A stretch of DNA of 64,000 bases from Polyangium spumosum (GTDB lineage Bacteria > Myxococcota_A > Polyangia > Polyangiales > Polyangiaceae), in assembly GCF_009649845.1 (NCBI RefSeq), contig NZ_WJIE01000016.1, positions 1-64,000 of the forward strand. The letters run 5' to 3'. This document shows positions 1 to 64,000 of the stretch, in pieces. Position numbers and translations under genes: made by a program. Each line of letters starts with the position of its first letter. Positions within the stretch are counted from its first letter, which is position 1. The notes beneath the pieces were generated by a model. It made no database searches. It was given only the letters and a program-made list of their open reading frames with translations, and was not told the origin of the DNA.

Positions 1-377
<377 letters not shown>

Positions 378-380
378 TGC

Positions 381-2495
381 CTAACCTCGCTGCTTGGCGA
401 CGATCTCTTCCTGGATCGCGACCGGAACTGGTGCGTAATTCGAAATCTGCATCGTGTGCGTCGCGCGGCCCTGCGTCTTCGAACGCACGTCTGTCGCGTA
501 GCCGAACATGGAGGCGAGCGGAACTTCCGCGCGCACGACGCGCGCATTTCCCCGCTGCCCCATGTCCAGGATCCGCCCGCGACGGCTGTTCAGGTCGCCG
601 ATGACGTCGCCGAGGTATTGCTCCGGGCAAACCACCTCGACCGACATGACCGGCTCCAGGAGCACGAGGCCCGCGCGCTTGGCCGCCTCCTGGAACGCAA
701 TCGAGCCAGCCACCTCGAAGGCAGGGCCCGACGAGTCGACCTCGTGATAGCTGCCGAAGTGCAGCCGCACCTCGACGTCCACCACCGGATAACCAGCGAG
801 CACCCCGCGCCCGAGCGCGTCTCGAATCCCCTTCTCCACGGAGGGGATGAACTCCTTGGGGATGATGCCGCCAGTGATGTCGTTGACGAAGACGAACCCA
901 GCGCCGCGCGGCGCAGGGCCGAGATCGATCACGACGTGACCATATTGACCGTGCCCGCCGGTCTGCCGGACGAACCGGCCCTCGACGTCGGTGACCTTGC
1001 GCGTCACCGTCTCGCGATAGGCGACCTCGGGCTTGCCGACGTTGGCGTCGACCTTGAACTCACGCTTCAGGCGGTCGACGATGATCTCGAGGTGCAGCTC
1101 GCCCATGCCGGCGATGATCGTCTGCCCCGTCTCCTCGTTCGTGTACGTCCGGAAAGACGGGTCCTCGAACATGAGCTTCTGGAGCGACACGCCGAGCTTG
1201 TCGAGATCCGCCTTGGTCTTCGGCTCGATCGCGATCGAGATGACCGGGTCCGGGAACTCCATCCGCTCGAGGACCACGGGGTGCTTCTCGTCGCAGAGCG
1301 TGTCGCCCGTGCGCGTGTCGCGCAGACCCACCGCCGCGTAGATGTTGCCGGCGTAGCAGGTCTTGACCTCTTCACGCTTGTTCGCGTGCATGCGCAAGAT
1401 GCGACCGAAGCGCTCGCGCTTGCCACGCACCGAGTTCAAGACGCTCGAGCCGCTCTCGACCGTGCCCGAGTAGATGCGGAAGTACGTGAGGTGGCCGAAG
1501 GGATCGTTCATCACCTTGAACGCCAGCGCGGCGAACGGCTCGTTGTCCGCCGCCTTGCGCGTCACCACCTTGTCCTTCTTGTCCGGATCCGTGCCCTGCA
1601 CCGGCGGGATGTCCACCGGCGACGGCAGGAACTGGATCACCGCGTCGAGCAAGAGCTGGATGCCCTTGTTCTTGAACGCCGAGCCGCAGAGCACCGGCAC
1701 GAGCTTGAAGCCGAGCGTGCCCGCGCGAATCGCCGCGTAGATCTCTTCATGGGTGATCGACGCGAGGTCGCCGGCGATGAACTTCTCCATCACCACGTCG
1801 CTCGCGTCCGCACACGCCTCGACGAGGCGCTCACGCAGCTCCCGGCACTTGTCCTCGAGATCCGCGGGGACGGCTTCCCACCGGTACTCGGCGCCCTTCG
1901 TCTCGTCGTCGAAGACCGCCGCGCGCATCGTCACGAGGTCGATGACGCCACGAAACTTGTCCTCCGCGCCGAGCGGGTAGTGGATCGCCACCGCGTTCGC
2001 GCCGAGACGGTCCTTCATCGAGTCGACGCACATGTCGAAGTCCGCGCCGATCTTGTCCATCTTGTTGATGAACGCGATCCGCGGGACCCGGTACTTGTCC
2101 GCCTGACGCCAGACCGTCTCGCTCTGCGGCTCCACGCCGTTGCCGCCATCGAACACCGCGACCGCGCCGTCGAGCACACGCAGGCTGCGCTCGACCTCGA
2201 TCGTGAAGTCCACGTGCCCGGGCGTGTCGATGATGTTGATGCGGTGCCGGATGCCGGCGTTCGGACCTTCCTTCGGCTCCCAGAAGCAGTTCGTCGCAGC
2301 AGCCGTGATCGTGATCCCGCGCTCCTGCTCCTGGACCATCCAGTCCATGGTCGCAGCGCCCTCGTGGACCTCGCCCAGCTTGTAGCTGACGCCCGTGTAA
2401 TAGAGGATGCGCTCGGTCACCGTGGTCTTGCCCGCGTCGATGTGGGCCATGATCCCGATGTTTCTCGTGCGCTCCAGGCTGTATTCGCGGGCCAC
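381..2495 (-). CDS. fusA: Elongation factor G
   Basis: EF-G is the GTPase that translocates tRNA and mRNA on the ribosome. The start is the GTG at 2493-2495, preceded by a strong AGGAGG, giving 704 residues, the length of the E. coli protein. The reading frame stays open further upstream but that extension is Arg/Pro-rich and unlike any EF-G. Visible landmarks are the P-loop AHIDAGKT (residues 17-24), the G3 motif DTPGH, and [10 protein letters not shown] for G4. Domain IV-V sequences such as [13 protein letters not shown] and the C-terminal [10 protein letters not shown] are intact. It lies in the str operon between rpsG (304 bp upstream, with a hairpin in the gap) and tuf (3 bp downstream). 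Confidence 0.98.
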
Positions 2496-2610
2496 TGCTT
2501 CCTCCTGCGGTCGGTTTGTCTCTGCTGATGTCGGGGCGTCGGTCTCGGTTGCTCGGTTTCGTCTGTGTCGTCGTCGCCTGCGCCGTTCGTCGCTTCGAAC
2601 CCCGAACGCA

Positions 2611-2674
2611 CGACACCCTCTCCAGCCCTGCCCGCCTCCGTTTGGCGTGCTTCGAGAACCTGGAGAGGGTGTCG
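2611..2674 (-). promoter_or_regulatory. 15-bp perfect inverted repeat in the rpsG-fusA intergenic region
   Basis: The arms CGACACCCTCTCCAG (2611-2625) and CTGGAGAGGGTGTCG (2660-2674) are exact reverse complements separated by 34 nt. They sit in the 304-bp gap 2496-2799 between rpsG and fusA, about 115-180 nt upstream of the fusA start. Nothing else recognisable is in the gap. In the mRNA this would fold into a long stable stem in the fusA leader. It could be a partial terminator or attenuator, an RNA-processing site, or a binding site that sets fusA-tuf expression apart from rpsL-rpsG. There is no U-tract after either arm, so a simple intrinsic terminator is not favoured. Confidence 0.6.
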
Positions 2675-2799
2675 GGGTACGTTCGTTGGCGGCGCGCGTC
2701 GCACCGCCATGTTCGAGCACGTAACCCGATCCTTATGTCGCCTTCGCCATCTCGCTCGACGTGTCTCCTGCCGTGTCCGACCGCTTCAGGTCCGAACGA

Positions 2800-3270
2800 T
2801 CACCAGCGGTAGTGCGCGAAGGCCTTGTTCGCCTCCGCCATCTTGTGCGTGTCGTCCTTCTTCTTCACGGCGTTGCCGCGGTTCTGCGCCGCGTCGATGA
2901 GCTCCGCCGCGAGGCGCTCGCGCATCGTCTTCTCGCCGCGTGAACGCGAGTACGTCACGAGCCACCGCATCGCCAGCGCCACGCGACGCTCCGGCCGAAC
3001 CTCGACCGGGACCTGGTACGTCGCGCCGCCGACACGCCGGCTCTTCACCTCGAGCTTCGGCTTGACGTTGTCGAGCGCCTTCCGGAAGACCTCGATGGGC
3101 TCCTCCTTGAAGCGATCGCGGATGACGTCGAACGCCCCGTAGAGGATGCTCTCCGCCGTCGCCTTCTTCCCGCTCAGCATGAGCGAGTTCGTGAACTTGG
3201 CGACGAGCTTGTCCTTGAACTTCGGGTCCGGAATGATTCTGCGCTTCGGAACTTCACGTCGACGAGGCAT
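2800..3270 (-). CDS. rpsG: 30S ribosomal protein S7
   Basis: S7 nucleates assembly of the 16S rRNA 3' major domain and lines the decoding-centre exit side. The 156 residues match the family length exactly. The N-terminus [18 protein letters not shown] and the internal [19 protein letters not shown] and [15 protein letters not shown] segments are typical S7. It is the second gene of the str operon, 53 bp after rpsL. The rpsL-rpsG gap contains the palindrome GCTCTCGAGAGC (3302-3313), probably of little consequence. Nothing is truncated. Confidence 0.98.
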
Positions 3271-3323
3271 GGTGCTTCCTTATGGCGGACTGTGGTCGGG
3301 GGCTCTCGAGAGCGAGCTCTCGC

Positions 3324-3722
3324 TCAGCTCTTCGGGCGCTTCACGCCGTACTTCGAGCGCTTGCGGTTGCGGGTCGCCTTGTTGGTCGAGCTCGGCCCCG
3401 CGGCGCCCGAGGCGTCCAGCGTGCCACGCACGACGTGGTAACGAACGCCCGGCAGATCCTTCACGCGACCCCCGCGGATGAGCACGACCGAGTGCTCCTG
3501 CAGGTTGTGCCCCTCGCCCGGGATGTAGCTCGTGACCTCCATCTGGTTGGTGAGGCGCACGCGACACACCTTGCGGAGGGCCGAGTTCGGCTTCTTCGGC
3601 GTCGTGGTGTACACGCGGACGCACACGCCACGCCGCTGCGGGCAGGACTTGAGCGCCGGAGAGGCCGTCTTGTAACGAGCGGCTTCGCGGCCGTTTCGGA
3701 TGAGCTGGCTGATGGTCGGCAT
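3324..3722 (-). CDS. rpsL: 30S ribosomal protein S12
   Basis: S12 sits at the decoding centre and controls accuracy. The 132 residues start [20 protein letters not shown]. The streptomycin-contact loops are wild type ([13 protein letters not shown] with K43/K44, and [10 protein letters not shown]). Near the C-terminus the usual short LDxxGVxxRxxxRSKYG segment is replaced by a longer Ala/Gly/Ser/Pro stretch at about residues 103-118 before [11 protein letters not shown], making the protein about 8 residues longer than the 124-residue enteric form. It is the first gene of the str operon, with a predicted promoter 34-61 bp upstream of its start codon. No strong Shine-Dalgarno is visible, consistent with a short leader. 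Confidence 0.98.
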
Positions 3723-3755
3723 GGTGGTTCGTCTACCCGGAATCGGGGGACGCGG

Positions 3756-3783
3756 AGGATACCCGGCGAAGGAGCCATGTCAA
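3756..3783 (-). promoter_or_regulatory. Sigma70-type promoter of the str operon
   Basis: On the minus strand TTGACA (3783-3778) is followed after 16 bp by TATCCT (3761-3756). The -35 matches consensus perfectly and the -10 matches 4 of 6 positions. It predicts transcription starting near 3748, about 26 nt before the rpsL ATG. It lies in the 154-bp divergent gap between rpsL and the plus-strand gene at 3877. No start site has been measured; the call rests on the hexamers and position. Confidence 0.7.
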
Positions 3784-3876
3784 GCCGTCCGAGAACGGAC
3801 TTGCCGCCCAGGTTGCTTTTCCTGCCCTGGATCCGAGGTTTTGCCTGATCGAACCCGCTTCGGTTAGCGTCGGATC

Positions 3877-4644
3877 GTGAGCAAAAAGCTTTCCCGTGCC
3901 CAGCGCAAGGAGCACCGCGCGCGCGCCGCGCGTTCCCCCTCGGCCTCCACGTCCACCTCCAAGCCGACCCAGACGGCCAGCCCGGCAGAGGCCCGTGACG
4001 CCTCGAGCGTAGCTGCACCCTCCACGGCACGCCAGGACACGAAGGTCTCGACAAAACAACCGTCGAGCGCCGAGACGAGCAAGCACGCTGCGCCCGAGAC
4101 GAACAAGGCGGAGCGCAAGGCAGAGAAGAGCACGAAGGCAAGCACGCGCGTCGCCGCGGCGAAGCCAGCGAAGGAGCACGAGGAGAGCCCGAGCAAGGCG
4201 ATCGAGCCCGCGAAGAAGGGGCCAAAGAAGGAGCACGCGGTGCTCGTGCTGTTCGGCCTCGTCGCCGCAGCGTTCGTGATCGTCTACCTGCTCGGGCAGC
4301 GCAGCTCGTCACAGGCGGTCCAGTCGGACAAACCCGCCGCGACACCGCAAGAGAAGCCCGCGCCGAGGCCCGCGGACAAACCGGAGACGCAGCCCGCGTC
4401 GCTGCCGATCGTCCCCGCCGAAGCGCCCGCGCAGCCGGAGGCGCCGAAGCCCGCCACGAGCGACAGCGCCACGAAGGCGAGCGCGACGGTGATCGCGGAA
4501 GAGCCACCCGCGCCGCGAGAGGCGCCCACCACGAGCCCGACGTCCGCCCCCACGGCGAAGGCCCAAGCCGCGCCCAAAACCGGCGCGACCAAGCCCGCAG
4601 CGCCGAAGCCGAAGCCCCGCGCCTCGGAGGATGCCTACGAGTGA
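3877..4644 (+). CDS. Single-pass membrane protein with Lys/Ala/Pro-rich low-complexity arms
   Basis: The function is unknown. The 255-residue protein starts at GTG 3877. It has a basic, Ala/Ser/Lys-rich N-terminal arm of about 118 residues, one clear transmembrane helix at about residues 121-141 (AVLVLFGLVAAAFVIVYLL), and a long Ala/Pro/Lys-rich C-terminal arm with no recognisable domain. With a highly basic N-terminus the arm is predicted cytoplasmic and the Pro-rich part periplasmic, which could span or sense the periplasm. It is divergent from the str operon. The next gene's preferred start is 119 bp downstream. Composition bias makes homology hard to judge. Confidence 0.7.
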   Translation: MSKKLSRAQRKEHRARAARSPSASTSTSKPTQTASPAEARDASSVAAPSTARQDTKVSTKQPSSAETSKHAAPETNKAERKAEKSTKASTRVAAAKPAKEHEESPSKAIEPAKKGPKKEHAVLVLFGLVAAAFVIVYLLGQRSSSQAVQSDKPAATPQEKPAPRPADKPETQPASLPIVPAEAPAQPEAPKPATSDSATKASATVIAEEPPAPREAPTTSPTSAPTAKAQAAPKTGATKPAAPKPKPRASEDAYE

Positions 4645-4763
4645 TCGAGGCCCGTGGCCCAGGATGCTTGACGCGCCACATGCATCTCGTTTTCCGTTAT
4701 CGTAGAAGCGAGCGCAGCCCGCGGGGCGCTCGCCCAGCGCCCCCGCCGAAAGGACAGTTTTCG

Positions 4764-5627
4764 ATGCCCACGTTGCCGGATCCGGAGCCTCTTCGCGCGA
4801 TGCCCGCCGCTCGTCGAGCGCGCGCTTCCCTCGCGTGCGTCGCCGCCTCCGCGCTGGGTCTCTCCCTGCTCTCGCTCGCGCACGACGCGCACGCGCAAGC
4901 GGCGCCGCCTCCGCCGCCTCCGCCGGCCGGAGCCCAGGCGCAAGCCCCCGCGCCGCAGCCCGCCGCGCCTCCGCTCGACGCACCTCCGCCCGCGCCGACC
5001 GCGCCCGCAGGCGCCGCGCCGGAGGCGCCTCCGCCCGCGCCTCCGCCGCCCACGGGATACGGCTATCCGCAAGGGTATGCGCCTCCGCAGGGGTATGGCC
5101 CGCCTCCGCCAGGTTACGGCCCGCCTCCGCAAGGCGGCGAGTACGGCCCGCCTCCGCCAGGAGGCTTCGGCCCGCAGCAAGGTTACCCGTACGGATATCC
5201 GTACTACGGCCCGTACTACGGTGAACCGCAGCCTCCGCCGCCGCGTTACGAGCGCAAGAGCACGCCGATGATGATCAGCGGCATCCTGCTCACGACCGCG
5301 GGCGTCGTCGGTGTGCTCGCCGGCTCGGCGGTCGCGAGCACCGCGGCCAACCAGATCCCGATCTACTGCGAATCGCAGTTCGGCCCCACGATCTGCGAGA
5401 CGCGCGCCGACGAGACCCAGCAAGCCGTGGGCTACGGCGTGATGATCACGGGCATCGTGGCCCTCGGCGTGGGCATTCCGCTGTGGGTCATCGGCAGCAA
5501 ACGCGTGCCCGTGAAGGCGGACGAGACCTCGCCCGCAGCGCCGTCCACGACCACGCCCGCCGCGCCGCAGACGAGCGTGCGCCTGCTCGTGAGCCCCACG
5601 TCCGCAGGGCTGCGCGTCACGTTCTGA
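4764..5627 (+). CDS. Secreted/membrane protein with Pro-Tyr-Gly repeats and two C-terminal helices
   Basis: The function is unknown. ATG 4764 is preferred because GAAAGGA lies 8-10 nt upstream; ATG 4800 is an alternative. The 287-residue product has a signal peptide ending near AHAQA, a region of poly-Pro and Ala/Pro, then short GYGPPPPGYG-type repeats (about residues 95-150) as in surface-linked myxobacterial proteins. Two hydrophobic segments follow (MMISGILLTTAGVVGVLAGS and GYGVMITGIVALGVGIPLWVIG) and a short C-terminal tail. The pattern, a proline-rich periplasmic arm ahead of a two-helix hairpin, is common in uncharacterised Polyangiales envelope proteins. Confidence 0.75.
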   Translation: MPTLPDPEPLRAMPAARRARASLACVAASALGLSLLSLAHDAHAQAAPPPPPPPAGAQAQAPAPQPAAPPLDAPPPAPTAPAGAAPEAPPPAPPPPTGYGYPQGYAPPQGYGPPPPGYGPPPQGGEYGPPPPGGFGPQQGYPYGYPYYGPYYGEPQPPPPRYERKSTPMMISGILLTTAGVVGVLAGSAVASTAANQIPIYCESQFGPTICETRADETQQAVGYGVMITGIVALGVGIPLWVIGSKRVPVKADETSPAAPSTTTPAAPQTSVRLLVSPTSAGLRVTF

Positions 5628-5629
5628 TC

Positions 5630-5647
5630 ACGACGCGTCGGCGTCGT
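5630..5647. terminator. Hairpin between convergent genes
   Basis: ACGACGC (5630-5636), loop GTCG, then GCGTCGT (5641-5647) forms a 7-bp stem with a tetraloop. It fills the 20-bp gap between the stop codons of two convergent genes, so it can act in both directions. There is no T-tract, which is common in GC-rich genomes, so the call is tentative. Confidence 0.45.
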
Positions 5648-6682
5648 TCAGGTGCAGTTGCCGTTCCCGTCACACGTGTTGAGCACACCGCCGGTGCAGA
5701 CTGTGCCCATCGCAGCGGGCGCGGTCGACGGCACGCCGCCCGAGCACACGGGGACCGTGCAGTCGCTCGGCGTCGGGTCGGCAGGCACGTCCGTGTCGTC
5801 GACTTGATCCATCGTGCCTCCCATGCCGTCGCAGAACGTCGTGCGACAGTCGCCCGGCGTCTCCGAAGCGACGTCGGTCCCCGGGAAGGGCATCTGCACC
5901 ACGCACGCGCCCGCCGCACATGCGCTCGGTCTGCACGTGGTGGATCCGCCGCACGCCATGCCGTCGGGCACGGGCGTGTGGACGATCGCGCCGCTCTCGC
6001 CACACGACTCGATGTCGCAGTCGTTGTCGTCGGGCGCGGGCGTCTCGCCGGGCGCGGGCGCCGGGACGACGAGGCCTTTCATGTCGCAGACGGCGCGCAG
6101 GCAGTCGCCCATGTCGACGTTGGAGACCTCCTTGCCGACGGCGATCTCGAGGCCACACGCGTTCGTCATGCCCATGGCGTTGCACACCGGCACGTGGCAG
6201 AGGCCGCCCGTCGGACATTGCTCCGCATTGTTGCATCCGACGCAGAGACCGCCGGAGCACGTGAGCTGGTTGCCGGGTGCGCACTGCGCGCCTTCCATCG
6301 CGGCATCCGTCGCGTGGTTCGGCACGCTGCCCGAACACGTGTCGAGGGTGCAAGGGTTGTAGTCGTCGGGTTTGTCCGTGTCGTCGACGACCTCCTCGAC
6401 CGTGCCTTCGGCCGTGCACTGCTTGCGCTTGCAGTCGCCGGGGACGAGGCCCGCGAGGACGAGTGTCCCCGCCGGCGCCTGGGACTCGACGCAGGCGCCC
6501 TCGGCGCACCGGGCGGTCTTGCAAGGGTCGGTCGTGCTGCACTGCGCGTCGCTCGTGCACGCAGCGCCCGAGCCGCCGCCCGACGACGAAGAGGACGTCG
6601 TGCCGCTCGCCCCTTCCCCGCACGCAGCGACGAACAGAAGGCTTGCGAGACCGAGCCCGAGGAGGTGATCGAAGCGAAGCAT
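5648..6682 (-). CDS. Cys-rich secreted lipoprotein
   Basis: The start is ATG 6682, because it opens a lipoprotein signal peptide (MLRFDHLLGLGLASLLFVAAC, lipobox VAAC with the lipidated Cys at about residue 21). After a Gly/Ser linker, the 344-residue protein consists of repeated Cys pairs in modules of the type CxxxxCxxG, for example ACTSDAQCSTTDPCKTARCAEG-like spacing, separated by Asp/Pro-rich turns such as VDDTDxPxD. This is the disulfide-rich repeat architecture common in myxobacterial outer-surface proteins of unknown function. The gene is convergent with the upstream plus-strand gene and 47 bp downstream of another lipoprotein gene. Confidence 0.8.
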   Translation of the reverse strand: MLRFDHLLGLGLASLLFVAACGEGASGTTSSSSSGGGSGAACTSDAQCSTTDPCKTARCAEGACVESQAPAGTLVLAGLVPGDCKRKQCTAEGTVEEVVDDTDKPDDYNPCTLDTCSGSVPNHATDAAMEGAQCAPGNQLTCSGGLCVGCNNAEQCPTGGLCHVPVCNAMGMTNACGLEIAVGKEVSNVDMGDCLRAVCDMKGLVVPAPAPGETPAPDDNDCDIESCGESGAIVHTPVPDGMACGGSTTCRPSACAAGACVVQMPFPGTDVASETPGDCRTTFCDGMGGTMDQVDDTDVPADPTPSDCTVPVCSGGVPSTAPAAMGTVCTGGVLNTCDGNGNCT

Positions 6683-6729
6683 GACGCGATCGTGTCCGCG
6701 CGCGGCGATCGCTGTCAACTCGCGCGGCT

Positions 6730-7326
6730 CTAAGGCGTCGTTCGCGCGAGGCAGGAGAGGACCTCGACGCCACACGAGGTCTCGACACACGCGTCACACG
6801 CAGCGGTGTCCGTCGAGGTGCCGCCACACGCGGGCGTGAGCGAGCAGCTCGGGAGGCACGGGTTCGCCATGCATCTGCACTTGGAGAGCAAGTCGTAGAC
6901 GTCCACCGAGCTCGGGCACACCGAGCCGCTCTCGGGCTTGGCGACGCTCGCGCTGGCCACGTTGGCGCACGGGATACACGTCGTCCCACCGCCTCCGGCG
7001 CCGCCCATGCCGCCGTCGCCGCCCATGCCGCCGGCCCCGCCGATGCCACCCGTGCCGCCGATGCCACCCATGCCACCTGCGCCGCCCATGCCACCTGCGC
7101 CGCCCATGCCGCCGGCCCCGCCGATGCCACCCGCGCCGCCCGCACCACCTGCGCCGCCCTGCCCGGCGCAGCCTTTCGCGCTCGGCTTCCTGTCGCAAAG
7201 CGTGTCCCACTCGGTCGAGTGGAAGAGATCACTGCTGCAGGCGATCGACGCGAGCGCGAAGAACGACGGCAGACAAACCCCGAGGCGGAGCCAGATCGAA
7301 CGAGCGCGCATCGCGAAGGAGAGCAT
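6730..7326 (-). CDS. Lipoprotein with collagen-like Gly-rich repeats
   Basis: The protein has 198 residues; ATG 7326 or the internal ATG 7311 could be the start. It carries a lipoprotein signal peptide (lipobox ALASIAC), then about 60 residues of GGAGGxGG/GGMGG repeats, encoded by imperfect 9-bp and 18-bp DNA repeats at about 7000-7160. The C-terminal 85 residues contain paired Cys (CIPC, CRC, CxxSC, CDACVETSC) suggesting a disulfide-stabilised domain. The function is unknown. It lies 47 bp upstream of the other Cys-rich lipoprotein gene on the same strand, so the two may be co-expressed and co-localised on the surface. Confidence 0.78.
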   Translation of the reverse strand: MLSFAMRARSIWLRLGVCLPSFFALASIACSSDLFHSTEWDTLCDRKPSAKGCAGQGGAGGAGGAGGIGGAGGMGGAGGMGGAGGMGGIGGTGGIGGAGGMGGDGGMGGAGGGGTTCIPCANVASASVAKPESGSVCPSSVDVYDLLSKCRCMANPCLPSCSLTPACGGTSTDTAACDACVETSCGVEVLSCLARTTP

Positions 7327-7368
7327 CCGTGATCCTGGGGCGGATCGACAAGGGCGAAGATGCTCGCG

Positions 7369-8994
7369 TCACGCGTCGAACGCGTCGCGCAGGTGTTCCC
7401 CTTCGAGCTCGGCGAGGAACGGCGTCCTCTCGCACGTCGCCTCGATCCACCGCGCCTCGGCCTCGCCGATCCAGCCGCGCCCCGCGAGCCGGCAGAGCCG
7501 ATCGACGCGGCTCGCGTGCGCGCGGACCCGCGCCGCCGCATACGCCGCCATCTCGCCACGCCGGATCATGAAGCCCCAGTCGCTCGCCTCCAGGAGCACG
7601 AGCTCGCGGATCGCCTGATCGAGCGCGCGCCCCGCGACGCCGTCGGCGCCGCGCCTCGCCCGCACGAGCCCCTGCACCGCGTGCTCCGCGTGGCGCACGT
7701 GCCGCACGAGGTGCGCGGGTGACATGCCGTCCGTCCTGTCGGGCTCGAGCGCACGTCCGAGCCACGCCTCGCCGAAGCCACCTTCACCCCACGACGAGGC
7801 CGAGGGCTCGGCGACCGCGAGATCCGGCTCGGCCGCGAGGTACGCGCCCAGCGTGACGGGCGCGATCTCGCCTGCGAGCTCGGCGCGATGCAGCGCGCGC
7901 AGCGCGTGTTCGAGGAAGAGCGGCCCTTCGAACCACCAGTGACCGAAGAGCTCGGCGTCGTACGGCGCCACCACGACGGGCCTCGGCCCGCGGCCCTGCC
8001 CTGCGCGGATCGCGCCCACCCGCTCGGCCACGAAGCGCTCGGCGTCCGCGCGGGCGCGCGCCTCGGCCGCGGCCGGATCCCAGAGCTCCTTGTGCGGCCC
8101 GGGGCCGGTGATGCGGTGGTACTTGAGCCCCGTCATGAGGCGCGCGCCGCCGGGCCCGATCTCCCCCGCGAGCGCGGCTTCCGGCAGGTCGAAGCCGATG
8201 TCGCGATAAAAATCGCGGTAGTCCGGGTGGCCCGGATATCCGGCCTCGCGCGACCAGACCTCCCGCGAAGCCCGCGGATCCCGGCCGAAAAACGCGACGC
8301 CCGAGGGCGAGAGGATCGGCGCGAGCACGCCGCGCGGGGGCCTCGGCAACGCGAGCTCGAGGCCGTGCGCGTCGAGCACGGTGTACCCCACGCCCGCCGC
8401 CGCGAGCTCGGGCAAGAGGGAAGGATCAAAACCACACTCGGGGAGCCACAACCCGCGTGGCCTTCGCCCCACGAGCGCCTCGAACGCGCGCAGGCCGAGT
8501 TTCACCTGCGCGCGCGCGGACGAGCGCGTCAGCGCGGGCAGGTACGCGTGCGTCACGCTCGTCGTCGAGAGCTCGATCGATCCTCGATCCTCGTGGCCCA
8601 CGAGCGCGCCGAGCACGTCGCCGGAGATGCGCTCCCACGTCGCGCGCGTGGCCTCGATCCGCGCGCGGTAAAACGCCACGATCGGGCGGAGCGCCGCGTC
8701 CGAGCGGGTGCGTCGCTCCTCCTGCGCCGCGAGCCGCTCGAGCCGGTCCATGTGCAGGACGAAGCGCTTTCGAAGCAGCGGATCGGCGAGCATCGCCGCG
8801 AGCGTCGGCGAGATCGACACCGTGATCCGCGCCGCGATCCCGTCCGCTTCGAGGCGCGCGAGCACGTCGACGAGCGGCAGGTACGACTCCCAGAGCGCCT
8901 CGTGGAGCCACCGCTCCTCGAGCGGCCGCGCGTGCTCCGGATGGCGCACCCAGGGCAGGTGCGCGTGCAGGACGATCGCGACGTATCCCAGCAT
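7369..8994 (-). CDS. GH57 family 1,4-alpha-glucan branching enzyme
   Basis: The enzyme should transfer alpha-1,4 glucan segments to make alpha-1,6 branches in glycogen. ATG 8994 opens the canonical N-terminus MLGYVAIVLHAHLPWVRHPE of GH57/DUF1957 proteins; the frame continues upstream but without family similarity. The product has 541 residues. The nucleophile is E186 in LWLPECGFDP and the acid/base Asp is D346 in APYDAELFGHWWFEG, both exact GH57 branching-enzyme motifs. The C-terminal helical region (about residues 390-541) is present. It follows hemC by 16 bp and could be cotranscribed with the heme genes. No other glycogen gene is in the window. Confidence 0.92.
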   Translation of the reverse strand: MLGYVAIVLHAHLPWVRHPEHARPLEERWLHEALWESYLPLVDVLARLEADGIAARITVSISPTLAAMLADPLLRKRFVLHMDRLERLAAQEERRTRSDAALRPIVAFYRARIEATRATWERISGDVLGALVGHEDRGSIELSTTSVTHAYLPALTRSSARAQVKLGLRAFEALVGRRPRGLWLPECGFDPSLLPELAAAGVGYTVLDAHGLELALPRPPRGVLAPILSPSGVAFFGRDPRASREVWSREAGYPGHPDYRDFYRDIGFDLPEAALAGEIGPGGARLMTGLKYHRITGPGPHKELWDPAAAEARARADAERFVAERVGAIRAGQGRGPRPVVVAPYDAELFGHWWFEGPLFLEHALRALHRAELAGEIAPVTLGAYLAAEPDLAVAEPSASSWGEGGFGEAWLGRALEPDRTDGMSPAHLVRHVRHAEHAVQGLVRARRGADGVAGRALDQAIRELVLLEASDWGFMIRRGEMAAYAAARVRAHASRVDRLCRLAGRGWIGEAEARWIEATCERTPFLAELEGEHLRDAFDA

Positions 8995-9010
8995 CGGCGG
9001 CAGGATCCTC

Positions 9011-9910
9011 TCAGGCGCGGAGCAACTCCTGCCCGAGATCCAGGCCGACACGCGTCGCCTCCGCGGACGAACCCGGCCACGCGACGCGACGCTCGCCCAT
9101 CCGCGGACGCGCGCCGTCCGCCTCGGCGATCATGGCCCGGAGCCAGAGCCCCTCGTCCGTGCGCACCGCGTGCGCCGCCACCGGCGTGCGACAGTCGGCC
9201 CCGAGCGCGACCATCACGCCACGCTCGGCCGCCACGCGTGTCGACGTCTCGGGATCGTCGATCGGCGCGAGCGCTCGTTGCGTCTCCTCGTCCGCGGCGC
9301 GGCACTCGATCCCGAGCGCGCCCTGCCCGATCGCCGGCAGCATCACGGAAGGATCGAGCACCTCGGTCGCGCGACGCTCGAGGTCGAGGCGCCTGAGGCC
9401 CGCGAGCGCGAGCACGATCGCCTCCACCTGCCCCTCGTCGAGCTTGCGCAGCCGTGTGTCCACGTTCCCGCGCAGCGGCACGATCCGAAGATCGGGCCGC
9501 GCGAGCCCGATCGCCGCGGCGCGCCGCAGGCTCGACGTCCCCACGCGCGCGCCCGCGGGCAGCGTCGCGAGCGTCGCGCCCGCCTGCGTGATGAGCACGT
9601 CACGTGGATCCTCGCGCCGCGGCACACACGCGATCACGAGCCCGTCGGGGATCTCGGCCGGCACGTCCTTGTACGAGTGCACTGCGAAGTGAGCGCGACC
9701 GTCGAGCAGCGCCTCTTCGAGCTCCTTCACGAAGAGCCCCTTGCCGCCCACGTCCTGCAGCGGCCGATCGGTGATCTTGTCGCCCGACGTCACGACCTCG
9801 AGCTCGCCGACCTCGAGGCCGGGCGAGAGGGCGACGAGGGCGCGCGCGAAGGCGCGGGACTGCGCGAGGGCGAGGGCGGAGCGTCGGGTGGCGAGTATCA
9901 GGCGGGTCAT
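9011..9910 (-). CDS. hemC: Porphobilinogen deaminase (hydroxymethylbilane synthase)
   Basis: It polymerises four porphobilinogens to hydroxymethylbilane in tetrapyrrole synthesis. The 299-residue protein has the N-terminus RLILATRRSALALAQSRAF, the catalytic Asp in HSYKDVP (D82), the GTSSLRR substrate-binding motif, and the dipyrromethane-cofactor Cys in GADCRTPV (C240). The ATG overlaps the hemA stop in an ATGA, so the two are translationally coupled. The family's usual length is about 300-315, so it is complete. Confidence 0.97.
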   Translation of the reverse strand: MTRLILATRRSALALAQSRAFARALVALSPGLEVGELEVVTSGDKITDRPLQDVGGKGLFVKELEEALLDGRAHFAVHSYKDVPAEIPDGLVIACVPRREDPRDVLITQAGATLATLPAGARVGTSSLRRAAAIGLARPDLRIVPLRGNVDTRLRKLDEGQVEAIVLALAGLRRLDLERRATEVLDPSVMLPAIGQGALGIECRAADEETQRALAPIDDPETSTRVAAERGVMVALGADCRTPVAAHAVRTDEGLWLRAMIAEADGARPRMGERRVAWPGSSAEATRVGLDLGQELLRA

Positions 9911-11334
9911 CCGAGATCCTTTGCGCGCGGCGAGGGAGCCGCAGTTGATGCGGCGGCCTGCGCCGCGGCGGGCGTTCGTGGGATCGGCGGGCTCTGCGCC
10001 TTGCCGTTCGTCCCCGCGGTCGGGAGCGAGATCGCTCCGTCGATCGTGCTGCCGTCGCCGCCCGCGAGGGTGATCGCCGACAGGTCGAAGAGGTCGTGCA
10101 CCGCCTCGACGTACCCCTCGGCGCGCGCGTCGCCCGCGAGCTCCTTGAGGCGCGTCACCGGCGCGTGAAGGAGCTTGTTCGTCGCGGCGTCGACCATGAC
10201 GAGCAGCGCCTCCTTCTCCGACGCGCCGAGGTGCTTGAGGCGCCCGGCAAAGCTCCGCTCGAGCTCGGCGAGCAGCACCGCGCGTGTCCGGTGGAAGAGC
10301 CCCACGATCGTCGGCGTGAGCTCTCGCTCGAGCGTCCAGTGCTCGAAGGCGCGCGCCTCTTCCTCGACGATCTCCTCGGCCCGCGTCGCCTCCGCGGCCC
10401 GACCTTCGAGCGACTGCGCCACGATCTGCGAGAGGTCGTCGACGTCGTAGAGGTAGACCCCGTCGAGGTCGTTCACGGTGGGCTCCACGTCGCGCGGCAC
10501 CGCGATGTCGATCAAGAACAAACTCTTGCCGCGCCGCACCTTCCGCACGCGCTTGACGAGCTCAACCGTGATCACCGGCGTCGGGCTCGACGTCGAGGCG
10601 ATGGCGATGTCCACTTCGCCGAGCGTCCGCTCGAGCTCCGCCATCCCGCGCGGCTCGCCGCACACGTCGTCCGCGAGCGCCTTCGCGCGCGCCGGGCTCC
10701 GGTTCAGCACGACGATCTTCGCGCCCGCCTTCGCGAGCAGCTTCGCCGCGGCCTCGGCCATCTCGCCCGCGCCCACGAGCGCGGCCTTGCGCCCCGTGAG
10801 ATCCCCGAAGATCTCCTGCGCGAGATCCACGGCCACGCTCGAGACCGACACCTGCCCTTCGCCGATCGCCGTCTCGCTCCGCGCGCGTTTGCCCACCCGG
10901 ACGGCCCTGAGCATCGCCTTGCCGAGCGTCTGCCCGAGCGCCTTGACCTCCCGCGCGAGCTCGATCGCGTCCTTGAGCTGCCCGAGGATCTGCGGCTCGC
11001 CCACGACCAGCGAGTCGAGCGACGACGCCACGCGGAAGAGGTGCCGCACCGCGTCGCCGCCCTCCTTGCGCGCGAGGTGCGTCGCGACCGCGTCTCCTCC
11101 GATCGACGTCAGCGCGGCGATCACCGCGCGGCTCGTCGCTTCGAGGGCACCTCCGCGTGACGGCGCGGCGTACACCTCGACGCGGTTGCACGTCGAGAGC
11201 ACCACGGCCTCGCCGATCGATCCGTCCGAGAGGAGCCGCTCGTAGAGGGCGGGCAGCGCGTCGCGCTGCACCGCGAGCCGCTCGCGCACCGCGATCGGCG
11301 CAGTCTTGTGGGAGAGGCCAACGACGACGATCAC
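9907..11334 (-). CDS. hemA: Glutamyl-tRNA reductase
   Basis: It reduces Glu-tRNA(Glu) to glutamate-1-semialdehyde, the first committed step of C5 heme synthesis. The start is GTG 11334 (MIVVVGLSHKTAPIAVRERL). The catalytic Cys is C49 in LSTCNRVEVY, the NADPH Rossmann loop is ALVGAGEMAEAAAKLL, and a dimerisation domain follows. The 475-residue protein is longer than the usual 420-450 because of a Pro/Ala-rich C-terminal tail of about 40 residues. It lies 7 bp after the cytochrome c assembly-like gene and overlaps hemC, an arrangement found in other Deltaproteobacteria-type heme operons. Confidence 0.97.
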   Translation of the reverse strand: MIVVVGLSHKTAPIAVRERLAVQRDALPALYERLLSDGSIGEAVVLSTCNRVEVYAAPSRGGALEATSRAVIAALTSIGGDAVATHLARKEGGDAVRHLFRVASSLDSLVVGEPQILGQLKDAIELAREVKALGQTLGKAMLRAVRVGKRARSETAIGEGQVSVSSVAVDLAQEIFGDLTGRKAALVGAGEMAEAAAKLLAKAGAKIVVLNRSPARAKALADDVCGEPRGMAELERTLGEVDIAIASTSSPTPVITVELVKRVRKVRRGKSLFLIDIAVPRDVEPTVNDLDGVYLYDVDDLSQIVAQSLEGRAAEATRAEEIVEEEARAFEHWTLERELTPTIVGLFHRTRAVLLAELERSFAGRLKHLGASEKEALLVMVDAATNKLLHAPVTRLKELAGDARAEGYVEAVHDLFDLSAITLAGGDGSTIDGAISLPTAGTNGKAQSPPIPRTPAAAQAAASTAAPSPRAKDLG

Positions 11335-11341
11335 GCGCGCC

Positions 11342-12217
11342 CTAGCCTCCGATCCTCGGAGGGCCGAGCTCCACCACGGGCCGCACGAGGTAGACCACGA
11401 GCACCGCGGCCACGCAGCAGAACCCCGCGATCGTCCCGTACGCCGCCTTCCGCCCGCGCCAGCCCGCGGCGGCCCGCATGAGCAACACGGCCGCGATCAC
11501 GAACCACGTCGCGTACCCCAGGATGGCCCGCAGGACCTCGTCCACGGAGCCGTTCTCCAGGCTCTTCGCCCAGATCGTGCCCGTGAGCACGCCGAGCGTG
11601 AGCAGCGGAAAGCCGGCGACGAGGAAGCGGTGCACGGCTTGATCGAGGACCTCGAGCGGCGGCAGGTTGCCGATGCGCAGGCGGTCCGTGTGCTTCTTTT
11701 TCAGGCGCTTCTCCTGGACGAGGTAGAGCATCGCCGCGCCGCCCGCGAGCAGGAACAGCGCCGTGCCCGCGAGGTTCGCGAGCACGTGCAGCGCGAGAAA
11801 TACTGGGCCGAGCGAGTGCGCGGGCCCCGGCTCCCCGAGGAAAAACGTGCCGAGCACGAAGACGAGCCCGAGCGGCGCGAGCAAGACGCCGATCGCGTCG
11901 ATGTGGAAGCGGCGCCGCGCCGGCAGGTACACCGCGATCGCCAGGATGGACGCCATGGAGAGCGAGAAATGCACCGAGTTGACGGGGCACACGTGCACGA
12001 CGAGGCTGGCGAACGTGACGTAGGCGAGGTGGAACGCCGCGGCCACGCCGAGGCTCGTCACGGCCATCCAGGTGCGCCGAGGCGGAGGCACCGAGCCCCC
12101 TCGCGACAGGGTGAGTCGCGTCTCCTTGCGGGCGACATCCAGGAAAAAGAGGGCGCTCGCTACCCCGTAGAGCAGCACGGCCACGAGAAACGTGCCCGTG
12201 GAGAGAGCGCGCGTCAT
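11342..12217 (-). CDS. CcsA/HemX-type cytochrome c assembly family membrane protein
   Basis: The 291-residue integral membrane protein has about eight hydrophobic helices and the family pattern around ALHVLANLAGTALFLLAGGAAMLYL. CcsA/ResC/HemX-like proteins are linked to heme handling and cytochrome c maturation. A HemX-like gene directly ahead of hemA, as here (7 bp apart), is the common arrangement. A classic WWD heme-binding motif is not obvious, which favours a HemX-like role over a full CcsA heme lyase. The start is ATG 12217. Confidence 0.82.
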   Translation of the reverse strand: MTRALSTGTFLVAVLLYGVASALFFLDVARKETRLTLSRGGSVPPPRRTWMAVTSLGVAAAFHLAYVTFASLVVHVCPVNSVHFSLSMASILAIAVYLPARRRFHIDAIGVLLAPLGLVFVLGTFFLGEPGPAHSLGPVFLALHVLANLAGTALFLLAGGAAMLYLVQEKRLKKKHTDRLRIGNLPPLEVLDQAVHRFLVAGFPLLTLGVLTGTIWAKSLENGSVDEVLRAILGYATWFVIAAVLLMRAAAGWRGRKAAYGTIAGFCCVAAVLVVYLVRPVVELGPPRIGG

Positions 12218-12284
12218 GGCGGGAGAAGGTAGCGCGTCTTGGGTACGGCGGCAGGCCGATGCGCTCGGAGATGGATGGAATCCG

Positions 12285-12680
12285 TCAGAGCTTCGTGGCG
12301 AGGAACGCCGCGAGGAGATCCTCGTCCGTCGTCAGGTTCCTGCCCTGCGACGGAGGACCTCCGCGCTGATGATCGGCGAACGTCCCGATCGGCGCGCCCA
12401 CGAATCCCGGCACGACGTCGTAGGCGTTGTCTCCGAGGATCATCGAGGTCTCCAGGATCTCCGCCCCGAGCTCGGCGAGGAAGGCCTTCGACTTCACCTT
12501 GCCGAGCAGCTCGTGGCTGTCGGGCGACCCGCTGACCTCGCTGAGGACGCGGATCGCCTCGATGATGCGGTATTTTCGCCCCTCGCTCTTGATCGTCAGC
12601 TCGTCGTTCCTGAGGTCGACCCTGTCCTCACCCAGCCACTCGTCGAGCGCGACCTGCGGGAAAAATACGCGATTCTTCAT
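12285..12680 (-). CDS. Conserved-looking protein of unknown function
   Basis: This 131-residue protein (MKNRVFFPQVALDEWLGEDR start) is not recognised. It is soluble, without signal peptide or membrane segment, acidic, and reads like a folded domain in its first 90 residues (FPQVALDEWL, IIEAIRVLSEV, MILGDNAYDVVPGFVG). The Gly/Pro/Arg-rich stretch near residues 105-115 looks like a linker. It lies 67 bp upstream of the hemA cluster on the same strand and 66 bp downstream of pssA, so it may be cotranscribed with either. Confidence 0.6.
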   Translation of the reverse strand: MKNRVFFPQVALDEWLGEDRVDLRNDELTIKSEGRKYRIIEAIRVLSEVSGSPDSHELLGKVKSKAFLAELGAEILETSMILGDNAYDVVPGFVGAPIGTFADHQRGGPPSQGRNLTTDEDLLAAFLATKL

Positions 12681-12746
12681 GGACGGCGCGCAGTCTACAT
12701 GGTTCGGCCCTGCCGCAAAGTCAAAGCCGTTCCAGGAAGGCCGGGT

Positions 12747-13574
12747 TCAGGCCGAGGCCGCGGGCGGCGGCTCGCTCGAGTCGCTGGCGATGAGGCTCGC
12801 GCGGAGGCGGCGGGGCAGGTGCCACAAGGTCTCCAGGATCCCCATGGAGACGTAACAGCCGAGCAGCCACACCAGGACGAACGCCGGCTGCATCTGCAAC
12901 GAGACGACGACGGACGAGCCCACCACGAACGCGGCGAGCAGGGCCGTCTGCGCGTTGAACTTCACGTCCTTGAAGGAGCGGAACCGGATCGTCGAGACCA
13001 TCAGCATCGAGAGGCCGATCGTCACGACGAGCATCATCACGGTGTACTCGGCGCGGCCGAGCATCCCGCCCGCGGCGTGGCTCGCCACGACGAGCGAGAC
13101 GAGGATGCCCGCGGCGCCCGGGATCGGCAGGCCCACGATGTACTTCGAAGGCTTCGAGGGTTTGCCGTCGTCGCCCGTGGCGAGCACGTTGAACCGCGCC
13201 AGGCGGATCGCCCCGCACGCCGTGAACAGGAACGACGCGACGAGGCCCAGCGTGCCGAGCCGGTGCAGCGTCCACTGGTAGAGCAGGAGCGACGGCGCCA
13301 CGCCGAACGAGATCACGTCGGCGAGCGAGTCGATCTGCAGCCCGAACGCGCTCTGCGTCTTCGTCGCCCGCGCGACGCGACCGTCGAGCGTGTCGAAGAA
13401 CATCGCGAAGACGATGAGCAACGCGGCGCGGTAGAAGTCCGCCTCGCCTTGCGCCGTGGCCGAGGTGCGGATGCTGTCGAAGCCGCAGAACACGCTGGTG
13501 AGCGTGATCAGGTTCGGCAGCAGGAAAAGCGTCTTCTTGAGCTCGAACTTCCGCAGCCGGATGCCCTTCCCCAT
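12747..13574 (-). CDS. pssA: CDP-diacylglycerol--serine O-phosphatidyltransferase
   Basis: It makes phosphatidylserine, the precursor of phosphatidylethanolamine, at the inner membrane. The CDP-alcohol phosphotransferase signature DG-x2-AR-x8-G-x3-D-x3-D is complete at residues 64-86 (D64, D82 and D86 are the metal and catalytic aspartates). ATG 13574 is chosen over ATG 13595 because AGAGGG lies just upstream. The 275-residue protein has six or so helices and no extra domain beyond a short Ala/Pro-rich tail. No phosphatidylserine decarboxylase gene is adjacent. Confidence 0.93.
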   Translation of the reverse strand: MGKGIRLRKFELKKTLFLLPNLITLTSVFCGFDSIRTSATAQGEADFYRAALLIVFAMFFDTLDGRVARATKTQSAFGLQIDSLADVISFGVAPSLLLYQWTLHRLGTLGLVASFLFTACGAIRLARFNVLATGDDGKPSKPSKYIVGLPIPGAAGILVSLVVASHAAGGMLGRAEYTVMMLVVTIGLSMLMVSTIRFRSFKDVKFNAQTALLAAFVVGSSVVVSLQMQPAFVLVWLLGCYVSMGILETLWHLPRRLRASLIASDSSEPPPAASA

Positions 13575-13828
13575 CGTCCCTCTCTTCCAGCGCATGATGA
13601 GGTCGAGCGTAACGACGCAGCGCGCGATGACGCAAGCAAAGCCCGAAGATCGGACGCAGATCTTCCAAGCCTCGGTAGCGCCTTACGCACCCGAGGGGCG
13701 CGCGTGGATGGAAGTGGATACGATGCTTCGCACCCGGACGACACGATCGCCCGTCGCTTGACGGAAGCCGAGGCTGCAGGATCGTCCGCGGGCGAACCAA
13801 TCCGTTGGAGCAGCAACGAATCGCGTAC

Positions 13829-14260
13829 CTACGACGATCGCTTCTTTTTCTTCGGCTTCGCGGGCGCGCTCCTTCGCTTCTGCGCCTTCTTCGGCGCGGG
13901 CGCGGGCGCGGGCTCCTTCGCAGGCTCGCGCGGCCCCAGGACCTCGAGCAGGTCCTTCAAGAGCTTGCGGATCGTCCCGCGCTTGAGGTGGCGCGTCAGG
14001 TCCACGAGCTTCTGACGGTCACCTCGCTCGGGGAACGTGAGGAGGTCGAGGACATCCACCTCCAGCCGATCCGCGAGGACCTTCAGCGTGTGGATCGTGG
14101 GCCTCGCGAGCCCTCGCTCCACGTTCGACAGGTGCCCCTTCGAGCCGAGCTCGCTCTCGAAGGCGAGCTTCTCCATCGTGAGCTTCTGCTCCTCGCGGAG
14201 CTGCCTGATGCGGGTCCCAACCTGGAGGGCGAACGGATCTGGCTCGCGTCTTCGCGGCAT
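13829..14260 (-). CDS. XRE-family helix-turn-helix transcriptional regulator
   Basis: Residues about 12-72 form a Cro/CI-type HTH (GTRIRQLREEQKLTMEKLA, then SNVERGLARPTIHTLKVLADRL). Residues 73-105 look helical and the tail of about 40 residues is Lys/Pro/Ala-rich, which may add non-specific DNA contacts. The length is 143 residues. It is divergent, with a 196-bp gap, from the alpha/beta hydrolase-like gene at 14457, which it may regulate. The ligand and target are not visible from sequence. Confidence 0.85.
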   Translation of the reverse strand: MPRRREPDPFALQVGTRIRQLREEQKLTMEKLAFESELGSKGHLSNVERGLARPTIHTLKVLADRLEVDVLDLLTFPERGDRQKLVDLTRHLKRGTIRKLLKDLLEVLGPREPAKEPAPAPAPKKAQKRRSAPAKPKKKKRSS

Positions 14261-14456
14261 GTAGGCACGGTACCCAATGTCGCGACGGGACTGGTTTTCC
14301 TAGACAAACTTCCACGCGGGCCCCGAGAGGACGCCCCGCACGTCACGCTCCGCCCGGACTTTCCCTTGGTTTTCGGGAGGCGCGAGCGCGCCCGAGCGGC
14401 GACCTCGCGCATCCATTGAGAAAGCGCGAACGAGCCGGAGTCGAGGAGGGGGACGG

Positions 14457-15248
14457 ATGCTGTCGGTCGATGTGGCGCACGGGGTGGACGCGGGGATGTT
14501 CGTTCGGGACTATCACGCCTCCGCGCGCAAAACCCCGCTCGTGTACCTGCACGGGCTCGCCGGGCACGGGCTCGTGTTCGAGGCCGTCGCGCTGCACCCG
14601 CGCCTCGCCGCGCACCGGCACGTCGTGCCCGATCTGCCCGGCCACGGACGGAGCATCCCGGCCCCGAGGCCCGCGCCGCTCACGGCGTTCGCGGATCACT
14701 TCGCCCGCTGGCTCGGCGGCCGCTTCGGCGAACGCGTGGCGCTCGTCGGATACGGCCTCGGCGGCACGCTCGCCATGCTCGTCGCGGAGCGACACCCGAG
14801 CCTCGTGCGCGCCGTCGTGGACGTCGACGGCCCCAAGACCGTCGACGACTGCGCGTCCCTCCGCCCCGCCGCGGAGCTGACCCTCACCGAGCTCGGCGGA
14901 CCAGGCATCGGCGCGCTGCGCGACGCGGTGAGGCGCGCCTCGCGGGCCACGACGGCGGCCGAGGATCCGGGCCGCGTCCCCTGCGACGCACGCCTGCTGC
15001 ACGCCTGGGGCCGCGAGCTCGTGGCGCTCGCCGACGAGGGCTCGCTCGCCCTCCGGCTCGCGCGTTTGTCCGTGCCCGCGCTCTTCGTCACGGGCAGCCG
15101 CGGCTCCATCTCGCAGCGCTCGCTCGAGCGGCTGGCAGAGGCGCGTGTCGTGGTCGCGGAGATGCCCGACGCCGGCCCCTCGCCCTTCCTCGATCGCCCA
15201 CACGAGTTCGCCGCGATCCTGGGCGACTTCCTGCGCTTCAACGCCTGA
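14457..15248 (+). CDS. Alpha/beta hydrolase-fold protein lacking the nucleophile serine
   Basis: The fold is clear: an oxyanion-hole strand LVYLHGLAGHG (residues 28-38), DLPGHGRS, and a C-terminal His in DRPHEF. At the nucleophile elbow the expected GxSxG reads V-G-Y-G-L-G-G (codons around 14748-14765), so the catalytic Ser is Gly. It is probably not a serine hydrolase and may be a binding or regulatory protein, or use another chemistry. The ATG follows GAGGAGGGGGA. The length of 263 residues is usual for the family. It is divergent from the XRE regulator and convergent with the AAA ATPase gene. Confidence 0.85.
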   Translation: MLSVDVAHGVDAGMFVRDYHASARKTPLVYLHGLAGHGLVFEAVALHPRLAAHRHVVPDLPGHGRSIPAPRPAPLTAFADHFARWLGGRFGERVALVGYGLGGTLAMLVAERHPSLVRAVVDVDGPKTVDDCASLRPAAELTLTELGGPGIGALRDAVRRASRATTAAEDPGRVPCDARLLHAWGRELVALADEGSLALRLARLSVPALFVTGSRGSISQRSLERLAEARVVVAEMPDAGPSPFLDRPHEFAAILGDFLRFNA

Positions 15249-15249
15249 A

Positions 15250-15270
15250 CGAGCGGCCGACGCCTGCTCG
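15250..15270. terminator. Hairpin between convergent genes
   Basis: CGAGCGGC, loop CGAC, then GCC-T-GCTCG forms an eight-pair stem with one bulged T in the 24-bp gap between the stop codons of two convergent genes. No T-tract is present. It is assigned as a possible bidirectional terminator by position only. Confidence 0.4.
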
Positions 15271-15272
15271 GA

Positions 15273-16811
15273 TCAAGCGCGGACGAGGACGACCTCGCGC
15301 CCGGCCGGCGTCTTCTCTTTCAGGGCGCCGAGCCGCTGCGAGACGGGCGAGATGCCCTTGCGCCGATCGAACACCACGAGCCAGCCGTCCTCGATCCCGA
15401 GCCGCGCGAGCGCCTCGTCGACCTGCGCGAGCCCCTCGGGGATCGGATCCGGATCCCTGTCGCGACGCACCTTCACCACGAGCGCGACCGCGGCCCCGCC
15501 CTGGCGGATGCACACGTCCATGCGGCCGCGGCCGATGGCGTAGACCCGCTCGATGAGGCCGCCGCTCTTCACGACGCGGTTCAAGAACGCGGTGAGCACG
15601 AGCGGCGAGAGCTCGCCGTACGGCGCGCTGGAGAAGAGCGCGTCGCCGTGCCTGCGCCAGAAATCGAGGAACGCCTCGAGCAGCCGGTCCGCGTCGAGCC
15701 GGCCATCGGGGCCGACCCACGCCGGCTGTCCGACCGGGAACACCGATCGCACCGCGCCCGGCAAGATCCGCGCGACGAGCGCGTGGAAGATCGGGTTCGC
15801 GAGGATCACCGTGCCGTCGGCCTGCCTTCGGACGAGCCCGAGATCGAGGGCGAGCCGCACGTCCTCCGCCGGCGGCTCGCGCGTCGCCTCGGCGAGGATC
15901 TGCTCGAGCGCCGCCCGGAGCTTTCCGTCGCGCATGCGATCGCCGATCTCGTCGAGCAAGCCGCCGCGCCGATCGAGCAAGAGATCCTTCGCCCGCTCGA
16001 TGTCCACGGCCGTCAGCGGGCCTCTGCGACCCTCGCACGCCTCGTTGATCCGCTGCGCGAGCGCGTTCACGAGGAACGGGTGTCCCTGCGTGAGCTCGTG
16101 GACGCGATCGAGCGCGCCGGGCAGGAGCTCGATCCCCGTCCGTTCTTCGAGGCCCGCGAGCAAGGTCCCCACCTCGGCGCGCGTGAAGCCGGCGAGCGCG
16201 AGCACCTCGGCGTCAAGCCCGGTCGAGCTCGCGGGGGCGCGTGTGCTCGAGGGCGCCTGGCCCACGTCGAGCTCGCGCGGCTCGCGCAGCGAAGCGAAGC
16301 CGATCGACCACGGGAACGCGCGCGGGCGCCTGGGTTTGCCCGCGCGGATCTGCCGGACCAGCGAGGTCCGCACGTCCCTCGACAGGGTATCGAGGCCGTC
16401 GAGGAGGATGACGAGCGGCCGCGGCGCCTCCTGGGAGAAGGCCGAGAGCGCCGCGCCGATGCGGTTGCCTTGCGGCGCGTCGGGCCAGCGAGGGACCGAG
16501 ACGTCGGCCGGCAGGTAGGCGGCGAGATCGTATCGCCACGAGTCGAGCATCGCGAGCTCGGCCGCGTCGATGCTCGTGAGCGCGGCGCCGGGCTCGAGCG
16601 AGAGCACCGCTGCGACGTACTTGCCTTCACGGTTCAGCACGGCGGCGAGGTCGAGCAGCGCGGTCGTTTTGCCCATCTGCCTGGGCGCGTGAAGGATGAA
16701 GTAAGTGCCCTGCTCGATGATTTCCCGGACGCCGGGGACACGGGACAGCGCGGGGACCGTGTGGTGGCGCGCCGGATCGTTCGGGCCAGCCGTGTTGAAG
16801 CGGCGGGTCAT
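15273..16811 (-). CDS. AAA-type ATPase with C-terminal nuclease-like domain
   Basis: ATG 16811 gives 512 residues. The P-loop is HAPRQMGKTT (residues 41-50) and a Walker B candidate is RPLVILLDGLD (about residue 125). A winged-helix-like middle follows. The last 90 residues (from about 420) resemble a PD-(D/E)XK fold as seen in AAA-ATPase-like/PDDEXK_9 proteins: MDVCI holds the Asp, but the expected ExK strand reads ALVVKV, so the Glu is missing and nuclease activity is doubtful. The family is expanded in myxobacteria and its role is unknown. It is convergent with the gene at 14457 and divergent from the HEAT protein gene. Confidence 0.78.
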   Translation of the reverse strand: MTRRFNTAGPNDPARHHTVPALSRVPGVREIIEQGTYFILHAPRQMGKTTALLDLAAVLNREGKYVAAVLSLEPGAALTSIDAAELAMLDSWRYDLAAYLPADVSVPRWPDAPQGNRIGAALSAFSQEAPRPLVILLDGLDTLSRDVRTSLVRQIRAGKPRRPRAFPWSIGFASLREPRELDVGQAPSSTRAPASSTGLDAEVLALAGFTRAEVGTLLAGLEERTGIELLPGALDRVHELTQGHPFLVNALAQRINEACEGRRGPLTAVDIERAKDLLLDRRGGLLDEIGDRMRDGKLRAALEQILAEATREPPAEDVRLALDLGLVRRQADGTVILANPIFHALVARILPGAVRSVFPVGQPAWVGPDGRLDADRLLEAFLDFWRRHGDALFSSAPYGELSPLVLTAFLNRVVKSGGLIERVYAIGRGRMDVCIRQGGAAVALVVKVRRDRDPDPIPEGLAQVDEALARLGIEDGWLVVFDRRKGISPVSQRLGALKEKTPAGREVVLVRA

Positions 16812-17043
16812 GCGCGGAGGATCCCAGCGCGAAGGTGGGGCGTCAAGCGAACCCCTTGAAGTCGCACGGTTCACGCACGTTGATTTTGCGCGCCTCACGA
16901 ACCGACACGCGTGGCCAGCAATCTTGCGCACGTGAGGCGCGCGCGTGGCGCGTCGTCACGCAGCGTGATACGCACGAACGTCGAGCCCGGCCACAGGCCT
17001 TGGTGCTCCCGGCGTGGCGCGCCGGTGACCACACGCGCCTCCT

Positions 17044-18717
17044 GTGCTCGATGTCTCCGCCCTTTGCTGGACCTCTCGCGACGACGTCGGGCAGCGACTC
17101 CTCCCCCTGCTCGACCTTCGGGGCCGCGCGGGCACGCACGCAGCGCGCCTCTTGGCTCTGCTCGCGCCGCCGTCGCTCGCCGCCGCGCTGACGCGGATCG
17201 CGCTCGATCACGACGCCCCCTTCTGGCATCGCGTGTACGCGCTCCGCGCCCTCGCGCGGGCGGGCGTCAGTTTGTCCGACGAGAACCTCGCGCGCCTGCT
17301 CGACGAGCTCTGCGCACGCGAGCCCCACGCGGCGCGCGAAGGCGACCGGCCTTTCCCCACGACCCCGCCCCTCATCGAGCTCGCCCCCTTCGCCTCTCGT
17401 GGCGCGCGCCGGGCGGAGCTGCTCGCGCGCCTCGAACGCGTGAGCCCAGCGGCGCGCCGCGCGTGGCTCGCCGCGATGGGCCCGTGCGCGGACCACCGCG
17501 ACGAGGAGCTCGAAGCGTGGCTCGTCGCGCGCTGGATCGACGACGTCGCGCAGAGATCCCCCGAGGAGGAGGACGCCTCGTTCGCGTTGCATCTGGCCGA
17601 GGAGCACCCGGACGCGCTCGACGTGCTCGCGGCGTACTTGCGTGTTCATCCCCGGGATGCCGAGATCTTCGAGGAGATCCGCCGCTTCCCCGAGCTCGCC
17701 CACCGCCTCGGCGACGAAGCGCGCGCCGAAGCAGCCGCGGCCCTCGTCCTGCCGCGCCGGGACCTCATGCGTCATTTCGGCCTCGCGGCGCTGCGTGAGG
17801 CCGTCCGAAAAGCCATCCTCGACCACAACGACGCCCTCCTCGATCCCCTCGAAAGGCCGGAGTACCCCCGTTATCGCGGAGCGCTCGCCTTCCTGGAGGA
17901 GGACGAGGAAGGCCCCGCGATCGCGACCGACCTGCTCGCCCACGCGCGCCTCCACGAAAACGGACGCGTCGATCTCGGCCTCGTCCTTTACAAACGCCAG
18001 CGCCTCGTCGCGCTCCGCCACCTGCAGGAGCGCGGCGCCGAGCCGGAAAACCTCGCCCTTTCCCGCGCGATCCTCCTCGACATCGCGAAAAACCCCGATA
18101 CGCGTGATCGCCCCGCGCTCCTCACCGCAATCCGTTTCCCGGATCCCGCGGCCCGTTTCCTCGCCCTCGACGTGCTCGACGCCGTCGCCGAGGACGGCCC
18201 CGCGTTTCGCGCCGCGCTCGAATATCTCGCGGAGGATCCCGATCCCTACGTCCGTCTCCGCGTATCGGGTGCCCTCGCGCGGCGCGGCAATGCCGCACGC
18301 GTGCAAGACCTCGTGGAGGCCGCTCGATCCTCCGCCGAAGTCGGACTCCGCGGCACGGCCCTCCGGCTCCTCGGCATGCTGGCCGAGGCCCGGGACCATT
18401 TTGATCTCTTCGAGCGAGCCCTCCTCGAAGATCACGCCGAGGAAGCGCCCGAGGGCCACAGCCCGGCCGTCGAGCAAGCCGCGATCGCCCTCGGCTCCGT
18501 CTTCGGCCCCGAGGCCACGACCGCCCTCCTCCGCGGCCACCTGCTCGCGCCGAGCAACGCCGCGCTCGACGTCATCGAGGCCGCCCTCGTGGTGGTCCTC
18601 GACGAATGCGAGGGCAAACCCCGGACGGCCGCCGCGCGGCGCCAGGAGATCACCCTCCGCGACGGCGGACGGTGCGCCTCCTGGTCACCCTTCCCGTCAC
18701 GGCGATGGCGCGGGTGA
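17044..18717 (+). CDS. HEAT-repeat-like helical protein
   Basis: The protein has up to 557 residues from GTG 17044; the true start could be slightly different. It is built from repeated amphipathic helix pairs, for example PDPAARFLALDVLDAVAED followed by DPDPYVRLRVSGALARRGN, the Asp-Pro-x-x-Arg pattern of HEAT-like repeats. No catalytic domain, signal peptide or membrane segment is present. HEAT-like solenoids usually act as scaffolds. The 3' end overlaps the convergent minus-strand gene by 21 bp. A long open frame on the opposite strand (16843-18540) is a codon-bias shadow. Confidence 0.78.
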   Translation: MLDVSALCWTSRDDVGQRLLPLLDLRGRAGTHAARLLALLAPPSLAAALTRIALDHDAPFWHRVYALRALARAGVSLSDENLARLLDELCAREPHAAREGDRPFPTTPPLIELAPFASRGARRAELLARLERVSPAARRAWLAAMGPCADHRDEELEAWLVARWIDDVAQRSPEEEDASFALHLAEEHPDALDVLAAYLRVHPRDAEIFEEIRRFPELAHRLGDEARAEAAAALVLPRRDLMRHFGLAALREAVRKAILDHNDALLDPLERPEYPRYRGALAFLEEDEEGPAIATDLLAHARLHENGRVDLGLVLYKRQRLVALRHLQERGAEPENLALSRAILLDIAKNPDTRDRPALLTAIRFPDPAARFLALDVLDAVAEDGPAFRAALEYLAEDPDPYVRLRVSGALARRGNAARVQDLVEAARSSAEVGLRGTALRLLGMLAEARDHFDLFERALLEDHAEEAPEGHSPAVEQAAIALGSVFGPEATTALLRGHLLAPSNAALDVIEAALVVVLDECEGKPRTAAARRQEITLRDGGRCASWSPFPSRRWRG

Positions 18718-19773
18718 CGGCGGCGCCACGTCCCGCTTCCGGCACGGCCCCATTTCTTTGAGCACCTCCAGCGGCAGCGCCACGTCCAGCGTGAATCGAC
18801 CGTCCCGCGGCTTGACCGTCGCGTAATCGAGCAGCTCCCGCAATCGCTCGTCGCCCTCGTCGTCGGCCCCCGCGCGGGCGAGGGTCAGCGCCGTGCCCAT
18901 CGATTTCGCCAGGTCCGCCACGTCCGCCTGGTTCGGTCCATTCACGTCCGCCACGATGGCCACGTCCTCCGACGTGTCCACGTGCAGATCCACCCGGTCG
19001 ATCGCGGCCCGTATCCTCGCCGCGATCTCCCCCTGCTGCTCGGGCAACATGTCCGCGAGCTCCTCGGGCGAGAGCACCCCGTAAATGTCGCCGTATTGCG
19101 ACCATGCCGGGATCGGCGGCTCGCTCTCTGGCGATTTCGACTCGAGCCGCTCGATCGCCGCCTCGATCTCCTCCGCGTCCGCCCCGGCGAGGACGAGCTC
19201 GTCCCCCCACGTCCCGATCACCCGGCCGCTCTCCGCCTCCTCCCAGATCGCGCCCTTCTCGCCGAACGAGCGCTTCGGCCAGCCCGTCTTGTCGATCCGC
19301 GCCGCGCCCTCGGCGATGGACAGGATCGCCACCTTGTTCGACGAGAGCGCCACCCGCTCGACGTCCTGCATCAAATCGATCCCGAACTGCTCCTTGAAAT
19401 CCTCGCGCCCGCGCCCTCTCGCCTTCGCCTCGGCTTGCCGCTCCAGCATGCAATCGAGCCATATCTGCCCGATCGGCGAATCCTTCAGCGCCGCCACCTC
19501 GAACACCACCGCGCTCTTTCCCTTCTCCGTCGGCAGCGCCACGAGCAGCGGATCCCGCTTTCGCAAGATCCCCTCCTCCTCCCCCGGGCGCGGGGCCGCC
19601 GGCGGCAGGGTCCTCCGTTTGCGGTTGCGCTCCTCCTCCCAGGGCTTCGGGAACCGCGGGAACTCGGCTTTCAGCACGCGCTCGGGCTTCTTGGCTTTGT
19701 CGCCGCGTGACATCAAGAACGCCGAGAGCCCGAGCAGGACGGCGAACGCGACGAGCCAGGCCACCCGTCTCAT
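18697..19773 (-). CDS. Membrane-anchored protein, last gene of the CHAT/ABC operon
   Basis: The 358-residue protein starts at ATG 19773, overlapping the stop of the ABC permease (ATGA). One N-terminal helix (VAWLVAFAVLLGLSAFLMS) anchors it, and the remainder is predicted periplasmic. The body has no recognised family; it resembles myxobacterial proteins that read VVFEVAALKDSPIGQIWLD and has a regular alpha/beta pattern with charged surface helices. Translational coupling to an ABC-2 transporter suggests that it works with the transporter, for instance as a substrate-binding or coupling partner. Confidence 0.7.
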   Translation of the reverse strand: MRRVAWLVAFAVLLGLSAFLMSRGDKAKKPERVLKAEFPRFPKPWEEERNRKRRTLPPAAPRPGEEEGILRKRDPLLVALPTEKGKSAVVFEVAALKDSPIGQIWLDCMLERQAEAKARGRGREDFKEQFGIDLMQDVERVALSSNKVAILSIAEGAARIDKTGWPKRSFGEKGAIWEEAESGRVIGTWGDELVLAGADAEEIEAAIERLESKSPESEPPIPAWSQYGDIYGVLSPEELADMLPEQQGEIAARIRAAIDRVDLHVDTSEDVAIVADVNGPNQADVADLAKSMGTALTLARAGADDEGDERLRELLDYATVKPRDGRFTLDVALPLEVLKEMGPCRKRDVAPPSPAPSP

Positions 19774-20606
19774 CAGAAATCCTTCCGTTCGAAGAGGTGA
19801 ATGCCGAGCGAGAGCGCCGAAAGGCCGAAGACCACGAGCCCGAGCAACATGCTCGTCAATGCGGCCGAGTCCACGCGCTCCGAGCTCGCGATGTCCGCGG
19901 CCGAATGCGCGAGCGACGAGACACGCGGCAAGAACAGGGTGACGCCCCGGAAGATCGAGCGCGAGATCCCCGGATCGAAAAAATCCGCGAGCCGCTCCCG
20001 CTCCCCGGCCACGATCCCGAGCAAGACGAGCGCGCCCCCGGACGCCGCCGAGAGCGCCGCGCTGCGAGCGGCGATGGCCACGGTGAGCATCGCGCCATAG
20101 ATGGCCGTGAACGTCACGCTCGCGAGCAGCGCCGAGACGAGGAGGCTCCACGAATATACGCCCGTCTTCACGCCGAAGATCAGGACGAGCCCGCCCGCTC
20201 CATAAAGCGCCCCGATCAGCGCGAGCGCGAGCACGCCGAGGAACGTGCCCACGACGAGCTCGAACCGCCGCACGGGCAGCGATAACAGGTGCTCGATCCG
20301 CCCCGGCGCGAGCAGGCTGGGCCCGAAATCGGCGCAGGCCACCACGTAGAAGAGCTGGCCCCCGTAAAAGATCAGGTACGACGACGCCTTGAAGATGGGC
20401 CGAAGCGCCAGGTCCGCCGCGCGGATCTGCGAGTTCACCGGTTTGCCGAAGAACCGCGACGCCGCGAGCGCCCCGTCCACGACGTCCATCCGCAAAGACA
20501 ACCCCAGCACCACGAGCACGAGCGTGATGCCCAGCCCGAGCGCGAGGAACCATTTCCGCGACGCCGCCTCGCGCAGGAGATCTCTGGCCACGACAAACGA
20601 TTTCAC
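19773..20606 (-). CDS. ABC-2 type transporter permease
   Basis: The 277-residue protein has six predicted membrane helices (for example WFLALGLGITLVLVVLGLSL and ALTSMLLGLVVFGLSALSLG) with a large periplasmic region between helices 1 and 2, as in ABC-2 permeases of the NosY/CcmB-like group. It overlaps the ATPase gene upstream and the anchored protein downstream by 4 bp each, so the three are translationally coupled. The substrate is not deducible from sequence. Confidence 0.85.
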   Translation of the reverse strand: MKSFVVARDLLREAASRKWFLALGLGITLVLVVLGLSLRMDVVDGALAASRFFGKPVNSQIRAADLALRPIFKASSYLIFYGGQLFYVVACADFGPSLLAPGRIEHLLSLPVRRFELVVGTFLGVLALALIGALYGAGGLVLIFGVKTGVYSWSLLVSALLASVTFTAIYGAMLTVAIAARSAALSAASGGALVLLGIVAGERERLADFFDPGISRSIFRGVTLFLPRVSSLAHSAADIASSERVDSAALTSMLLGLVVFGLSALSLGIHLFERKDF

Positions 20607-21535
20607 GCGCCTCCCTGTCCCCCGCCCTGCCCGAGCGCCTCCGCCAGCACTTCCTCGAGATCCCGCACGTCGTGCGCGAGCCCCACGAGCCGCGCCCCCG
20701 CGCGACGCGCTCCATCGATGTATTCGTTCAGCGCCGAAGGATCCGGCGCGTCCACGACGAACACCCCCTCGCCCTCCCCGGCCCGAAAGCCGAGCGCGAG
20801 GAGCGCCGCGGCGTCCACGGGAGGGGCGAACGTCAATCGATACCGCGTCTCGCTCCCGCAGAGCGCCTCGATCGGGCCCTCCCGCAGCAGCCGCCCGCCC
20901 GAGAGAATGCCGATACGATCGCAGACACGCTCCGTCTCGGCGAGCAGGTGCGAGTTCAAGAAGAGCGTCGCGCCCCGCGCCCGCTCCTCGGCGAGGATAC
21001 GCCGGATCTCGGCCCGCCCGAGCGGATCGACCCCGTCCGTCGGCTCGTCGAGCACGAGCAACATCGGCCCCCCGAGCAGCGCCGCCGCGAGCCCGAGCCG
21101 CTGGCGCATCCCCTTGGAAAAACCACCAATGCGCCGGGCCTCCTCCCCGGAGAGCCCCACCCTCCCGATCTGCCGCCGCACCTCGTCGTCCGCCCGCGGG
21201 AGCCCCTTCAAGCGCGCCACGCTCGAGAGGAATTGCACGGGCGTGAACGCGTGCGGCAAGAAGAGGCGCTCCGGCAGATACCCGATCTGGGCGCGCGCGG
21301 CGGGATCCTCCGGGTCCTTGCCGAGGACCCGCACCACGCCCGCGCTCGGCCGCACGACGCCGAGCAGCGACTTGATGAACGTGGTTTTCCCCGCGCCATT
21401 GAGCCCGATCAGGCCAAACGCCGCGCCCTCGGGGACCACGAGATCGAGCCCCGCGAGCGCCTCCCGCCCCGCGCCTCTTCTCGGCCAGCCGCCGCCGTAC
21501 GTTTTACGGAGCCCCCGGGCCTCGATGGCCAGCAT
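20603..21535 (-). CDS. ABC transporter ATP-binding protein
   Basis: The 310-residue protein has Walker A GLNGAGKT (residues 44-51), a Q-loop, the signature FSKGMRQR, Walker B LLVLDEPTDG and an H-loop (LNSHLLAE). The C-terminal 90 residues are the extension typical of ABC-2/CcmA-type ATPases. The start codon is 13 bp after the stop of the secreted CHAT gene, indicating an operon. It powers the permease encoded next. Confidence 0.93.
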   Translation of the reverse strand: MLAIEARGLRKTYGGGWPRRGAGREALAGLDLVVPEGAAFGLIGLNGAGKTTFIKSLLGVVRPSAGVVRVLGKDPEDPAARAQIGYLPERLFLPHAFTPVQFLSSVARLKGLPRADDEVRRQIGRVGLSGEEARRIGGFSKGMRQRLGLAAALLGGPMLLVLDEPTDGVDPLGRAEIRRILAEERARGATLFLNSHLLAETERVCDRIGILSGGRLLREGPIEALCGSETRYRLTFAPPVDAAALLALGFRAGEGEGVFVVDAPDPSALNEYIDGARRAGARLVGLAHDVRDLEEVLAEALGQGGGQGGA

Positions 21536-21548
21536 GCAGGCGACCCTA

Positions 21549-24500
21549 TCACCCCCTCCGCCGCCGCGCGACGAGCGCGAGGGCCCCGAACAAACTCACG
21601 AGCGCGAGGGGCTCTTCCCTCGTCGACCCCGGAAAACCACACGCGCACCCACGCGCGCCCGGCGTGACCTTCCCGCCCCGCGCCGCCGCGCCCGTGCCCT
21701 TTGCGCCGGCCGAAGGCTCCTTTCCCATCGGCGACGGATCCCCGAACACGCCGAAGCTCGCCCAGAAGTACGGGTGCGCCGTGGCCTCATCGGCGAGCAT
21801 CCCGAGCTGCACCTCGCGCAGCGCGGCGCTCCGGCCGCTGCCCTTCGTGACGCGCTGGTAATAGTCCACCATGAGCCGCTGCGTCTCCTCGTCCGCCACC
21901 TTCCACAGGCTCGCGACGAGCGCCTCGGCGCCGGCCACGAAGAGCGCGCGCCGCAGGCCGTACACGCCCTCGCCGCGCTGCACGTCGCCGAGCCCCGTCT
22001 CACACGCCGAGAGCACCACGAGCTTGGTGCCCCAGAGATCGAGCGAGCTCGCCTCGAGCGCCGTGAGGATCCCGTCCTCGCCGCCCCCGCCCCTCCTCGA
22101 ATTCGCGCCCGCGAACGCGAGCCCCGAGCGCAGCAGCGGATCGTCCGGCAGCCAGTCCGGCGAGGGCTCGAGCTCGAGCCCACGTTCGCCCTGGGGAGCT
22201 CGCGCCGCCGCGCCCTTCGCGGCCAGGAAAAACCCGTGCGTCGCCACGTGCACGATCCGCGGCGCGCGCGCCTTCTTCAGCGTCGACTCCGTCGCCTCGA
22301 GGTCCACGCGCACCGCGGCGCCTGGCAGGATCGGCGCGAGCGCGCGCGCCTCCGCCGCCGTCGCCGGCAGCGGCTCGAAGTACGCCTTGTCGAGCCCCCG
22401 TGACCTCCCGTCGCCCTTGTCCTCCAGCATCACGAGCGCGCTCTCCGCCTGCTCGCGTGGGCCAAACGCCGGGTTCGCCAGGACGATCGCGCCCGCCCGC
22501 TCCGGCGCCGTCCGCGCGAGCCTCAGCAGATCCCGCCCGCTCGTGAGGTACGAGATCTCGTACCGCTCGACGAGATACTTCCCCTCCTCGTCGACGAGCG
22601 CCGCGAAGGGCACGAGCGACAGCGCGCCGTCGGCCGCGATCATGAGCCGCGTCTTTCCGCCGAGCAGCGGCCGGATCTTCTGCATCACGAGCGCGTCGAG
22701 CGCCCGCGCCGGCTTTCGTGGATCCTGATCGAGCGCCGCCGTCAGCGCCTCCCGCAGCGCCTTCGTCGCCTCCTCGATCGGCGCGCTCTCGCCGAGATCG
22801 ACGAACGCGACCTTCCCCGACGCATCCAGCACGTACGCCGCGAAACGCGCGGGCCCCTCGGGGCTCGGCATGTCCACGTCCGCCGAGCGCCGCGGCGTGT
22901 AGAGCGCGATCTCCACGAGCGCCGTCCCCGCGGGCACTTGCGCCTGCACGCGCTCGATCGAGACGGGCGTCTCCTCGGCCCGGAATACCTCGCTCTGCGC
23001 GCCGATCTTCTCCTCGAGCGCCCGCGCCGCCTCCTCGCGCTCGCCGAGCTCCGCCTTGAACGCCTCGAGCGGCGCGCCCGCGGGCCCTCGCATCGCGAGC
23101 CGCGCCACCTCGGCCCGCGCCGCCGCGAGCTCGGCGGCGAGCTTCGCCTCCGCGGGATCGAGCCTCTGCCGGAGCGCCGCGAGCGAGCTCGCCATGACGT
23201 CGAGCACGCGCCCTTTTCGCTGGAAGATCGTGGTGAGCGCGAGCCTCCTCGCCTCCGGGTCCGCGGGCATCGTCCGCGCGTGCAGGCTCGTCAGGAAATC
23301 GGTCCCCGCGCGCATCGTCTCCACGAACGCGCGCTTCTGCGCCTCGGATCCGCCAGCGATCACGAGCGCCGCCTGCCGCTCGCGGATCTCGGCCGCGCGC
23401 CTCGCCGCGCGCGCTGCGTGGTCGAGCTTGCCCGCGTCCACGTAGAGCGCCGCGAGCCCTTCGAGCGCCGCCGCGACCTCCTCGTGCTCGCCCCCGAACG
23501 TCGCCTCGAAGATCCCGATCGCCCGCTTGTACAGCGCCTCCGCCTCCCCGTCGTTCGACGTTCGGGGCTTCGGGTCGCCTTTGGCGCCCTGCGCCCCGAG
23601 CCCCCGCTGCCTTCGCGCGAGATCCGCGAGATCGAGCAGCGACGACGCGACCGCCGGGTGGTCCTTCCCGAACGCCTTCTCGCGCGCCGCGAGCGCCTCC
23701 TCGTGCAGCTTCTTTGCGCCCGCCGCGTCCCCGCGTCTCTCGCGGATGCGCCCGAGGATCGCCCTCGACGCGGCGCGCTGCGGGTGCATCGGGGCGAGGG
23801 CCTCGTCGCGGATCACGAGCGCGCGCGCCGCGTTTTGCTCCGCCTTGTCGAGCTTCCCGGCGCGGCGATAGAGATCGGCGAGGTTCCCCGCGACCTCGGC
23901 CACGGAGGGGGCCTTCGGCCCCTTGTTTTTCTCGTGATACGCGAGCGTGGGCAGGAGCTTCGCCTCGGCGCGCGGAAAGTCTCCCTTCTGCATCGCGATG
24001 AGCCCGAAGATCCATTGCAGGACGACGCGCAGCTCGGGCGCGTCGCTCCCCTTGGCGGCGAGTTTGTCGAGGAGCGCCTGCGCGCGCGCGAGCCGCGGCT
24101 CGGCCCGATCGAACGCGCCCGTCTCCACGTCGAGCATCGCGCGCTTCACGAGCGCGACCACGTACCCGAGGCTCTCCTCGCCGTCGCCCACTTTGGCGAT
24201 CGCGACGAGCTCGTCGAGCAGGACGACCGCGCCCGCGTAGTCTTGCAGGGCGATACGCGTGGTGACGAGCTCGTCCATGAGCTCGGTCGCGTTCGAGCGA
24301 AACCCGGTCACGCGCGCCTTGAGCTCGAGGGCGCGCGCGCGGATCGGCTCGGCGCGCGTGTACTGGCCGGTCTCGTGATACAAGCGCCCGAGGTTCTGCA
24401 GCAGATACCAGTATGGTTTCCCGTCGCGCGTGGCGGCCTCGCTCGCCTCGATCGCGCGCAGCAGCGTGGCCTCGGCCTCGTCGTAGCGCCGCAGCCCCTT

Positions 24501-25064
24501 CAACGACTCCGCCTTCCCCGCGAGGGGCGCGATCACCGTATCGCCGTCCTTGCCGCCGTGCCGCTGCGAGGCCAGCGAGATCGCGCGCTCGAAGAGCGTG
24601 AGGGCGCGCGCGTGATCCCCCGCGCCCTGCACGGCCCGCGCGAGCCACTCGACCTCGCGGAAGAGCTCGTACGCCCCCGGGGGCGCTGTCTTTTCGGTCC
24701 TCTTGAGCAGCAGCTCGCGGTAGGGGACCTCGCGCGCGAACTGCTTCGATTCACGATGGAGGTCCGCGACCTCCATGAGGCTCATCCCTGTCTCGTGGCT
24801 CTGCGGGTCGATTTTCTCCCGGATCGCGAGGGCCTTCAGCGCGGGCACGAGCGCCTCCGCGAATCGTTTCCTCCTGCGCAGATCCTCGGCCTCGGACACG
24901 AGCCTCTGCGCCTCCTCCAGCGCGGCCTTCTCGGCGCTCGTGAGCGCGACTTTCGGCGCGGCGGGCTTCGGCGGCGCGCTCGACGCGGGCGCCGCGACGA
25001 GCGTCACCCCTGCGAGCAGGAAGACCGAGGAGATCCGACGGAACGTGCGGGGAGCTCGCGCCAT
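21549..25064 (-). CDS. Secreted TPR-CHAT domain protein with MYXO-CTERM-like tail
   Basis: CHAT domains are caspase-like cysteine peptidases, best known in intracellular defence and signalling systems. This 1171-residue protein has an N-terminal signal peptide (about residues 1-30, ending PASSA), about a dozen TPR motifs through residue 600, a coiled-coil-like stretch (about 640-720), then a CHAT domain. The catalytic pair is H943 (HVATHGFF) and C1021 (VVLSACETGLGD), both with family context. The end is CACGFPG, a hydrophobic helix and ARRRRG, the pattern of MYXO-CTERM outer-surface sorting signals. It heads an operon with an ABC transporter. Export and surface anchoring of a CHAT protein is unusual. 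The start overlaps a duplicated leader on the other strand. Confidence 0.88.
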   Translation of the reverse strand: MARAPRTFRRISSVFLLAGVTLVAAPASSAPPKPAAPKVALTSAEKAALEEAQRLVSEAEDLRRRKRFAEALVPALKALAIREKIDPQSHETGMSLMEVADLHRESKQFAREVPYRELLLKRTEKTAPPGAYELFREVEWLARAVQGAGDHARALTLFERAISLASQRHGGKDGDTVIAPLAGKAESLKGLRRYDEAEATLLRAIEASEAATRDGKPYWYLLQNLGRLYHETGQYTRAEPIRARALELKARVTGFRSNATELMDELVTTRIALQDYAGAVVLLDELVAIAKVGDGEESLGYVVALVKRAMLDVETGAFDRAEPRLARAQALLDKLAAKGSDAPELRVVLQWIFGLIAMQKGDFPRAEAKLLPTLAYHEKNKGPKAPSVAEVAGNLADLYRRAGKLDKAEQNAARALVIRDEALAPMHPQRAASRAILGRIRERRGDAAGAKKLHEEALAAREKAFGKDHPAVASSLLDLADLARRQRGLGAQGAKGDPKPRTSNDGEAEALYKRAIGIFEATFGGEHEEVAAALEGLAALYVDAGKLDHAARAARRAAEIRERQAALVIAGGSEAQKRAFVETMRAGTDFLTSLHARTMPADPEARRLALTTIFQRKGRVLDVMASSLAALRQRLDPAEAKLAAELAAARAEVARLAMRGPAGAPLEAFKAELGEREEAARALEEKIGAQSEVFRAEETPVSIERVQAQVPAGTALVEIALYTPRRSADVDMPSPEGPARFAAYVLDASGKVAFVDLGESAPIEEATKALREALTAALDQDPRKPARALDALVMQKIRPLLGGKTRLMIAADGALSLVPFAALVDEEGKYLVERYEISYLTSGRDLLRLARTAPERAGAIVLANPAFGPREQAESALVMLEDKGDGRSRGLDKAYFEPLPATAAEARALAPILPGAAVRVDLEATESTLKKARAPRIVHVATHGFFLAAKGAAARAPQGERGLELEPSPDWLPDDPLLRSGLAFAGANSRRGGGGEDGILTALEASSLDLWGTKLVVLSACETGLGDVQRGEGVYGLRRALFVAGAEALVASLWKVADEETQRLMVDYYQRVTKGSGRSAALREVQLGMLADEATAHPYFWASFGVFGDPSPMGKEPSAGAKGTGAAARGGKVTPGARGCACGFPGSTREEPLALVSLFGALALVARRRRG

Positions 25065-25125
25065 GATGCGCTTCTACCGCTGCCAGGCCCTCGTATCCAC
25101 ATCGTTCCTCCTCCTCGCGGCCTGC
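25063..25125 (+). pseudogene. Orphan duplicate of a lipoprotein leader
   Basis: These 21 codons read MMRFYRCQALVSTSFLLLAAC. They match, with few changes and in DNA as well as protein, the leader of the esterase lipoprotein at 25889 (MTRFHRCLVLVSTSLLLLAAC). The similarity begins upstream of the ATG (GTGCGGxxAGCTCGCGCC in both) and stops just after the lipobox Cys codon, where the sequence enters the 3' end of the minus-strand gene. The frame then runs to a stop at 25252-25254 without sense. It looks like the remnant of a duplicated gene whose body was lost. Part of it also encodes the start of the CHAT protein on the other strand. Confidence 0.6.
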
Positions 25126-25132
25126 GCGGCGC

Positions 25133-25828
25133 TCAGTGGGCGATGCAGTCGTTCAGCTCCGGCCCGCAATACATCTGCGCGCACGACGAGCATGCCTGCG
25201 AAACGGGTCCGCTGCCGGACGTGCAGGTGTCGAGGCAGGGTATGGGGCAGTTGACTTCACAGGCGCAGGCGAGCAGCGCTTCGGCGTACGGCTGCGCGGC
25301 GGGGCAGGGCGGGTCCGTCATCCCGAGGAGGATCGAATTACACGTGCTGCATGCCCCGGCGTCGGCGCCCCCGGCGCCGGAGGACGAGGAGCTGCTGGCG
25401 GAGCTGCTGCTGCTCGCGGAGCTGCTGCTCGCGGACGCGGACGAGCTGCTGGCGCTCCCCTGACCACACGCCGTCCCGCATGCGACGAGGTCGGGGTCGG
25501 GGTTCTGGGTCAAGATCGAGAGGATCTGGGCGCAGTTCGCGTCGAGCGCGCATTGCCCCCGGCACTCCTGCATCGGGCTCGGCATCGAGCAATCGAGGTA
25601 CTCCGGCGGGCACGACTCCGCGCCGCATTCGAGGACCTTGGCGCAGGCTTTCTCGCAGAGCTGCCCGCCGCCCATCCCGCTCCCGCTGCTGCTCCCGGGG
25701 CCGCTCCCCCAGACCTCCTCGTCCCCGCCCGCTCCCCCGCCGCCCGACACCGCCTCGGTTTTGCAAGCGCCGGATACCACCGAAGCGCTCACGAGGAGAG
25801 CTCCAACCACGAACCCGAGAAACCTCAT
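25133..25828 (-). CDS. Cys-rich lipoprotein with a Ser/Ala linker
   Basis: ATG 25828 is chosen because AGGTGA lies just upstream and it opens a lipoprotein signal peptide (MRFLGFVVGALLVSASVVSGAC, lipobox). The 231-residue product has a Gly/Ser linker, a Cys-rich domain (CEKACAKVLECG, ECRGQCALDANC, ACGTACGQG), a low-complexity SASSSS stretch of about 27 residues, and a second Cys-rich block (CSTCN, CACEVNCPIPCLDTC, CSSC). It resembles the other Cys-rich surface lipoproteins in this window. The function is unknown. Its 3' end abuts the orphan leader at 25063-25125. Confidence 0.77.
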   Translation of the reverse strand: MRFLGFVVGALLVSASVVSGACKTEAVSGGGGAGGDEEVWGSGPGSSSGSGMGGGQLCEKACAKVLECGAESCPPEYLDCSMPSPMQECRGQCALDANCAQILSILTQNPDPDLVACGTACGQGSASSSSASASSSSASSSSSASSSSSSGAGGADAGACSTCNSILLGMTDPPCPAAQPYAEALLACACEVNCPIPCLDTCTSGSGPVSQACSSCAQMYCGPELNDCIAH

Positions 25829-25888
25829 CGCGTCACCTCGGGCCGAACGTACCACGTCCCGGCGCTCGATGTGCGGTAAGCTCGCGCC

Positions 25889-26830
25889 ATGACGCGCTTC
25901 CACCGCTGCCTTGTCCTCGTTTCCACATCACTGCTCCTCCTCGCGGCCTGCACCTCGGCCCCCCCGTCTTCGAGCGGCGGCGCTGGCGCCGGCGGCACCG
26001 GCGGCGACGGTGGGGCCGGCGGCGAAGCGGGCGACCTCATCGTCGGCGGCGATCGCCCTGTGACCGTACACGTCCCGCCCGGCCTCGACCCGGCCAAACC
26101 CTCGCCGCTCGTGATCCTTCTGCACGGTTATGGCGCCTCTGGCTTCGTCCAGGAGCTCCTTTTCCAGTTGAAGCCCCAGGCCGACGCGCACGGCTTCCTG
26201 TACGCGCACCCCGACGGCACGGTCGACGCGAATTCGAAGCGATTCTGGAACGCGACCGACGCCTGCTGCAATTTCGGCGGCGCTGCCGTGGACGACGTCG
26301 CGTACCTCTCGGGCCTCGTCGCGGAGATCGGGCAGCATTACAAGGTCGACCCGAAGCGCGTCTATTTCCTGGGCCACTCCAACGGCGGCTTCATGTCGCA
26401 CCGGATGGCCTGCGACCGCTCGGACCTCGTCGCCGCCGTCGCGAGCCTCGCCGGCGCGACCTACGGCGACCCGTCGCAATGCACGGCGGAGAAGACCGTC
26501 GCGGTGCTGCAGATCCACGGCACGGTGGACGACACGGTGCTCTACGAGGGCGGCGCGCTCGCGGGCGTGGGTTATCCGGGCGCGGTGGCGACGACCGAAT
26601 CGTGGGCGCAAAAAAACGGCTGCGCGCTCATGGCGTCGCCGGGGGAGGCGCTCGACATCGAGGCGACGCTCGACGGCGCCGAGACGAGCGTTTCGAAGTA
26701 CGAGGCGGGTTGCAAGGCGGGAGGGGCGGCGGAGCTCTGGACGATCGACGGCGGGACACACGTGCCGGGGCTCGGGGCGAATTTCGCGCCGAAGGTGGTG
26801 GAGTGGCTGCTTTCGCATCCGAAGGAGTGA
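25889..26830 (+). CDS. Secreted PHB depolymerase/feruloyl esterase-like lipoprotein (LpqC family)
   Basis: This 313-residue lipoprotein (lipidated Cys 21, then a Gly/Ala linker to about residue 48) has an alpha/beta hydrolase domain of the polyhydroxybutyrate depolymerase/feruloyl esterase type. It likely hydrolyses an ester-linked polymer outside the cell. The triad is S164 (GHSNGG), D214 or D215 (HGTVDDTV) and H291 (DGGTHVPG). The family signature FWNATDACCN is at 119-128. Its leader is duplicated at 25063-25125. It is divergent from the Cys-rich lipoprotein gene. Confidence 0.9.
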   Translation: MTRFHRCLVLVSTSLLLLAACTSAPPSSSGGAGAGGTGGDGGAGGEAGDLIVGGDRPVTVHVPPGLDPAKPSPLVILLHGYGASGFVQELLFQLKPQADAHGFLYAHPDGTVDANSKRFWNATDACCNFGGAAVDDVAYLSGLVAEIGQHYKVDPKRVYFLGHSNGGFMSHRMACDRSDLVAAVASLAGATYGDPSQCTAEKTVAVLQIHGTVDDTVLYEGGALAGVGYPGAVATTESWAQKNGCALMASPGEALDIEATLDGAETSVSKYEAGCKAGGAAELWTIDGGTHVPGLGANFAPKVVEWLLSHPKE

Positions 26831-26849
26831 GGGGGTAAGGAGACGCGTG

Positions 26850-27263
26850 ATGGCCAAAAAGGGACGAGCAAACGCTTCGCCTGCGGGAAGCCGGCTGGTG
26901 AAGCGTCACCAGAGGGCGAATGACGAGCGCGACGGCAGAACCATCAAGCTTGTTGTGACCGGACCTGCGGGAACGCGTACCGAACCGATGCCGAAACGGG
27001 TTCCCGTCCACAAGAATGTGCGCCCGCCCGATGAGCATCCCCGCCCCTCGCTCAAGGACAAGCGAAGGTCATCGGTACCAAGCTATGAACTTTGCTATGC
27101 GTGCACGGCCTTCGGAAAGGTCAGACGGTATCGAACGGACGTCGGCCATGTTCATCTCTGCGATGAATGTGCGGAAAAGGCACACGAGGAAACCTTCGGG
27201 TTTCGCCACGACGTACGTACAATCCGAGGCGGTGGGGTCGAAACAAACCTGAGAAAGCATTGA
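26850..27263 (+). CDS. Small zinc-ribbon-like protein of lower GC
   Basis: ATG 26850 follows AAGGAGACGCG. The 137-residue protein is basic in its first 75 residues. The C-terminal half has C82-x2-C85-x18-C104-x2-C107 (CYAC...CDEC), a typical zinc-ribbon spacing. It is otherwise unrecognised. The base composition is visibly lower in GC than neighbours, with A/T-ending codons, which suggests recent acquisition. It lies 19 bp after the esterase gene on the same strand and is convergent with the lipoprotein-linked operon. Confidence 0.7.
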   Translation: MAKKGRANASPAGSRLVKRHQRANDERDGRTIKLVVTGPAGTRTEPMPKRVPVHKNVRPPDEHPRPSLKDKRRSSVPSYELCYACTAFGKVRRYRTDVGHVHLCDECAEKAHEETFGFRHDVRTIRGGGVETNLRKH

Positions 27264-27334
27264 AGGTGCGACGACCCGCTTGGGATGCGGGCCCCGTAGC
27301 TCGCAGGGAGCACGGGCGGCGAGGGCTGCAAGGG

Positions 27335-27898
27335 CTACGCCGGCTCGACCCAGGTCCAGACGTCCGAGAAGAGGCAGATGTAGATCGTGGCGGTTCCGAA
27401 CCCCACCACCCCGACTGCCACGTCCGGCACGACTTCATTTCCTAGCTCCGGCGGGATCGTCTGATATCCGGGGTACGTCTTCTCGATCTCTTCTGCGATC
27501 ACCGCCGGCTTCTCATCGGCCTCGCCCCTGTCGTGGATTCCGTAATAGGGCCCGAGCAGGCTCACGTGGAAGCTGAGTGAAGCTTTGCGGCCGGGAACGG
27601 GCTCCAGATCCTTGGGGCGATAGAGGCGGGCCGAGTAGGCCGGCTCGGTCCACCCCGCGAAGAGGCTGAGCGATTCATCTCGAACGCGATGTCGAGCATA
27701 CAGGCGGGTGAGCATCGCGTTCCACGTCGGGTACTCCGCGCGGCCGCGGTTGGCGGCTTCCACCAGGCGACGGTGCTCCTCCGTGTCCTCGTAAAAGGGC
27801 TCGCCGGGAGGGACATACATGCGGTCGAAGTTACGCACACCCCGCGGGTAGAAGCGGTAGACGAGGTCGAGCAGCTCGGAGCGAGTTCTTTTTGTCAT
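27335..27898 (-). CDS. Cytoplasmic partner protein of a lipoprotein operon, unknown function
   Basis: ATG 27898 overlaps the upstream lipoprotein stop (ATGA); a longer frame upstream is only a shadow of that gene. The 187-residue protein has no signal peptide. It begins MTKRTRSELLDLVYRFYPRG and is rich in Tyr, Glu and Pro with a hydrophobic beta-rich end (VAVGVVGFGTATIYICLF). The family is not recognised. A cytoplasmic protein tightly coupled to a secreted lipoprotein would fit a toxin-immunity or outer-membrane-exchange type pair, as in myxobacterial Sit loci, but there is no homology evidence for that here. Confidence 0.65.
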   Translation of the reverse strand: MTKRTRSELLDLVYRFYPRGVRNFDRMYVPPGEPFYEDTEEHRRLVEAANRGRAEYPTWNAMLTRLYARHRVRDESLSLFAGWTEPAYSARLYRPKDLEPVPGRKASLSFHVSLLGPYYGIHDRGEADEKPAVIAEEIEKTYPGYQTIPPELGNEVVPDVAVGVVGFGTATIYICLFSDVWTWVEPA

Positions 27899-28491
27899 AG
27901 CTTCACCGTGGCGCCAAGGTTCGGGTACATGGACTTGAACGTTGCCTTCACCTTCGTGCGGAACGTATCGCAGAAGATCCCCGGCGGGAGGTTGAAGTCC
28001 ATACCGTAGGCGACCTCCTCCGTGACGTTGACGCTCATGGTGGCCGCGAGGCTCGCCGAGATCATCCCCATCTTCTCGGGCCGGAGCGGCATTCCGATGG
28101 TGAGGGGGCAGATCCACGTGGAGCTGCCACTCCTGCGCTTCTTGATGAACTCCAGGTTTGCCTTGGCCTCCTGCCATCCGCCGGCCAGGCCCATGCCGTC
28201 ATCCGGGACGATGGTGACGAACGGGAACTCCGAGGGGCTGAAGCGCACGACGGTGACCGACCCCATCGCCACGCATGGGTTCTCGGTTGCTTCGGCCGCG
28301 AGCGGCTCCCCCCCGGGCGGCGTGAGGAAATCTCCCCCCGTCGTCGCACCGACCCCGGATCCGATCGGGATCGGCTGCTCATCCTCGAAGCCGCCCGACG
28401 TGTTGACCCAGCATTCATCCGGGTCGACGGTGTTGCACCCGGCCACGACCATCACGAGGAGCGAAGCGATCGAACGGAACAACGTACGCAT
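27895..28491 (-). CDS. Lipoprotein of unknown function, middle gene of a three-gene operon
   Basis: The 198-residue protein starts MRTLFRSIASLLVMVVAGCN, with a lipobox (VAGC) and Cys 19. The mature N-terminus is VDPDECWVNTSGGF, followed by a Gly/Pro-rich linker; the C-terminal part (FVTIVPDDGMGLAGGWQEAKANLEF onwards) looks folded. I recall similar lipoproteins with a DECWxNTSGGF motif in Polyangiales, but not with a known function. It lies 21 bp after the upstream exported protein gene and overlaps the downstream gene by 4 bp. Confidence 0.7.
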   Translation of the reverse strand: MRTLFRSIASLLVMVVAGCNTVDPDECWVNTSGGFEDEQPIPIGSGVGATTGGDFLTPPGGEPLAAEATENPCVAMGSVTVVRFSPSEFPFVTIVPDDGMGLAGGWQEAKANLEFIKKRRSGSSTWICPLTIGMPLRPEKMGMISASLAATMSVNVTEEVAYGMDFNLPPGIFCDTFRTKVKATFKSMYPNLGATVKL

Positions 28492-28512
28492 GGGAAGATC
28501 CTTTCTATCTGG

Positions 28513-29103
28513 TCAGCGACGAGCTCCAAACCGAACGATGGGCCCCGCAGAGCAACGCACCGAGACGCCGCTCCACACGGCATACGCGGCGCCCGTGATC
28601 CACGCGGCCGCGCAGTCGACCGAGACGCCGAGAGTTCCCGAGAGGTACGCGCCGAAGACGTCGAGCCGCAAGCTGGCCCCTGGCGCGACTCCCTGCACCT
28701 GGCCGCAGAGCCGCGGGCCGCAGATCGGGAGCGAATACGCCGCGAGGGAGAGCCCTGCGCTCACGTTCACGCGCTCCCAGGAGAGACCGACGCCGACCGT
28801 GGTCTCGTTGTTGACCCCGAAGCGTCCGCCATTCGCGCCGAGAAACGAGACGGTGTCGCGCGCGACGAAAAACCCGCGCTCGCCGCGAAGGCTGAGGCTC
28901 GCGCTCGGGCTGATGGCGAATCTGCCCTGCGTGATGCCTGCTGCGAGCACGCCGAAGCCAGCTCCCCCCGAGAACTCGACGCCCATCTCGGCGCGGGCGC
29001 TCTCGCTGAACGAGAGCAGCGCTGCCAGGGTGATCGGAAACAAGAACGCCCAGGCCCGCCGGACATGGAACCCAGCGGCGATGTCCTCGTTCTGAAGAGC
29101 CAT
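28513..29103 (-). CDS. Exported beta-rich protein, first gene of a three-gene operon
   Basis: The 196-residue protein has a signal peptide (about residues 18-38, AFLFPITLAALLSFSESARA). The mature part alternates hydrophobic and Gly/Ser residues (VEFSGGAGFGVLAAG, SASLSLRGERGFFV, VGVGLSWERVNVSAG), as in small outer-membrane barrels. Four Cys (CGPRLC, DCAAAW, RC) could form disulfides. No family was recognised. It is followed by the lipoprotein and cytoplasmic partner genes and is divergent from the gene at 29290. Confidence 0.65.
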   Translation of the reverse strand: MALQNEDIAAGFHVRRAWAFLFPITLAALLSFSESARAEMGVEFSGGAGFGVLAAGITQGRFAISPSASLSLRGERGFFVARDTVSFLGANGGRFGVNNETTVGVGLSWERVNVSAGLSLAAYSLPICGPRLCGQVQGVAPGASLRLDVFGAYLSGTLGVSVDCAAAWITGAAYAVWSGVSVRCSAGPIVRFGARR

Positions 29104-29237
29104 GACACGCTCCCTCCCCGTCGCAGCACGCGCCTCGTGTCACAGTGGGGGAGGCTACAGGGACCAACGCGACACGAGCAACCGTTTTCCGGGCACCCAA
29201 CGACAGGCCGATTCGCGTCTGCCCCCGCCTTTCCGAC

Positions 29238-29265
29238 TTGCCACGTATTCACGTACCGCGTTAAT
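29238..29265 (+). promoter_or_regulatory. Candidate sigma70-type promoter
   Basis: TTGCCA (29238-29243) and GTTAAT (29260-29265) are separated by 16 bp, with 5/6 and 4/6 consensus matches. They sit 25 bp upstream of the ATG at 29290, in the 186-bp gap between two divergent genes. A GGAG lies 10 nt before the ATG. The call rests on hexamers alone. Confidence 0.45.
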
Positions 29266-29289
29266 CTCCGCTGCTCGGAGAACCCGTCA

Positions 29290-30063
29290 ATGTCGAAACC
29301 GAAGCTCAGCGAGCAAGTCCAGAATCAGATTCGCGTCAGCGAGAGGGTCGCGGCGTCCGCCCGGACGCACGGGCCTGCCATTTCGCCGATCCTCGCCGCG
29401 TACGCGGAGGAGGTCCAGGGGCCGGAGACGAAGGCCACGGTCGAGGCATTCCAGACGGTCTTCGGCGTGCTCGCCGACGGCCTCGATCGGCGCACGGCGG
29501 CGCTGCGCGAGACCGAACTCGCCCTCGCCGGCGAGCGCGCCGACGACGGACCCGTCCGCGCGACCCGGGACCAGAAGGCCGCCGCGCTCACGGCCCTGCT
29601 CTCGCAGCTCCGCCGGGCGGTCGACGACCACCTCGGCGCCGACGCGCTCGCGACCTACGGGCTCGCCACCGAATCGCCTCGTGTCCCGGCGAAGCTCCTC
29701 CAGTACGGCATCAACGTGGCGCGCCAGCTCGGCGAATTCCCGAGATCGGTCGTCTCGCCGCTCGGCACCACGTTCGATACCAAGCTCGCCCTCGACGTCC
29801 TGAAGACGCATTGCAAGGAGCTCGAGGCCGCCGTCGCGGACGATCATCGCGAGGCGCGGGAGCTGGAGACCGCGCTCGCCGCTCGCAATCGCGCGACGGC
29901 CGCGTGGTCCGATACCTACCAGGGCACGGCTTCCTCCCTCGAAGGGCTCTACCGGCTGGCCGGCTATCGGGACCTCGCCGAGAAGGTCCGGCCGACGCAC
30001 CGCAAGCTCCGCGGCGAAGAAGAGGGCCCCGAGCTCGACGTGGCCACGCCGGACGCCGACTGA
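29290..30063 (+). CDS. Helical protein of unknown function
   Basis: ATG 29290 follows a GGAG; upstream extension of the frame to 29065 overlaps the divergent gene and is rejected. The 257-residue protein is soluble and largely alpha-helical, with heptad-like stretches (residues about 20-100 and 180-235: RTAALRETELALAGERAD, LKTHCKELEAAVADDHREARE). It has no enzyme motif and was not recognised. It is immediately followed by the 41-bp tandem array, which starts 22 bp after its stop. Confidence 0.65.
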   Translation: MSKPKLSEQVQNQIRVSERVAASARTHGPAISPILAAYAEEVQGPETKATVEAFQTVFGVLADGLDRRTAALRETELALAGERADDGPVRATRDQKAAALTALLSQLRRAVDDHLGADALATYGLATESPRVPAKLLQYGINVARQLGEFPRSVVSPLGTTFDTKLALDVLKTHCKELEAAVADDHREARELETALAARNRATAAWSDTYQGTASSLEGLYRLAGYRDLAEKVRPTHRKLRGEEEGPELDVATPDAD

Positions 30064-30084
30064 GCCTCGTTCACCGAATCTGGC

Positions 30085-30414
30085 GCCTCCGCGACGACCG
30101 CGAACGCGACGGTTTCGGTCGCAGTCGCCTCCGCGGCGACCACGAAGGTACTTTTTCCGTCAAAGACGCCTCTGCGACGCCCGCGAAGGCGCGCGGGTCG
30201 GCGCCGCGCGGGTCCGCGGCGACCGCGAACGCGTCTCGCCACGAAAAAACGGGCCCGCGGCGGCCCCCAAGGCGTCCCCTTCCGAGACAACACGACCGCG
30301 GCCGCCGCGAAGACGTCCGCGACCGAAACCTCGGCACCGCGGCCGCCGCGGAGCGGTTTCCCACCACGACTTCGGGTCCGCGGCCGCCGCGGAGCCGTTT
30401 CCCACCCGGACTTC
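30085..30414 (+). repeat. Degenerate 41-42 bp tandem array, eight units
   Basis: Units start at 30085, 30127, 30168, 30210, 30251, 30292, 30333 and 30374 (lengths 42, 41, 42, 41, 41, 41, 41, 41). Each begins near GxxTCCGCGGCGACC or CCGCGGCCGCCGCGG and ends with a CG-rich stretch containing a short A/T-rich segment. The last two (30333-30373 and 30374-30414) are nearly identical; the first ones are more divergent. The period is not a multiple of 3, so this is not a coding repeat. It lies in the 672-bp gap between genes 29290-30063 and 30736, upstream of the LuxI-like gene. A 229-codon open frame on the plus strand is a composition artefact. Confidence 0.75.
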
Positions 30415-30489
30415 GGCCTCGTGGTCCGCCCCCGCCCCGCCCCCCCCCTTCCGTCCCCCGCACCCCGCGGCTCGTACGTCGCGCGTTTC

Positions 30490-30505
30490 TTGCGTGATCA
30501 CGCAA
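30490..30505. promoter_or_regulatory. Perfect 16-bp palindrome
   Basis: TTGCGTGATCACGCAA is its own reverse complement. It lies between the two tandem arrays, 231 bp upstream of the LuxI-like gene. Such a symmetric site is typical of a dimeric HTH regulator. The nearby regulators are the GAF-LuxR protein and the FHA-sigma54 activator, but nothing shows which, if either, binds here. Confidence 0.5.
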
Positions 30506-30519
30506 ACCCGCGCGTGCAC

Positions 30520-30648
30520 ATCGACCCGCCCCGAAGGCTCTCCCCTCCGCTGCTGCACGCGCCCGGATCCACCTCGTCCCCATTCCTCGACGTACCTGCA
30601 TCCATCCGGATCCACCTCGCCCCCGTTTCTCCCGGCGTTCGCCCCGAA
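30520..30648. repeat. Second tandem array, three 43-bp units
   Basis: The units begin at about 30520, 30563 and 30606. The last two share CCGGATCCACCTCG followed by C/T-CCCC and TTC/TCTC at the same offset; the first is more diverged (CACATCGACCCGCCCC). The unit is distinct from the 41-bp array upstream. The array lies between the palindrome and the LuxI-like gene. The period is not a multiple of 3. Confidence 0.55.
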
Positions 30649-30735
30649 AACCCCTCCCGCTGTCCAGGCACGACGCCTGCAATCAGAGCCTCCTCGCGAC
30701 GGAGCCCATTTTCGCGGTCGTCGCTGGAGGATCTC

Positions 30736-31521
30736 ATGTCGAACATCCGCTGCATCATCGCCGAAACCCAGAGACACCTCGACGACGCCGTCCGCGTCCG
30801 CTTCGACGTCTTCGCTCGCGAGCTCGGCTACCTCGATTCGAGCGACCACGTCACCCCGCGCGAGCTCGATCCCTTCGATACCCTCTCCACCACCCTCCAC
30901 CTCGTCGCTTATGACGGCGACCTCGCCGTCGGCACCCTCCGCCTCCTCCTCCCCAACCCCGAGATCGCCGCCACGAATGGCGCCGCCTTCGGCCTCTCCG
31001 TCGAGTCCCATTTCGACCTCGCCCCGCTCGCCGCTGCAGGCCTCCGGCTCGCCGAGACCTCCCGGTATTGCGTCCGCGCCACCCACAGAAACTCCATGGC
31101 CACGGCCGAGCTCCACGCCGCCGCCGTCCACCTGAGCCGCGTCCTCGGCGTCGACCACTGGATTGCCGCGGCAAACACCGAGACCGACGGCCTCGAGGAC
31201 GCCCGCCTCATGCAACACGTCGCCGCCGAGCTCGGCTTCGTTCGGAACGATCTCCTCCTCTCCCCTCGCCTCCCGCCGCCGCTCCCCCCCGCCGCGCCGC
31301 GACGACCCTTCTTCGACGATCAGGCGCGAAATCAGGCGAAGACCTCGCCCTCGCGATCACGACTCCCCCGCACCCTCGACCTCTACACCCGCCGCATGCG
31401 CGCCCGCCTCGTCGGCCCTCCCGTCTACGACCCGCGCTTCCGCATGTGCGCCCTCCCCCTCCTCGCGGCCGTCGCCGAGCAACGCATCGTCCGGCGCCAC
31501 GCGGGATCCATTGCCGCTTGA
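30736..31521 (+). CDS. LuxI/FeeM-like N-acyltransferase (GNAT-fold signal synthase candidate)
   Basis: ATG 30736 follows GGAGG at good spacing. The 261-residue protein fits the LuxI-type acyl-homoserine-lactone synthase pattern: R22 and F26 in RVRFDVFARELGY, E43-x-D45-x2-D48 (ELDPFD) followed by TTLHLVA, R69 (TLRLL), and E107-x-S-R110 (AETSRY). The related FeeM-type N-acyl amino acid synthases share this core, so the acyl acceptor is uncertain. The C-terminal 85 residues are an extra Pro/Arg-rich segment ending with a motif (RLVGPPVYDPRFRM) common in FeeM-like proteins. The product is probably an N-acylated small molecule. The diiron oxidase gene follows after 15 bp, so they are likely one operon. 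Confidence 0.75.
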   Translation: MSNIRCIIAETQRHLDDAVRVRFDVFARELGYLDSSDHVTPRELDPFDTLSTTLHLVAYDGDLAVGTLRLLLPNPEIAATNGAAFGLSVESHFDLAPLAAAGLRLAETSRYCVRATHRNSMATAELHAAAVHLSRVLGVDHWIAAANTETDGLEDARLMQHVAAELGFVRNDLLLSPRLPPPLPPAAPRRPFFDDQARNQAKTSPSRSRLPRTLDLYTRRMRARLVGPPVYDPRFRMCALPLLAAVAEQRIVRRHAGSIAA

Positions 31522-31536
31522 ACGATAAGGAGCATC

Positions 31537-32214
31537 ATGATGACCTCCCTCACCGACACCCTCGACCACACCGTCTCGGACCTGCTCCGCGCCCTCGACG
31601 CGCACCCCGCCGCCCGCCGCCTCCTCGAAGGAGACCTCTCCACCGACGAGTACGCGGCCTTCCTCGGACAAACGTATCTCTACGTCCGCCATACCCGCCC
31701 CTTGCTCCGCCGCGCCGGCGAGCGGCTCGCGCGAGCGGGCACGTCCCCCGACCTCGCTCGGCTCTTCCTGCAAAAAGCCGAGGAGGAGCAGGGACACGAG
31801 GCGTGGGCCCTCGAAGACCTCGCCCGCATCGGCCGCCCCCTCGAATCCGGCGCGCCCCCGCGGCCCTCGTACGCCGTCGCCGCTTACGTCGCGTGGAACC
31901 AGTTCCAGGTCGAGGCCGGCTCGCCCCTCGCCTTCCTCGGCACCGCCTACGTCCTCGAAGCCCTCTCCCTCGCCCGCGCCGGCAAGGCCGCCGAGCGCCT
32001 CGTCGCGCGGGGGCGTATCGCCGGCATCGAGCGCGGCGTCCGCTTCCTCCGCGGACACGCCGACGCCGACGAGGGGCACGTCGACGCCCTGCGCAGCCTC
32101 TTCGCGCGGCTCGACTCCACCGAAGACCGCCGCGCCATCGCGCTCTCGGCGGCCGTCACGGCGGCGCTCTACCTCGGGATGTTCTCTACCGCTGGCGCCA
32201 CGCCATGTGAATGA
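31537..32214 (+). CDS. Heme-oxygenase-like diiron oxidase family protein
   Basis: The start is ATG 31537 or 31540, after TAAGGAG. The 225-residue all-helical protein has the metal-ligand set of heme-oxygenase-like diiron oxidases: E84-x2-H87 in AEEEQGHEAW, E141 in AYVLEALS, and H174-x3-D178-x2-H181 in RGHADADEGH. These enzymes oxidise or cleave fatty acids, amino acids and related groups. Coupled to the LuxI/FeeM-like gene 15 bp upstream, it might tailor the acyl product. The gene end overlaps the convergent LuxR-type gene by 29 bp. A plain TenA or PqqC role is not excluded, but the full ligand pattern argues for a metal oxidase. Confidence 0.82.
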   Translation: MMTSLTDTLDHTVSDLLRALDAHPAARRLLEGDLSTDEYAAFLGQTYLYVRHTRPLLRRAGERLARAGTSPDLARLFLQKAEEEQGHEAWALEDLARIGRPLESGAPPRPSYAVAAYVAWNQFQVEAGSPLAFLGTAYVLEALSLARAGKAAERLVARGRIAGIERGVRFLRGHADADEGHVDALRSLFARLDSTEDRRAIALSAAVTAALYLGMFSTAGATPCE

Positions 32215-33262
32215 GGGCGGCGCGGTTCGGGATGCCGAGCTTGTCGAAGATGTGGGAGAAATGCTTCTTCACGGTGAGCTCCGTGATGCCGAGCTCGGAG
32301 GCGATGAGCGCGTTGTCCCAGCACACGCGCTCGGCGACCTTGAGCTCCGCCGCCGTCAGGACCTTCAGCCACGCGGCGGGGACCGGCACGAGCTGGGGGA
32401 CCTCCTCGAGCACCATCACGAACGACCCGCCGCTGAAGCTCGGCAGCGTCTGAATCGACACCTTCAGCTCGGCGTGCGCGCCGCTCCGCCAGAACGGATC
32501 CGGCGGCAGCGCAGGCTTTTGCTTCACCATCGACGCGAGGCGCGCGGCGAGCGGGGCGGGCAACGCGCCCTCGAACTCGGTCGGCTTGAACCAGGCCTCG
32601 AGCATCTTCTCCGCGCTCGCCGTCCGCGCGATCTCCGCGCCCGACGGCCCGAACACGATCGCCTCGTGCCCGAGCCCCGAGAGGATGCCGTCGAGCAACG
32701 ACGCCCGCTTCGCCATCGCCCCGAAGCTCCGGCAGTTCTTCACCGCGTTCGTGAAATACCGCGGCAGCTCCTGCAGGATCGCGCGCTCGCGGTCCGAGAA
32801 TGGGATCCGCTTGTCCCGGTAGAGGATGAGCCCCCCGTGCCACGAAGGATCCTCGCGCAGCATGACGGCCATCACGTGCTCGAGCCGCATGCCGATGTCG
32901 CGGCAGTGGTTGTAGAGGTAGCTCCGCTCCATGGCCACGCGCGGGAGCATCTCGGTGTCGCGAAGCACCTCGTTCGGCCGCTCGGCCACGGCGATCCGGA
33001 CGAAGTCGTGCGGGACCATCTCGCCGTAGCCCTGGAAAAACCCCTCGGGCATCTCGGCGACCGCCCAGTCGTAGACGGCCTGCCCTTCGGGCCGGCTCAC
33101 GCAGAGCGCCCCGTGATCCGCCGGCACGAGCCGCGAGAGCAGGCCATACGCCCGGCCGAGCACCTCGTGCAGATCGAGAGATCCGCCGAGCTCCGCCACG
33201 AGGTCGAACATGAGGCCCTGCTCATGCTGCGTGAGATCCGGAGGCCCCCTCATGCGCGCCAT
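32186..33262 (-). CDS. GAF-domain LuxR-type transcriptional regulator
   Basis: ATG 33262 follows AGAGGG at 6-nt spacing. The 358-residue protein has a GAF-like sensory region (about 10-175) and a C-terminal LuxR/FixJ HTH (about 300-355: LTAAELKVAERVCWDNALIASELG then TVKKHFSHIFDKLGIPNRAAL). No AHL-binding domain or receiver domain is visible, so its ligand is unknown. It is convergent with, and overlaps by 29 bp, the LuxI-like/diiron oxidase operon, and lies 23 bp downstream of the FHA-sigma54 activator gene on the same strand. Confidence 0.85.
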   Translation of the reverse strand: MARMRGPPDLTQHEQGLMFDLVAELGGSLDLHEVLGRAYGLLSRLVPADHGALCVSRPEGQAVYDWAVAEMPEGFFQGYGEMVPHDFVRIAVAERPNEVLRDTEMLPRVAMERSYLYNHCRDIGMRLEHVMAVMLREDPSWHGGLILYRDKRIPFSDRERAILQELPRYFTNAVKNCRSFGAMAKRASLLDGILSGLGHEAIVFGPSGAEIARTASAEKMLEAWFKPTEFEGALPAPLAARLASMVKQKPALPPDPFWRSGAHAELKVSIQTLPSFSGGSFVMVLEEVPQLVPVPAAWLKVLTAAELKVAERVCWDNALIASELGITELTVKKHFSHIFDKLGIPNRAALIHMAWRQR

Positions 33263-33285
33263 GATGAACCCTCTCGGGCCGCGAT

Positions 33286-34809
33286 TCAACGTCCGCCTTC
33301 GTCTCGGCCCTTCGAACCCGGTCCGCTCCGCCCGGCCACGTGGGGCCACGAGCGCGCCTCGGGCGAGGCCAGCGGATGCTTCCGATACCATTGATAAAGC
33401 GCGTGCCCCGGCGGCGGCGGCGCCCCGCCCCCATCGGCTCCCCCGCCTCCCTTTTCATCGGGCGCGACGTCCTCGTTGCTCGACCGGATCTCGTACTTTC
33501 GCATCATCTTCTGGACGAACGCCCGCCCCACGCCCGCGATCCTCGCGGCTTGCGACACGTTGTACCCCGTCTCCCGCAGCGCCCGCTCCACGTAGGCCCG
33601 CTTGTAGGCGTTCTCCATGTGCGAGAGCCCCACGTGCAGAGGCAACTCGAGGTTCACCGGGAACCTCGCCGAAGGCGCCTCCTCCGTGTCGTCCGCTGCC
33701 CAGGGCGGCTCGTCGAGCCCGAGCGAGAGCATCATCTCCACCTTGTTCCGGAGCTCCCGCACGTTCCCCGGCCAGGGCCGCGGGTGGGCCTTCATTCGCT
33801 CGAGCACCTCGTTTGGCAGGAGCGGCGGCGCGTCCTTCCGCCCTTGCCATTCCTTCTCGAAATGGCGCACGAGCAGGGGGATGTCGTCGAGCCGCTCCCG
33901 CAAGGGCGGCACCTTCACCTGCACGACGGCCAGCCGATAATAAAGATCCTCGCGGAACCTCCCGCGCTCGACCTCGGCCGAGAGCGAGCGGTTCGTCGCC
34001 GCCACGATCCGCACGTCCGCCCGCCGCGGCTCGTTCTCGCCGACCCGGGTGATCGTGCGGGTCTCCAGCGCCCGGAGCAGCTTCGGCTGAAGCGAGAGGG
34101 GCAGCTCGCCGATCTCGTCGAGGAACAACGTCCCGCCGTGCGCCGCCTCGAAGCGGCCCACGCGGTTCTCGGTGGCGCCCGTGAAGCCGCCGCGCCGGTG
34201 GCCGAAGAGCTCGCTCTCCAGCACGCCCGCGCTCACCGACGAGCAATCGAAGACCATGAACGGCCCGCTCGCGCGCGCGCTCTCCTTGTGGATCGCCGCG
34301 GCCACGAGCTCCTTGCCCGTCCCCGTCTCCCCCTCGACGAGCACCGTCGCGTTCGTCTTCGCGACCCGCTCGAGCAGCGCGAAGAGCCGCCGCATCGGCA
34401 CGCTGGCGCCGACGAGCCCCCCGAAGCTCGTGCGGGACGAGAGCGGCAGCACCACCACGTCTCGGATCATCTGCAGCCGCAGCCCCGAGGTGCCGAGCCC
34501 GATCGCCGAGTCGGGCCGGGCGTAGGCGTCGCGGATCCGGACGCCGTCGACCGACGTCCCATTGCGGCTGCTCGTGTCGATCACACGCAAGAGATCGCCC
34601 TCGATGCGGAGGAGCAGGTGGTGCCGGCTCACGGTCGGGTCGTCGAGGACGAGATCACAGTCCTTCCCGCTCCCGACCTTCACCTCCGGCCCGAGCACCT
34701 CCGTGACGACCCCTGCCATGGGCCCTCGGCTCACCTCGACGCGGATTTTATGCGTCCGGAGCTCGAGCCCCCTGTCGGCCTCCATGGTCCAGGTATTCCA
34801 GTCCTTCAT
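33286..34809 (-). CDS. FHA-domain sigma54-dependent transcriptional activator
   Basis: It activates sigma54 RNA polymerase in response to phospho-Thr binding. ATG 34809 gives 507 residues. The FHA domain (about 25-115) has SRHH (61-64) and SRNG (81-84). The AAA+ domain has Walker A GETGTGKE (160-167), the sigma54 loop GGFTGA (207-212, in place of GAFTGA) and Walker B FLDEIGE. A Fis-type HTH (about 430-460, [20 protein letters not shown]) and a Gly/Pro-rich C-terminal tail follow. FHA-sigma54 activators are expanded in myxobacteria, where they answer to Ser/Thr kinases. Two short inverted repeats lie upstream of its start. Confidence 0.92.
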
Positions 34810-34905
34810 AAGAGAACCGTTGTAACCGAGCCGCCACGCGCCGGACAAAAATGACGCAATCCGGCGTCCGTCTCCGGTGCATAGCAACTTGCATCACCGA
34901 AGCAC

Positions 34906-34921
34906 TACGACGAAAGTGGTA
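34906..34921. promoter_or_regulatory. Imperfect copy of a TACCAC-GAAA-GTGGTA inverted repeat
   Basis: The sequence TACGACGAAAGTGGTA has the same right arm and loop as the perfect copy at 35022-35037, with one mismatch in the left arm. It lies 97 bp upstream of the FHA-sigma54 gene (minus strand). Two related sites in a 335-bp gap suggest a regulator operator pair. Confidence 0.45.
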
Positions 34922-35021
34922 TGAAGGCGACGTGGGCGGGAGCCGTAATCCCTTTTGGCAGGGGCGAGAAGCGACGCTCCGAGCGAGCCAGGGGCGACGG
35001 CGATAAGGCTCACCAGATGGC

Positions 35022-35037
35022 TACCACGAAAGTGGTA
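35022..35037. promoter_or_regulatory. Perfect TACCAC-GAAA-GTGGTA inverted repeat
   Basis: TACCAC and GTGGTA are exact reverse complements around GAAA. With the related site at 34906-34921 (116 bp apart) it lies in the 335-bp gap 34810-35144 between the FHA-sigma54 gene and the calpain-like gene. The gap also holds the 9-bp array at 35098. The predicted binding protein is unknown. Confidence 0.5.
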
Positions 35038-35097
35038 CGAAGCCTCGGAGCAAACGAGCCGTATCCCCTCATGAGAGGCCGAAGTCGGGGGGGCGCA

Positions 35098-35142
35098 ACG
35101 AACGCGACGAACGCGACGAACGCGACGAACGCGACGGGCACG
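35098..35142. repeat. 9-bp tandem repeat (ACGAACGCG), four exact copies
   Basis: Four identical units occupy 35098-35133, followed by a degenerate fifth (ACGGGCACG). The array ends 2 bp before the stop codon of the calpain-like gene, outside its coding sequence. Slippage probably changes the copy number between strains. Confidence 0.75.
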
Positions 35143-35144
35143 GG

Positions 35145-36284
35145 TCAGCTTCGGATCGTGGCGCCGAACACGTTCTTGGCGAAATCGGTGTAGGTCATGC
35201 GGACGCGCCCTCCGCCTTCCGGCAGCGCGACGCGGGGCGGTTTGTCGCCGCCGTCGTCCCGACCCCACGGGTTTCGGAGGACGATGGAAGCCGGCTTGCC
35301 GTCCTTGCCCGCCTCGAGCCACTCGACCGAGCACCAGTGGTACGAGTTGAACTGGAGGATCACGGGCACCTTCTCGCCCCGCGCCGCCGCCCTGGCCACG
35401 AGCCCGGCGACCTCGTCCCCGGGCCGCGAGAGCGTGGTCACGCTCGTGAACGGCACGCCCAGGATGGCCTGAAAAAGGCTCGTGAAGCCATACACCGCCA
35501 TCTGGCTGTCGCCGCGCATGGCCGCCCAGAACGTGTCGTCGTCGTCCGGGTTGTCGTAATCGAAGAGCCAGCTCATCGCCGATGCGTGGTTCATGATCGC
35601 CGACTGGAAGAGCCGGTCGAGGTCCACGCGCCCCGATTCGTCCCGCGAGATCGCGCTGCGCGGCATCACGAGCTTCTTGCCCGACCGGAGCGTGACCTCG
35701 CGCTCCTGCCGCGTGATGCCGTCGACGAGCCGCACGAGCTCGGCCGGATCTCGCCGCAAGAGCAGATACTCCATCACCCCGGCGCCACACGTCCCGCGCC
35801 CCCGGCCCTGCTGCACCCGGAGCGGGTTGTCGACGTGGCGGATCACCTGCCCGAGCAAGAGCTCCGGCTCGATGCCCGCCTCGAGGAGCAGCGCCGGGTT
35901 TCGTGGCGTCCGCGCGAACGTCCCGAGGTGCGGCAAGAGCTTGCCCTCGTGCAGGCGCCCCGCCGAGAGGAGCCGCTCGAGCGCCGCGTTCGCGGGCGCG
36001 TCGTCGCCGATCGCCCCTCGCACGGCGTCGAAGAGCCCCGCCCGATCGGCAGGCAGCGGCCCCTTCGCGGCTCCGCCCCCACGATCCGCGGCCGGCGGCG
36101 GCGAGTCCGGGTCCGCCACGGCCCCGGGCCCCGGGCCCCGAAGCTCCGCCGCGTCCTCGAAGAACGCCACGTCCTTCGGCGAAGGCCCGCCCGTCGCCTC
36201 CTCCGCCGCGACCTCGGTCCGCGGCGGCGCGCCGCCGATCGCCGCCGCCATCGCCTCGTGAAGCTTCTGCTTGCCGTCGCTCAT
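35145..36284 (-). CDS. Papain/calpain-like cysteine peptidase
   Basis: ATG 36284 follows GGAGGATCG. The 379-residue protein has an Ala/Pro-rich N-terminal region (about 1-85), then a domain with C166 (RGTCGAGVMEYLL), H316 (NSYHWCSVEW) and N338 in RNPWG, the Cys-His-Asn order of papain-fold enzymes; RNPWG is characteristic of calpains. No signal peptide is present, so it may act in the cytoplasm or be exported by a specialised route. It lies 76 bp after the Pnkp gene on the same strand. Whether it serves the RNA repair pair is not known. The family is not firmly assigned. Confidence 0.7.
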   Translation of the reverse strand: MSDGKQKLHEAMAAAIGGAPPRTEVAAEEATGGPSPKDVAFFEDAAELRGPGPGAVADPDSPPPAADRGGGAAKGPLPADRAGLFDAVRGAIGDDAPANAALERLLSAGRLHEGKLLPHLGTFARTPRNPALLLEAGIEPELLLGQVIRHVDNPLRVQQGRGRGTCGAGVMEYLLLRRDPAELVRLVDGITRQEREVTLRSGKKLVMPRSAISRDESGRVDLDRLFQSAIMNHASAMSWLFDYDNPDDDDTFWAAMRGDSQMAVYGFTSLFQAILGVPFTSVTTLSRPGDEVAGLVARAAARGEKVPVILQFNSYHWCSVEWLEAGKDGKPASIVLRNPWGRDDGGDKPPRVALPEGGGRVRMTYTDFAKNVFGATIRS

Positions 36285-36360
36285 TTCGATCCTCCGGTGG
36301 GCGCGTGGCCGCCACGCGAATACGATAGCAAACGCTCCCCCATGACGCCCGGGTAGGACA

Positions 36361-38973
36361 TCAAAGTCGCGGATCGACCGGCTCGCTCTCCAGGGCGAGG
36401 ATCGCAAAGACACATTCGTGTACCCGCCGCAGCGGCTCGCCCCGGACGAAACGCTCGAGCGCCTCGACGCCGAGCGCGAGCTCACGGAGCGCGAGCGACC
36501 GCTTCGCGCCGAGGCCACGATTGCGGAGCCGCGAGAGGTTCTCCGGCAAATCGTACTCCGGCCCATAAATGATCCGGAGATACTCACGGCCGCGGCATTT
36601 CACCGCCGGCTGCACGAGCCCACGTTTGCCCCGGGCGAGGAAGGAGATCGGCTTCACGACCATCCCCTCGCCGCCCTCCGAGGTGAGCTCCTCCCACCAC
36701 ATCACGCCCGCCCGCTCGCTCTCCTCGTCGCCGGGCGTGACCTCCACGTGCTCCGTGCAGCAGAGGACCTCTCGCCCGTCCGCCTCCGCGAGCCGCGCCG
36801 CCGTTCGCAGGTGGAAGAGATGGTCCTGATCGACGAACACGCGCCCCTCGGCCGCGAGCAGATGAAAAGGTGCGACGCGATAATCCTCGATACGCTCGAC
36901 GGGCCAGCAGTACGGCGCGTAAGCGTCGACGTAGCGCGAAGCGGCCCGCGCCCGCGCCTGCATCCGCTCGAGGAGCGCGCCGGCCTCGATCCCGCGCGCC
37001 TGCGCCTGCGAGAGCGCCTCGACCGCGCCCCCGAGCGAGGACCGGGCCGCGCTGCCCACGGGGGCGTATTGCGTCCGGACGAGCGCCTGCGCCTTCGCCG
37101 ACCACGGCATGATCTCGGCGTCGAGCACGAACCACGGCCCGATCTCCTCGAAGAGCCCGCTCGCCTCGGCCGCGCGCCGCAAGCGCGAGAGCAGCGCCTC
37201 TTCGAGCGCCCGATCGTCGAAGAATGGCCTCCCCGTGCGCGTGTACACGATGCCCGCGCGGCCGTCCGTCGCGCCAAACCGCTTCTTCGCCGTCGCGTCG
37301 TCGCGACAGACGACGATCACGGCCCGCGAGCCCATGTGTTTCTGTTCGCAGATGACGCGCGGGACGTCATTCCGCCGGAAATACGCGAACGCCTCGGCCG
37401 GGTGCTCCAGCGTGCCCGGGAGCTCGCTCGTCTCGGTCGGGGACATCGTCGGCGGCAGGTGGACGAGCCAGCGCGGATCGACGGCGAACCGGCTCATCAC
37501 CTCCAGCGCCGCCGCCGCGTTCTCCTCGCGCACCGTGACCCACCGGGCGAGGCGCGTGTTCACGGGCCGCTTGCCGATCACGTCCTCGATGTCGAGCGTA
37601 TCGTCGTGCTGCTGCTGCGCTGTGCGATCTCCCTCGGAGGTCGCGGGGACGAGCGGCCTCTTGGGCTCGCAATATGGACGCGCCGCCGGCACGCTGACGA
37701 TCTCGCGCTCGGGGTACCGCAGCGCCGTGAGCGCGCCGCCGAAGACGCAGCCCGTGTCGATGCAGATCGTGTTGTTGAGCCAGTCGGCCGTGGGGACGGG
37801 CGTGTGGCCATACACGACCGTCGCGCGGCCGCGATAATCGGCCGCCCAGTCGTGCCGCACGGGCAAACCATATTCGTCCGTCTCGCCCGTCGTGTCCCCG
37901 TAGAGGCCGAACTCGCGCACGCCGCCCGAGGAGCGCCCCTGCATGGACGCCTTCATCCCGGCGTGCGCCACGCAGAGCTTGCCGTCGTCGAGCACGTAAT
38001 GGCTCACGAGCTCGTCGATGAAGCGCGCCACGTCGGCCTTGAAGGCGTCCGTCACGCCCTCGAATTCGGCGAGCGTCTCGGCGAGGCCGTGCGTGACCGC
38101 GACCTTCCGACCCCGCAAGACCTTGAGCAACTTCACCTCGTGGTTGCCCGGCACGCAGAGCGCGGCCCCGCTCGCGACGGCCGTCATGACGAGGCGCAAG
38201 ACGTCCACGATCCGCGGACCCCGATCGACGAGATCCCCGAGGAAAATGAGGCGCCGGCCCGGCGGCGCGGTCACGCGGACGCCGTGCGGGGCCGCCGCGG
38301 GATCCCACGCGACCGTGTAGCCGAGGTCCTCGAGCAGCGCCTCGAGCTCGTCGCAGCAGCCGTGCACGTCGCCGATGACGTCGAAGGGCCCGTGCTCGTC
38401 GCGCCGATCGGTCCAGAGGCGGGTGCGCTCGAGGGTCACGTCCTCGATTTCCTCGGGCCTCCGCAGCACGTGCACCACGCGAATGCCCTCGCGCTCGATC
38501 CCGCGCAGCGAGGCGCGTAGCTCCTGCGACTGGCGCCGCACCACGTGGGCCGCGACGTTTCGATCTGCGCGGCCCTCGTTCCGCTCGGCGCAGACCCGCT
38601 CGCCCACGTCGAGCGCGATCGCCGTGACGAAGACGTGGTGCTTGCGCGCGATCGAGACGAGCGGCTTGCGATACTCGGGCCGCACGTTCGTCGCGTCGAC
38701 CACCACGAGCTTGCCGGCCTCGAGGCGTTTGTCCACGACCAGGTGCAGCACCTCGAACGCCGCCGCCGACGCGCTCTGATCGTTCTCGTCGTCCGAGACG
38801 AGCGCGCGGAAGCTGTCGGACGAGACGACCTCGGTCGGCGCGAAATGCCTCCGCGCGAAGGTGGTCTTGCCAGAGCCCGACGCGCCGAGCAGCAGGACGA
38901 GGCTCGGCGTCGGCAGGGTGATCGTGCGGCCTTTCGCGGGAGCCGTCTCCGCGCCCTGGGTTTCCGTGCTCAT
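36361..38973 (-). CDS. Polynucleotide kinase-phosphatase-ligase (bacterial Pnkp)
   Basis: This trifunctional RNA repair enzyme heals and primes ends of broken RNA. ATG 38973 overlaps the Hen1 stop (ATGA). The 870-residue protein (as in Clostridium thermocellum Pnkp) has an N-terminal kinase P-loop GASGSGKT (30-37), a metallophosphatase domain (D202 and H204 in GDVHG; GDLVDRG; GNHE at 276-279), and a C-terminal ligase-type adenylyltransferase domain with the nucleophile K545 in EQKHMGSRAV. Pnkp and Hen1 work together on RNAs cut by ribotoxins, adding a 3' 2'-O-methyl mark that blocks repeat cleavage. Confidence 0.93.
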   Translation of the reverse strand: MSTETQGAETAPAKGRTITLPTPSLVLLLGASGSGKTTFARRHFAPTEVVSSDSFRALVSDDENDQSASAAAFEVLHLVVDKRLEAGKLVVVDATNVRPEYRKPLVSIARKHHVFVTAIALDVGERVCAERNEGRADRNVAAHVVRRQSQELRASLRGIEREGIRVVHVLRRPEEIEDVTLERTRLWTDRRDEHGPFDVIGDVHGCCDELEALLEDLGYTVAWDPAAAPHGVRVTAPPGRRLIFLGDLVDRGPRIVDVLRLVMTAVASGAALCVPGNHEVKLLKVLRGRKVAVTHGLAETLAEFEGVTDAFKADVARFIDELVSHYVLDDGKLCVAHAGMKASMQGRSSGGVREFGLYGDTTGETDEYGLPVRHDWAADYRGRATVVYGHTPVPTADWLNNTICIDTGCVFGGALTALRYPEREIVSVPAARPYCEPKRPLVPATSEGDRTAQQQHDDTLDIEDVIGKRPVNTRLARWVTVREENAAAALEVMSRFAVDPRWLVHLPPTMSPTETSELPGTLEHPAEAFAYFRRNDVPRVICEQKHMGSRAVIVVCRDDATAKKRFGATDGRAGIVYTRTGRPFFDDRALEEALLSRLRRAAEASGLFEEIGPWFVLDAEIMPWSAKAQALVRTQYAPVGSAARSSLGGAVEALSQAQARGIEAGALLERMQARARAASRYVDAYAPYCWPVERIEDYRVAPFHLLAAEGRVFVDQDHLFHLRTAARLAEADGREVLCCTEHVEVTPGDEESERAGVMWWEELTSEGGEGMVVKPISFLARGKRGLVQPAVKCRGREYLRIIYGPEYDLPENLSRLRNRGLGAKRSLALRELALGVEALERFVRGEPLRRVHECVFAILALESEPVDPRL

Positions 38974-40367
38974 CGGGAGAACACCGCCATTTGCGTGGGA
39001 GAACCCAGCGTCTCGTCGATCGGCCCGATCGGGGCGAGCCGGACCGCATACCCATGGCGCGCCGCCACGCCGCCCGCCCACGCCTCGAATTCGGCGCGCG
39101 ACCATTCGAACCGGTGATCCTTGTGCCGCATGCGGCCCGCGGGCAGCGCGGCGAAGAGGGCGTTGTATTCGGCGTTCGGCGTCGTCACGACGACGACGCG
39201 GGGGCGCGCGTGCTCGAAGACCACGCGCTCGAGCGCGCCGAGGCGCGAAGGTTCGAGGTGCTCGATGACCTCCACGAGCGCGGCCGCGTCGAAGCCGGAG
39301 AGGCGCGCGTCGCGGTAGAGCAACGAGCCGTGCAGGAGCTCGACGCGCTCGGATTTCCGGCCGCCGTGCCGATCGAGCTTGAGCCGCTCCGAGGCGACGT
39401 CGAGCGCGCGTTGCGAGACGTCGACGCCCACGATCCGCGTGAACGTCCGGTTTCGTACGAGCTTGCCGATGAGCTTGCCCTCGCCGCAGCCGAGGTCGAG
39501 CACCGTCACGGCGCCCTCGTCCGAGAGCGCCCGCGCCACCGCGTCGAGCCGCGCCTCGTCGAGGCGCACGGGGGCCTCGATCGCGGCCTCCTCCTCGGCG
39601 TGCGCGGAGGCCTCCGCGTCGGGATCTTTGGCCTCGCCCGCGACGAGCCGATCGAGCGCCGCGCGCGCGAGGCGCGTCCGGTGCTTGAGGTACCGACGCG
39701 CGATGAGCTCCTTTTCGGGGTGCGTCGCGAGCCACCCCTCGCCGTGGTAGACGAGCTTCTCCACCTCGTCGTCGCCGACCCAGTAATGCTTGTCGTCATC
39801 GAGCACGGGGACGAGCACGTACAGGTGCGAGAGCAGCTCCACGAGCGGGCAGCTCCTGCGCAACGTGACGTCGTGGTGCGCGCCCTCGCCCCAGGCGGGA
39901 AACCGCTCGTCGAGCGGCATTCGTTCGGCCGTGACCTCGTAACCGAGCGGCTCGAAGAGCGCGCGGAGGAGCGCCGCGCCGCCCCGGCAAGGCACCGCGG
40001 AGAGCTTTGCCTCGAGCGGGATCGGCGTGGCGACGAGCTCCGGGCGATCCTTGCAGCGCCCCGCGAGCGCCGAGCCGAGCACCTGCGCGATGGCCACGCT
40101 GAGAAACGACGACGCGGCGTAGGGCCGGTCGTTCACGTACTGATCCACGAGCCCGCCCTCGGAGGAGCCGGGCCTGCCGCGCACGAGGGCGACCGGATCG
40201 AGCTCGACGAGCAGCGCGGCCGTCACGGCCTCGTCGGCGGCCTCGGGGTAAAACACGTGCGCGCGCCCGAAAGCGAGGGGGAAGGTCTGGAGTTTGTCGG
40301 GGTGCTTGTGCAGCAAGTACCCGAGCCCCGACGCGTGTGGACCCGTGGCGCGGAGGGTGAAGAGCAT
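38970..40367 (-). CDS. hen1: RNA 3'-terminal 2'-O-methyltransferase Hen1
   Basis: Hen1 methylates the terminal 2'-OH before ligation by Pnkp. ATG 40367 gives 465 residues, the length of the C. thermocellum enzyme. The N-terminal half is the Pnkp-activating domain. The methyltransferase has the SAM loop DLGCGEGKL, and the metal ligands E366, E369, H370 (EVIEHL) and H418 (HKDHRFEW) sit at the numbered positions known for the clostridial protein. It overlaps pnkp by 4 bp. A longer frame upstream lacks similarity. Together these two genes form the known bacterial RNA repair cassette. Confidence 0.95.
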   Translation of the reverse strand: MLFTLRATGPHASGLGYLLHKHPDKLQTFPLAFGRAHVFYPEAADEAVTAALLVELDPVALVRGRPGSSEGGLVDQYVNDRPYAASSFLSVAIAQVLGSALAGRCKDRPELVATPIPLEAKLSAVPCRGGAALLRALFEPLGYEVTAERMPLDERFPAWGEGAHHDVTLRRSCPLVELLSHLYVLVPVLDDDKHYWVGDDEVEKLVYHGEGWLATHPEKELIARRYLKHRTRLARAALDRLVAGEAKDPDAEASAHAEEEAAIEAPVRLDEARLDAVARALSDEGAVTVLDLGCGEGKLIGKLVRNRTFTRIVGVDVSQRALDVASERLKLDRHGGRKSERVELLHGSLLYRDARLSGFDAAALVEVIEHLEPSRLGALERVVFEHARPRVVVVTTPNAEYNALFAALPAGRMRHKDHRFEWSRAEFEAWAGGVAARHGYAVRLAPIGPIDETLGSPTQMAVFSR

Positions 40368-40410
40368 GCGAAGACCGTTCGGCCGAGGGTAACAAAGCCC
40401 GGCGCCGGGG

Positions 40411-42282
40411 TCACCCCTCGATCGTCCCGCGGGGCGACCGTTCTTCCCGCGAGAGCCGCCTCGCGACGAACGCGGAGAGGCCGACGACGAGCACGATCGG
40501 CACGCCGCCGCCCGTCCTGCCCCGGCCCGCGCCCGAGGCCTCGCAGAACACGCCGTTGCCTTCGAAGCCCACGGTGGGCACGGGCTCGCAGGCGCCGATC
40601 GTGGAGGTCTCGGAGGTGCAGAACGACCCCGCGGGACAACCGTTGCCCCCGGCGCCGCGGCAGCCCGCCTGGCAGAGGCGCGCCGGGATGTCGCAGACGC
40701 GCCCGCTGTCCGCGGCGCCGCAATCGGCGTCCTTCGCGCATTCGTACGGCGCCGCGACACATTCGCCGATCGAGGCGTCCGTCGACGTGCAGAGCTCGCC
40801 GTAGGGGCAACCATTGCCCGATTCGCCGCGACAACCCGGCACGCAAGCGCCCGCCTCGCAGACGATACCGCTCACGGGATGGCCGCACTGAGCGTCCGCG
40901 AGGCACGGCTCCGCGCAGCCCTCGTCGATCACGTCGTCGCAGTCGTCGTCGATGCCGTTGCACATCTCGGTCGAGGGCATGCCCGGCGTCGCGCCGCAGG
41001 TCGCGGCGGAGGACGCGTCGCAGACGATCACGCCCGCCGCGAGGCACGCGCCCACGCCCACCGTGCACGGGTCGCCGAGCCCGAGGCCCTCGTCCACCTC
41101 GCCGTCGCAATCGTCATCCACGCCGTTACACGCCTCGATCGAGGGCACGCCCGGCGTCGCGTCACACGTCGTGCCGCGGGGACCGTCACACACCATGACG
41201 CCCGCCGCGAGGCACGCGCCCACGCCCACGGCGCACGGCTCCCCGAGCCCGAGGCCCTCGTCCACCTCGCCGTCGCAATCGTCGTCCACGGCATTACACG
41301 ACTCGAACGCCGAAGGTTCGCCCGGGAAGGCGTCGCAGACGCTCGCCGCTTCATCGGCGCTGCACACGAGGACGCCCGATACGAGGCACGCGCCGATCCC
41401 CACGTCACAAGGCGCGCCGAGGTCGAAGCCCTCATCGACCGCGCCGTCGCAATCGTCGTCGATGGCGTTGCAGCGCTCGACGCCGGGCTCGTTGGGGAAC
41501 GCGTCGCAGGACCGCGTGAGCCCGTCGCACTGGATCGAGCCCGTGGCGAGGCAAGCCCCGACGCCGACGTCACAAGGCTGGCCCGCGTCGAGGCAGTCGT
41601 AGAGGCAGGTCGCGCCATAAAGGGCGATCGAATCGGCCGCGAGCCCGGCGAGCGTGAGGGCGCCCTTCTCCGAGATCTGGTCGACCGAGAGGCTCTGCGC
41701 GTCGCTCGAAGAGCCACACGCGAGCCGGAACGGCGTCTGGTTGGCGATACCGAGATCCACGCGCGCCACGGCCCAATCGAGGAAGACATCCGCGTCTCCG
41801 CTCACCATCGAGGGGGCCACGACGGAACGCGCGTGGGTCGTCGTCGGGTAACTCTTCAGGAGCTGCGCCGAGCTCCGGAGCTCGACGAGGTCCGTGCTCC
41901 CGTCGACGCCCATGATGAGCTCGTGGCTCGAAAGGTCGCCGTCGGTGTCGATGAGACAAACCCAGCCGGACGCCTTGAAATTCGCGGGCGGCGCCTCGAG
42001 CACCACGTCGTTGATCCGCAGCCGGACGTAAAGGAAATTGGCGTCGCCCGCGAAGTACGCCGCGGCGCCGAGCGCGGGGTCGCTGACGACGTCGCGCTCG
42101 GACGCCGCATCCCCGGCGGGATCCATGACCGGCACGCCGCCGCGGACGAGCGGCTTCCAGGCCGCATCGGCGGGGAACGTCTGCGCGTGGGCCGGCTCGA
42201 TCCCGAGGAACGAGGCGAGCCCGAGCGCCGCGGCGAGCAGGGCGGATCCAGCGAAGCGACGAGGGCGAAAGGTCGAGGCCAT
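40411..42282 (-). CDS. Secreted protein with four MopE-type repeats and Cys-rich C-terminus
   Basis: The start is ATG 42282. The 623-residue protein has a signal peptide ending AHAQ, an N-terminal beta-rich domain (about 30-205), then four repeats of CNxxDDDCDGxVDEG (putative metal-binding, Pfam Cu-binding MopE type), then Cys-rich modules (CRGESGNGCPYGELC type, twice). The end has a hydrophobic helix followed by Arg-rich residues (VPIVLVVGLSAFVARRL), resembling a weak MYXO-CTERM tail. It is probably a surface calcium- or copper-binding protein. The genes upstream and downstream are unrelated. Confidence 0.85.
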   Translation of the reverse strand: MASTFRPRRFAGSALLAAALGLASFLGIEPAHAQTFPADAAWKPLVRGGVPVMDPAGDAASERDVVSDPALGAAAYFAGDANFLYVRLRINDVVLEAPPANFKASGWVCLIDTDGDLSSHELIMGVDGSTDLVELRSSAQLLKSYPTTTHARSVVAPSMVSGDADVFLDWAVARVDLGIANQTPFRLACGSSSDAQSLSVDQISEKGALTLAGLAADSIALYGATCLYDCLDAGQPCDVGVGACLATGSIQCDGLTRSCDAFPNEPGVERCNAIDDDCDGAVDEGFDLGAPCDVGIGACLVSGVLVCSADEAASVCDAFPGEPSAFESCNAVDDDCDGEVDEGLGLGEPCAVGVGACLAAGVMVCDGPRGTTCDATPGVPSIEACNGVDDDCDGEVDEGLGLGDPCTVGVGACLAAGVIVCDASSAATCGATPGMPSTEMCNGIDDDCDDVIDEGCAEPCLADAQCGHPVSGIVCEAGACVPGCRGESGNGCPYGELCTSTDASIGECVAAPYECAKDADCGAADSGRVCDIPARLCQAGCRGAGGNGCPAGSFCTSETSTIGACEPVPTVGFEGNGVFCEASGAGRGRTGGGVPIVLVVGLSAFVARRLSREERSPRGTIEG

Positions 42283-42332
42283 GAGACGTCCGATCGATCG
42301 TGCCGACAAGCGCGTCGCGGCACAAGAGGCGC

Positions 42333-43160
42333 TCACGAGAGCTCCGCCATGCGCTCCTCGAAGGCGCGCAGGTTCGGCCTCCCCGCGCCGCGATCGTAGA
42401 CCGCGAAGACCACCCGATCGAAGGCGCCCTCGAAGCGCGGGTGCACGATCCACCGGGCGAACACGTCCGCGACCTCGCGCGGATCGTTGCGGAACACGCC
42501 GCACCCCCAGGCGCCGAGCACGAGGGTGCGGTGGCCGTAGAGGGCCATCGCCGCGAGCACGTACGCCGCGCGCCGCTCGAGGGCCTCGCGGATCGCGGGG
42601 CCGGCCTTCTTGTCGCGGCGTAACGCCTCGCCGGCGTTCGGCGCGGGCGCCGTGACGATCGACAACGTGAACGGCGCGTCGAGCAGCACGAGGCGTTCGT
42701 CCCGGAAAAACGGCACGTCGGGCGAATAGATGAGGTGATCCGTGTAGATCATGGAGTCCGTCGCCCGGTTCACCTCGTAATACCGGGGCTGCCGGAGGAG
42801 GCAGGTATAAAGCGCCGAGCACCTTGCGAGGTCCTCCTCCTGGGCCTTGGCGCCACTCAGGAACCCGCCGCCCGGGTTCTTCGCGGACGCGAAATTGAGC
42901 GCGGCGACGCGCGCCTCCCCCTCGCCCACGAGCCTTCGGCCCGCCACCGCGGTCGTCTCGTCCGTCACCTCCACGCGCGCCCGCCCCGCGCGGCGCTCGC
43001 GTGGCTCGGCATTCGCGAGGCTGCCCGGCGCGTGAAGCACGGTCCCCGCCGCGGCCGCTTCCACGAGGGGGCCGATTCGCACACGGACGCCCCCCGCGCT
43101 CTCGTATTCGCCCCTCGCCACGATGTCGAGGGTCTCCGTCGCGACGCTCGCGAGCTTCAT
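42333..43160 (-). CDS. TIGR02452/PARG-type macrodomain protein
   Basis: The 275-residue protein (ATG 43160; ATG 43202 is possible) has the poly(ADP-ribose) glycohydrolase signature: GGG at 97-99 (NPGGGFLSGAKAQEEDL) and the catalytic QEE at 107-109, followed by ARCSALYTCL. Bacterial PARG-like proteins remove ADP-ribose chains or modify ADP-ribose metabolites. It is intact. It is divergent from the VIT-VWA lipoprotein gene. Confidence 0.85.
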   Translation of the reverse strand: MKLASVATETLDIVARGEYESAGGVRVRIGPLVEAAAAGTVLHAPGSLANAEPRERRAGRARVEVTDETTAVAGRRLVGEGEARVAALNFASAKNPGGGFLSGAKAQEEDLARCSALYTCLLRQPRYYEVNRATDSMIYTDHLIYSPDVPFFRDERLVLLDAPFTLSIVTAPAPNAGEALRRDKKAGPAIREALERRAAYVLAAMALYGHRTLVLGAWGCGVFRNDPREVADVFARWIVHPRFEGAFDRVVFAVYDRGAGRPNLRAFEERMAELS

Positions 43161-43261
43161 GCCTCCGAGGATACGCGACACGCGCGGCGGCGAAAAGGCC
43201 ATCCGCTGGATCCGTCGATCTTCCTGTAAGTGCCGGCGCGCGCTTCCGTTATGCTCGGGCC

Positions 43262-46200
43262 ATGACCTCACGTGCGCGTGCTCTCCTCGTGCTCCTCGCG
43301 CTCTTCACGACGCTCGCCCCGAGCGCGGGCGGATGCGGCGGCGCCTCGGCTCCTCCCTCGATGGCAGATGCGCCCGCGGGCGCGCCGGCCGCGGAGGGCG
43401 CGCCCGCGCCGTACGATTCGACGGAGGCGGAGTCCGCTGCCCCGTCGCGAGGAGCCGAAGCCGAGGAGGCGAGCGCGCCGTCGCCGATGGCGCAGGCCGC
43501 TCCCCGCGCGCCCGCGGCCGCGCCGGGCGGCGGCGCAGCCCCGCGCGTGGTGGCCGACGAGAAGGCCGGCGCGAAGGAAGAGGCCGCGGCGAAGCCCAAG
43601 CCCGCCGCGGGATCGGCCGAGGCGACCACGTGGAAACGCGCGGAGAGCGGGGCGCACGCGGTGCGCGTCGAGATCGGCGATCACGAGGCGCTGCCGGTGC
43701 GCAGCGTGCAAACCAAGGTCGCGATCGACGGCTCCATGGCCCGCGTCGTGCTCGACATCGTGGTCAAGAACAACCGCGCCCAGACCTACGAAGGCACGCT
43801 GAAGCTCCGCCTGCCCGTGGGCGCGTCGCCGTATTATTTCGCCTTCGGGCAGGACGCGATGGCCATCGCGGGTGACGCGGCGCCGGCGTTTTTCCCGGCC
43901 GAACGGGCGCGCGGCATGGGCAGCGATCCGCTCGAGATCCGGCGCGCGCGGCAGGACGCCTGGCAGGGCGTGAAGGAGGCGCGTATGGTGCCGAAGGAGA
44001 AGGCCGCGCTCGCCTACACGCAGACCGTGCGCCGCAACGTCGATCCGGCGCTGCTCGAGTGGGCCGGGCCGAACGTCTTCAACACCCGCGTCTTCCCGCT
44101 CGTCGCCGGCAAATCCCACCGCATCGTCCTCGGCTACGACGTGCCGCTGACGCGTATCGGCGAGGACCTCGAGTACAGCTTCGATCTGCCCGAGAACGTC
44201 GGCAGCAAGGCGATCGACTTCGCCGTCGCGGCCCCGCAGGGCGCGGCCGTCGAGGTCACGCCGAAGTCCCAGCCCTTCTCGGGCCCGGACAAACGGTTCT
44301 ATCGCTTCGACGATCCGTCCGGAAAGACCGTCACGCTCCGCATCAAGAAGCCCGCCTCCACGCACCTCGTCGCCACGGACGCCGCGACGGGGCCGTATTT
44401 CACGGCCGACATCGCGCCGCAGTTCCCCGCCACGGCCGCGGCGAAGGGCGAGGAGGCCGCGCTCTTCCTCGTCGACACGTCGCTGTCCTCGAACCCCGAT
44501 CGCATGAACGTCTGGCTGAAGCTGCTCGACGCGATCCTCACGAACAACGAGGACTCGATCAAGCGCTACAACGTCCTCTTCTTCAACGTCGAGCAGAGCT
44601 TCTGGAAGCCGAGGTTCGTCACGAACGACGCCGCCTCGCGCAAGGAGCTCCAGGCCTTCGCCGCGAACCTCGCGCTCGAAGGCGCGACCGATCTCGGCGC
44701 GGCGCTCGGTCGGGCCGCGAGCGCGCAGGGCGCCCCGCAATACGACGTCTTCCTCCTCAGCGACGGCGCCGCGACCTGGGGCGAGCCCGACGCGCAGACC
44801 ATGACGCGGCGCCTGCAAAAAACCGCGGTCCGCTCGATTTACGCGTATCAGACCGGGCTCGCGGGCACCGATGTCGATGCGCTCACGCGGCTCACGCGCG
44901 AGACCGGCGGCGCGCTCTTTTCGGTCACCGGCGACGCCGAGGTGCAGAAGGCCTCGACCGCGCACAAGAGCCGCCCCTTCCGCCTGGTCTCGGCAAAGGT
45001 CTCCGGCGGCGCGGACATCCTCTTCGCCGGCCGCCCCCGCTTCGTATTTCCCGGCCAAACCTTGCGCGTCGCCGGCCGCGGCACGCCCGACAAGGACGCC
45101 GCCCTGGAGCTCACGCTCGAATCGGGCAGCGGCACGCAGGTCGTCAAGGCCCCCCTCGGCCAGGCCATCACCTCGCCGCTCGCCATTCGTGGCTATGGCC
45201 AGATCGCTGTCGCGCAGATCGAGGAGCTCGCCCCCGCCACCGAGGTCATGGCGAAGGCCTACTCGATCCACTTCCGCGTTCCCGGAAAAACTTCGTCGCT
45301 GCTCATGCTCGAATCCGAGGCCGACTACCAGCGCTTCGGCATCGTGCCCGAGGACTTCGCGCGCACGATCAAGTCTGCGGCGGCCTCGCGCGTCGTCGAG
45401 GACACGCTGGCCCTCTCGGCCTCCGCGCTCGGGAATCCCAAGGCCACGTTCCTGCGCTGGATCGACGGTCTACCCCAGACCCCCGGCGTGAACGTCGCCG
45501 TGCCCACGGGCTTCCGCCGCGCCCTCGATCAGATGCCCGAGGAGAGCTTCCGCGTCGACGCGGCCCCGCTCGTCGTGAAATCCCGCGACAAGAAATCGAT
45601 CCCCGCCCCCGTGCTCGCCGATCTCGCCGCGCACAAGCTCGATTACGATCGCATGGCGACCGAGGCCGAGCGGCGGCGGAGGTCGCTCGGGCCCGGCGAC
45701 GCCTTGAAGGCATTGAGCTCGCTCGTCGAGGAGAACCCCGGCGACGCCGTGCTCGCGCGTGACATCGGGGTCACCGCCATGAGCTTCGGCCTCCCCGCGG
45801 ACGCCTTCCACCTCTTCCGCCGCGTCGCCGCGTCGCGCCCCTACGAGCCGCAGACCTACCGTGCCATGGCGCAGACCCTCGCGCGCCTCGGCCGCGCGGA
45901 CCTCGCGATGGCCTATTTCGAGGTCGGCCTGGCGGGGCGGTGGGACGCGCGGTTCGGCGAGTTCCGCAAGATCCTCGCGCTCGAATACTTCGACCTGCTC
46001 CAGCGCGCGGCGCGCGGCGACATGAAGACGAGCATCCCCGAATACGTCAAGAGCCGCCTGCCCCAGGTGGCCCGCGAGACCCAGCTAAAGAGCGCCGATC
46101 TCGTCGTGATGATCACGTGGAACACGGACGCGACCGACATCGACCTGCACGTGACCGAGCCGAGCGGCGACGTCTGCTATTATGGCAACCGCCAGACGCA

Positions 46201-46507
46201 GATCGGCGGCCAGCTCACCCTCGACGTCACGCAGGGCTACGGCCCCGAGATGTACGTCCTGAAAAACGCGAGGGACGGGCGTTACAAGATCCAGGCCCAT
46301 TACTTCGCCTCGGACCGGAACCGCGCCTCGACGCGGACGAAGGTGCAGGTGATCGTCTTCGAGGATTTCGGCACGAGCGCGCAAAAGGCGACCGAGAAGG
46401 TCGTCACGCTCGAGTATGGCAAGCAGAAGCACGATCTGATCGAGGTGCTGCGCAAGGCGCGGCCCGGCCAGAAGCCGAAGTCGACGCTGGAGATCGCGGG
46501 CCCCTGA
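43262..46507 (+). CDS. VIT and VWA domain lipoprotein with C-terminal DUF2135-like domain
   Basis: ATG 43262 opens a lipoprotein signal (lipobox AGGC) and a long Ala/Pro linker to about residue 125. The 1081-residue protein has a VIT domain (about 140-330), a VWA domain with the metal-site motif D405-T-S-L-S, a TPR-like stretch (about 800-880) and a C-terminal DUF2135-like domain (WNTDATDIDLHVTEPSGD onwards). Such proteins act in surface adhesion or protein interaction; the exact function is unknown. A long frame upstream (from 43001) is not coding. Confidence 0.88.
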   Translation: MTSRARALLVLLALFTTLAPSAGGCGGASAPPSMADAPAGAPAAEGAPAPYDSTEAESAAPSRGAEAEEASAPSPMAQAAPRAPAAAPGGGAAPRVVADEKAGAKEEAAAKPKPAAGSAEATTWKRAESGAHAVRVEIGDHEALPVRSVQTKVAIDGSMARVVLDIVVKNNRAQTYEGTLKLRLPVGASPYYFAFGQDAMAIAGDAAPAFFPAERARGMGSDPLEIRRARQDAWQGVKEARMVPKEKAALAYTQTVRRNVDPALLEWAGPNVFNTRVFPLVAGKSHRIVLGYDVPLTRIGEDLEYSFDLPENVGSKAIDFAVAAPQGAAVEVTPKSQPFSGPDKRFYRFDDPSGKTVTLRIKKPASTHLVATDAATGPYFTADIAPQFPATAAAKGEEAALFLVDTSLSSNPDRMNVWLKLLDAILTNNEDSIKRYNVLFFNVEQSFWKPRFVTNDAASRKELQAFAANLALEGATDLGAALGRAASAQGAPQYDVFLLSDGAATWGEPDAQTMTRRLQKTAVRSIYAYQTGLAGTDVDALTRLTRETGGALFSVTGDAEVQKASTAHKSRPFRLVSAKVSGGADILFAGRPRFVFPGQTLRVAGRGTPDKDAALELTLESGSGTQVVKAPLGQAITSPLAIRGYGQIAVAQIEELAPATEVMAKAYSIHFRVPGKTSSLLMLESEADYQRFGIVPEDFARTIKSAAASRVVEDTLALSASALGNPKATFLRWIDGLPQTPGVNVAVPTGFRRALDQMPEESFRVDAAPLVVKSRDKKSIPAPVLADLAAHKLDYDRMATEAERRRRSLGPGDALKALSSLVEENPGDAVLARDIGVTAMSFGLPADAFHLFRRVAASRPYEPQTYRAMAQTLARLGRADLAMAYFEVGLAGRWDARFGEFRKILALEYFDLLQRAARGDMKTSIPEYVKSRLPQVARETQLKSADLVVMITWNTDATDIDLHVTEPSGDVCYYGNRQTQIGGQLTLDVTQGYGPEMYVLKNARDGRYKIQAHYFASDRNRASTRTKVQVIVFEDFGTSAQKATEKVVTLEYGKQKHDLIEVLRKARPGQKPKSTLEIAGP

Positions 46508-46522
46508 AGCGGTTGCCTCGAT

Positions 46523-49053
46523 TCAGGGGGATTGCAGGAGGTTCGATTCGTCGATCCCGAGCTGCAGGATGCCCGCCGGCCCCGCCGGGACGTAGACCTG
46601 ATCGTCGACGATCCGCGCGGGGCCCGTCCCGTGATACCAGTACCAGGTCTTGAAGAACGCCTGCGCGCGCGGCGCCCCCGGGTCGTCGAGGTCCACCAGC
46701 ACGAGCCCGTTGTACGTCCGGAGGAACGCGCGTTTCTGCTCGACGTGCTCCAGCGTGAGGGAGGTCGGCAAGGGCGTGGTCGAGAGCTCCACGAAATCGT
46801 CGCCGTCCGGGCGAGGCGCGAAGACGGAGAACGACGGCTCGATGGACGTGCCATAGAAATAGCTGTACGGCTGCCATTGCAGGCCATGCACGGCGACGGG
46901 GAGGCCGCCGTCGTCGACGCCGATCGATCTCACGCGGCGGAACGGCAGGTGCTCGTAGTTCTGCAGGTACGCGAGGTCCTCGTGGAGCTCGAGCCTGGCG
47001 ATCGCCGAATCCACGAACTGCTGGCCCCACGCCTTGTCGTGCGTGAAGAGCGTCGAGCCCTGCTTGGCGACGAGCTCACCCGGGACGTTGATCGCCGGGC
47101 CGAGCGCGGGGGCCGCGGGGTCCGTGAAATCGACACGACGAACGAACTATTGCGCGTAAGGCCGAGGATCCAGCGGCAGCTCGACCGGACGCTTGAGGGT
47201 GACGTAGAGCGATCCGTCGTCGTCGAGCAGACGTACGGCGTGGTCCTCCACGGGGGTCTGGAGGACGCCCCCGATCTTCGGATTCGTGGGATCCGAGAGG
47301 TCGAGCGCCTCGAACGAGTATCGCGTCCTCACGCGGCCATGAGACGTGTCGTAGCAATAGCTGGACGTATTCGAGCTCGGATCGCCGGGGTACGGCGCGC
47401 AGGACGACTCCGCGTCCTCGTGGTCCGTGCAGGAGGCGAAGCCGCCCACGCAATAAGGGGCCTTGCCATCGATTTCGTAGCAGGTCCGCTCGCCGACGTC
47501 GTACGTGCAGCCCTCCTCGCCGAGGCAGTCGGCGGTCGTCGAGACGTACTTCCAGCAAGTGTTCACGTGAAACGGCTCACCCCACACGCTCTCGATGCTC
47601 GTGAAGACGAGGGAATCGCCGACCACGCGGACGGCGGGGCCGTAGATGTCGCCGAAATACAGATTTCCCGCGGCGGGCAGCTCCGTCGTGACGAGCGAGC
47701 CCACCTGCGTGGGATTCGTGGGGTCCGAGAGGTCGAAGACCTGCACGGTGGTCTCGTAATTCGGCCAGCCGTTCGGGACCGATTTCACCGAAACCATCTC
47801 GTCGCCGACCTGGAAGAGCTCCGCGCCCTCGGGCACTTCGAAGCTCGCGACGGGCTGGGCGACGTCGACGTCCCCGCCCCTGGGGACGATCTCCACGGTC
47901 TTCGGGCCGTTCGGGTCCCACCACCAGTAATACCAGTTCGGCTCCTTCACCCGGGCGATGTACGCATCGCCGATCGGAAACACCTGGCTGTACTCGGGCG
48001 CGAGATCGAGCTGGTCCCGGAGCCGGAGAAAACACGCAGCACGTCGCCGCGTAGATCCATGTGAAACTGCGAGCGCACGAAGCCCGGGACGGTGATCTCG
48101 TCGCGCAGGGTCATCGAACCGTCGATGTTCGAGATGTCGACGACCGCGACCTGGCTGCTCTCGTTCACCCAGGAGGCGTTGCCGCGGGCCACGAGCAGGA
48201 CGTCACCCTCCGCGTGCACGTCCGTCACGTCGCCGCCGAGCGTGATCTCCGATTTCGAGACGAGCTTGTTCGGAGCGACGTCGAAGCTCTTCACCGTGCT
48301 CTTCAGCACGTAATCCCAGCCGTTCGGCGTCTGGTTGTACTGCCATTCGCTCGCGGCGACGTAGAGCGAGTCCTTGTCAGCGCCGTTCGCATACCGGCTC
48401 GTCTGGATGTTGCCCGGAATGTAACGCTGCGAGAGGAGCTTCGGGTGCTGCCGATCGGCGATGTCGACGAGGAGGATGGTCCCGCCCGTCCGGTCCTTCA
48501 CGATGAACTTCTCGGGGTGCCCCTCGTAGCCGGACCACTCGTTGAGCAGGATGACGGCGCGATCGCCGTCGACGTACATCTCGACCGGCCTGCCGTGGAC
48601 GGGCAAACGCCCGATGATCTCCGTATTCGAGAGGTCGCTGATGTCGATGACCTGCAGGCCCCGATAAAGATTGAGGTTGAGGAGCACGCCGTCGCCGAGG
48701 ACGCGGTAGATGTCGCCCTCCTCGAGCTCGCGCTCTTCCTCTTCTTCTTCTTCCTCTTCTTCCTCCTCTTCGCCCCATTGCAGCCAGGGCTCGTCGGCCG
48801 AGAGGAACGACGTGGCGCCTTGCGGCGGCGTCGGCGGCGGCGCGGGGCGCGCTCCGGGGCCCGTGGACAGCGGCGGGAGCGGCCGGGCGTCGCGGGGCTC
48901 GTCGCCCTGCGGGGAGGGCACCGGTTCGAGGTCGACGTCGCTGCGACCCGCGAGGGATTCCCCGCTCGGCTCGGACGCGCAACCGGCGAACACCACCACG
49001 AGCAGGGAGCCACAAAGCCCGGCGCAAGAGAAGCCGGCCTTTCGAGAACGCAT
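46523..49053 (-). pseudogene. Beta-propeller lipoprotein gene, broken by a frameshift and an amber codon
   Basis: The original product was a lipoprotein (lipobox FAGC) of about 843 residues with an acidic Glu-rich stretch (12-13 Glu, encoded by GAA/GAG repeats at about 48730-48775) and beta-propeller repeats (VIDISDLSNTEIIGRLPV, VFDLSDPTNPTQVGSL, DLSDPTNPKIGGVL, DFTDPAAPALGPAI). Two lesions interrupt it. One base is missing at about 48017-48018, where the frame SGSG must continue as DQLDLAPEYSQVFPIGD. An in-frame TAG at 47147-47149 follows PYAQ, after which the sequence still reads as propeller to a stop at 46523. Both flanks remain similar and intact. It is either a recent pseudogene or has sequence errors. 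Confidence 0.8.
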
Positions 49054-49173
49054 GACCAACGTCCTTTCCGGAAATCTGGATGGACCCACGAAATCTCGAA
49101 GATCTAACCCAGTCCGGGGAGCTTGGTCAAGCGGGATGCCCGCCAACCATCACGTCGACAATGTGCTGCCCAT

Positions 49174-50748
49174 TCAAGGGTGAACGTACAGGAGCGTGCC
49201 GCCGGCGGGTGTCATCGCGCCGTGCCACGCGGGCGGCACGGGCGGATCGGTGAATTCGAAGAGCCAGGCCGCGTCCGCGGGCGAGACATTCACGCAGCCA
49301 TTGCTGCGGGCCTTGCCGAATTCGTCGTGCCAGTACGCGCCGTGAATGGCGTAGTTCTGGTGGAAGTACTGGACGTAAGGCACGTCGTGCAGCTCGAACG
49401 CGGCCTCGCTCGCGGGATCGCCGTCCATCGTCGCCGTCACGTGCTTCGATTGCACGAAAAATGTGCCCTGGACCGTCGCGCCCGTCGTCTCCGGATCGGA
49501 GAGGCCACCCCTGCCCGTGGAGACGAGCGTGGCGAAGACAGGGGTCGTCCCCTCGTAAGCGACGAGCATCTGGAGCTCGATGGAGATGTCGATCCAGCGC
49601 TTGCCGCGCCTGGCGTGGCCCCAGAGATCCTGCCCGAGCCGGCCGATCCGCAGGCTGCTCGCCGCGAGCCACACACCCTCGGTGGTCTCGAGGTACGCCG
49701 CGAGCGCCTCGCCGGGTTTGCCCTCCACGCGGTGCGCGCCGCCGCTCGACGCGTGTCCCGTGAGCACCCAGCCGCTCCGGAAAGGGACGTACTCCGCGGG
49801 CCGGAGCTTTCCCTCTTCGTCGGGCCGGAGCGCGCGGAGCCCCTGGTGCATGACGAAGGCCGGCACGCCCGGGGCCTTGAAGACGACGCCGCGTAATTCC
49901 GAGAGGTGCGCGGGGCGTGTGCGATCGATCGGGACGAGGTCGAGCTCGGTCGTGAGGCCGAAGCGTCGCCCCGTCCAGTCGAAGGTGGCCATGAGCCCGA
50001 ACGCCGAGCGAGCCTTGGCGCGGCCGCGGTGCGCGTGGAAACGGACTTTTTCCTCCGCGCCGGCGGGCTTGGGCAAATCGCGGCCCGATTGGAGGAAGGG
50101 GGAGACGGGATCGGCCTCGCCGATCATCCTGCCAATCTCCTGCACGATCCATTCATTCATGCCCCGGGCGCCGAGGGGGCGGCCCTCGACGGTGCGCTGC
50201 TCCGCGGGCGTGGGGAGGTGGACGTAGAGGTGCGGCGGGGGGCTGCGCGAAACGACGTAATGGTAAGGAAAAGGCTCGCCCCGGCGCGGGCCGCGGACGG
50301 CGGCGAGGACGACGGGGTGGTCGACGTCGAGCGTCGCGCCGATGCCCACGCAGACGTAGCCGCGCGGGTGGATCCGATAAAAGCCGCCCTTGCACCGCTT
50401 GAAGCCGGCGGGCGCGGCGGCGCGGGGGACGACGGCGCCGGCGCGCAGGTAGCCGAGGCGCGTGGACTGGTAATCGGGCGCGATGTACACGAAATTGCGC
50501 ATCGCGATGCTGGCGAGCTCGTGGCCCTGGCCGGGCTCGAGGTCCGCCTGCGTGGGCCCCTCGGGCTCGGGCGCGCGCGCGGCCGAGGGCTCGGGCGGCA
50601 GCGGGAGCGTGGTCGCCGAGCCGAGCGGCGCCGGTGCCACGGCCGGATCGCGCCCCTCGACGGTGCGGCCCGGCGGCTCGTCCTGCGCGCCACACGCGGG
50701 CGACGCGGCGAGGGCCAGGACGAGCGCGGCGACGCGCACGCGCGGCAC
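49174..50748 (-). CDS. L,D-transpeptidase (YkuD) lipoprotein
   Basis: It cross-links peptidoglycan by L,D-transpeptidation or anchors lipoprotein to it. GTG 50748 is preferred: it opens a lipoprotein signal (lipobox SPAC, Cys 19), and a -10-like TATAGT at 50786-50791 (minus strand) would lie inside any longer frame. The 524-residue protein has the YkuD motif with catalytic C485 in SNGCVNV and an upstream His in AIHGAYWHDEFG. The N-terminal 300 residues are an unrecognised extracellular domain. The spacing His to SxGC is normal. Confidence 0.85.
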   Translation of the reverse strand: MPRVRVAALVLALAASPACGAQDEPPGRTVEGRDPAVAPAPLGSATTLPLPPEPSAARAPEPEGPTQADLEPGQGHELASIAMRNFVYIAPDYQSTRLGYLRAGAVVPRAAAPAGFKRCKGGFYRIHPRGYVCVGIGATLDVDHPVVLAAVRGPRRGEPFPYHYVVSRSPPPHLYVHLPTPAEQRTVEGRPLGARGMNEWIVQEIGRMIGEADPVSPFLQSGRDLPKPAGAEEKVRFHAHRGRAKARSAFGLMATFDWTGRRFGLTTELDLVPIDRTRPAHLSELRGVVFKAPGVPAFVMHQGLRALRPDEEGKLRPAEYVPFRSGWVLTGHASSGGAHRVEGKPGEALAAYLETTEGVWLAASSLRIGRLGQDLWGHARRGKRWIDISIELQMLVAYEGTTPVFATLVSTGRGGLSDPETTGATVQGTFFVQSKHVTATMDGDPASEAAFELHDVPYVQYFHQNYAIHGAYWHDEFGKARSNGCVNVSPADAAWLFEFTDPPVPPAWHGAMTPAGGTLLYVHP

Positions 50749-50888
50749 CTCGTCCTCGGGCGTTCGGCGCGGGTCCACGGCGGGGACTATACTCGATCCT
50801 CGCGCCACGCGCGGGGTTTGCCCGCGGAGCAGGAAGGTGGCATTTTTGTGCTGCCAGACGTGCTTCGGATCTGCTACCTTGACGTGGT

Positions 50889-51740
50889 ATGGATCCCAAG
50901 CCCGACCGGTCGAGGATGCTGCTCGCTCCGCCTCGTGATGGTGCGGTGCTGTCGTTCCCGCCGCCGGGCTCACGCCCGGGACGTTTCCCGCCGGTGGATG
51001 AGCACATCGTCGTGCCGGAGACGACGCGGGACGAGATGATCCGCGGCCGCAAGGTCGTCGCGCAGCCGGCGCTCGAGCCACACGCGGACCTGCAGACGAG
51101 CCTGGATTTCTTGATCCTCCCGCACGTTCGGCCGGGCTACCGGCCCTCGACGGAGCTGCTCACCCGCGTGTCCGAGGGGTCGAACTTCGCGACGGACCTG
51201 TCGATCCGGCGCGAGGGGCAGGATCCGGCCACGGGGCGGCGGTGGTTGGAGGAGATCTCGTTCGAGATCGTGAACGAGCAGAGCGTCCGCGACGTGCGCG
51301 AGAAGGCCGAGGATCTCGTCGAGCGTGGTGTGCGTCGCGTGTTCGCGATCTTCGTCAAGCGCCGCGAGGTCTGCGAGTGGTCGGCGCAAAAACGCGCATT
51401 CGTGCCGCTCCCGCTGGATGGCATGCTCGAAGATCCGTGCTTCGTGCGTCCCATTGCGGTGCGGGCGCTGCTCGACGTGCAGAATGCGGAGCGCGAGGTG
51501 GTCCGGGCGCTCGAGCGAAAAGGGAACGAAGAGCTCGAACAACTGAAGGAGAGCGCAGCCCAGAAGGGCCGCGAAGAGGGCCGCCGCGAGGTGCTCCGCT
51601 CTCTCCTCCGGGCGCGCTTCGGCGAGGTCTCGGCGGCGGTCGAGGCGCGGATCGCCGGGGCGACGTGCGCGACGCTCGACACGTGGACCCTGCGCCTGCT
51701 CTCCGCGACGACGCTGGACGACATCTTCGCCGAGCCCTGA
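50889..51740 (+). CDS. Uma2-like PD-(D/E)XK-fold protein
   Basis: The 283-residue protein has a Uma2/DUF820-like core: TDLSIRREGQ, then EISFEIVNEQSVRDVREKAEDLVERGVRRVFAIFV, where the Asp and Glu stand at the nuclease-motif positions. The C-terminus (from about 215) is a helical extension resembling DUF4351 of Rpn-type proteins. It is a putative nuclease or transposon-derived protein; such genes are numerous in myxobacteria. It is divergent from the L,D-transpeptidase gene, with a small hairpin (50810-50826) between. Confidence 0.75.
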   Translation: MDPKPDRSRMLLAPPRDGAVLSFPPPGSRPGRFPPVDEHIVVPETTRDEMIRGRKVVAQPALEPHADLQTSLDFLILPHVRPGYRPSTELLTRVSEGSNFATDLSIRREGQDPATGRRWLEEISFEIVNEQSVRDVREKAEDLVERGVRRVFAIFVKRREVCEWSAQKRAFVPLPLDGMLEDPCFVRPIAVRALLDVQNAEREVVRALERKGNEELEQLKESAAQKGREEGRREVLRSLLRARFGEVSAAVEARIAGATCATLDTWTLRLLSATTLDDIFAEP

Positions 51741-51768
51741 GCGCGTCGGTGAGGCACGATGGCTCGCC

Positions 51769-52334
51769 ATGCCTCGCGCCCTCGCCCTGCCCCTCACCCT
51801 CGTAACGCTGGTCCTCCTGCCCGCTTGTGGCCCGTCCGAGGCCTCCGGCGGAGGGGCAGCGCGCCCGACGACCTCTATCTCGTGGGCGAGAAGGGCACGA
51901 TCTGGCGCAAGAAGGGCGGGGCGTGGTCGCTCGTTTTGCCCGCGCCGGCGTCGGCGAAGCTGCTCACGGTGTCCGGGTGCGGGGCGAAGGAGGTGTACGC
52001 GGTGGGCGGCGCCGTCGTGCTCCGCTCGAGCGGCGACGGTTTTTCCGAATTGAACATTGATTTGACGAACCTCGTCAACGGCGTCGCCTGTGGGCCCTCG
52101 GGGTCGGCGCTCCTCGTGGGTGACGGCGGGCAAAAGCAGAGGCTCGTGAGCGGGGCGTGGATCGACGAGTTCGTGATCGAGCCGTACGACGACCTGCACG
52201 CGGCCTGGTCGGACGGGACCGGCTCGTTCTGGGCCGTGGGGGGTGACTTCCATGGCCCGAAGGCCGCGGGGGTGCGGCGCAAGGGCGTCGTCGCTCGATA
52301 TGGGCCGGGGACGGTCCCCGGCGACGTGCAATGA
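51769..52334 (+). pseudogene. Frameshifted lipoprotein gene with WD40/YCF48-like repeats
   Basis: The leader MPRALALPLTLVTLVLLPAC (lipobox, ATG 51769) is in one frame, and the folded part (DDLYLVGEKGTIWRKKGGAW and further repeats to 52334) is in another. The join is near 51846-51857 in GGCGGAGGGGCAGC, where one base is missing. Merged, the product would be about 188 residues of propeller-like repeats (VYAVGGAVVLRSSGDGF, SFWAVGGDF). Both halves are plausible coding. It is a pseudogene or contains a sequence error. Confidence 0.65.
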
Positions 52335-52340
52335 CGCGCC

Positions 52341-52751
52341 TCAGCCGCCCTCCACCTCGTCGAGCATCGCCGTCAGGGCGCGGAGCGCGTCCACGGTCGT
52401 GAACAGACCCACGACGGTGTCGCCCTCGACGACCACGGCCGAGCCGTACTTCTTCTCGGCCATCGTGCGCGTGACCTCGGCGAGCGGGGTCTCGGGCGAG
52501 ACGCTGTAGGGCGGGCCCAGGATGAAGTCCTCGACGCACGCCATGCCGGCGTCGACGACGCGCATGTTCTCGACGATCTTGAGCTCGCGCTCCGAGAGCA
52601 GGCCGATGAGCTTGCCAGCCTCGTCGACGATGGGCAGGTGGCGAAAGCCGTGCTCGTCGAGGAGCTTCATGGCGCGCGCCATGGTGGTCGTGCGCGGGAC
52701 GGTGAGCGGACTACGGGTCATGTACGTGCGGACGATGCGGCGCGTTCCCAT
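52341..52751 (-). CDS. CBS-domain protein
   Basis: The 136-residue protein is a pair of CBS domains (residues about 5-60 and 74-130: PLTVPRTTTMARAMKLLDEHG, and PYSVSPETPLAEVTRTMAEKK). CBS pairs bind adenosyl nucleotides and regulate partner proteins. No effector domain is attached. It is complete and separated by 70 bp from the next upstream gene. Confidence 0.9.
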   Translation of the reverse strand: MGTRRIVRTYMTRSPLTVPRTTTMARAMKLLDEHGFRHLPIVDEAGKLIGLLSERELKIVENMRVVDAGMACVEDFILGPPYSVSPETPLAEVTRTMAEKKYGSAVVVEGDTVVGLFTTVDALRALTAMLDEVEGG

Positions 52752-52821
52752 GCGGTAACGCGGTACCGCGGCGCGCCTCGCTCCGCAAGCGGGGAGCAGC
52801 CTGCCGCGACACGTCGCGCCC

Positions 52822-53349
52822 TCAAGGCGACGGCAGGAGGGGCGCGAATCGCTCCTCGAACGCAGCGTCGACGAGCAGGCTGTGATCGAGCTCGACCGTC
52901 GTTCCGTCCTTGCCGACGAGCCGGTAACGCGCTTCGCCCATGGCGTCGACCGCGACGAACGAGGTCGTCTGGGCGCGGAGCTGGGGCTCGATCGCGAAAT
53001 ACCGGGTCAAGAAGACACGAATGCGCTCGGCCGCACGCTCGTTGTCCATGTACACGCCGCCGTGCGGGAGGCGGAAATAGACGCGGCTATGGGCGTCGAC
53101 GCGGACGTAATAAAATGCGTGGCTCTGCACGCCGTGCCCCCAGAAGCCGACGAGCAGGTATCCCTCGGGCGCGCTGCGGAGAAACGGGCCGATCTCGGCC
53201 TGGGCGAGGGCGACGCCGTGCGCGTGCGCGACCTCCGATCCCACGAGCATGGCCGCCCCGTCGAAGGGACGCAGCGGACCCGTGGGGAGCATGCCCTCCG
53301 GCGGGAGGATGCCGAATCGGTCGTGGAAGGTCTGGACGAGTCGCTTCAT
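52822..53349 (-). CDS. Protein of unknown function
   Basis: This 175-residue soluble protein is not recognised. It has a regular alpha/beta pattern (GYLLVGFWGHGVQSHAFYYVRV, HSRVYFRLPHGGVYMD, RIRVFLTRYFAIEPQL) and no signal peptide. It lies 15 bp downstream of the SDR gene on the same strand, so they are probably one transcript. Confidence 0.65.
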   Translation of the reverse strand: MKRLVQTFHDRFGILPPEGMLPTGPLRPFDGAAMLVGSEVAHAHGVALAQAEIGPFLRSAPEGYLLVGFWGHGVQSHAFYYVRVDAHSRVYFRLPHGGVYMDNERAAERIRVFLTRYFAIEPQLRAQTTSFVAVDAMGEARYRLVGKDGTTVELDHSLLVDAAFEERFAPLLPSP

Positions 53350-53364
53350 CGGCAGGCGAAGGGC

Positions 53365-54150
53365 TCACGCGAGCACGCGCCCCTCCATTCCGCCGGCGAC
53401 GAGCAGCGCTTCACCCGAGAGGTGACCCGCCATCGCAGGCGAGGCGAGGAACAACACGGCGCGCGCGACGTCCGTCGGGGTCGCGAGCTTTCGCAGGGGC
53501 ATGGTGCGCAGCGTGGTCTCGAGCGCGCCGTGCTGCTCGAGGCACGCCTCGACCATCGGCGTCACGGTCCAGCCGGGCTCGACGAGGTTGACGCGGCCGC
53601 GCGGATCGAGGGCCACGATCTCGTTCTTGAGCGAGAGCGAGAGGCCCCGGAGCCCGGCCTTGCTGGCCGCATATTCGCTGTGCCCGCGCTCGCCGAAACG
53701 GCCGGCGGTGGAGCCGACGAGCACGAGGCTCGCGCCGCGCTCGTCCTCGCGCGGGCCCGTTCGCGCGAGGGAGGCGAGGAACGCGCGGGCGGTCCAGATG
53801 GCGCCGAGCAGGTTCGTCTCGATCACGTCGCGGGCGCGGGCGGGCGCCATCTCGTGCAGCGGGGTCGCGTCGGGCGGCCAGACGCCGGCGCACGCGACGC
53901 AGACGTCGACGCGGCCGAACCGAGCCTCGGCCTCGCGCATGGCCTGGTCGACGGCCGAGGGATCACGCACGTCGCCCACGAGCGAGACGGCGCGCGCGCG
54001 GTCTCCCTCGGGCATGCCGCGGCGCGAGAAGGCCGCGACGGAGGCGCCCTCTGCGAGGAAGGCGCGGCATATCTCGTTGCCGATGCCGCCGGAGGCGCCG
54101 GTCACGAAGACGACGGAGCCCTGTAGTTCCAGGTCCACGGACGTGCGCAT
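53365..54150 (-). CDS. Short-chain dehydrogenase/reductase
   Basis: The 261-residue protein has the NAD(P) loop TGASGGIG (17-24), the catalytic Ser in VGSTAG, and Tyr/Lys in EYAASKAG. The start is ATG 54150; the frame continues upstream but without the fold. The substrate is unknown. It is followed by the hypothetical gene at 52822 and lies 50 bp after the PHP gene. Confidence 0.92.
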   Translation of the reverse strand: MRTSVDLELQGSVVFVTGASGGIGNEICRAFLAEGASVAAFSRRGMPEGDRARAVSLVGDVRDPSAVDQAMREAEARFGRVDVCVACAGVWPPDATPLHEMAPARARDVIETNLLGAIWTARAFLASLARTGPREDERGASLVLVGSTAGRFGERGHSEYAASKAGLRGLSLSLKNEIVALDPRGRVNLVEPGWTVTPMVEACLEQHGALETTLRTMPLRKLATPTDVARAVLFLASPAMAGHLSGEALLVAGGMEGRVLA

Positions 54151-54200
54151 AAAACGAACGCGGCCCGACGACAAGCAGGAGAGCACGGCCGAACCCTCCT

Positions 54201-56684
54201 TCAGCGCACGAACACCGGATTCGTGAACGAGAGGGGCGGGACGCCGGGCACGTAGGCGTCCATCGTCCTCGTGCCTCGCGCGATGGCGAGGATCCAGTCG
54301 CCCTTCTCGAAGGTCTCGCGAAAGCGCTGCTCGACGGGGCCCTTGCGGCCGGTGATGGGGAAGGTCCGCAAGGTCTTTCCGCGCTTGACGAGCTCGATCC
54401 GGTCGACGTCGATCCAGGGCGGCGCGTCCACGCGGACCGTGACCTCGGCCTCGCCCGGCGGGATCGTCTCGCCCATTCCAGCGCCAGCGACCTCGATCCG
54501 GACGAACGGCCCTCCCGACACGCTGACGTTCCCCTTCCGCAATGCGTCCACGAACGCCGCCTCCGAGAAGGCGCCCTTCGCGTCGCTCCCGACGAACACC
54601 AGGTTCCGGGGCAAACCCGCCTCGTGATAAGCGAGCTTGTGCGAGTCGGAGTTGCCCGTGCCGACGACGCGGAAGCCGGCGTCGAGGAGCGCATACCAGT
54701 CGCGCATGACGGGCTCGACGCCGGCGATGTAACGGGAGTGGTCGCCGTTGTAGACCTCGAGCAGATCGAAGCCGAGGTCGGCGAGCGGCGAGCGATCGAG
54801 CCAGCCCTTCACGTCGTCGGGATCGAAGCGGAGGAGCTCGAAGTACCCGATCCCGCCCCAGCGAGGGTGGTTCACCTGGAGGATCGTGCTCGTACCGTAG
54901 GGTTTCTGGGCCCGCGCGGCGGCGAAGATCTCGGCCGGCAAGACGCCGATCCAGGGGAGCGCCGGGGCGGCCGGGAGCATCGGAAAAACGTTGAAATGGC
55001 CCCAGGCGGGGGAGGTGACCTCGTCGCCGACGATGCTGACGAGATCGGCGCCGAGGCCCATTTCGCGGATCGTGGGGCCGTAATCGGTGACGGCGTTGTG
55101 ATCGGTGGCGACGGCGACGTCGACGCCCACGGAGACGAGGCTCCGCACGCGCTCGGCGAGCGGCGCGGGGGCGTCGGGGGAGGGCTCGGCGTGGAGGTGC
55201 AGATCGGCCGAGACAAACCCCTTCGTGTCGACGACGCGCTCGAGCTTGGCGCGGACCACGACGTCCCGGCCAGCCGTGATCTCGACGTCCTCCTCGTGGG
55301 CCGAGTACGCGAAGCCGCGCGTGAGGGCGACGTGGTATTTGCCGGGCGGGACGAAGAGCTCGCGCTCGCCGCGGTCGAGGTAGGCCACGTTGAGCGAAGC
55401 GCCGGAGACGGGTTCGTCGCCCCAGTCGGGATCGGGCGTGCCGTCCTTGCCACGCACGAGGAGCCGCGCGGGGATGGGATTTCCGGCCTCGGTGACGCTG
55501 ACGCGCAGGCGGCCGGCGATCGGCTGGGCGCGGGCCGCCTCGGCGGCGAGGGATTCGACGCGAAACCAGGGCCCCGGGGCGTGGCCCGGCGCGACGAGGC
55601 GCGCGTCGAAGCAGCCCTCGGGCAGCTCGATCGTGCGGTCTGTCTTGCCAACCACACGCGGGTCGGCGGCGAGCTCGGCATAAACGCGGCGGCGGCCGGC
55701 GCCGTCGCAGCGGGCGAGCTCGACGCGGCCGCCGCGGGCGGCGACCGTGGGAAGGGCGACGCGGCGGCGCGCGGCGGGGGCGCGGCAGGGCAAGGCGAGC
55801 GCGGCGTCGCCAGCGGAGCGGTCGCTCAGGGTGACGGCGACGCGGCGACGCTCGGAAAAGCCGGCGTGGACGACGGGGACGACCCGCTCGCCGGTGAGGG
55901 CGGCCTCGAAAAACCCATATTCGGGGGAGCCGAAGCGCGCGAAGAGGGGGCCCTCCTCGGAGCAGAGCGCGTACGCGGTGCCGAGGCTGTCGCGGGCGAC
56001 GAACTCGGCGCGGAAATGCAGGGCTCGGGTGACGGCGCCCGCGCCCTCGACCCACGTGGGCACGTTGCCCCAATGGATGTTCTCGCCGAGGGTGACGGCG
56101 AGCGCGGGGAGGCGCTTGGCGGCGCCGAGGGGGCCGGGATCGACGGGCTCGATCTCGGGCGCGGCGACGGCGGCGCTCTCGATCCAGAGCGCGTCGCCGG
56201 TGCCGAAATGATAAAAACTCACGTGCGAGAGGGGCTGTCCCCGCACGGCGCGATCGACGCGGACCACGTTTTTCTTCTCGCCGACGAGATCGACGCGGAC
56301 GACGTCGGAGGCCGCGACGCCGAGGCCGATCTGGAGCACGGATTGGAGGGAGACCATTCCATCCGCGCCGCCCTCGAGGCCATAATCGACGAGGTGGCCC
56401 TTCGCCGAGACGACGGCGACACGCCCGGCGTGCGAGAGCACGAAATCCCCGGGGCGGGCGTCGACACGCAGGCCCTTCAGGGGAACTTTGTCGCGGGCTT
56501 CGACGGGCGCGGCGGTGCCGAGGGCGCCACGCGGAGGCTCGAGGGAGACCTCGCGCGGGACGACGGGCGCAGGCGGCTCTTCGGGCGGATCCGAGGCCGA
56601 AGCGCCCGTGGGGCCGGTGGGCGCAGCGGCGCAGGAGGCGGCGAGCGCAGCGAACGCGAGGACGAACGGGGAGGAGAGGCGCAT
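54201..56684 (-). CDS. PHP-domain lipoprotein (CehA/McbA-like metallohydrolase)
   Basis: ATG 56684 gives an 827-residue lipoprotein (lipobox LAASC, Cys 18). The N-terminal half is an unrecognised beta-rich region. The C-terminal half is a PHP-type domain: DLHLH (494-498), ATDHN, VNHPR and GNSDSH, which hold the metal ligands of the CehA/McbA group. These hydrolyse esters or phosphoesters. The protein is exported, so the substrate is extracellular. It lies 28 bp after the helicase-like gene. Confidence 0.87.
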   Translation of the reverse strand: MRLSSPFVLAFAALAASCAAAPTGPTGASASDPPEEPPAPVVPREVSLEPPRGALGTAAPVEARDKVPLKGLRVDARPGDFVLSHAGRVAVVSAKGHLVDYGLEGGADGMVSLQSVLQIGLGVAASDVVRVDLVGEKKNVVRVDRAVRGQPLSHVSFYHFGTGDALWIESAAVAAPEIEPVDPGPLGAAKRLPALAVTLGENIHWGNVPTWVEGAGAVTRALHFRAEFVARDSLGTAYALCSEEGPLFARFGSPEYGFFEAALTGERVVPVVHAGFSERRRVAVTLSDRSAGDAALALPCRAPAARRRVALPTVAARGGRVELARCDGAGRRRVYAELAADPRVVGKTDRTIELPEGCFDARLVAPGHAPGPWFRVESLAAEAARAQPIAGRLRVSVTEAGNPIPARLLVRGKDGTPDPDWGDEPVSGASLNVAYLDRGERELFVPPGKYHVALTRGFAYSAHEEDVEITAGRDVVVRAKLERVVDTKGFVSADLHLHAEPSPDAPAPLAERVRSLVSVGVDVAVATDHNAVTDYGPTIREMGLGADLVSIVGDEVTSPAWGHFNVFPMLPAAPALPWIGVLPAEIFAAARAQKPYGTSTILQVNHPRWGGIGYFELLRFDPDDVKGWLDRSPLADLGFDLLEVYNGDHSRYIAGVEPVMRDWYALLDAGFRVVGTGNSDSHKLAYHEAGLPRNLVFVGSDAKGAFSEAAFVDALRKGNVSVSGGPFVRIEVAGAGMGETIPPGEAEVTVRVDAPPWIDVDRIELVKRGKTLRTFPITGRKGPVEQRFRETFEKGDWILAIARGTRTMDAYVPGVPPLSFTNPVFVR

Positions 56685-56712
56685 CGAGGGGCGGGAGGAT
56701 AACCGAAATGCG

Positions 56713-59700
56713 TCAGCTCCGGCCGAGGATCTTTCCGAGGAGCTCCCGCACGCCCCGCTTGTCGAGCTTGCTCTCCTCCCCCGGCGCCGCGTGGCATTGC
56801 GGAATTTGCAGGCACGACGGGCACCCGTCGGGCGCGGCACAACGCGAAGGGCAACGCTCGACGATCGCCAGGGAAAAACCACACACGACGCGCAGGACGT
56901 CGAGCGTCACCGCCTCGGAAAAACCCACGCCGCCGGGGTGGGCGTCGACGAACACGATCGCCGGGGTTTCTGTCGCGCCGAAGCGCGCGACGCGCACGAT
57001 GAGCAGGTCCTCCTCGCGGCACCACACGAACGCGGGCAAGGTCACGCGGAAGAGGTGCACGAGCGCGTGCAGCGTGCCCTCGCCGATCGGCCCGAACGAG
57101 GCCTCGGGCAGGGCGAGGACCGCCGCTTTCGTCGCGTGACGAAACACGAGCGGATCGGCGTACATCGTGACGTCGCGCGGCTCTCCGTCGGGGCCGTGGC
57201 GGCGCAGGCCGAGGCTGCGCTCCTCGACCTCGACGAGCCGGCGCTCGAAGAGGAACGGCGCGCCGCCGAGCGACCTCCGTGGCTCGGCGCGGCGCTCGGC
57301 TCGCTCCCCTTCCCGGCCGTCTTTTTGCGGAGCTTCTTTGCGGCGCTCGACGGGCGTGACCGAGACCTCGCGAATGGGGCTCGTGACGAGCGCGCGCTCC
57401 TCGCGCTCGCACGCGATGCGGCCGGAGGCGAGGCCGTCCTGCTCGGAGGCGGGTTTGACCACGTAACGGCCGCCGCGAAACACGAAAATGCGGCCCGGGT
57501 ACGCGGCCGAGAGCATGCGGGCGCGCTCGACGCCGTAGAGGACCTCGCCCGTGTGGCGATCGACGAGCCACGCCGGCTCGGCCGCGACGTCGAAACAAAG
57601 CGCCGGGTGCGCCTCGCCGGCAGCCGAGAACCGGTGGACCTCGCGGCGCTCGCCGGTCTGCGGGTCGAGGACCGTCAACGTGGTCCGCGCGAGGCGCGTG
57701 GCCTCGGTAGAATCGGCTTTCCCAGGCGAAAGCGCGCTCTCGACGACGGGACGGGAGAAGTCCGCGGCGAGCTCGTCCTCGCTCCACGCGGCCTCGACGA
57801 GGGCCGCCCGGAGGTGCGCCCGCTGGATGGATTCGGCGAGCGGATCGACGACGAGGGCGCAGCCGAGATCGAGGTCGGGGTGGCGATATTGCGGGCGCTC
57901 GGCGGCGAGGAGCGCGGAGAAAGGATCGGAGTCGGGCTGCCAGAGGACGAGGACCTTCCGTTCGAGATCCGCCTGCGCAATGGCCTCGGCCTCGAGCTCG
58001 CCGGGGGATTGCGGGGGTCCGAGTTGGTCCGGCGAAACCTCTTTGGGCTCGGGTTTCGGGGGCGCGATGGCCTTGCCGACGCGCTCGCCGGCGCCGAGCG
58101 CGGCGAGGCGCGCCTCGGGCACGGTGGCGGCGCGAAAGCCCACGTGCGCGGCGAGGATCGGGCTCTTTCCGTACGTCGCGGCGCGGACGCGCGCGATCAC
58201 GACCTCGGCCTCGGAGAGGGCGCGCGAGAGCTCGCTTCGCTCCTCGGCGAAGGCGCGGCCACGCGTGGCGACGTCGCGACCGAGGCTCCATTCGTTCGCC
58301 CGCGCGACGTCGGCCCGCGAGAGGACGTCGTCGTACCCGAAGAGCTCCGCGGAAAAACCCTGCGCGAGGGATTCGCCGAGCGCACGCACGGCCGGGTGGA
58401 CGTCGGCCTGGGCGCGCGGGCGCGGGGGAAGGAAATACGAGACGACCGGGGGGCGCGGCGCGCCGTCGACCTCGGGGCCGAGCACGAGCATGGGGCGGCC
58501 GACGAGGCGCTCGCCGAGCTGGCCGAGGTCACGGAAGGTCGGATCGGCCGTGCAGAGGAAACGAATTCGCTCGCCTTTTTCGATGACGCGGGCGGCGGCG
58601 CGGGCCGAGGCGCGGCGGAGGCGGCGGAGGAGCAAGGCGAGGTGCGCGCCGGGGGCGCCGTGCCATTCTTCGAGATCCGGCAAGACCACGAGCCCGAGGC
58701 CCCCGAGGAACGCCGACCATTCTTTTTGCCTGCCACAAAGCTCGCGGTGCACGCCCTCGGGGTCGGCGAAGACGAGCGAGGGGGAGGCGTGGGTCGGATC
58801 CGCCGCGCCGGCGCCCGCGGCGATGTTCGCCGCGTGGACATTCCATTTCCAGCGTAATGCTTCGGCCCGCGCGAGGACGCGCTGCTCGGCCACGCGCGCG
58901 GCGGCGGCGGAGGGGGCGAGCCAGAGGACGTTCTCGGCCTCGACGAGGAGCGCGTAAAAGAGGAGCAGATCGAGCGTCGTGGTTTTTCCGGAGAGCGGCG
59001 GCGTGCAAAGGAGGATATTTTTGCGCTCCTCGAAGGCGTCGCAGGCGAGCCCTTGATGGACGTAGAGGCCCTTCTCGGCGCCGAGCTCGCGGGAGAGATC
59101 GTCGAGCAGACGTTTGGCGCGTAAATCCGTGCCCGGCGAGATGCGTGCGGGCTCGACGCCCGGCGTCTCGGGCGGCAGGAGCAAGGGGCCCTGGGCCGCG
59201 TGAATGGACTCGACGAGCGGGCGCAGCGGCGGGCGGGGCGCGGGGGGCTCTTCCTTCCTTTCGGCCTCAGGTTTGTCGGGGCTCTTCGTGCGGGTCGCGA
59301 GGTTCCGGCGGAGGCCGTCGAGCGCGATCGCCGATCCGACCCAGAGCGGCGCCGGGAAATGCCCCGCGAGCGCGGCAGGCAGGGCGAGCGCGGCGAGGCC
59401 GACGAGGGCGAACACCAGCGGGCCTTGCCAGCGCACGAAGCGCGATTCGACGAACTCGACGCTCGTCCAGTGGCCGAGCAGCTTGAAGACGCGGCCAAAA
59501 CGATCTTCGGCGAGCGGCGTGCTCTCCACGGGTTTGACCGGGAGCGGTCGTCCCTCGGCGAGGGCCTTTGCAATGGCCTTCTGCTGCTCCAGCCGCTCGC
59601 GCGCGAGGACGTCGTCGGGCTTCTGCTCGAGCGAGCCGAGCTCTTCGAGGGTCCGCGCGGCCCAGAAGACGAGGCCGAGGTAAACGGCCGCGCCGAGGAG

Positions 59701-60096
59701 CAAGGCGAGCGGCAAATGCACGGGGCCGGGGAGCACGAATCGCCCGCCCGCGGCGAGGGCGAGGACGCGGCGTAAAACCTCGTAGGCTTCCCTCCCCTCC
59801 CCCGGGGCGAGGAGCAAGAGCGCGCGCTCCTCGAGCAGCAACATGTCGTAATGGGCGAGCAGCGCGTCGACGAGGGCCACGACGAGCGAGAGCGCGAAGA
59901 CGACGAGGCCGGCGAGCGCGAAGAGGGGGCCCGTGGAGACACGAAGGGCGCGGAGCTCGAAGCGGGCCCGCGCGAGCGCGCCGAGGTAAAGGAGCACGGC
60001 GAGGGCGACGGCCATGCCGCCGAGGCTCGTTCGAATGGGTTTGGCCTGGGCGAGGCGGGACCATTCGCCGAGGATCGTGAGGATCGTGTCGATCAC
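56713..60096 (-). CDS. Membrane-anchored SF2 helicase relative with DUF1998/MZB zinc domain
   Basis: The 1127-residue protein has N-terminal hydrophobic segments (about 28-45, 55-78, 123-148, 225-250), then an SF2-type core: P-loop CTPPLSGKTTT with K371, and the region LPDLEEWHGAPGAH followed by LALLLRRLRR, which aligns with the MrfA/YprA-type DExH segment (DELHTYRG...SHVALVLRRLRR). Here the acidic pair reads P473-D474 and the SAT motif reads TAD, so ATPase or helicase action may be altered or lost. The C-terminus has Cys residues at 1082-1101 (ERCPSRCAAPDGCPSC...PQC), the DUF1998/MZB metal site. It overlaps the upstream gene by 4 bp. Confidence 0.75.
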   Translation of the reverse strand: MIDTILTILGEWSRLAQAKPIRTSLGGMAVALAVLLYLGALARARFELRALRVSTGPLFALAGLVVFALSLVVALVDALLAHYDMLLLEERALLLLAPGEGREAYEVLRRVLALAAGGRFVLPGPVHLPLALLLGAAVYLGLVFWAARTLEELGSLEQKPDDVLARERLEQQKAIAKALAEGRPLPVKPVESTPLAEDRFGRVFKLLGHWTSVEFVESRFVRWQGPLVFALVGLAALALPAALAGHFPAPLWVGSAIALDGLRRNLATRTKSPDKPEAERKEEPPAPRPPLRPLVESIHAAQGPLLLPPETPGVEPARISPGTDLRAKRLLDDLSRELGAEKGLYVHQGLACDAFEERKNILLCTPPLSGKTTTLDLLLFYALLVEAENVLWLAPSAAAARVAEQRVLARAEALRWKWNVHAANIAAGAGAADPTHASPSLVFADPEGVHRELCGRQKEWSAFLGGLGLVVLPDLEEWHGAPGAHLALLLRRLRRASARAAARVIEKGERIRFLCTADPTFRDLGQLGERLVGRPMLVLGPEVDGAPRPPVVSYFLPPRPRAQADVHPAVRALGESLAQGFSAELFGYDDVLSRADVARANEWSLGRDVATRGRAFAEERSELSRALSEAEVVIARVRAATYGKSPILAAHVGFRAATVPEARLAALGAGERVGKAIAPPKPEPKEVSPDQLGPPQSPGELEAEAIAQADLERKVLVLWQPDSDPFSALLAAERPQYRHPDLDLGCALVVDPLAESIQRAHLRAALVEAAWSEDELAADFSRPVVESALSPGKADSTEATRLARTTLTVLDPQTGERREVHRFSAAGEAHPALCFDVAAEPAWLVDRHTGEVLYGVERARMLSAAYPGRIFVFRGGRYVVKPASEQDGLASGRIACEREERALVTSPIREVSVTPVERRKEAPQKDGREGERAERRAEPRRSLGGAPFLFERRLVEVEERSLGLRRHGPDGEPRDVTMYADPLVFRHATKAAVLALPEASFGPIGEGTLHALVHLFRVTLPAFVWCREEDLLIVRVARFGATETPAIVFVDAHPGGVGFSEAVTLDVLRVVCGFSLAIVERCPSRCAAPDGCPSCLQIPQCHAAPGEESKLDKRGVRELLGKILGRS

Positions 60097-62456
60097 GCGT
60101 CCTCCGATCTCGAGAGGGCCAATGCTTCGAGCGGCAATCCGGTGCGCGCGACGACGAGGAGGATCGAATCGGGGTCCGGGGAGAGGGCCCGCACGTCCCA
60201 GGCGCTTTCAAAACCGCCCTCGGCGAGCGCGGCGTCGACGAGCGGGCGGGCCTCGGGCGGCGCGAAGAGGAGCCGGAGCGGCGCGGGGGCCTCGGCCGCG
60301 TATTTCGAGGCGAGCTCGAGGCCGGGCGAGAGCTTGAGGAAGAGGCGACGGAGGAACGACCTCGCGGAGGACTCGGCCGCCTGGTGCAGCGCGGATTTGC
60401 CCTCCTCGAAGGGCGAGGTCTCCTCGAAGGATTCGAGCTCGGCGTGGCAAAACGAAAGGAGCTCGTCGGGCGCGGCGAACGGCGCCTCCGTCCAGGGGCG
60501 CTCGGCGAGGCTCTCGCGCAGCCAGCGCTCGGCGGCGGCGCTCGGCTCGGGGGGGCGAATCTCGGCGTAAATGGCGTCGACGTCGTCGGGGCCGACGATG
60601 GCCGCGTGCAAGGCCGAGGAGGAGAGCAATCCGCCGGAAGAGAGGTGGCGCTCGCCCTCGTGCTCCTCGCGGACGAGGGCGCGTTCGGCGGCGGCGAGGG
60701 CGGCGCGCGTGGCTTCGAGCGCGGCGATGGTCCTCTCGATGCGGCCGACGAGGTGGGCGAGGACGCGCTGGACCCAGAGGAGACGCGCATAATGCAGGCG
60801 TCGCTCGTAATGGCCGACGAGGTCCTCGCGGATGTGGCGCGTGATCGACTGCGCGAGGTCGTCCCGGGCCTCGCAGGCCCAGTTGTGGTGGCGTTTGCGG
60901 TGCTTCCAGAGGCGATACCCCGTCGAATAGGCCGAGATCGCGGCGCCGGCGAGGAGGGGGACGGGCGGGGTGAAAAAAGGGCGGAGCCGGCCCTCGGGCA
61001 AGGGGGAGAGGGAATCGAAGAAGGGCGGGAACGGGGCGAGGAGGGCGCGATAAGACGAGACGAGCACGCCCGAGAGGAGGAGCGCGGAGACGAGGCCGAG
61101 GGCCGCGCCGAGCACGATCATGCGGCGGGGACGCGGGCGATAGGAGACGGCCTCCGAGAGGGCGGCGAGTTTCTCCGCGAGCGGCGAGGGCGGGAGCGGC
61201 GAGAGCTCGGGCGCCTCGATCGCCCGGACGACCTCGTCGAGGTGCCCCTTGGCGCGGGTGCGTGCGTCCCGTAAAACCAATAAAGCCCGCGCGTGGCCCG
61301 TCGGGCGCTCGGCGACGAGCTCGGCGACGCGCACCTCGATGGCGCGCTCGCCACCTTCGAGGCGGACCTTGCCGCGTTGCTCGAGCGCCGCCGCGAGTTT
61401 GTCCATGCGAAATCGCTCGACCTCGTCGCGGAACGCGGCGATCGTGGCCTCGGCGCGGGCCCGGTAGAGCGATCCGAACTTGCGTTCGAGGATCGTCTCG
61501 GGGTCGTCGTCCCATTCGATCGGGGGGACGTCGATCGTGGGCGGCGCGAGCAATTCGGCGAGCGGCTCGGCCTCGGCGAGCTCCGTGTCGAGGCGGCCCT
61601 GCGTGGGGACGAGCGTCGCCGAGAGCGAGGCGATGTCGAGGGCGGCCGGATCGACGGGCGCGCGGAGGAGCGCGAGGATCTCGCGGCCGAGGCGCGCGGC
61701 CGCGATACGCGAGAGCGCGGCGTGATCGAAGACGAGGCTCGCGCAGGCGAAGGTGGCGAAGGTGCCCGGCGGGCCGTCGTCCTCGACGAGGCGGCGAACG
61801 CCCCGATCGTCGTCGCGCACGGGAGGCAAGCAGAGCGCCCCGAGGAACGCGGCGAAGGACCGGACCATCTCGGCGCGGGAGAGGAGGTATTTGCCGCTCT
61901 GGTCCTCGACGAGATAGACGCGGCCGCCGAGGCGCGCCCGGGGCGAACCGTGGGTTTGGCGGGACAGGTCGGCGAGGGACGCGGCGGCCCGCGCGATGAC
62001 GGCCCGATCGCCGGCGCGTGGGCAAAAGAGCAAGGGGCAAACGAGGAGCGCGCCGTCGCCCGAGCGCAAGATGGCCGAAAAGGCGCGGCGGAGGCCCGCG
62101 GCGAGCGCGGCGGCGAGGGGCGCGACGAGCGGCGCGACGGGAGCCTCGCCGAGGTCGGCGACGACGAGGACGTCACAGAGCGGGCCGCGCGGGTCCGTGG
62201 GGGACGAGGAGCCGAGGTAATGGCCGACGTCGAGCAGCGCGGCGAGCGCGTCCTCGGCGCGCTTCACGACGGGCGAATACGGGTCCTTCGCGGCCGGATC
62301 GAGCGCCGCGCCGCCTGGCTCGGCGTCCGCGGAGACGGCGACCTCGATCGCGACGAGGGAGGCATTACGAGCCGCCGCGCGCGCGACGTCGCGGCCGAAG
62401 GCGCCCACGCCGACGAGCAGCGTGGGGCGCCTCGTTCGATCGTCGTTTCCGCGCAC
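60093..62456 (-). CDS. Membrane protein with Gly-rich nucleotide-binding-like N-terminus
   Basis: The 787-residue protein begins with TLLVGVGAFGRDVARAA (residues about 11-27), a Gly-rich loop as in tubulin/FtsZ-like (Tubulin_2) proteins, followed by an alpha/beta region to about 270, a helical region, then two membrane helices (about 447-470 and 498-516: MIVLGAALGLVSALLLSGVL, LLAGAAISAYSTG). The rest is helical. It lies 15 bp after the tubulin-like gene and overlaps the helicase-like gene. The Gly-loop reading is by eye and could be a different Rossmann-type fold. Confidence 0.6.
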   Translation of the reverse strand: MRGNDDRTRRPTLLVGVGAFGRDVARAAARNASLVAIEVAVSADAEPGGAALDPAAKDPYSPVVKRAEDALAALLDVGHYLGSSSPTDPRGPLCDVLVVADLGEAPVAPLVAPLAAALAAGLRRAFSAILRSGDGALLVCPLLFCPRAGDRAVIARAAASLADLSRQTHGSPRARLGGRVYLVEDQSGKYLLSRAEMVRSFAAFLGALCLPPVRDDDRGVRRLVEDDGPPGTFATFACASLVFDHAALSRIAAARLGREILALLRAPVDPAALDIASLSATLVPTQGRLDTELAEAEPLAELLAPPTIDVPPIEWDDDPETILERKFGSLYRARAEATIAAFRDEVERFRMDKLAAALEQRGKVRLEGGERAIEVRVAELVAERPTGHARALLVLRDARTRAKGHLDEVVRAIEAPELSPLPPSPLAEKLAALSEAVSYRPRPRRMIVLGAALGLVSALLLSGVLVSSYRALLAPFPPFFDSLSPLPEGRLRPFFTPPVPLLAGAAISAYSTGYRLWKHRKRHHNWACEARDDLAQSITRHIREDLVGHYERRLHYARLLWVQRVLAHLVGRIERTIAALEATRAALAAAERALVREEHEGERHLSSGGLLSSSALHAAIVGPDDVDAIYAEIRPPEPSAAAERWLRESLAERPWTEAPFAAPDELLSFCHAELESFEETSPFEEGKSALHQAAESSARSFLRRLFLKLSPGLELASKYAAEAPAPLRLLFAPPEARPLVDAALAEGGFESAWDVRALSPDPDSILLVVARTGLPLEALALSRSEDA

Positions 62457-62471
62457 GCGCCCCCCGGGGCC

Positions 62472-64000
62472 TCAGAGCCCTTTTTCCCGGCGGAACGCCG
62501 CGAGGCATTCGAGCTCGCGGGCGAGGTGCTCGAGCTCGGGTTTGCCGCCCGCGCCGTCCGCGAGCTTCACCAGACGCTCGATGTCGGTGACGTGCGCTTC
62601 GAGGCGCGAGCCGAGCTCGGCGTGCTCGCGATCTTCCTCGATCCGGACGAGCGCTGCCGTGTACGCGCGCCGCACCCAGGTCTTCTGCGCTTCGATACGA
62701 GCGCGATAACTCGTGAATGCCTGGTCGCGGAATTTCCCGAGCCTGCGGCGATCCTCGGGGAGATCCGGGTCCTCGATGAGGTAGACGCCCTCGGCGCGGC
62801 GGATGACGCCGAAGCAGATCGCGAGCGTGAAATCACGCATGTCGTCCGTGCGGACCTGCTCCTCGCCCGCCTTCTCCTGGACGCGCGAGCGCCGCTCGGT
62901 CCAGGCGATCTTGGAGTCGTTCTCGCGCACGCCGTCGATCGAGATGCGGAAGAGGCGCGTGTCCGGGTCCGGCGCGCCCTCCCAGTTGCGATCGATGTGC
63001 AGCGGGATCTGCGGCACGCCCTTGGGCAAACCCGGCACCTTCGCGCCCTCGGCGAGCTCCTTGTCCTTCACCGCGCGGTAACGGCGCTCGTAGTCGGACA
63101 AACTCTTCACCGCGTGCAGCGGGCAGCCGAGCCGCGCGAGGTAGAAGATGATCTCGAAGGCTCGATCCGAGGCGACGATCTGGCCCCTGTCGACGCGATG
63201 AGTCGCGAGGTGCGCGAGGATCGGGCCGAGCGTGCGCTCGTAATCGCCGTGCATGACGACGTACGCCTTGTCGGGCAGGAGCGGCGCGCCCGCGCCGAGC
63301 GTGACGAAGGGCGCACATTTCGCGGCGGCGAACTCGAGTTTGTCTTTGATGTACTTCTGGATCTCCTCCTCGGGCGTGCGCCGCGCCTCCTCGATCCATT
63401 GCGGATCGGAGGCAGGCGGGAGCGGGCCGCCGCGGCGCTCGAGCCGGCGCGTGGCCGAGACGAGCTGCGCCTCGAAGCGGAGCTCCTCGTCGATACGCAG
63501 GCCGCGCTCCTCGAGCCCACCCGCGATGCGGCCACGAAGCGCGGCCGAGGCGAGCTGGACGAGGTCGTCGATGATGCGCCTCTCAATGTCCTGCTCGGCC
63601 CCGCCCTGGCTCGCGACCGCCGCGAGGCGCGAGAGCGCGCCGGAGAGCTGGAGATCACTCGGGCGCACGAGGCGCGCATACAGGTGATCCCAGAGCCGCT
63701 GGCCCGTGCGGTGATCCTGCAAGACCTCGACGTCGAGCACGTACCGATTCGCGTCGCCGCCCTCGTGCCGGCGCCCGCCCGCGGCGACGATCCGCGCGGC
63801 GCGCTCTTCGAGCCTCCGCTGGATGCGGTCGACCCGCGCGAAGAAGTGGAAGCTCGAGAGGCGGCGACGGTCGAGCTCACGAAGGACGGCCGCGAAGTAC
63901 TCGATCATGGCGTTCGCGCGGATGCGGGCGCGCAGGCCGTCGAGCACGTCGCGGTACCAGCCGGCGAAGGAGGCGGCGACCTCGAAGTAATCGTTTTGCC
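62472..64000 (-). CDS. Predicted FtsZ/tubulin-like (Tubulin_2/FtsZl) protein, C-terminal part
   Basis: The reading frame is open to the window edge, so the N-terminus is missing; 509 codons are visible. The region AFEIIFYLARLGCPLHAVKSLSDYERRYRAV followed by PQIPLHIDRNW resembles the C-terminal part of FtsZ-like Tubulin_2 proteins (about 1100 residues), which Makarova and Koonin linked to membrane remodelling. The flanking sequence is helical with a Glu/Arg-rich end. The assignment rests on motif recall, not a search. It is the first visible gene of a minus-strand operon with the membrane protein and the helicase relative. Confidence 0.5.
   Translation of the reverse strand, partial: QNDYFEVAASFAGWYRDVLDGLRARIRANAMIEYFAAVLRELDRRRLSSFHFFARVDRIQRRLEERAARIVAAGGRRHEGGDANRYVLDVEVLQDHRTGQRLWDHLYARLVRPSDLQLSGALSRLAAVASQGGAEQDIERRIIDDLVQLASAALRGRIAGGLEERGLRIDEELRFEAQLVSATRRLERRGGPLPPASDPQWIEEARRTPEEEIQKYIKDKLEFAAAKCAPFVTLGAGAPLLPDKAYVVMHGDYERTLGPILAHLATHRVDRGQIVASDRAFEIIFYLARLGCPLHAVKSLSDYERRYRAVKDKELAEGAKVPGLPKGVPQIPLHIDRNWEGAPDPDTRLFRISIDGVRENDSKIAWTERRSRVQEKAGEEQVRTDDMRDFTLAICFGVIRRAEGVYLIEDPDLPEDRRRLGKFRDQAFTSYRARIEAQKTWVRRAYTAALVRIEEDREHAELGSRLEAHVTDIERLVKLADGAGGKPELEHLARELECLAAFRREKGL

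Follow-up and report, generated by a model that had tools for sequence, protein, structure and literature searches.

At positions 30736 to 33262 of a stretch of Polyangium spumosum DNA (64,000 nucleotides; this whole stretch is referred to as the window), three genes for a putative acyltransferase, oxidase and regulator lie side by side. This raises the question of whether they form a functional unit and, if so, whether this unit makes and senses a small-molecule signal or serves another kind of metabolite. An earlier note on this DNA had proposed a candidate signalling or lipid-metabolite module. The features considered here are as follows.

30736-31521, + strand: gene 1 (261 aa), predicted FeeM-type N-acyltransferase (LuxI superfamily), putative signal synthase
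31537-32214, + strand: gene 2 (225 aa), predicted heme-oxygenase-like diiron oxidase (HDO), putative tailoring enzyme
32186-33262, - strand: gene 3 (358 aa), predicted LuxR-type regulator with a ligand-binding (GAF/autoinducer-binding-like) domain, a middle domain (about 190-290) and an HTH
30553-30573, + strand: upstream direct repeat copy 1, candidate operator, CTGCACGCGCCCGGATCCACC, begins 183 bp 5' of the start codon
30596-30616, + strand: upstream direct repeat copy 2, candidate operator, CTGCATCCATCCGGATCCACC, begins 140 bp 5' of the start codon
33286-34809, - strand: neighbour outside the conserved module, regulator resembling sigma-54 activators, N-terminus FHA-like (by eye, sequence only)

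Genes 1 and 2 are separated by 15 bp, while genes 2 and 3 are convergent and overlap tail-to-tail by 29 bp, i.e., the arrangement is the one given in the earlier note. The neighbouring regulator (33286-34809) ends 23 bp before gene 3 and is possibly co-transcribed with it. Its cluster is found at the five other Polyangium loci and at locus L050, and is missing at L051 and L053. At the latter two loci, no called gene beyond the module is shared, in particular no transporter or pathway gene, and therefore no larger pathway is visible.

Gene 1 is a predicted FeeM-type acyltransferase

Family assignment of gene 1 was based on profile scores. Both Acetyltransf_5 (54.5 bits) and FeeM (PF21926; 49 bits, cut-off 27) exceed their Pfam cut-offs, while Autoind_synth (PF00765) reaches 18.1 bits and stays under its cut-off of 24. 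Similar results are observed for the 15 relatives of gene 1: Acetyltransf_5 and FeeM match all of them (FeeM at E 0.01), while Autoind_synth matches 2/15 at E 0.01. That is, the profile check suggested in the earlier note turns out positive for FeeM and negative for Autoind_synth, and the family profiles set the protein apart from the generic GNATs that the note had named as an alternative grouping. In NCBIfam, the closest models describe ornithine-lipid and exosortase-associated acyltransferases, and their scores are all far under cut-off (OlsB-type ornithine N-acyltransferase, 49.1 vs. 350; exosortase-associated acyltransferase, 48.6 vs. 111.95).

The structure model of gene 1 (pLDDT 87) has FeeM (2g0b) as its nearest fold, with Z 17.1, an rmsd of 2.4 and 168 aligned residues, followed by a next row at 14.2. 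FeeM is thus the best structural match as well as a profile over cut-off; the two nevertheless differ in sequence (only 17% identity in the aligned part) and in partners, which for gene 1 are a diiron oxidase and a LuxR-type regulator.

The LuxI-pattern residues listed in the earlier note (R22, F26, E43, D45, D48, R69 and E107-x-S109-R110) are all found in gene 1. Among the 15 aligned relatives, the core R22, D48, R69, E107 and R110 is invariant and F26 and E43 are kept in 14, while D45 is weakly kept (8/15). Conservation at this level, like that of the gene 2 ligands described below, exceeds what chance would give. The conserved LuxI core (R, F, W, E, D, D, R, E, R) is not fully matched: positions 31-34, where LuxI enzymes have a conserved tryptophan, are without tryptophan in 15/15 relatives.

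By profile and predicted fold, gene 1 is thus best described as a member of the LuxI superfamily and, within it, as an N-acyltransferase of FeeM type; as far as profiles can tell, it is not an acyl-homoserine-lactone (AHL) synthase. Given an Autoind_synth score under cut-off and FeeM as the nearest fold, the earlier hint at LuxI-like AHL synthesis is not borne out. Family and fold suggest that the enzyme would transfer an acyl group to an amino acid or amine.

Gene 2 is a predicted diiron oxidase

Haem_oxygenas_2 (PF14518) matches gene 2 with 60.5 bits (cut-off 28.9) as well as 16/16 of its relatives at E 0.01. For the TenA thiaminase/PqqC family (PF03070), no match to gene 2 is found up to E 1; among its relatives, 6/16 reach E 0.01 (best 1e-4), more weakly than with Haem_oxygenas_2. 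The profiles thus speak against thiaminase or PqqC, which the earlier note had considered as the competing assignment.

The diiron ligand set described there, i.e., three His and three Glu/Asp in the arrangement E84-x2-H87, E141 and H174-x3-D178-x2-H181, is present. E84, H87, H174, D178 and H181 are conserved in 16/16 relatives and E141 in 15/16, where the exception is the outlier module L053 with a serine at this position. All six ligands align with those of UndA. When the gene 2 profile is compared with solved chains, 3dde is closest (1.3e-21), followed by UndA and CADD (both 4e-4) and MboA (0.05). The ligand set reported for MboA in PMC13185094 (E86, H89, E143, H172, D176, H181) is close to that of gene 2, and the HDO mining described in section 7 of that paper targeted ATP-grasp neighbours. 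Gene 2 differs from UndA, MboA and CADD in its partner genes and probable substrate. Taken by sequence, gene 2 is a heme-oxygenase-like diiron oxidase that is predicted to bind two iron atoms and activate oxygen.

Gene 3 is a predicted LuxR-type regulator

The GerE DNA-binding domain is found in gene 3 (42.1 bits, cut-off 23.5) and matches 18/18 relatives, with that of L125 just under cut-off. Pfam calls no sensor domain in gene 3. For GAF models, matches are found in 7 to 9 of the 18 relatives, mostly weak and over cut-off in L051 alone; Autoind_bind (PF03472) matches neither gene 3 nor its relatives except for L051, at 18.4 bits and under the cut-off of 23. A profile of the sensor domain by itself weakly matches GAF-type chains in the PDB (best 0.0067), with no AHL receptor among the matches listed.

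In the predicted fold, residues 11-181 align best with the ligand-binding domains of CepR2 (Z 16.0) and LasR (15.7), compared to 13.9 for the best GAF domain; GAF and autoinducer-binding folds are related, and the model pTM is 0.55. The first 24 rows of this alignment, with Z from 16.0 to 13.9, are all LuxR-type receptors or their ligand-binding domains. Ranked by Foldseek E-value, bacteriophytochromes come first and SdiA sixth. The middle domain is missing in the L051 regulator, and a search of the own genome at E 0.001 yielded no paralogue of gene 3.

Gene 3 can thus be described as a LuxR-type regulator whose sensor is weakly GAF by sequence and aligns best, in its predicted fold, with AHL-receptor domains. 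The LuxR-type assignment of the earlier note stands, while its contrast of a GAF domain instead of an autoinducer-binding domain was overstated.

Conservation and co-variation of the three genes

For the Polyangiales sample, we restricted the investigation to strong FeeM matches, i.e., the 10 of 14 with E 2.7e-11 or better. The oxidase adjoins 10/10 of these FeeM homologues and the regulator is present at 9/10. The excluded four weakest matches (L054-L057, E 5.5e-7 to 6e-6) have no adjoining oxidase match. A Byssovorax MAG contains FeeM and HDO, and a full-length regulator was not found in this genome. Oxidase/FeeM-type pairs also occur elsewhere in Polyangiales (L036, L058, L059, L061); at L058, L059 and L061, which were fetched, no gene 3 match was found.

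Among Myxococcaceae, 61/96 genomes have the oxidase. All three genes are found at 23 of 30 fetched loci, which are the best-scoring of a longer list and include at least 4 that also belong to the other loci described here. Incomplete loci are without FeeM (4/30), without LuxR within the 1.5-kb flank (2/30) or have the HDO alone at a contig end (one case). Furthermore, L118 combines FeeM and LuxR without HDO, and at L115, L121 and L124 the regulator has neither of its two partner genes close by.

Most loci show the order FeeM-HDO with a convergent LuxR. HDO precedes FeeM at L051, L052 and L074, and for L051 and L074 the order is HDO-FeeM-LuxR on one strand. Since gene order varies, a single inherited synteny block is inadequate as an explanation.

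We also correlated the distance matrices of the three proteins for 15 full modules, a set with four of the six Polyangium modules that excludes the Myxococcaceae loci found later. The correlation is 0.96 for FeeM-HDO and 0.91 for FeeM-LuxR, values reached by 0/9,999 permutations and to which common descent contributes. Where genomes have paired modules, the proteins of each module keep their own partners; L119 and L120 are two full modules within one species.

Broader searches were also performed. The phylum-wide regulator search, with up to 5 candidates scored per genome, matched 6/377 genomes (four in Polyangium, two weak and partial). It missed full-length Myxococcaceae matches, many of which were found later, and is therefore unusable for statements about rarity. 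The plasmid collection yields 2 weak matches for gene 1 and 24 for gene 2, with no trio in the three regions viewed. A contig scan with two short peptide patterns finds 11 loci, all from Myxococcota, a result that bears on these patterns alone.

Joint conservation of the trio as a module in Polyangiales and Myxococcaceae is strongly supported. The synteny check across Polyangiales and the recurrence of co-varying trios in both groups, despite order changes, uphold what the earlier note had derived from gene spacing, overlap and chemistry.

Paired repeats upstream of gene 1

Paired repeats of about 21 bp, 43-44 bp apart, are found in six Polyangium genomes. Copy 1 is kept in 6/6 Polyangium loci, and copy 2 is identical at all 21 bases in 6/6. 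In each of the six loci, 0/200 shuffles reach the observed direct-repeat score. The exact repeat pattern, which was derived from these same promoter sites, has 12 matches in the six genomes, 11 of them before this operon. The twelfth is located in the own genome (G000:C1:1481908, L160), and the five other Polyangium genomes show no exact match outside the module. Given its position within a long open frame and the lack of a counterpart in these five genomes, we take the L160 match as chance and not as a regulon site. Allowing up to 2 mismatches results in 7 matches in the own genome, four of which carry 2 mismatches, while the backward control has 3. In the window, two matches are found when up to 3 mismatches are allowed, a count reached in 7/100 shuffles; both real copies are exact and thus outside the scope of this control.

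Beyond the six Polyangium loci, L050 and L126 show diverged counterparts at the same 43-44 bp spacing. No such pair is evident in L053, L117, L122, L123 and L113, i.e., 5 of the 13 modules scored, and the Polyangium pattern, the only one used for this comparison, does not fit L051 and L125. We consider the paired repeats a candidate operator, for which the regulator encoded nearby is the presumed binding protein.

Other conserved dyads were seen by eye.

Discussion

We consider it about an even call that the locus works as a self-contained signalling unit that regulates itself and uses a small molecule, an oxidised N-acyl compound, as its signal, with chemistry and sensing deduced from the predicted functions. 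This reading builds on what was observed, namely which genes are present, the conservation of their active-site residues, trios that recur in shifting order, the co-variation of the three proteins and the near-private repeat. Within such a unit, the FeeM-type enzyme would acylate an amino acid or amine. The diiron oxidase would bind the N-acyl product, plausibly with the product carboxylate at Fe1 in the way known for several HDOs, and would desaturate, decarboxylate or hydroxylate it to give the mature signal. With its N-terminal domain, the LuxR-type regulator would then detect the oxidised N-acyl product, and it would act on the paired repeats 5' of the synthase gene, resulting in positive or negative feedback.

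The main rival is a metabolite pathway under a dedicated regulator. The three genes would then be a minimal biosynthetic cluster whose product, an N-acyl lipid or bioactive metabolite (ornithine-lipid-like, surfactant or antibiotic), is not a signal, and the regulator would sense another cue (such as redox state, or a primary metabolite via GAF). This is a substantial possibility, if clearly short of even. Pathway-specific regulators beside biosynthetic genes are normal for ordinary metabolites, the ornithine-lipid and exosortase-associated models are the nearest of NCBIfam to gene 1 (far under cut-off), GAF models match part of the regulators (one over cut-off), and the additional oxidase/FeeM-type pairs include the three without a gene 3 match. 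Set against this are a regulator that co-varies with the synthase and accompanies it through rearrangements, a predicted sensor fold that aligns better with AHL receptors than with GAF domains, and the lack of a transporter or further pathway gene common to L051 and L053. The same sensor fold would also suit a true AHL system, with gene 1 as AHL maker, gene 2 as accessory and gene 3 as AHL receptor, as would the mostly present R/E/D/R/E/R core positions and the AHL synthases BjaI (1.3e-5) and RpaI (0.0015), which the profile of gene 1 relatives finds in the PDB. We regard such a system as very unlikely: the best match of that profile is the GNAT YjcF (1q2y, 6.3e-6), and the Autoind_synth scores of gene 1 and its relatives, the missing tryptophan, the weakly kept D45 and the closer fold of FeeM all argue against AHL synthesis. 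Chance neighbourhood without a functional link, for which we found no supporting point, is rejected as wholly improbable given the recurrence in two large groups, the order changes and the co-variation, provided that the samples are representative.

The signalling unit is also compatible with a variant of its chemistry, in which oxidation comes first, with a free amino acid or amine as the substrate of the oxidase, and is followed by acylation of the oxidised amine by gene 1. Several HDOs act on free amino acids, and the HDO-FeeM order at three loci would fit, although gene order says little on reaction order; we think this variant rather unlikely.

Compared to known systems, the proposed signalling unit resembles LuxI/LuxR pairs in that a LuxI-superfamily synthase stands beside a regulator with a predicted sensor fold that aligns best with the CepR2 and LasR ligand-binding domains, and in the candidate paired binding sites before the synthase gene. 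It differs from them in a synthase that fails the Autoind_synth cut-off and is without the LuxI tryptophan, in the inclusion of a diiron oxidase, and in a regulator that usually has an extra middle domain and a sensor under the Autoind_bind cut-off. AgpI of Archangium gephyra, likewise a LuxI-superfamily synthase in a myxobacterium, is a LuxI homologue and solo AHL synthase with no cognate LuxR in the genome according to PMC7862692; the synthase studied here is in contrast FeeM-type and linked to a regulator. In the literature covered, with most subscription journals outside its scope, no description was found of a FeeM- or LuxI-type synthase with a link to an oxidase of this kind.

The trio recurs in many relatives among the soil-dwelling myxobacteria, most of which had been regarded as without this kind of communication. 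Tentatively, and with slightly less than even confidence, the module may represent a widespread, previously unrecognised myxobacterial acyl-signal system, in which a FeeM-type enzyme would make an N-acyl amino acid, the oxidase would complete the signal by desaturation or decarboxylation, and a LuxR-type receptor dedicated to this signal would respond through paired operators private to it, with several parallel channels per genome. If the circuit is real, it would mean multi-channel acyl signalling with new chemistry in social predators as well as a signal-maturation role for oxidases of this fold.

Organization and conservation of the gene trio

The trio lies in a genome of 10.76 Mb (61 contigs) and comprises:

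30736-31521, + strand: gene 1, FeeM-type acyltransferase
31537-32214, + strand: gene 2, heme-oxygenase-like diiron oxidase (HDO), starting 15 bp after gene 1
32186-33262, - strand: gene 3, LuxR-type regulator, convergent with gene 2 (29-bp overlap)

Both the 15-bp spacing and the convergent overlap are as the earlier note had described, and the motifs it gave for genes 1 and 2 are found in the sequences. The reverse strand also encodes a regulator (33286-34809) in which an FHA-like and a sigma-54-activator-like part can be made out by eye; it ends 23 bp short of gene 3. Within the set of Polyangiales loci that we compared, its cluster is kept only in the genus and at L050. Two large proteins at 36361-40367 (-) resemble, by eye, a bacterial RNA-repair pair, i.e., a polynucleotide kinase-phosphatase-ligase and a partner.

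Among 144 genomes of the order Polyangiales, gene 1 has 14 matches in 12 genomes. At the 10 strong matches (E 2.7e-11 or better), a gene-2 homologue always adjoins gene 1 (10/10) and the regulator is present at 9, such that the proposed module is borne out by synteny, with varying gene order. The exception (L052, the Byssovorax MAG locus L073) is near a contig start, and a search of its genome found no full-length regulator. Most loci show FeeM-HDO with convergent LuxR, L051 and Sorangium So0157-2 (L074) have HDO-FeeM-LuxR on one strand, and So ce26 (L075) has FeeM-HDO followed by a 634-aa gene and then LuxR. The trio of L053 diverges most, at 26, 25 and 36% identity. At L051 and L053, no other called gene clusters with genes of other loci.

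A scan of genome contigs provided 11 loci, all from Myxococcota; Pyxidicoccus, Myxococcus vastator and two Corallococcus are among them. Whole-genome searches, covering seven of the genomes so found, identified two full modules each in M. vastator and both Corallococcus (3 of the seven), while Pyxidicoccus carries a FeeM-HDO pair and, elsewhere in the genome, an HDO-LuxR pair. Within the family of C. llansteffanensis, 61/96 genomes encode a module-type oxidase (E 1e-30). We fetched the 30 best-scoring of these loci with 1.5 kb on either side and found all three genes at 23/30, the others being oxidase plus regulator (4), synthase plus oxidase (2) and oxidase alone at a contig end (1). The four genomes without a synthase at the fetched locus each have at least one further oxidase locus. 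In two Myxococcaceae modules, a conserved 86-aa open frame stands between oxidase and convergent regulator (L114:7192-7452 and L117:3745-4005, +).

Next, we compared pairwise distances among 15 modules. Correlations, to which common descent adds, are 0.957 (FeeM-HDO), 0.905 (FeeM-LuxR) and 0.832 (HDO-LuxR), and none is attained in 9,999 permutations. Even so, paralogous modules within one genome (a/b of genome G133, 1/2 of C. llansteffanensis and of M. vastator) each cluster with matching partners whichever of the three trees is considered. The trees disagree on deep branches and on the placing of the outlier L053.

Synthase and oxidase

Gene 1 scores above the Pfam cut-offs for Acetyltransf_5 (54.5 vs. 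22.4 bits) and FeeM (49 vs. 27) but below that of Autoind_synth (18.1 vs. 24), which answers the profile comparison suggested before; NCBIfam ornithine, exosortase and TraI models are all far under their cut-offs. Acetyltransf_5 and FeeM both match 15/15 aligned relatives at E 0.01, Autoind_synth 2/15. Searching the PDB with a profile of these relatives places the GNAT YjcF (6.3e-6) before the AHL synthases BjaI (1.3e-5) and RpaI (0.0015). The fold nearest to the AlphaFold model (pLDDT 87) is FeeM (Z 17.1, rmsd 2.4, 168 aligned), followed by a GNAT (14.2), RpaI (14.1) and BjaI (14.0). R22, D48, R69, E107 and R110 are invariant (15/15), E43 is kept in 14/15 and D45 in 8/15 (S, T or N in Myxococcaceae rows), and none of the 15 has a W at positions 31-34. 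By these profile, fold and residue tests, gene 1 thus belongs to the LuxI superfamily as a FeeM-type enzyme and does not qualify as an AHL synthase. The superfamily and the residues given in the earlier note stand, while its hint at AHL synthesis is not supported.

Gene 2 matches Haem_oxygenas_2 (60.5 bits, cut-off 28.9), as do 16/16 relatives. Its profile finds 3dde (1.3e-21), UndA and CADD (both 4e-4) and, weakly, MboA (0.05). In the profile alignment, all six ligand positions coincide with those of UndA, i.e., ExxH with E84/H87, the mid-helix E with E141 and HxxxDxxH with H174/D178/H181. Five are invariant in 16/16 relatives and E141 is kept in 15/16 (serine in L053); 30 Myxococcaceae sequences, the best-scoring loci of a longer list, keep all six, except for one with Y at 178. 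The diiron ligand set noticed earlier is thus present and conserved. According to part of the MboA paper (PMC13185094), three His and three Glu/Asp form the canonical HDO set, which gene 2 shares with MboA, and MboA's substrate carboxylate is on Fe1, as in AetD, UndA, HrmI and PolF. By analogy only, this supports an N-acyl amino acid as a possible substrate of gene 2.

Further Polyangiales oxidases of the HDO family adjoin FeeM-type acyltransferases (L036, L058, L059, L061), which at L036:2124-3089 (+) and L058:10612-11724 (+) are fused to a cyclic-nucleotide-binding domain, or GNATs of other families (L034, L063). Our guess is that FeeM and oxidase are the older pair, to which a regulator of gene-3 type was added later. 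At L034, L039 and L063, a GNAT-like protein, an oxidase and a YcaO-like protein (by eye) stand in a row. Proteobacterial plasmid operons (L157:4922-8456, L159:3885-7559) hold a T_hemolysin-family protein, an AMP-binding protein, an iron-containing redox enzyme and an SDR oxidoreductase.

Regulator and candidate operators

Gene 3 shows a clear GerE domain (42.1 bits), while Pfam calls no sensor domain; a search of its own genome gave no paralogue (E 0.001). GAF models pick up 7 to 9 of the 18 relatives, with only L051 passing the GAF cut-off, and Autoind_bind matches L051 alone, under its cut-off. The structure model (pLDDT 82.6, pTM 0.55) shows three parts, with a second alpha/beta domain at roughly residues 190-290 that the L051 regulator lacks, leaving a plain LuxR layout. 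When structures are aligned, residues 11-181 best fit AHL-receptor ligand-binding domains (CepR2: Z 16.0, 161 aligned, 2.7 A; LasR: 15.7), with LuxR-type receptors in the first 24 rows and the best GAF at 13.9. Against this fit count Foldseek E-values (bacteriophytochromes first, SdiA sixth) and the profile of the sensor domain alone, which has weak GAF-type matches only. We conclude only that the predicted sensor belongs among the ligand-binding domains of GAF/autoinducer-binding superfold, closer in predicted shape to AHL receptors; the LuxR-type assignment of the earlier note holds, while its GAF domain "instead of" an autoinducer-binding one draws the contrast too sharply. Regulators of this family at L115:7401-8489, L121:1974-3005 and L124:1872-2927, with neither synthase nor oxidase in the fetched flanks, are possible solo receptors.

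Two direct repeats of about 21 bp precede gene 1 in 6/6 loci of the genus (in the window, the two copies begin 183 and 140 bp ahead of its start codon), spaced by 43-44 bp, i.e., about four helical turns, with an identical second copy throughout. Their score is attained by 0/200 shuffles at each locus. Diverged pairs with the same spacing occur at L126 (0/200) and L050 (1/200); shuffle scoring revealed none at L053, L117, L122, L123 and L113. The exact pattern, which was derived from these six loci and thus draws its weight from near-absence elsewhere, occurs 12 times in six genomes, 11 of them before the module (backward control 0); the twelfth is inside a long open frame, without counterpart in the other genomes. 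Allowing 2 mismatches gives 7 matches in the own genome vs. 3 for the backward control, and at 3 mismatches two matches in the window arise in 7/100 shuffles, which leaves the exact form alone as informative. This suggests a small regulon, perhaps the operon alone, and we infer that gene 3 binds the repeats. By eye, most of 15 aligned Myxococcaceae loci show a dyad like CGGCG-YGA-CGCCG about 30-45 bp before the FeeM start. Another dyad seen by eye, TGCTGCA-N3-TGCAGCA, precedes the first gene of the module at L125 and, with one mismatch, at L051.

Relation to known systems and proposed function

Our literature search found no description of a FeeM/LuxI-type synthase linked to such an oxidase; the portions covered of a review on N-acylated aromatic amino acids (PMC8762209) and of a paper on an Acinetobacter HDO-domain protein (PMC13232832) contain no such module. 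As stated in part of the respective article, Archangium gephyra has a solo AHL synthase without cognate LuxR (PMC7862692), whereas gene 1 has gene 3 beside it. Extracts of a survey (PMC7694542) report quorum signalling to be absent in most myxobacteria and a LuxR homologue in every Myxococcaceae genome but C. llansteffanensis, in which we find two full modules (L119, L120).

As the main rival explanation, the three genes could form a small pathway to an N-acyl metabolite, under a regulator dedicated to that pathway. The linkage of the genes, their residues and the repeats are observed directly; substrates, reaction order, secretion and sensing are what our preferred reading adds. Here, the synthase would most likely produce an N-acylated amine or amino acid that the oxidase then finishes and that may be secreted, and gene 3 would sense the finished compound and control the operon.
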